IMG/VR virus record: IMGVR_UViG_3300032073_000351
Location: 1-20,150 of that record
Length of the DNA: 20,150 nt
Origin: a virus
Reading direction: 5' to 3' (one strand)
The position numbers were made by a program, and so were the translations under genes. Shown here one piece after another: positions 1 to 20,150 of this stretch; position 1 is the stretch's first letter, and each line of letters starts with the position of its first letter. The notes under the pieces are model-generated. The model was not told the origin of the DNA. It saw nothing but the letters and a program-made list of their open reading frames with translations, and ran no database searches.

Positions 1-1998
1 TGGTCCGCCTGAATATGTTTCGTGTTCTACAGTTCCAGCCTCTACACCCGGTTTCAAAGTATTATTAGTTTCGTCTATATTATCTTGGACTTGATTTTTA
101 GCATCGTTTTCAGTAAGTGCATCTAAATAAGTTTCTTGTCCGCCTAGCAAATCACCTCCGTAAATGTATCCGCTGGGTTTAGGATCATATTTTTCTCCTA
201 CAGTACTATCTATAAGACGTTGTCTATCACTTTCTGTTTCAGTACCTGCTTGATTAGATGCACCCTTTGGTAAAATAGAATTTGCTACTGCTTGTCCTAT
301 TTGTCTATCAGATAAACTATTTACTAGTGCTGTAGCCGTTGCTCCCACACGGTCTGATATGACGTCTTTGATTTGGTTTTCATCTAATCCTGCCGCTCTT
401 GCTAAATCTCTTATACTGCCATCTTTTGCCGCTTTAAATAAATTAAAGAATCTTTTAGCATCTTGAAATTTAGCGGCGAAACTGGCTAATGATTTACCAG
501 ATAATGGTTCTCCTGATTCTGCTGGGTCTATAGCAAAATTGGTAATATTATTTAATACAGCATTACCAAATCTTGTTGAACCTTTTGGTGGTATTAATAA
601 GTTTATACCTAAATCATATTTAAGATCTACATTTAAAATTTGATCGTTTCTACCAGTAAAGATGTATTCATATGCTCTCATAATTTCCATACTTTGAACT
701 CTTTCTTGTATTTTTTTTGCTGTTGGATCAAGTTCTTCTTTTACGGCAAATTGTTTTCCTGAAGGTGTTTCAAATACTCCTGGTGTAAACACTACTTGTT
801 TTGAATAACCTTGTCTGCTTTCATCATATTCTATTTGTCTAACATATCCATTTATTTTATAATCATGTATAAATGTTTTAGTGTCATCATATTTAAAATC
901 TCCTTTCTCATCAAACATTGTTCTGGTAATGCCATTTGTGAAATCTACATTTCTTGCAAGTAGCATGCCTATATATGTGCTTATGTCTGTTCCTGCAGGA
1001 ACTTCTATCTTAATATCTTCTGTTTTAGGATTAGATGTATCTCTGGTTGGTTCTTCAGTTTTGTCTGTTGTTCCACTTACTCTATCACCACCTGGTGTAT
1101 TATCTTGTTCGGTATTTGTATCTGCTGTAGCATCAGATCCTCTATCTAATATAGGGTCTTTTATAATAGTTTGTCCGTCACCTGTTAAATTATGTAATTT
1201 AAATTCTATAGTATCTATTTGAGACTGATCTTCTGCGGAAATACTTTCATTATACTTGTTCCATTGTCCTTTAAAATCTTCTATATGCTGATCTATGTTT
1301 GAGCCTTTGGTTGTGAAAGTAGTAGGTGTCTTATAATTTGTATCTGTAAAAGCAAGATCATCTGCTATAGCAAAGTCTAGATCATAAGTTGTGCCTGTGC
1401 TATCTAAGGCAAATCTTGCATTTTTTAAAAGTGCTTTATATCTATAAGGACCAGCAACATGTTTAATAGCACCGCCATTGTCATGATCATTTATATCATC
1501 TTCATAACCTTGAAAATTTATTTCAAAGAAGAACGGAGCCGCATCTACCCCTTTACCTGATAGGGGAGGTATTCCTAAACGTCGACGTCCTAATACAATC
1601 ATATCAAAAAAGTTTGCGGCACCTGGTTGTTTAATTACACAGGAAATTGCTTGTGTAATTTTTCCGCCTTTACCACTTGGTACTGACATTATTTCTACGT
1701 TATCTATTAATGTTCCAGTTACACCTGTTTGTGCTAAAACTATTGTTTTTCCAGGTGAGGCTGTATAGGCGCCGTTCAAAAATCCGCCTTTATTAGTAAC
1801 TTGCCCACCTACATCTTCTCTAGGTTTAGCATCACCGTCGTCACTTTGTGTTTGAGTATTTTCTTCAGTAGGGGGTATCATATATAATTTTATATTATAT
1901 GTTACGTTATTAAAATTATCTAAGGGGTTCGTAGGAATTTGTCCTAAGAAACTGTTATTCATGGACGCAAGTTTTGAATTTAATTCTGTGTCAGCCAT
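1..1998 (-). CDS. Large virion structural protein, probably baseplate-associated (C-terminus off the left edge)
   Basis: An open frame runs from an ATG at 1998-1996 to the window edge (about 666 codons, no stop), so the C-terminus is missing. The protein begins MADTELNSKL and soon has a stretch reading NPLDNFNNVTYNIKLYMI. Similar N-termini occur in large uncharacterised structural proteins of marine T4-like phages (family recollection). A Thr/Asp/Glu-rich linker of low complexity lies at about 1020-1165 and separates two better-ordered parts. The second part contains FTGRNDQILNVDLKYD, also typical of these virion proteins. The start lies 3 bp after the gp53 stop codon, in the same late transcription unit as gp48 and gp53, which argues for a baseplate or tail-fibre-attachment role. 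No catalytic motif is seen in the visible part. A hub protein is the main alternative. The reading frame is certain; the function is inferred from context. Confidence 0.7.
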   Translation of the reverse strand, partial: MADTELNSKLASMNNSFLGQIPTNPLDNFNNVTYNIKLYMIPPTEENTQTQSDDGDAKPREDVGGQVTNKGGFLNGAYTASPGKTIVLAQTGVTGTLIDNVEIMSVPSGKGGKITQAISCVIKQPGAANFFDMIVLGRRRLGIPPLSGKGVDAAPFFFEINFQGYEDDINDHDNGGAIKHVAGPYRYKALLKNARFALDSTGTTYDLDFAIADDLAFTDTNYKTPTTFTTKGSNIDQHIEDFKGQWNKYNESISAEDQSQIDTIEFKLHNLTGDGQTIIKDPILDRGSDATADTNTEQDNTPGGDRVSGTTDKTEEPTRDTSNPKTEDIKIEVPAGTDISTYIGMLLARNVDFTNGITRTMFDEKGDFKYDDTKTFIHDYKINGYVRQIEYDESRQGYSKQVVFTPGVFETPSGKQFAVKEELDPTAKKIQERVQSMEIMRAYEYIFTGRNDQILNVDLKYDLGINLLIPPKGSTRFGNAVLNNITNFAIDPAESGEPLSGKSLASFAAKFQDAKRFFNLFKAAKDGSIRDLARAAGLDENQIKDVISDRVGATATALVNSLSDRQIGQAVANSILPKGASNQAGTETESDRQRLIDSTVGEKYDPKPSGYIYGGDLLGGQETYLDALTENDAKNQVQDNIDETNNTLKPGVEAGTVEHETYSGGP

Positions 1999-2001
1999 TT
2001 T

Positions 2002-2301
2002 CTATCCTACAAACGATTTGACTGTATCCGGTGAAGGTATCTTTATTATTACTCCTGGTTTAAAATCGTTTAAAGGATCTTTAATGATATCAGGATTTTT
2101 TAATGCAAACACCCACCATAATCTAGGACTTCCATACAATTCCATGGCTAGTATATCAGGTCTACCGTTATGTGCTTCTTTAATTTTGTAATCTATTTCA
2201 AAAGCATCTTCTGGTATTTTAGGTAAGGAGTTAATATCCAGGAACCCTTCAAATGTTCCTGCATTCCTTAAAAAACTATCTCTTCTATGAAAATCTGCCA
2301 T
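2002..2301 (-). CDS. 53: Baseplate wedge protein gp53
   Basis: This 99-residue protein matches the T4 gp53 family (LysM-like wedge protein). The diagnostic part lies at about residues 48-95: MELYGSPRLWWVFALKNPDI, then a DPLNDFKPG turn and the short strand GVIIKIPS. In T4, gp53 clamps neighbouring baseplate wedges together at the end of wedge assembly. T4 gp53 is about twice as long, so this is a reduced version holding mainly the LysM-like fold. Its ATG at 2301-2299 shares one base with the stop codon of the gp48-like gene upstream (TAATG), so translation is probably coupled. The large virion protein follows 3 bp after its TAG stop. It should be transcribed late from the promoter at 3251-3258. 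Confidence 0.85.
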   Translation of the reverse strand: MADFHRRDSFLRNAGTFEGFLDINSLPKIPEDAFEIDYKIKEAHNGRPDILAMELYGSPRLWWVFALKNPDIIKDPLNDFKPGVIIKIPSPDTVKSFVG

Positions 2302-3230
2302 TAAATATATCCGTCTTTATATGCCGCTCCAGTTCTTAATGTATTAAGATTGAAGTTTTTACGCAATTTATGTGGTGTGTAACTTGGGTAAATATCTAGT
2401 GTAACTGTAGATTCAGTTGGAACAAACGTTGTTGTTGCTTCATTTCCTACCTTAATTTCTACTGGTACATAATCAACATCAGGTGGTAATTCTAATGAAT
2501 AAGATAATACAATAACAGGTACCTTATTAAATCCGTGATCTCCTAAATATTCAAATAATAACACAGGAGGTGGTGTACCAAATGTACCGTCAGCAACTGA
2601 TTGATCACCGTAAAATGATTTAGTAACTACTCTACAAAATTGCATCATTGCTAGATAATATCTACCTTCGTCTATGTTGTTTACTGTAAATGTAGATGTA
2701 AGTGTAAGTCTAGGTGGTGTTGACATTTGATATGTGTTTATAGGATAGTTCATTCCTTGCATTTGCATTTGATCATATTCTGCTGATCCAACTACATAAA
2801 TCTGTGGCACATATTGCCAAACAAGTCCGCCTGATGCCTTTATAGGATTCATAATACCATTTTCATCGCTACCGTAAAACCTTTGTGCTCCACCGGCTTT
2901 AGGTCTTAATCTCGCTCTCCAGTCAAAATTGTCTACAAATCCTTTGCCTTCACTAGGATTAATTGCTGTAGAACTTGCGGCCTGATTACTTTGTTGTCCT
3001 AATTGTTGTTTTAATTGTTGTTCACTAAGTTGCCTTGCACCAAATAATAAATTACTACCTGGGTTTCTACTAGGGCCTGCATTTCCATCGTAAAAGAAAG
3101 AATAAAAATCTGCATCAGATAATCCACCTAAAATTGCACCTGATATGACTTTTCCTCCTGGCACTTGACCAATGAGGTTATTACCTAGACCGCCTATTAA
3201 ACCTTTTAAATAATCTTTTCCGCTTGGCAT
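2301..3230 (-). CDS. 48: Baseplate tail-tube cap protein, gp48-like
   Basis: This 309-residue protein heads the leftward baseplate unit. The N-terminus is glycine-rich (KDYLKGLIGGLGNNLIGQVP) and is followed by a Gln/Ser-rich linker. From about residue 120 to the end there is a beta-rich domain (GGLVWQYVPQIYVVGSAEYD, then PPPVLLFEYLGDHGFNKVPV, then LELPPDVDYVPVEIK). This fits the tube-like fold of T4 gp48 and gp54, which cap the baseplate hub and nucleate the tail tube. T4 gp48 is 364 residues, so this one is shorter. A good ribosome binding site (AGGAG) lies 5 bases before the ATG. The next gene, gp53, overlaps its stop by one base. Assignment to gp48 rather than gp54 rests on resemblance and its place next to gp53; a gp54-like role is possible. 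Confidence 0.65.
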   Translation of the reverse strand: MPSGKDYLKGLIGGLGNNLIGQVPGGKVISGAILGGLSDADFYSFFYDGNAGPSRNPGSNLLFGARQLSEQQLKQQLGQQSNQAASSTAINPSEGKGFVDNFDWRARLRPKAGGAQRFYGSDENGIMNPIKASGGLVWQYVPQIYVVGSAEYDQMQMQGMNYPINTYQMSTPPRLTLTSTFTVNNIDEGRYYLAMMQFCRVVTKSFYGDQSVADGTFGTPPPVLLFEYLGDHGFNKVPVIVLSYSLELPPDVDYVPVEIKVGNEATTTFVPTESTVTLDIYPSYTPHKLRKNFNLNTLRTGAAYKDGYI

Positions 3231-3250
3231 TTAATCTCCTGTTATACAAC

Positions 3251-3258
3251 TATTTATC
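3251..3258 (-). promoter_or_regulatory. Late promoter for the gp48-gp53 unit (GATAAATA)
   Basis: Read on the minus strand the sequence is GATAAATA, one base from the T4 late consensus TATAAATA. It lies 21-28 bp upstream of the gp48-like ATG, so a start about 6 bp downstream would leave a short leader carrying the AGGAG site. The same octamer precedes four other late units in this window. Confidence 0.8.
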
Positions 3259-3265
3259 GTATTCA

Positions 3266-3281
3266 TTAAAACTAGTTTTAA
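3266..3281. repeat. 16-bp perfect palindrome between divergent promoters
   Basis: TTAAAACTAGTTTTAA is a perfect inverted repeat with no spacer. It sits between the leftward late promoter (3251-3258) and the rightward sigma70 promoter (3306-3333), where an operator would be expected. A shorter relative, AAACTAGTTT, recurs at 14191-14200. No regulator is identified; the site may also be a chance result of AT-rich sequence. Confidence 0.4.
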
Positions 3282-3305
3282 ATTGCCAGTTTTACTAAAT
3301 ACTTA

Positions 3306-3333
3306 TTGACAATACACTAGAACTGTGTATAAT
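3306..3333 (+). promoter_or_regulatory. Sigma70-type early promoter for gp55-gp47-gp46
   Basis: A perfect -35 box TTGACA (3306-3311) is separated by 16 bp from a perfect -10 box TATAAT (3328-3333). Transcription would begin near 3340, about 35 bp before the gp55 start. Such a consensus promoter should be read by unmodified host RNA polymerase soon after infection, which fits an operon encoding the late sigma factor and recombination proteins. A TATAAATG octamer at 3342-3349 could act as a weak additional late promoter, but this is much less certain. Confidence 0.85.
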
Positions 3334-3373
3334 AACACAATATAAATGAACTATAATTTTGAGGAGATTATTA

Positions 3374-4234
3374 ATGGCACAGCCAAAAAAGGTTAATTAC
3401 CTAAACAATAAAGACATTCTAAAAGAAATACACAAAAGCAAAATGACATACTGTTATGTAGCAGATGATCAGTATGCAGAATTTGATGTAATTTTAGATG
3501 ATGTCAAAAAAATTAACAGAAATAGCATTAAAGTTGCTAGAGAAAACAGAGCATCACAAGTACAATCAGCAGGTTACCAAGCCGCAATGGCATTACATGA
3601 TCCTAAAGATTATAAAAATAAACCCAAGCAGAAAGAATTTGCAATAGACCCTAAAAGTATAGATCAAGAAGATTTAATTTTTAGAGTTATGGATATGGAG
3701 CATATTCCTTTAGAACCAGGCAGAAAGAAAAATCCTCGTAATGAAGCAGAAACTAGAGCAAAAGTAAACTTTCCTCCTTTTAAACATTATGCTTACGTAG
3801 GCGGAGAAATAAAAGAAGTTGCTAGAAGTCACTGGCAAGGAAGTTTAAGCAATGGTGAGTTTTGTGTAGATCATGGAAGGATTACAAATAAATTAGGAAC
3901 TATGTTTTTAAAACTTGTTGAGAGGTATAGTCATAGAGCAAACTGGAGAGGTTACACTTATGTTGACGAAATGAGAGGTCAAGCATTAGTACAATTATCT
4001 CAGATAGGTTTGCAGTTTAATGAAGCAAAATCAGATAATCCGTTTGCATATTATACGGCCGCAGTAAACAATAGTTTTACAAGAATTTTAAATTTAGAGA
4101 AAAGAAATCAAACTATTAGAGATGATATTCTAATTGATAGTGGCCATTTGCCAAGTTATGGTAGACAGATACAACACGAAGAAGAAATGCGCCTTCTTAG
4201 AGAAGCCGCACAATCAGATAATTCACAAGACTAA
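3374..4234 (+). CDS. 55: Late-transcription sigma factor gp55 with a large internal insertion
   Basis: gp55 binds host RNA polymerase core and recognises phage late promoters. The ATG at 3374 is chosen because GAGGAG ends 7 bases before it; an in-frame TTG at 3359 lies upstream of that site and is not needed. The protein is 286 residues against 185 in T4. Residues 8-20 (NYLNNKDILKEI) match the T4 N-terminus, and residues about 162-258 match the T4 region-2-like core (KLVERYSHRANWRGYTYVDE, NPFAYYTAAVNNSFTRIL, LEKRNQTIRDD). Between them lie about 135 extra residues, basic in the middle and without a recognised domain. The hydrophobic-acidic tail that binds the sliding clamp in T4 gp55 (around SLDFLYE) is not evident; this protein ends in AAQSDNSQD. 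It is first in an operon with gp47 and gp46, an order also found in T4. Confidence 0.88.
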   Translation: MAQPKKVNYLNNKDILKEIHKSKMTYCYVADDQYAEFDVILDDVKKINRNSIKVARENRASQVQSAGYQAAMALHDPKDYKNKPKQKEFAIDPKSIDQEDLIFRVMDMEHIPLEPGRKKNPRNEAETRAKVNFPPFKHYAYVGGEIKEVARSHWQGSLSNGEFCVDHGRITNKLGTMFLKLVERYSHRANWRGYTYVDEMRGQALVQLSQIGLQFNEAKSDNPFAYYTAAVNNSFTRILNLEKRNQTIRDDILIDSGHLPSYGRQIQHEEEMRLLREAAQSDNSQD

Positions 4235-4237
4235 TTT

Positions 4238-5254
4238 ATGGCTGAACTGTTTAAGACAGCGGCTTGTTTTACTGATATACATTACGGATTAAAACAAAAT
4301 AGCCGTTTACATTTAGAAGATTGCAGTAGATATGTAGACTGGTTTATTGCAGAAGCAAAGGCTAGAAATGCAGAAACATGTATCTTTCTAGGGGACTGGA
4401 ATCATCACAGAGCAAGTATTAGTGTTGCTACAATGAATGCTTCAATCAAAGCATTTAAAAAACTTAACGACAACTTTGAAAAAGTTTATATGATTATGGG
4501 TAATCATGATCTATACTATAAAGACAAAAGAGAACTTAACAGTATAGAGTACATCAGAGATTTAGAAAACTTTGTAATGATTGATGAACATTTTGTACAG
4601 GATGATGTTGCTATTATTCCTTGGTTAGTAGCAGACGAACATAAGAAAGTATCTAAAATGAAATGCAAATATATGTTTGGACATTTTGAATTACCATACT
4701 TTAAAATGAATGCAATGGTAGAGATGCCAGATCACGGAGGTATAAATGATAAAATGCTAAGTGGTCCTGAGTATGTGTTTAGTGGACACTTCCACAAAAG
4801 ACAATTTAAAAACAACATACATTATATAGGCAATGCTTTCCCACACAATTACGCAGATGTAGATGATAATGAAAGAGGTGCTATGTTCTTGACATGGGGA
4901 GAAGAGCCTCTTTATGTAAATTGGGCAGAGTGTCCCAAGTACAAAGTATTTACATTAAAGCAATTACTGGACGATCATGCAACATTACTAGATCAATACA
5001 CTTATGCAAGAGTTAAATTAGACATTAGTATTTCTTATGAAGAAGCAAACTTTATAAGAGAGAAGATGGCTGAACAATATAAAGTAAGAGAACTTCAACT
5101 TATTCCTATAAAGGAAGAAGAGGAATACGAAGGCGGTGAAATTAGTTTTGAAAGTGTAGATCAAATTGTTATACAACAACTTGAAACAATAGATAGTCAG
5201 CAAGTAGATAAACAACGACTGATTGAAATTTACAACAGCATAGAAACCTTATAA
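4238..5254 (+). CDS. 47: Recombination endonuclease subunit gp47 (Mre11-like)
   Basis: gp47 is the nuclease half of the T4 SbcC/D-type complex that resects double-strand ends for recombination-dependent replication. All metallophosphoesterase motifs are present in order: FTDIHYG (Asp13, His15), FLGDWNHH (Asp53), MGNHDLYY (Asn89-His90-Asp91), GHFELPYF (His149) and SGHFHKRQ (His184, His186). The length, 338 residues, equals T4 gp47 (339). The C-terminal part is acidic and probably contacts gp46. The ATG is 3 bp after the gp55 stop; no clear Shine-Dalgarno sequence is seen, so translation may depend on ribosomes finishing gp55. The stop overlaps the gp46 ATG by one base (TAATG), matching the 1:1 partnership of the two subunits. 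Confidence 0.95.
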   Translation: MAELFKTAACFTDIHYGLKQNSRLHLEDCSRYVDWFIAEAKARNAETCIFLGDWNHHRASISVATMNASIKAFKKLNDNFEKVYMIMGNHDLYYKDKRELNSIEYIRDLENFVMIDEHFVQDDVAIIPWLVADEHKKVSKMKCKYMFGHFELPYFKMNAMVEMPDHGGINDKMLSGPEYVFSGHFHKRQFKNNIHYIGNAFPHNYADVDDNERGAMFLTWGEEPLYVNWAECPKYKVFTLKQLLDDHATLLDQYTYARVKLDISISYEEANFIREKMAEQYKVRELQLIPIKEEEEYEGGEISFESVDQIVIQQLETIDSQQVDKQRLIEIYNSIETL

Positions 5255-7020
5255 TGTTAAAGATAAAAAACGTATCAGCAAAGAACTTTATGAGTGTGGG
5301 TAATAACACACAGGCAGTTAATCTGGATAACTGTCAACTCACATTAGTTTTAGGTCACAACTTAGACATGGGCGGAGATGGTAGTAGAAACGGTACAGGT
5401 AAAACTACTATAATAAATGCTCTCAGTTACGCATTATATGGAGATGCTCTTACTAATATTAGAAAAGATAACCTTATTAATAAAACAAATGGTAAAGGAA
5501 TGATTGTTACTGTGGAGTTTGAAATAGAAGGTAAATCTTATCGTATAGAAAGAGGTAGAAGACCTAATGTACTTAAACTTTTTATCAACGGTGAAGATGC
5601 ATTAGATAATGAACAACAAGGTGATAGTAGGGAAACACAAAAAGAAATAGAAAAGATTATAGGTTTCCCACACAATATGTTTAAGCATTTGATTGCACTA
5701 AACACATATACTGAACCTTTCCTTGCAATGAAAAACAACGATCAACGTGATATGATTGAGCAGTTGTTGGGTATTACAGAACTTTCACAAAAAGCAGAAG
5801 TATTAAAAGAAAGACAAAAGGTTACTAGAGATAGTATTAAAGAAGAAGAAATAAGAATCAATGCTGTAGAAGAAAGCAACAAACGAATAGATAAAAACAT
5901 AAAAGAAATAGAAAGTCGTAGTAGAGCATGGGAAAAGAACAAAGAGGACAAACTAATAGAGTTGGGCGAAAAAATAATTCGCATGGAAAGAATTGATATT
6001 GATACAGAATTAGCAAACCATAAATTACTATCTACATACAAAGATCAACGTTCTAGTTTACAAACATTACAAGCAGAAGAAAAACGTACATCAACTAGTT
6101 TGACTAGGAGTTCTAAGAAGTTAGAAGAACTAGAAAGCAATTTAGAGAGTGCGAAAGCAGGTGTATGCCCTGCTTGTGAACAGCCTACTGCACACTTAGA
6201 TACACATGAGCAATACACAAACGAACTAGTAGAAAAAATAGATAAAGAAAAAGAATACTATAAGGAAATAGAAAGTATTAGTAATGAAACAACTGAAGCC
6301 TTAAAAGAATTCAGTGATATACCTGAAGACCCTGAAGTATATTATAATACATTAGAAGAAGCATTAGAACACAAACATAATGTTGAAACAATGCAAACAA
6401 ACTTAGAATCAATGGCATTAGATATAAATCCTTATATAGAACAAATTGAAGGATTAAAAACTACAGGAATACAGGATATAAGTTTTGATGTAATGAATGA
6501 ACTTACTCATTTGCAAGATCATCAAGACTTCTTATACAAACTGCTAACAAGTAAAGATAGTTTTATCCGTAAAAGAATCATAGATCAAAACATAGCATAC
6601 TTAAATCATAGATTAGCATATTATTTAGATAGGTTAGGATTACCGCATGATGTAAAATTTGCTAGTGATTTAGGAGTAGAAATTACAGAATATGGCAGAG
6701 ATTTAGACTTTGATAATTTAAGTAGAGGAGAACGCAATAGGCTTATTCTCGGACTTAGTTGGGCATTTAGAGACATATATGAAAGTTTAAACAGGCCAAT
6801 GAATCTAATGTGTGTTGATGAACTTATAGATAGTGGTATGGATAGTATGGGTGTAGAAAACTCCTTAGGTATACTTAAGAAAATGCATAGAGAACAAGGC
6901 AAAAACATTATGTTAATATCACACAAAGAAGAACTTGTAGGTCGTGTGAATAATGTGCTAACAGTTGTAAAAGAAGGCGGCTTTACAAGTTACAACACAG
7001 ATACCGAATATGTTAATTAA
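5254..7020 (+). CDS. 46: Recombination endonuclease subunit gp46 (Rad50-like ATPase)
   Basis: gp46 is the SMC-type ATPase partner of gp47. The N-terminal Walker A reads GDGSRNGTGKTT (about residues 41-52), within the extended loop usual for phage gp46. A long charged coiled coil (about residues 165-450) is folded at a zinc hook, CPACEQP, with Cys305 and Cys308. The C-terminal half carries the ABC signature LSRGERNRL (residues 489-497), Walker B LMCVDEL (Asp522, Glu523) and the H-loop SHKEE (His557). At 588 residues it is close to T4 gp46 (560), and every ATPase element is intact. It overlaps gp47 by one base and the following gene by 11 bases. Function is confidently known from the family. 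Confidence 0.96.
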   Translation: MLKIKNVSAKNFMSVGNNTQAVNLDNCQLTLVLGHNLDMGGDGSRNGTGKTTIINALSYALYGDALTNIRKDNLINKTNGKGMIVTVEFEIEGKSYRIERGRRPNVLKLFINGEDALDNEQQGDSRETQKEIEKIIGFPHNMFKHLIALNTYTEPFLAMKNNDQRDMIEQLLGITELSQKAEVLKERQKVTRDSIKEEEIRINAVEESNKRIDKNIKEIESRSRAWEKNKEDKLIELGEKIIRMERIDIDTELANHKLLSTYKDQRSSLQTLQAEEKRTSTSLTRSSKKLEELESNLESAKAGVCPACEQPTAHLDTHEQYTNELVEKIDKEKEYYKEIESISNETTEALKEFSDIPEDPEVYYNTLEEALEHKHNVETMQTNLESMALDINPYIEQIEGLKTTGIQDISFDVMNELTHLQDHQDFLYKLLTSKDSFIRKRIIDQNIAYLNHRLAYYLDRLGLPHDVKFASDLGVEITEYGRDLDFDNLSRGERNRLILGLSWAFRDIYESLNRPMNLMCVDELIDSGMDSMGVENSLGILKKMHREQGKNIMLISHKEELVGRVNNVLTVVKEGGFTSYNTDTEYVN

Positions 7021-7795
7021 TGTTAATCTCGGAAAAGATAAAATAAATTATACACTTGTATATGAATTATTCAATCACAGAGTATCCAGAAGGATATGGA
7101 AAAGATTCAAAGACACAGAATTTAAACTTCTAAGTCACGATAGATTTTATGGATTTGGTGAAACCAGAGAAGAAATAGAAATAGAGCTTCAAAAGGATAT
7201 AGTAAATTTACAAAAGTTAAAACCAGATCTTTATCTCCCAGAAGATGACTTAAATTATCTACATGAGAATTTTGTAGAAGTACATCGTAGTTTATCCCCC
7301 GAAGAAAATGAAGCAAGATACTGGCTTAGTAAATTTAATTACGATATTCATCATTTAGAAAATTTTGATGTAGGATTGCCTACACGATTCATTACCACTA
7401 CCGAAGATGAAGGTGAGCCTCTAAAAGAATCTGATTATGATTTATTTGATAAAAATATTTTAGAAAATCATCTGTATATGAACTATCCTCATGTGGGCAA
7501 GGAACTTATGGGTATATACCAAAATCACGATGTTGATATACCCGCAGAACAAATTATGCCTACGTCTGTGTTGAAAAATGATTTATTTGGTTGGTTTAAT
7601 CCTGATAGAATATGGACAGATAAAATGGATATTGGTCAGAAAAGATTCTTATCTAAAATATATAATAAACTGCCTTATGATATGTACGATAAAAGACTGG
7701 CTATAGGTAAAATACCGTTAGGCAAATTAGCACACGAACCAAGCAAAGAACTTATAAAACAAAATAGATATATTCATTCTATAACTGCAACATAA
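7010..7795 (+). CDS. Unrecognised protein encoded with gp46/gp47 (261 aa)
   Basis: I do not recognise this protein. Its ATG lies inside the last codons of gp46, with an 11-base overlap in another frame, and it is the last gene before the hairpin at 7801-7818, so it is co-expressed with gp55-gp47-gp46. It is soluble-looking: no signal peptide or membrane segment, many charged and aromatic residues, and several His/Asp/Tyr-rich patches (NYDIHHLENFDVG, LYMNYPHVGKELMGIYQNHD). The C-terminal third (about residues 195-261) is basic, with repeated Lys/Tyr segments such as RFLSKIYNKLPYDMYDKRL, which would suit nucleic-acid contact, but no domain can be named. Base composition resembles its neighbours. 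A role with the recombination nuclease or in early takeover is only a guess from position. Confidence 0.75.
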   Translation: MLINVNLGKDKINYTLVYELFNHRVSRRIWKRFKDTEFKLLSHDRFYGFGETREEIEIELQKDIVNLQKLKPDLYLPEDDLNYLHENFVEVHRSLSPEENEARYWLSKFNYDIHHLENFDVGLPTRFITTTEDEGEPLKESDYDLFDKNILENHLYMNYPHVGKELMGIYQNHDVDIPAEQIMPTSVLKNDLFGWFNPDRIWTDKMDIGQKRFLSKIYNKLPYDMYDKRLAIGKIPLGKLAHEPSKELIKQNRYIHSITAT

Positions 7796-7800
7796 TGTTT

Positions 7801-7818
7801 AGGTCCTACGGACCTTTT
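7801..7818 (+). terminator. Probable terminator of the gp55-gp47-gp46 operon
   Basis: AGGTCC-TAC-GGACCT forms a perfect 6-bp stem with a 3-base loop, followed by a short T run (7815-7818). It starts 5 bp after the last stop codon of the operon. The T run is short, so termination may be partial. A second, longer stem, 7816-7823 with 7862-7869, is followed by six T residues at 7871-7876 and may be the stronger stop. Confidence 0.55.
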
Positions 7819-7876
7819 CAAACTACATTCAATCGTTTCGTTTCACTACACTCTTTCTTTTGTTTGAAAGTTTTTT
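7816..7876 (+). terminator. Second possible terminator: long-loop hairpin plus T6
   Basis: TTTCAAAC (7816-7823) pairs with GTTTGAAA (7862-7869), leaving a 38-base loop, and the 3' arm is followed by G and six T. The loop is larger than in usual intrinsic terminators, so this is tentative. It shares its first bases with the T run of the hairpin at 7801-7818. Confidence 0.3.
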
Positions 7877-8276
7877 AAGTAATACCGTTATCATGTATGT
7901 TTGGGTCATAACTCACCTATACAGGTGAGAATGATGTCATCATGTGATGCCGTCGCCATCTTAACCTCGGGTGCTACTAGGAACCGGTGAGCCTTCTGTC
8001 CCCATACACTACCGTCACGAATCTCACGGAAATTATATAACCTAGGTAAGGTTAGTTATATAACTTGTAAGTTGCTTTTTCTCAGAGCTTACATCCTTTT
8101 AATACTGTTTGTCGTGTGTTTGTATTTTTGCCGCTATACATCTCCAATATCTCGCACCGGGTGTTTCCATTGCCGGATTGTCGAGGAGCCCGATTTTATA
8201 TGCCTCGGTTGGGGCCGGTGTATAGTCCTATGTGTGCCTTGATTGACTTTACGTCTGTGATGCCATGATGTGAGTT

Positions 8277-8306
8277 GTTATCAGCAATTAGTTATCAGTC
8301 TGATAA
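8277..8306. repeat. Short direct repeat plus inverted repeat at the end of the GIY-YIG gene
   Basis: GTTATCAG occurs at 8277-8284 and 8291-8298, a 14-bp period. The second copy also forms an inverted repeat, TTATCA-GTC-TGATAA (8292-8306), overlapping the stop codon of the minus-strand nuclease gene. No T run follows on the minus strand, so it is not a standard terminator; it may stabilise the 3' end or mark the edge of the G+C-rich island. Confidence 0.35.
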
Positions 8307-8711
8307 TGCTTCTTTCAGGATTTTTGAACCGCCTACTCTAACGTTAATAATTCCGTTATAATAGTCGTCAGTAAGTAGTACTTCTCGTTCGAATTGTTCT
8401 TTGGCTTCCAGGTAACTTGCAACGCCTCTACTAGGACAAAGATATAAAATTTCTCTTGTAAATTTGTCTTCTCCTAAAGTAATAACATCTTCTTTTAAAT
8501 AATCATTACTGCCCCAATATGTACGCCAATCTGATTCTTTGTAACCACGACGTTTATTCTTTTTGCCTTTTAAGGGAGGTTTAGTTGTTTTAAATTTTGC
8601 AAGTTTTTTACCTACGTATTTTTTATTATTTGTATTGTTTGTGATAATGTAAACAAATGCTTCACAGTCTTCAGGAAGTTGATCTAATTCTTTTTGTTTA
8701 TATAACCACAT
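8295..8711 (-). CDS. GIY-YIG nuclease-like protein
   Basis: This 138-residue protein has the marks of a GIY-YIG nuclease domain. VYIITNNTNNKKYVGKK (residues 20-36) corresponds to GIY...YIG in variant form (VYI, YVG). DWRTYWGSNDYL (61-72) supplies the conserved Arg and the Tyr-Trp-Gly-Ser turn seen in phage members. YLEAKEQFE (100-108) supplies the catalytic Glu at position 103, and YYNGIINV (117-124) the conserved Asn region. A basic insert, KPPLKGKKNKRRGYK, lies at about residues 45-58. There is no extra DNA-binding domain, unlike I-TevI. Its ATG overlaps the upstream stop by one base (TAATG), so it is translated with the tail genes. It may be a free-standing homing endonuclease, or a conserved phage protein with repair or host-DNA degradation duty. 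Confidence 0.75.
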   Translation of the reverse strand: MWLYKQKELDQLPEDCEAFVYIITNNTNNKKYVGKKLAKFKTTKPPLKGKKNKRRGYKESDWRTYWGSNDYLKEDVITLGEDKFTREILYLCPSRGVASYLEAKEQFEREVLLTDDYYNGIINVRVGGSKILKEALSD

Positions 8712-9007
8712 TATAAGTATTCATTTGTTTCAGAATCATCACCGTTTCTTGCTTTAGAAAAATTAGTTAAAACTTCTATAAATAATACTCTTTCTTCTGA
8801 TGATAAATTCCATGCTTCTGTATAAGAGATCGTGCCTTCACTATACACTACCATTTCCATAATGTTTTTATATAGTGCCGATCTGTCGTTTTTTAACTTC
8901 TCTAGGAACTGAATTATTTCATCAGGTTCGGCTGTCGCTAGGAAGCCGTGAAAAAATTTACAGGGTCTAATATAATTTTTGTTTCTGTAATTTTGTCTTC
9001 GCCGCAA
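8711..9007 (-). CDS. -1 frame extension of the gp26-like protein (probable frameshift product)
   Basis: The frame is open from 9007 to the stop at 8711 but has no ATG in its first 48 codons; the only possible initiator near its beginning is a TTG with no ribosome binding site. It overlaps the end of the gp26-like gene by 70 bases and is its -1 frame. In the overlap the gp26 frame reads A AAT TTT TTC, which contains two slippery heptamers. Slipping there would replace the last three gp26 residues by 79 new ones, starting HGFLATAEPDE and ending NGDDSETNEYL, to give a protein of about 359 residues. The new part is helical and mixed-charge with no catalytic motif. Frameshifted G/GT-type pairs are the usual form of phage tape-measure chaperones. 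The next gene starts on its stop codon (TAATG). Initiation at TTG remains an alternative. Confidence 0.7.
   Translation of the reverse strand: MRRRQNYRNKNYIRPCKFFHGFLATAEPDEIIQFLEKLKNDRSALYKNIMEMVVYSEGTISYTEAWNLSSEERVLFIEVLTNFSKARNGDDSETNEYL
8929..8959 (-). promoter_or_regulatory. Probable programmed -1 ribosomal frameshift site
   Basis: On the minus strand the gp26 codons read GTA AAT TTT TTC, giving two overlapping slippery heptamers in the right phase: A AAT TTT (8959-8953) and T TTT TTC (8956-8950). The zero-frame stop TAG is at 8940-8938, three codons on. A stem, CGGCT/AGCCG (8948-8944 with 8933-8929, 10-base loop), starts 4 bases after the first heptamer or 1 base after the second, and could stimulate slippage. 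Confidence 0.7.
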
Positions 9008-9789
9008 TCTTCACATGCAAATTTAACATCTTTTGAAACACCTTTTGTAGAAATTTTACTGCTTTCTTCTTCTATCTTAGTACCAATACTTGCTTCACAG
9101 TTTTCTAAAAACTCAACAATTTGTTCTCTATCAGTAACTTCTACAGGTTCATCACCGTCTATTATAATTCTTTCTATACTATCACAGATTAAATTAAAAT
9201 TTAATAAAGCCATTCTATTAAAATTTTCATTAAAGATTGATAATTTGTCCATGTCATCTGGTAAATCTGCTATTCCTTGTAAACTTCTTGTAGTTTGGAA
9301 ATTAACAAGACCTGCTTCTATTGTGCTTCTATATCTTACTGGACGTAAGTGTACAGACAATCCGTCCCACTTAATAGCATTCACTTCTTCAAGTGGATCT
9401 ATCTGATCTAAGGCTTCTTGTATGCTTGTAGAGCCTGTAAGTTCTTTCTCACAATATTGACATTTAGTAGATACTTCCATATCATCGCCATATGTAGCAG
9501 ATTGAATGCCCATTAAAAGAGCGTCTACATCTATATTTGTAAGTTCACGTGGCTCCAAAGCACTAGGTACACAACTTTTTATAACCTGTAATACTGCTTC
9601 TCCGTTTAATAATGCATCTGGATTTTTCATCATTATTTCATCCTTTGCAGTCATAGGAAAAATAGCAATTTCTTTGTTCTCTGGAAAGTCCAAATCTTTA
9701 TCTGTATTGAACAATCCCCCACTAGGCAATTTCATATATAATTTAGGTTGCCTAAAATGATTTGCTAATGGATTGGTCTTATTTGTCAT
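8938..9789 (-). CDS. 26: gp26-like baseplate hub / tape-measure chaperone protein with zinc ribbon
   Basis: This 283-residue protein resembles the T4 gp26-type baseplate family. The N-terminus contains LYMKLPSGG (residues 17-25), a hallmark opening, followed by the acidic FPMTAKDEIMMKNPDALLNG stretch (44-63) seen across these proteins. Two Cys pairs, CQYC (110-113) and CEDC (259-262), would form a zinc ribbon. T4 gp26 is 208 residues and acts in hub assembly. The gene is divergent from the probable tape measure gene, and its 3' end carries a -1 slippery site leading into a 79-residue extension, which suggests a tape-measure chaperone made in short and long forms. The ATG at 9789-9787 is preceded by AGGAG; the late promoter is at 9847-9854. 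Family assignment is by recognition and context, not alignment. Confidence 0.7.
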   Translation of the reverse strand: MTNKTNPLANHFRQPKLYMKLPSGGLFNTDKDLDFPENKEIAIFPMTAKDEIMMKNPDALLNGEAVLQVIKSCVPSALEPRELTNIDVDALLMGIQSATYGDDMEVSTKCQYCEKELTGSTSIQEALDQIDPLEEVNAIKWDGLSVHLRPVRYRSTIEAGLVNFQTTRSLQGIADLPDDMDKLSIFNENFNRMALLNFNLICDSIERIIIDGDEPVEVTDREQIVEFLENCEASIGTKIEEESSKISTKGVSKDVKFACEDCGEDKITETKIILDPVNFFTAS

Positions 9790-9814
9790 AATTAAAACTC
9801 CTGTTAATTCTTTT

Positions 9815-9822
9815 GATAAATA
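9815..9822 (+). promoter_or_regulatory. Late promoter for the tape measure gene (GATAAATA)
   Basis: GATAAATA reads rightward toward the gene at 9888; a start about 6 bp downstream (near 9829) leaves a leader of about 60 bases. It lies 24 bp to the left of the leftward late promoter (9847-9854), so the two face each other and their transcripts would overlap for about a dozen bases. Confidence 0.7.
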
Positions 9823-9846
9823 CTACTATGAGTTTATCTTTTGATA

Positions 9847-9854
9847 TATTTATC
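9847..9854 (-). promoter_or_regulatory. Late promoter for the gp26 unit (GATAAATA)
   Basis: On the minus strand the octamer GATAAATA lies 58-65 bp upstream of the gp26-like ATG. Transcription starting near 9841 would run across the oppositely directed late promoter at 9815-9822. Confidence 0.7.
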
Positions 9855-9887
9855 ATAGTTAAAATAGTACTTAATGGAATTTAGTAA

Positions 9888-12191
9888 ATGGATGCAATAA
9901 CATTAGACAACGGACAAACGGTAGTACCAGATTGGGCTAAAGAAAGTACCATGAAAAGAATGGCGACTGACATGTCTAAATTGTCTAAAACTATTCAAGA
10001 AGAGAATGTCAAACTTATAAAAGCAATAACAAGTGGAAAGGGAACTAATCAAACCGCCAATCAAGCATCAAATAATGCTAATAGCAAAGCTCAAGATGAA
10101 AATACTAAACAAGTAAAAAAAGCATCTATGGAATATAATAATGCTAGAGGATTATTTGTTGATATGGGTGCCGCCTTTGGTGGAGCAGTTCAGGGTATAG
10201 TCACAGGAATAGGTGCTGTATCAGGTGCTGTAGCGGCATTGGCCGGTGATGTAATGTTGAGATATACAGGTTCTTTGAATAGATTAACAGACGTTGGATT
10301 GAATCAAGCAGACGAATTTGTAAGAACTAATTTTGAATTAAGAACATTTGGATTAAGTTTAGCAGATGCCACTAACTTTACACTTACTACTGCAGGTGCT
10401 TTTCAGGCTTTAGGTGGCGAATCTGTTAATAAAATGTTAGATACATTTGATTCGATGACCGATGCTGGGTCTAGATTTGGTTTAAGATTAGAAGATAATA
10501 TAGAAATTTTCAGAGATGAAATGCGATTTGCTACAAGAATGGGTAACATAGGTGAATTAAATGCAAAACAACAACAAAAACTTTCTATACAGACAGCCGA
10601 ACTATTAGAAACACAGATTGCCTATTCAGGTGCTTTGGGAGAAAGTGTAGAAGTTATAAGAATGTTTGCAATTAACACTTTGGAAAATGCAACAGACTTT
10701 CAATCAAGGTTGCTTTTAACTAGCGAAGCCACAAGACAGGAAATGTTAAAGGGTGCTCAAGAGTTTGTTAGTGTTTTAAGAGCAACAGGCGGAGAACTAG
10801 GTGGAGAATTAGCCGCGGCGGCTATTGAAGCGGGCTCATTTGGTGCTATTGGTTTCAGTGAAGCGGCAAAAAGATTTATAACAGTATTGCCTACTTTAGC
10901 AGGTAGTTTTAATAATGTAATAAATGATTTTAATCGTGGTCTTATTGATGGTGAAGAAGCCGCATTAATGTTTACAGAGCAGTTAGGAAATTTATCTGAA
11001 GGTGAAAAACAAAGAATATTTGCAATAGCCAGAACAGGTGACCAACAGGCATTACAAATGTCTAAAGGTATTATGCAATTTGAAAAAGCCGCTAAGAAAA
11101 TATCAGATATGGGAGATAAATTTAAAGATGTATCTCCGGTAGAATTTCAAAGAATGGTCAACTTGCTTAGTGGTTCTGGTTCTCAACTTATAGAATCTAT
11201 AACAGCAGTCAAAGATAAGTTTATTATGAATTTTTTAATGGGTATAGATTACAATAAATTTAATAATTCTTTTGCATCACTTAGAGAGGCACTTATAAAT
11301 CTTGCAGAAACTTTCTTTGATATTGAAGGCGACACATCAGGCCTTGCTGAGATGTTTGCTGAAAAATTACCAGTAGCAATAGATTATATGACGGTAAAAA
11401 TTTCACAATTTAATACTGCTGTATCAAAGTTTTTAGACGAAAATGAAGGTGCCGGATATTTAGATACGTTTAAAGCCAAAATAATTCCAATTTTAGAAAA
11501 TATTGGTAAAATGTTAGAAATAGAATTTAAAGTTATGATTGCAGGATTAGTTGCAAGGATAATGCCTGGGTCAAATGAAGAAAAAGTTCAGGCCGCAAAA
11601 GATAATAAAAGAGAAGAGTTAGAATTAAGAAACAAGAGAAGAGAAGTCGAAAAATACAGTGAACAAGTGTTTGCAAAATCAAGTTTAGGCAAAAAACCAG
11701 ATCAAACTTCTTTTAATATCGATCATGGCGGGGGTTTTGATGACCCAAATCGTTTAGGTACTAGAAACTTCCATAAGCAATTCCAACAATTCTTTAATCC
11801 AAATTCTGAAGCCGAAAATATAATAGGTAAAAGAGGCGGAGCCGCAGGATTCTTAGGTGATGTTGATACGCCAGGAGTTGGTAATTTGAGATTTGTAAGT
11901 GATGCTAAACAAAATGTTGTCAGTTTGGGCGATACAAAAATGTCAAAAAGTGAACAAGAACAGTTAGATCGATTTATGGATGGTACAAGAACACAGGCAG
12001 AACGATTTGAAGTATTTCGAGCACAACAAACTGAACTTGGTTTAAATAGATCTCAACAAGCAGACTTTAAAAATACCTTTGATACAGATGGCGTAGCAGG
12101 ATTATCTAATGAAGAATTAAAATCATACTTTGAAACACTTATTCTTTTAACTAGAAAACAAACAAAAATTGTCGAAGAAGGCAACCAGTAA
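9888..12191 (+). CDS. Probable tape measure / tail length protein (gp29 position)
   Basis: This 767-residue protein is proposed to set tail length and sit inside the tail tube. Residues 20-90 are Gln/Asn/Lys-rich and helical. A long Gly/Ala/Val hydrophobic segment follows (residues 92-125, including AVQGIVTGIGAVSGAVAALAG), as in many tape measure proteins. The rest is mostly predicted helix with Phe-rich amphipathic repeats, then a Gly-rich linker at about 615-660 and a helical C-terminus (SYFETLILLTRKQTKIVEEG). T4 gp29 is 590 residues. The gp26-like gene with its frameshift extension lies immediately divergent, the classical partner of a tape measure gene, and gp20 follows. No clear Shine-Dalgarno sequence precedes the ATG at 9888. 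I infer the role from composition and context; another large structural protein cannot be excluded. Confidence 0.6.
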   Translation: MDAITLDNGQTVVPDWAKESTMKRMATDMSKLSKTIQEENVKLIKAITSGKGTNQTANQASNNANSKAQDENTKQVKKASMEYNNARGLFVDMGAAFGGAVQGIVTGIGAVSGAVAALAGDVMLRYTGSLNRLTDVGLNQADEFVRTNFELRTFGLSLADATNFTLTTAGAFQALGGESVNKMLDTFDSMTDAGSRFGLRLEDNIEIFRDEMRFATRMGNIGELNAKQQQKLSIQTAELLETQIAYSGALGESVEVIRMFAINTLENATDFQSRLLLTSEATRQEMLKGAQEFVSVLRATGGELGGELAAAAIEAGSFGAIGFSEAAKRFITVLPTLAGSFNNVINDFNRGLIDGEEAALMFTEQLGNLSEGEKQRIFAIARTGDQQALQMSKGIMQFEKAAKKISDMGDKFKDVSPVEFQRMVNLLSGSGSQLIESITAVKDKFIMNFLMGIDYNKFNNSFASLREALINLAETFFDIEGDTSGLAEMFAEKLPVAIDYMTVKISQFNTAVSKFLDENEGAGYLDTFKAKIIPILENIGKMLEIEFKVMIAGLVARIMPGSNEEKVQAAKDNKREELELRNKRREVEKYSEQVFAKSSLGKKPDQTSFNIDHGGGFDDPNRLGTRNFHKQFQQFFNPNSEAENIIGKRGGAAGFLGDVDTPGVGNLRFVSDAKQNVVSLGDTKMSKSEQEQLDRFMDGTRTQAERFEVFRAQQTELGLNRSQQADFKNTFDTDGVAGLSNEELKSYFETLILLTRKQTKIVEEGNQ

Positions 12192-12211
12192 CCAAAAAGT
12201 ATAATCAATAC

Positions 12212-12240
12212 TTGACAACTTCAGATAAATAGTGTAATAT
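12212..12240 (+). promoter_or_regulatory. Possible sigma70-type promoter overlapping the gp20 late promoter
   Basis: TTGACA (12212-12217) is followed after 17 bp by TAATAT (12235-12240), which matches four of six positions of the -10 consensus. The late octamer at 12224-12231 lies inside the spacer. The -35 box is perfect, the -10 box is weak, so early activity is uncertain. Confidence 0.4.
12224..12231 (+). promoter_or_regulatory. Late promoter for the head operon (GATAAATA)
   Basis: GATAAATA lies 28-35 bp before the gp20 ATG. No other late octamer was seen between gp20 and the terminator at 18183-18210, so this promoter may drive the whole six-gene head operon, about 6 kb. Confidence 0.8.
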
Positions 12241-12258
12241 AACTAAAAGGATTCATAT

Positions 12259-13986
12259 ATGAGTTGGAAAAAGTATTTTACATCAGTTGACAATAGTGGG
12301 TTACCACTAAATGTTACTGGGAACCAGTCTGAAACAGGACCTGGTGCGGCTTCCAGCAGATATGCAAGTTGGTTACCTGAAGTATATGCAGGGTCTCCCA
12401 ACAGATTAATGAGATATATGCAGTATGACCAAATGGATAATGATTTGGAAATAAATGCCGCATTAGACACAGTTGCAGAATTTGGAACACAAGAAGATGA
12501 TTACTCAGGACTTCCTTTTGAATTAAAATACAATCAAGAACCCACAGATACAGAAAGTGCTATTATAGGTAAAACTATAAAGCAATGGAGTAAATTAAAC
12601 GATTTACATAAAAGAGTATTTGGTATATTTAGAAGCACAATTAAATATGGTGATCAGTTCTTTATCAGAGACCCAGAAACATTTAAACTATATTGGTGTG
12701 ATCCAGCAAATGTAGAAAAGGTTATTGTAAACGAATCAGAAGGTAAGAAGATAGAAACTTACTTTATAAAAAATTTAGAACCCTTATTTGAAGAATTAAC
12801 TGCAACAAGTGTAGCAGGATTACATTCTAGACCCTACGGAAGTGGACAAGGTCTAACTGGTGTAATGGCAGGCGTAAACAGTACTGCTAATGCATACGGT
12901 ACAGGGGCAATAGACGGTGCAGATCAGGGAACTCCTGTTGATGCTAAACATGTTGTACATGTAAGTTTAACACAAGGTATGGACCATGCATGGCCTTTTG
13001 GTGTAAGTATTTTAGAACCAATATTTAAAGTGTTCAAGCAAAAAGAACTGTTAGAAGACTCTATTATAATATACAGGGTACACAGAGCACCTGAAAGAAG
13101 AGTGTTTATGATTGATGTTGGTAACATGCCACCTCATAAAGCAAGACAATATTTAGAACAAGTAAAGTATGAGGTACAACAAAAACGTGTACCTAATAAG
13201 AAAGCAGACGGCAGTGGTGTTGTAGACGCCGCTTATAACCCAATGAGTATGTTAGAAGATTACTTCTTTGCTCAAACGGCAGATGGTAGAGGCTCTAAAG
13301 TAGACACACTACCAGGCGGAGAAAACCTTGGGCAAATAGATGATTTAAGATATTTCAACAATAAACTATTACGTGGACTAAGAATACCTAGTTCTTACTT
13401 ACCTACAGGGCCTGATGATGGGTCAGCAGTATATAATGACGGTAAAGTAGGTGTTGCTTATATACAAGAATATAGGTTTGCAAAGTATGTAGAAAGGCTT
13501 CAAAGACAGATACAAGAAGACATGGATAGGGAATTTAAGAAGTTTTTAAAGCACCGTGGCATTGATATAGATAGTGCATTATTCAACATAGAGTTCAATA
13601 AACCGTTAAATTTTAGCACTTATAAAGACCTACAATTAGATACAGAACGTGCTAATTTATATAATGCAGTAGCGGCGGTTCCAACGTTATCTAATCAGTT
13701 TAAACTTAAAAAATACTTAGGATTAACAGAACAAGAAATTAAAGAAAACGAAGAGCTCTGGAGAGCAGAAAACGGTTATAAGAAGTATGATACACAAGAC
13801 GGTAAATCTGCAGAACTAAGAAACTTAGGTATAAGACCTAATGATCCAATGATGGTAGACCCTAATTTTGAAATCCCTCAGGGAGATATACCTCTTGAAG
13901 GTCCAGAAACTGGCGAAGAAGGCATAAATACTGATACAGGAGAACCTACACCACCAATAACACCAGGTGGTCCAGGTAGTTTATAA
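12259..13986 (+). CDS. 20: Portal vertex protein gp20
   Basis: The portal forms the dodecameric ring through which DNA enters the head and on which the head nucleates. This 575-residue protein (T4 gp20: 524) carries the most conserved gp20 stretch: HRAPERRVFMIDVGNMPPHK starting at residue 275, followed by NPMSMLEDYFFAQ, DTLPGGENLGQIDDLRYF (starting at residue 349) and LRIPSSYLP. These segments align by eye with T4 gp20 (RAPERRVFYIDTG, MSMTEDYW, EVDTLPGADNTG). The C-terminus is an acidic, Pro/Gly/Thr-rich tail (about residues 540-575). A short Gly/Ala-rich loop, AGVNSTANAYGTGAIDGADQ, sits at about 203-222. It opens the head operon and its stop overlaps the next ATG by one base. Confidence 0.95.
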   Translation: MSWKKYFTSVDNSGLPLNVTGNQSETGPGAASSRYASWLPEVYAGSPNRLMRYMQYDQMDNDLEINAALDTVAEFGTQEDDYSGLPFELKYNQEPTDTESAIIGKTIKQWSKLNDLHKRVFGIFRSTIKYGDQFFIRDPETFKLYWCDPANVEKVIVNESEGKKIETYFIKNLEPLFEELTATSVAGLHSRPYGSGQGLTGVMAGVNSTANAYGTGAIDGADQGTPVDAKHVVHVSLTQGMDHAWPFGVSILEPIFKVFKQKELLEDSIIIYRVHRAPERRVFMIDVGNMPPHKARQYLEQVKYEVQQKRVPNKKADGSGVVDAAYNPMSMLEDYFFAQTADGRGSKVDTLPGGENLGQIDDLRYFNNKLLRGLRIPSSYLPTGPDDGSAVYNDGKVGVAYIQEYRFAKYVERLQRQIQEDMDREFKKFLKHRGIDIDSALFNIEFNKPLNFSTYKDLQLDTERANLYNAVAAVPTLSNQFKLKKYLGLTEQEIKENEELWRAENGYKKYDTQDGKSAELRNLGIRPNDPMMVDPNFEIPQGDIPLEGPETGEEGINTDTGEPTPPITPGGPGSL

Positions 13987-14192
13987 TGAGATTAATAGAA
14001 TTTTACAATCCAGAACTTGACGAGTTTGTTAAAAGAAGTAAAGAGGACACAAGAAAGTCTAAACTTACTTTAGAAGAATTAGGCAAATTAAGAAAAGTAA
14101 GAGATCTTAAAAATAAAGAAAAAGACGAGCATGATAAATTTGTGCAAGTCATGTATGCGTCTCCTACACAAGATGCAGGTGGGTTAGTTTAA
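13986..14192 (+). CDS. Small basic protein between gp20 and the core genes (68 aa)
   Basis: This 68-residue protein starts on the gp20 stop codon (TAATG), so it is translationally coupled to the portal gene. It begins MRLIEFYNPELDEFVKR and continues with a basic helix, KLTLEELGKLRKVRDLKNKE, ending near FVQVMYASP. Proteins of this type, with an LRKLRDLK-like helix and a VMY motif, are usual directly after gene 20 in T4-like phages, but I know no proven function. Its place corresponds to T4 genes 67/68, which encode small prohead core proteins, yet it is basic rather than acidic, so it should not simply be called gp67. A small head-assembly component is the likely role. Confidence 0.7.
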   Translation: MRLIEFYNPELDEFVKRSKEDTRKSKLTLEELGKLRKVRDLKNKEKDEHDKFVQVMYASPTQDAGGLV

Positions 14193-14200
14193 ACTAGTTT
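14191..14200. repeat. Palindrome AAACTAGTTT after the 68-aa gene
   Basis: This 10-bp palindrome overlaps the stop codon region of the preceding gene and lies at the left end of a 190-bp non-coding gap (14193-14382). It is a shorter copy of the 16-bp palindrome at 3266-3281. The rest of the gap is AT-rich; I see no good late or sigma70 promoter and no gene in it, only weak hairpins such as GCGAA/TTCGC near 14245-14261. Confidence 0.3.
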
Positions 14201-14382
14201 TTAAGTATATTGTTAAAAACATTAAATATAAAGACATAAACAAGCGAATTACTCGTTTTCGCATCAAAAACATCATTTTCACACCGTTTTACATCAAATA
14301 AACATACATCTAATAAGTACTTAACAGGGTAGAGTGACTTTAATGTCATCTTATCAAAAAAAATTTAATCGGAGAGACCACA

Positions 14383-15219
14383 ATGTCAGAATCAAGAACA
14401 CAATTAGAAAACATTCTTGAACTTTTACTAGCCGAAGAAAACGATAAAGCGGAAGAAATGCTTCATGAGTATGTTGTTGCTAAAGCAAGAGCAGAATATG
14501 AAAAAGTTCTAGACGAAGACGTTTCCGAGGAAGAAGAAGTTGAAGAAGCAGTAGAATCAGAAGAAGAAGCAGTTGAAGAAGAAATGAAACCTAAGAAGTC
14601 TAAAAAGAAAGACGAGGACATGGACGAATCAGCAGAATCAGAAGAAGATGCAGTTGAAGAAGAAATTGAAGTTGATGAAGTAATTGATCAATCAAATGAC
14701 TTTGAATCAGACATATCAGCAGACGAAGAAGGAACTTTTAGTGAAGAGGACGAAGAAGAAATGGAACCAGAAATGGACATGGATTCAGAAGACGGCGACT
14801 TAGAAGACAAAGTTGATGATATAGAAGCAGAACTTGAAGATCTTAAAGCAGAATTTGAAAAATTATTAGCAGATGACGAAGAATCAGAAATGGAAGACGG
14901 CGAAGAAGCAGAAATGGATGCTATGCCTGATGAAATGGACATGGATTTAGAGTCAGTTGAATATGACTTAGACGAAGAAGTTGCAGAAGAAAGTGATGAA
15001 GTTGTTGAAGAAGCAACTAAATTACAAGACAAAGTTGCAGAACCTAAAGGCGGTGCAGATGACGGACCAGAAGGCAAGAAAATGCCTGCTCCTTCAAAGA
15101 TCGCAGATGGTAGTGTAAAAGCACCAGTCCTAAAAGACGGTGGCGAAGGCAACCACGGTGAGTCAGCAAAAGATCACACACCTACAGACAACATTAACGT
15201 TGACCATAAAAAGGCATAA
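14383..15219 (+). CDS. Highly acidic prohead core protein (gp67/gp68 position)
   Basis: This 278-residue protein is dominated by Glu and Asp from residue 45 to 210, with runs such as EEEEVEEAVESEEEAVEEE, then changes to a Pro/Gly/Lys-rich tail. Residues 1-42 form an ordinary helix (LENILELLLAEENDKAEEML) like the N-terminus of T4 gp67, the 80-residue acidic core protein cut to internal peptides by gp21. It lies directly before the protease gene, where T4 keeps 67 and 68. It is far longer than gp67. Two similar blocks, AVESEEEAVEEE and SAESEEDAVEEE, show internal duplication, and a coiled coil (DLEDKVDDIEAELEDLKAEF) sits in the middle. A GGAGA site lies 8 bases before the ATG. The role in the prohead core is inferred; low-complexity sequence makes exact homology hard to judge. 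Confidence 0.7.
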   Translation: MSESRTQLENILELLLAEENDKAEEMLHEYVVAKARAEYEKVLDEDVSEEEEVEEAVESEEEAVEEEMKPKKSKKKDEDMDESAESEEDAVEEEIEVDEVIDQSNDFESDISADEEGTFSEEDEEEMEPEMDMDSEDGDLEDKVDDIEAELEDLKAEFEKLLADDEESEMEDGEEAEMDAMPDEMDMDLESVEYDLDEEVAEESDEVVEEATKLQDKVAEPKGGADDGPEGKKMPAPSKIADGSVKAPVLKDGGEGNHGESAKDHTPTDNINVDHKKA

Positions 15220-15250
15220 GTCTTTTTATTAAACAGTAGGAGTTATATAA

Positions 15251-15874
15251 ATGGCCAATAAACTTTATGAGTATCTAAGTCCAGAAGCGTCTAATGTCCA
15301 AATTATGGAATCAAAAGACGGTAAAGATTTATTCATGCAGGGTTTATTCATTCAAGGTGATGTAAAAAACCAGAATGGTAGAGTATATCCGAAGGATGAA
15401 ATACAAAAGGCTGTTAATAGTGTAAAAGAACGTCTTGGAAAAGGCGAAACTGTGATGGGTGAGTTAGATCATCCTGAAGAGTTGCAGATAAATTTAGACC
15501 GTGTAAGTCACATAATTACAGATATGAATTATGATGATTCAAACGGTTTGGGCAAACTTAAAATTATAGAAACACCGATGGGTAATATTGCGAGAGCATT
15601 ATTAAAAGCAGGTGCTAAACTTGGTGTAAGCAGTAGAGGTAGTGGAAACGTCGACGGAAGTGGACAAGTAAGCGACTTTGATATTGTAACAGTGGACATT
15701 GTGGCACAGCCAAGTGCTCCTGATGCCTATCCTAAAACTATATATGAGAGTTTATTTAATATGCGAGGCGGCGCTCAAATGTTTGAAACCGCTAGTGCAT
15801 TAACACACGATAAAAGTGCAGAAAAACACTTGATGAAAGCAATCACTGGTTTCATCAATGATTTAAAATTATAA
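15251..15874 (+). CDS. 21: Prohead core protease gp21
   Basis: gp21 is the serine protease that matures the T4 prohead by cutting core proteins and gp23 after Glu in L/I-x-E sites. At 207 residues it matches T4 gp21 (212). Key motifs are visible: GRVYPKDEI near residues 43-51, GELDHPEE with the catalytic His74, and GVSSRGSG with the nucleophile at Ser127 or Ser128. The strand VDIVAQPSAPDAY at 148-160 closes the herpesvirus-protease-like fold. It begins MANKLYEYLSPEASN and contains LFIQGDVKNQNGR, typical of the family. AGGAG precedes the ATG. It lies between the acidic core protein and gp22, both likely substrates. Confidence 0.95.
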   Translation: MANKLYEYLSPEASNVQIMESKDGKDLFMQGLFIQGDVKNQNGRVYPKDEIQKAVNSVKERLGKGETVMGELDHPEELQINLDRVSHIITDMNYDDSNGLGKLKIIETPMGNIARALLKAGAKLGVSSRGSGNVDGSGQVSDFDIVTVDIVAQPSAPDAYPKTIYESLFNMRGGAQMFETASALTHDKSAEKHLMKAITGFINDLKL

Positions 15875-15887
15875 GTAGGAGACTACT

Positions 15888-17003
15888 ATGGCAGTGAATT
15901 TTACAGAACTACTTGAGAACGCGGAATTGACAGAAGATGTCAAATCAGCTCTTCAAGAAGCATGGGACGGTAAAATTTCTGAAGCAAGAGAAGAACTTAC
16001 TGCAGAACTTAGAGAAGAGTTTGCACAGCGATACGAACATGACAAAGGTCAAATCGTAGAAGCAGTTGACAACTTTATCTCAGAAAAAGTAGAAGCAGAA
16101 ATTTCCGAAATTGTTGCAGAAAAAGAATCCCTTGCAAATGATCGAGTGAAGTACACGAAGGCCATTAGTGAGCATGCCAAAGTACTTGACCAATTTGTAA
16201 CTGAAATGGTTGCAAAGGAAGTTAAAGAACTTAGAGCAGATAGAGCCAATACAAGTGAGCATGTTGCAAAATTAGATAATTTTGTTGCAGAGCAACTTGC
16301 TAGTGAACTATCCGAATTCCACGAAGACAAAAAAGGTTTAGTGGAGCAAAAAGTCAAAATGGTAAGAGAAGGCAAAAAGCAATTAGCAGAAGCCAAGAAA
16401 GATTTCATTAAGAAAGCGGCAGACAAGGTCGAAGGCGTTGTCAACGGCGTAATTACTAATGAAGTCCAATCTTTCCGTGAAGATATTACTAAGGCACGTG
16501 AAAACGATTTCGGTCGTAGGATTTTTGAAGCATTTGCAAATGAGTATGGCGTAAGTTATCTCAATGAAGCAAAGGAAATCAAGAAGGTACAAAAACAGGT
16601 AGCTCAGTTGGAAAATCAACTTAACGAATCTCAACAAGCAATTGAAGAGAAAGAAGAAACAGTTAAATTAACTGAATCTAAGTTAAGAGTTTCAGAAGAT
16701 CGTTTCGAAAGAAAGGAAAAACTAAACGAATTGATGGCCCCATTGGGTAAAGAAAAGAAAGAAATTATGTCAGATTTACTTGAAAGTGTTAAAACTGAAA
16801 AACTGGAAGAGTCCTTTAACAAGTACTTACCTTCAGTTATAGATGGAGAAACACCAAGAGCGAAGAAGACATTGTCAGAATCAGTTACTAGTGAACATAC
16901 TGGTAATAAGGCGGCTGTAATTACAGAAGCCGATGACAAAAGTGCGGAAAATATCGTAGAAATTGATATGATTCGTAAATTAGCCGGACTTTCAATAAAA
17001 TAA
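15888..17003 (+). CDS. 22: Prohead core scaffold protein gp22
   Basis: gp22 is the main internal scaffold around which the capsid assembles and which gp21 then digests. This 371-residue protein is almost entirely alpha-helical and rich in Glu, Lys and Ala (T4 gp22: 269). Residues about 60-165 hold three imperfect copies of a unit of about 30-40 residues: DNFISEKVEAEISEI, DQFVTEMVAKEVKEL and DNFVAEQLASELSEF. The extra length relative to T4 may come from this repetition. The conserved part EIKKVQKQVAQLENQLNES to RKEKLNELMAPLGKEKKEIM (about 228-300) is typical of gp22, as is the end, IDMIRKLAGLSIK. Several L-x-E or I-x-E sites are present for gp21. TAGGAG precedes the ATG. gp23 follows 12 bp after the stop. 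Confidence 0.93.
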   Translation: MAVNFTELLENAELTEDVKSALQEAWDGKISEAREELTAELREEFAQRYEHDKGQIVEAVDNFISEKVEAEISEIVAEKESLANDRVKYTKAISEHAKVLDQFVTEMVAKEVKELRADRANTSEHVAKLDNFVAEQLASELSEFHEDKKGLVEQKVKMVREGKKQLAEAKKDFIKKAADKVEGVVNGVITNEVQSFREDITKARENDFGRRIFEAFANEYGVSYLNEAKEIKKVQKQVAQLENQLNESQQAIEEKEETVKLTESKLRVSEDRFERKEKLNELMAPLGKEKKEIMSDLLESVKTEKLEESFNKYLPSVIDGETPRAKKTLSESVTSEHTGNKAAVITEADDKSAENIVEIDMIRKLAGLSIK

Positions 17004-17015
17004 TAGGAGTTAGAA

Positions 17016-18158
17016 ATGGCAGACTTATTTGAAAGCAACTGGTCAGCAACTAAAGACGCTTTACTAGAAGGATTAACTGGAAACAGAAAATCTAGTCTAG
17101 ATGTTGTCCTCGAGAATACAAAGAGACATTTGTCAGAGGCCGCAACAGCAGGTGCCACAGGTGCAGGTTCAGTCGCAACTTTAAACAAAGTAATGTTACC
17201 GTTAATTAGAAGGGTTATGCCTTCTGTTATCGCTAACGAACTTGTTGGTGTACAACCAATGAGTGGTCCAGTGGGCCAAATCCATACATTAAGAGTACGT
17301 TATGCGGAAACTGGTGGTGGAGCAACAGCAGGTGATGAGGCTTTAAGTCCTTTCAAACTTGCATCTTCATATGCTGGATCTCCAGACGCCACAGCGGCGG
17401 CTGAGGGTAACCCAGGAAGAAAAATGAGCATTCAGATCTTAAAAGAAACTGTTGAAGCGAAAACCAGAAGGTTATCAGCAAGATGGACTTTTGAGGCGGC
17501 TCAAGACGCAGAATCAATGCATGGCGTAGACGTCGAAGCAGAAATTATGCAGGCATTAGCACAAGAAATCGTAGTTGAAATCGACCAAGAAATTATCGGT
17601 TCACTAAGAACTCTTGCAGGTGCAGGTACTACATTGAACTTCGGTGGAACCTTAACAGGTACTCCAGCATATATTGGTGATAGACATGCTCTATTAGCAA
17701 TCGAGATTAACAGAGCGGCTAACAGAATCGCGGCTAGAACAAGACGTGGTGCTGGTAACTATATTGTTGTTTCTCCAGAAGCATTGACAATACTACAATC
17801 TGCAAGTACTTCAACATTTGCTAGAACAACTGAAGGATCTTTTGAAGCACCTACAAATACTAAATTTGTTGGTACACTAAACGGATCAATCAAAGTTTTT
17901 GCTGATAACTATGCGGCTGACGGAACTAAAGTTCTTGTTGGTTACAAAGGATCAAGCGAAACTGATGCTCCAGCATTCTATTGTCCGTACATTCCATTAA
18001 TGAGCACAGGCCCAGTGATGGACCCAAGTTCATTTGAACCAGTAGTAAGTTTCATGACCAGATACGGTTATAAAGAACTTACAAATACTGCTTCATCTCT
18101 TGGTAATGCGGCAGACTACGTTGATGCAGTAACATTGGCAGGCGTAACATTCCAGTAA
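17016..18158 (+). CDS. 23: Major capsid protein gp23 (short form)
   Basis: gp23 builds the icosahedral shell (HK97 fold). This 380-residue protein is clearly gp23 by position and by conserved blocks: LPLIRRVMPSVIANELVGVQPMSGPVGQI (about residues 61-89), the helix RLSARWTFEAAQDAESMHG (150-168), RTRRGAGNYIVVSP, VGYKGSSETDAPAFYCPYIP, and a C-terminus around FMTRYGYKEL. The N-terminal 41 residues form the scaffold-binding segment removed by gp21: RHLSE-AATAG gives an L-x-E site with cutting between Glu41 and Ala42, leaving about 339 residues. T4 gp23 is 521, so the T4 insertion domain appears to be absent. A TAGGAG site precedes the ATG. It is the last gene before the strong terminator. Confidence 0.95.
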   Translation: MADLFESNWSATKDALLEGLTGNRKSSLDVVLENTKRHLSEAATAGATGAGSVATLNKVMLPLIRRVMPSVIANELVGVQPMSGPVGQIHTLRVRYAETGGGATAGDEALSPFKLASSYAGSPDATAAAEGNPGRKMSIQILKETVEAKTRRLSARWTFEAAQDAESMHGVDVEAEIMQALAQEIVVEIDQEIIGSLRTLAGAGTTLNFGGTLTGTPAYIGDRHALLAIEINRAANRIAARTRRGAGNYIVVSPEALTILQSASTSTFARTTEGSFEAPTNTKFVGTLNGSIKVFADNYAADGTKVLVGYKGSSETDAPAFYCPYIPLMSTGPVMDPSSFEPVVSFMTRYGYKELTNTASSLGNAADYVDAVTLAGVTFQ

Positions 18159-18182
18159 GCCGAAAGACTTATTAGATAAATT

Positions 18183-18210
18183 AAGAGCTCTCTTTGAGGG
18201 CTCTTTTTTT
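18183..18210 (+). terminator. Strong intrinsic terminator after gp23
   Basis: The arms AAGAGCTCTC (18183-18192) and GAGGGCTCTT (18196-18205) pair over 10 bp with one G-U, closed by a TTT loop and followed by a run of seven T (18204-18210). It lies 25 bp after the gp23 stop and separates the head operon from the fibre gene, which has its own late promoter. Confidence 0.93.
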
Positions 18211-18237
18211 GAGCGGAATTTCATAATTAGGATTTAT

Positions 18238-18245
18238 GATAAATA
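18238..18245 (+). promoter_or_regulatory. Late promoter for the fibre-like gene (GATAAATA)
   Basis: GATAAATA lies 37-44 bp before the ATG at 18282, directly downstream of the gp23 terminator. An AGGAAA ribosome binding site sits 7 bases before that ATG. Confidence 0.8.
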
Positions 18246-18281
18246 GTCTTATAGAACTTTTTAAAGTATAGGAAATTATAA

Positions 18282-20150
18282 ATGGCAACAAAACGTACTT
18301 ATATCGGTGTTGATGAAGAATTAGTAGTCAAAGGTAGACTAACGATTGAGGGTAATGTTACCCAAGTTGAAACCACACAAGAAGTTAACCGTGTAGAATC
18401 AAATGCATTCGTAATTAATTCTGACGGTACAGCAGGCACAACAGTACTAGCAATAAAAAGTGGTAGTGATTTTGCTAATTTATCTTTTGCAGGCACAAAT
18501 TTAGTTTCAAGTAAAACAATAACAACTAATATAGTTATACCTAATAGTGGCAGTTTAGTAATAACCGGAGGAGCAACATTAAGTGGTAATGCATTTACTG
18601 GGGTATCTAATGGAGCAGGTGCTTTAACAAATGATAGAACATTAGCATTAACAGGTGATGTAGCAGGTAGTGTTGCATTAGGATTAAATTCTAATACATC
18701 ATCACCAAGCATGTCGGTAACTATACAACCTAACTCAGTTGCTTTAGGCACAGATACAGTAGGTAATTATGTTGCATCTGTTACAGGTGGTACAGGATTA
18801 ACTTCTACAGTAACAAGTGGGGAAACTGCAAATCCAGTAATTAACTTAGATAATACTTCTGTTACAGCGGCGGCATATGGAGCAAATGCTTCTACAGTAA
18901 GCAACTTTACTGTAAATGCACAAGGACAATTAACAGCGGCGGCTAATCAACCTATAAGCATTACATCACATCAAATTACAAATTTAAGTGTTACTGATAC
19001 AGGCGGAGATGGAAGTTTAGCATACAGTAGTGCCACTGGTGTATTTACATACACAGGCCCTAGTCAAGCAGAAGCAAATATCAGAATAGCGGCGGCACCA
19101 ACACAGGTAAGAGCACATCTTAGTCATGTAGATGCAGGTGGCGATGGTTCATTTAGTTATAACAATACAACAGGTGTATTCACATACACTGGACCTAATC
19201 AAGCAGAAGCAAATGCAAGAATAGATGCCGCACCATTAAATGTAAGAGCACATGTAAGTGGTGGTACAGGTATTAGTTACAATAGTACAACTGGTGTTAT
19301 CACTACAAACGATTCTCAAATAGATATTCACAGTTTAAGTGGTTATGTTGCAAACGAACATATAGATCATAGTGCTGTATCTATAACAGCAGGCACAGGT
19401 TTAACAGGCGGTGGAACAATAGCATCTACTAGAACATTAAATGTTATAGGCGGTGATGGTATAACCGCAAATGCAAATGATATAGCAGTAAATAGTACAG
19501 TTGTTAGAACAACTGGAACACAAATCGTAACAGGTGACAAAACATTTACTGGTACGGTAGATTTATCAGGTGCAACATTACCAGGTAATGTTAATTTTGC
19601 TGGAAATATAACAGCAACAAATATAGATACTGTAACTCAAACGGATTCTATAGTAACAGATAATAACATTTATCTTAACAAAGGTGGTTCTGATCAAGAC
19701 GCAAAAATACAAGTAGAACACACTACTGCAAATGTATATTTAAAATGGGACGAAGGAACTGACAGATGGCAGTTTAGCAATGATGGTTCAACAGATTACA
19801 ATATGCTTACAGAAAGTGATGTTGAAGGTTTCTTTAGTGCCAGTGATGCAGGTGGAGACGGAAGTCTAACTTACTCAGCAGGAGTATTTACATATACGGG
19901 TCCTAGCCAAGCAGAAGCAAATGCAAGAATTTCAGCCGCACCTTCACAAGTTAGAGCTCACATCAGTGTAACTGATGCAGGTGGTGATGGCTCATTAGCA
20001 TATAATAATGGCACAGGTGTTATTACATATACAGGACCAAGTGCTTCAGAAACAAGAGCTCACTTTAGTGGTAGCACAGGAATTACATTAAGTAGTGGTG
20101 CAATCAGCATTACAAATTCAGGCGTAAGTGCAGGTACATACGGAACTAGT
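18282..20150 (+). CDS. Repetitive tail-fibre-like structural protein (C-terminus off the right edge)
   Basis: The frame is open from the ATG at 18282 through 623 codons to the window edge. It begins MATKRTYIGVDEELVVKGRL and is rich in Gly, Thr, Ser, Asn and Ala, with almost no Cys, as in beta-structured phage fibres. At least three near-identical units of 43-45 residues occur, DxGGDGSLxY...TGVFTYTGPSQAEAN...AAPxQVRAHxS, starting at 18996, 19131 and 19845, and a shorter fourth starts at 19974. Between units 2 and 3 lies a module, LKWDEGTDRWQFSNDG (near 19741-19790), that is widespread in fibre proteins of marine myoviruses. It has its own late promoter. It may be the receptor-binding or long side fibre; the missing C-terminus would carry the tip and decide this. 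Confidence 0.8.
   Translation, partial: MATKRTYIGVDEELVVKGRLTIEGNVTQVETTQEVNRVESNAFVINSDGTAGTTVLAIKSGSDFANLSFAGTNLVSSKTITTNIVIPNSGSLVITGGATLSGNAFTGVSNGAGALTNDRTLALTGDVAGSVALGLNSNTSSPSMSVTIQPNSVALGTDTVGNYVASVTGGTGLTSTVTSGETANPVINLDNTSVTAAAYGANASTVSNFTVNAQGQLTAAANQPISITSHQITNLSVTDTGGDGSLAYSSATGVFTYTGPSQAEANIRIAAAPTQVRAHLSHVDAGGDGSFSYNNTTGVFTYTGPNQAEANARIDAAPLNVRAHVSGGTGISYNSTTGVITTNDSQIDIHSLSGYVANEHIDHSAVSITAGTGLTGGGTIASTRTLNVIGGDGITANANDIAVNSTVVRTTGTQIVTGDKTFTGTVDLSGATLPGNVNFAGNITATNIDTVTQTDSIVTDNNIYLNKGGSDQDAKIQVEHTTANVYLKWDEGTDRWQFSNDGSTDYNMLTESDVEGFFSASDAGGDGSLTYSAGVFTYTGPSQAEANARISAAPSQVRAHISVTDAGGDGSLAYNNGTGVITYTGPSASETRAHFSGSTGITLSSGAISITNSGVSAGTYGTS
18996..20075 (+). repeat. 43-45-codon tandem/dispersed repeats in the fibre gene
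   Basis: Unit 1 runs 18996-19130 (45 codons), unit 2 from 19131 to about 19260, unit 3 19845-19973 (43 codons), and a degenerate unit 4 from 19974 to about 20075 that lacks the QAEANARI part. The protein is more conserved between copies than the DNA, which points to old duplications kept by selection and not recent slippage. Confidence 0.8.

Follow-up and report, generated by a model that had tools for sequence, protein, structure and literature searches.

The gp26-like gene of the window (the whole stretch of 20,150 nucleotides analysed, from IMG/VR virus record IMGVR_UViG_3300032073_000351) very probably encodes a tail-assembly chaperone of the gp26/gp51 family whose long form would be produced by programmed −1 ribosomal frameshifting, as judged from sequence comparison. 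The conservation of a slippery heptamer, a coding −1 frame, gene copy numbers and homology to the gp51 C-terminus together point to a frameshifted chaperone resembling lambda G/GT. Most ribosomes would halt at the TAG at 8938 and release a 283-residue short form, and a fraction would shift when both Phe tRNAs re-pair one base back on T_TTT_TTC; slipping of the Asn and Phe tRNAs on A_AAT_TTT would give the same protein. Shifted ribosomes would continue to 8711, and the resulting long form of 359 residues would end in a helical domain. If the two forms act like lambda gpG and gpGT, the tape measure protein would be coated by the short one, while the scarcer long one would bring in the subunits of the tail tube.

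The gp26-like ORF matched PF12322 (T4_baseplate) in Pfam with 64 bits versus a gathering cut-off of 24.5 (E 2e-17), and phrog_150, the family of T4 gp26, in PHROGs with an E value of 5e-22. The gene ends with GAC CCT GTA AAT TTT TTC ACG GCT TCC TAG, and both in-phase heptamers that had been predicted near its end were located there (Table 1). The −1 frame contains no stop between 9010 and 8714 and is bounded by TAG at 9013–9011 upstream and TAA at 8713–8711 downstream. Its overlap with the gp26 frame (70 nt), the size of the frameshift product (computed as 280 + 79 = 359 residues, with the junction between VNFF and HGF) and the TTG at 9007 as its sole start codon upstream of the slip site all agreed with the original prediction. 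Two further in-phase copies of AAATTTT are present in this AT-rich gene, at codons 188 and 196, so the evidence from the single sequence is weak, and it is the comparative evidence from relatives that places the heptamer far beyond chance. Megablast of the window against phages gave no match, and neither Rfam families nor tRNAs were detected in it.

Table 1 Coordinates of the gp26-like locus and neighbouring features in the window.
Feature	Position	Strand	Remarks
gp26-like gene, short form of the putative chaperone (TAC-N)	8938..9789	-	283 aa, PF12322 / phrog_150
0-frame stop TAG of the gp26-like gene	8938..8940	-	three codons past the slip site
Slippery heptamer T_TTT_TTC, predicted main shift site	8950..8956	-	in phase with gp26
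Overlapping heptamer A_AAT_TTT	8953..8959	-	in phase with gp26
−1 frame extension (HGFLATAEPDEI...NEYL), C-terminal part of the predicted long form (TAC-NC, 359 aa)	8711..8950	-	79 aa after the slip, including TAA
Possible stimulatory stem, GGCTTCCTAG (8947-8938) with CTAG-a-GAAGTT (8905-8895)	8895..8947	-	ten pairs
CGGCT/AGCCG stem, 8948-8944 with 8933-8929	8929..8948	-	competes with the longer stem
Divergent 767-aa ORF, positional candidate for the tape measure	9888..12191	+	between gp26 and the next gene

Nearly 200 related sequences, from giant, marine, freshwater and cyanobacterial phages, share the slip site; they were picked for the likeness of their proteins, irrespective of the heptamer, and are interrelated within each scan with many near-copies. 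The first IMG/VR loci found with the protein had an in-phase heptamer and a −1 ORF in 18/18 cases, down to 32% identity. The near-relative alignment scan, whose 80 loci are partly the same as these 18, gave an in-phase heptamer in 80/80; T_TTT_TTC was present in 70, and ten had A_AAT_TTT alone, followed by TCC. The sequence of L200–L202 is ACT TTT TTC, which removes A_AAT_TTT and leaves T_TTT_TTC only. At least one of the two heptamers was always present across the 80; loss of the slippery run in close relatives, which would have refuted the original prediction, was thus not observed. The overlapping heptamers have been lost independently, near the gp26 stop in L172, L188, L206, L207, L217 and L224, and in L200–L202; independent loss of either one amounts to a natural test of which heptamer functions.

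Among jumbo phages, the heptamer was found in 16/16 (Phosso, Atu_ph07, 121Q, Paride, Munch, CBB, GAP32, BF, XaC1, Vibrio 2.275.O, Kaldavass, XbC2, RaK2, RAS14, SCTP-2 and Hallingskeid), as T_TTT_TTC in all but RAS14 (T_TTT_TTT). In 80/80 cyanophage-like loci, found with gp26 of Synechococcus phage Sf-FS3, a single codon separates T_TTT_TTC from the stop; the same holds for Rhizobium phage IC12, and the heptamer was kept in all 16 freshwater T4-like loci and in L127 and L145–L147. Three loci with partial gp26 matches (L144, L148 and L149) were left out of the counts for and against. The sole exception met was Pseudomonas phage Cygsa01 (L046, 3280–3320), in which the extension is present and the heptamer absent (AGC ATT TTC ACC TAATG). 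Its slip site is ATT TTC, and TAATG is the point at which its gp51, in the −1 frame, overlaps gp26; a switch to coupled reinitiation is possible in this phage.

A total of 87 distinct genes were compared in codon alignments of the jumbo set, the cyanophage set and both combined. The codon preceding the Phe pair encodes S, N, D, H, Y or R, yet its final base is T in 87/87; the Phe codons are TTT in 87/87, then TTC in 86/87. In each of the three alignments, the slip-site TTT and TTC ranked lowest in entropy among the conserved columns, whereas the other conserved two-fold columns, which share the same ancestry, were more variable (median entropy 0.72, 0.68 and 0.55). Taken together, the comparisons give very strong support to programmed −1 frameshifting as a predicted event.

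The long form might instead come from slippage of RNA polymerase, not of the ribosome, on the T run, as polymerase slippage on T runs is known for other genes and a run of six Ts is present in nearly all of the sequences. However, six Ts are short for such slippage, ten relatives retain only A_AAT_TTT with five Ts, and conservation applies to the codon phase and to the XXXYYYZ pattern with its final C; polymerase slippage is accordingly a very improbable explanation.

The extension itself appears to evolve as a protein. In codons 5–22, situated downstream of the gp26 stop and ahead of every start codon, differences at positions 1, 2 and 3 were 0.31, 0.22 and 0.57, with a pN/pS of 0.41, and the other two frames contained stops in 31/32 and 28/32 sequences. 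FFH-FL directly after the slip was invariant in 38 sequences. The extension was predicted to be helical (pLDDT 85), and a BFVD fold search with the model found nothing below E 0.7. Relatives in the window's clade have no ATG preceded by a Shine-Dalgarno site from which the second frame could be started, a feature that would have counted against the original prediction. No ATG, GTG or TTG was present ahead of extension residue 23 in 54/70 near relatives; the first possible starts lie at residues 12–55, within or past the conserved protein. The overlapping −1 ORF thus evolves as a protein and without a start of its own, as is characteristic of frameshifted chaperones. Judged from these substitutions, protein-level selection is acting upstream of any ordinary start codon of the extension, and frameshifting would be the simplest means of supplying such a protein.

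A separate small gene, started at TTG 9007 or at an internal ATG, with the heptamer as an incidental feature, is highly improbable. Public records do annotate the extension in this way (121Q gp595, CBB gp249 and GAP32_242), and the TTG is present in the window; but this codon is missing from the nearest relative (L001) and from nearly all others, the extension of Pseudomonas phage Paride is devoid of start codons, and the frozen wobble bases would be left unexplained. Records of jumbo phages give the extension as a hypothetical protein with differing start residues, even between sister phages, or leave it unannotated. Separate initiation is possible in the cyanophages, which have an ATG 5 nt past the gp26 stop, and in 121Q, Phosso and Atu_ph07, since in all of these the slip and an ATG are no more than a few codons apart.

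Both routes may also coexist in some lineages (cyanophages and some jumbo phages), with a frameshifted long form and a free C-terminal protein made by stop-start reinitiation. The combination of that ATG with a perfectly kept heptamer in the cyanophage-like loci, and a TAATG in 121Q, would fit such a dual output, which we nevertheless consider rather unlikely: no Shine-Dalgarno-like stretch precedes these ATGs in the contexts inspected, and the ATG is missing in the freshwater relatives and in the window's clade. For the latter reason it does not apply to the window, for which frameshifting alone is the preferred reading.

The CGGCT/AGCCG stem noted after the slip site exists, but it is not general (fully paired in 18/46 distinct relatives), and a longer stem that folds better is the minimum-energy fold. 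This longer stem was complete in 19/46 distinct near relatives, with a few both-side changes (L190 and L172), was lost in the group of L171, L174, L182, L188 and L229, and was not seen in the jumbo phages. The window stretch folded only slightly better than shuffles (z −0.9), and no downstream structure common to the whole family was found. Both stems were consequently ruled out as general stimulators; a stimulatory stem in the window's clade is possible and would be limited to that clade.

Downstream of the extension, the start of a gene for a SegE-type GIY-YIG homing endonuclease (8295–8711, minus strand; PF19835, E 3e-32) overlaps the extension stop (TAATG); segE is also located a few kilobases from gene 26 in T4. 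About 500 bases without a clear gene (7796–8294), between two convergent genes, contain an inverted repeat, ctcacctatacaggtgag, near 7913, with no Rfam or tRNA match.

In T4, gp26 and gp51 are PF12322 paralogues that both match the family over about 200 N-terminal residues, and gp51 carries the extension in frame. Exactly one PF12322 gene was detected in 15 of the 16 heptamer-bearing records searched whole; in the 16th, SCTP-2, the profile detected none and the gene was found by tblastn. Two were present in T4 and seven other Straboviridae, and the window has one copy in its 20-kb record, which may be a fragment. By hhalign, the cyanophage extension matched the Straboviridae gp51 C-terminus (E 4.8e-11), with FFR at the slip aligned to FKLL of gp51, and the jumbo extension matched that of cyanophages (E 3e-5); the direct match of the jumbo extension to gp51 was weak (29%, E 6e-4). 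Family profiles were required for these alignments, as single T4 sequences against the fusion profile were too shallow. The C-terminus of T4 gp26 is KEFFELL with the Phe pair encoded by TTC TTT, and thus the pair is still present and the heptamer is absent. The frameshift interpretation is supported for the window's clade and does not extend to T4 itself, where gp26 and gp51 are two separate genes.

A tree of the shared part, which is unrooted and does not give the order of states, split the Straboviridae gp26 and gp51 from all frameshift proteins with branch support of 99/95, consistent with a duplication inside the Straboviridae lineage. We infer that duplication replaced frameshifting in this family rather than the reverse. 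The −1 frameshift in the gp26/gp51 gene is probably general outside the Straboviridae (in giant phages, cyanophages, and uncultivated marine and freshwater T4-like phages) and probably ancestral there; cyanophage 'gp51' would then be mostly a fusion tail, and T4 would have replaced the frameshift by duplication. In RB43 and KP5 (L042 and L043; 1501–2795), gp51 and gp26 follow one another on the same strand with their order reversed, and gp26 is short (about 185 aa) and positioned apart from other gp26 in the tree.

A chaperone role of the gp26-like protein is suggested by its family and by analogy with lambda. The gp26 model (pLDDT 86) had the HK97 tail assembly chaperone 2ob9 as the best of 995 PDB chains in VIA-align (Z 6.1, rmsd 7.0 over 88 residues); this likeness is consistent with a chaperone but lies within the chance range by the tool's own yardstick. 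Foldseek of the model against the PDB gave nothing significant, and PDB sequence searches with the gp26 profile and T4 gp51 gave no matches. By its position, the divergent 767-aa ORF is a candidate for the tape measure protein: the gene beyond it (575 aa) occupies the position of the portal gene in relatives, and in 121Q, CBB and RaK2 the portal gene and gp26 flank an ORF of about the same size. It had no matches in Pfam and PHROGs, and its similarity to the ORF of Paride reached only E 0.002.

Frameshifting in the T4-like chaperone family is already known, at least in part: papers citing Vladimirov, Gautam and Davidson 2022 attribute poly-T slip sites in T4-like chaperone genes to that work. 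No literature report of a frameshift in the jumbo phages or the window's clade was found, the 2022 study being represented by the papers that cite it. A 2016 review described the lambda G-T type frameshift as widely conserved in long-tailed phages, 'except T4' (PMC5009743).

The locus resembles lambda gpG/gpGT and its equivalents in that a small gene carries a slippery heptamer close to its 3' end, where a −1 shift is predicted to give a short and a long product; a position adjoining the tape measure may be a further likeness, the neighbouring ORF being a candidate for it. It differs in its T_TTT_TTC slip site, its PF12322 chaperone, with no sequence homology shown to the lambda protein, and its divergent orientation from the presumed tape measure gene. 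The chaperone of Vandenendeviridae and Andersonviridae, for which a −1 frameshift at GTTTTT was proposed (PMC12846349), may be comparable in that a poly-T slip site ends its short gene and its extension is mis-annotated; the phage group and the motif are different. T4-like cyanophages such as Sf-FS3 share the heptamer one codon before the gp26 stop and have gp51 in the −1 frame, unlike the window in that their gp51 has an ATG just past that stop. T4 has the same protein family, its gp26 ends soon after the FF at the slip position, and its gp51 runs on into a domain that resembles the extension of cyanophages; in contrast, its two genes lie apart on opposite strands, with TTC TTT in place of the heptamer. 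T4's own protein family thus carries the frameshift signal nearly everywhere else examined, and Straboviridae such as T4 would obtain the two products from genes 26 (short) and 51 (long). Recoding in one group and gene duplication in the other would thus clearly fulfil one and the same purpose.
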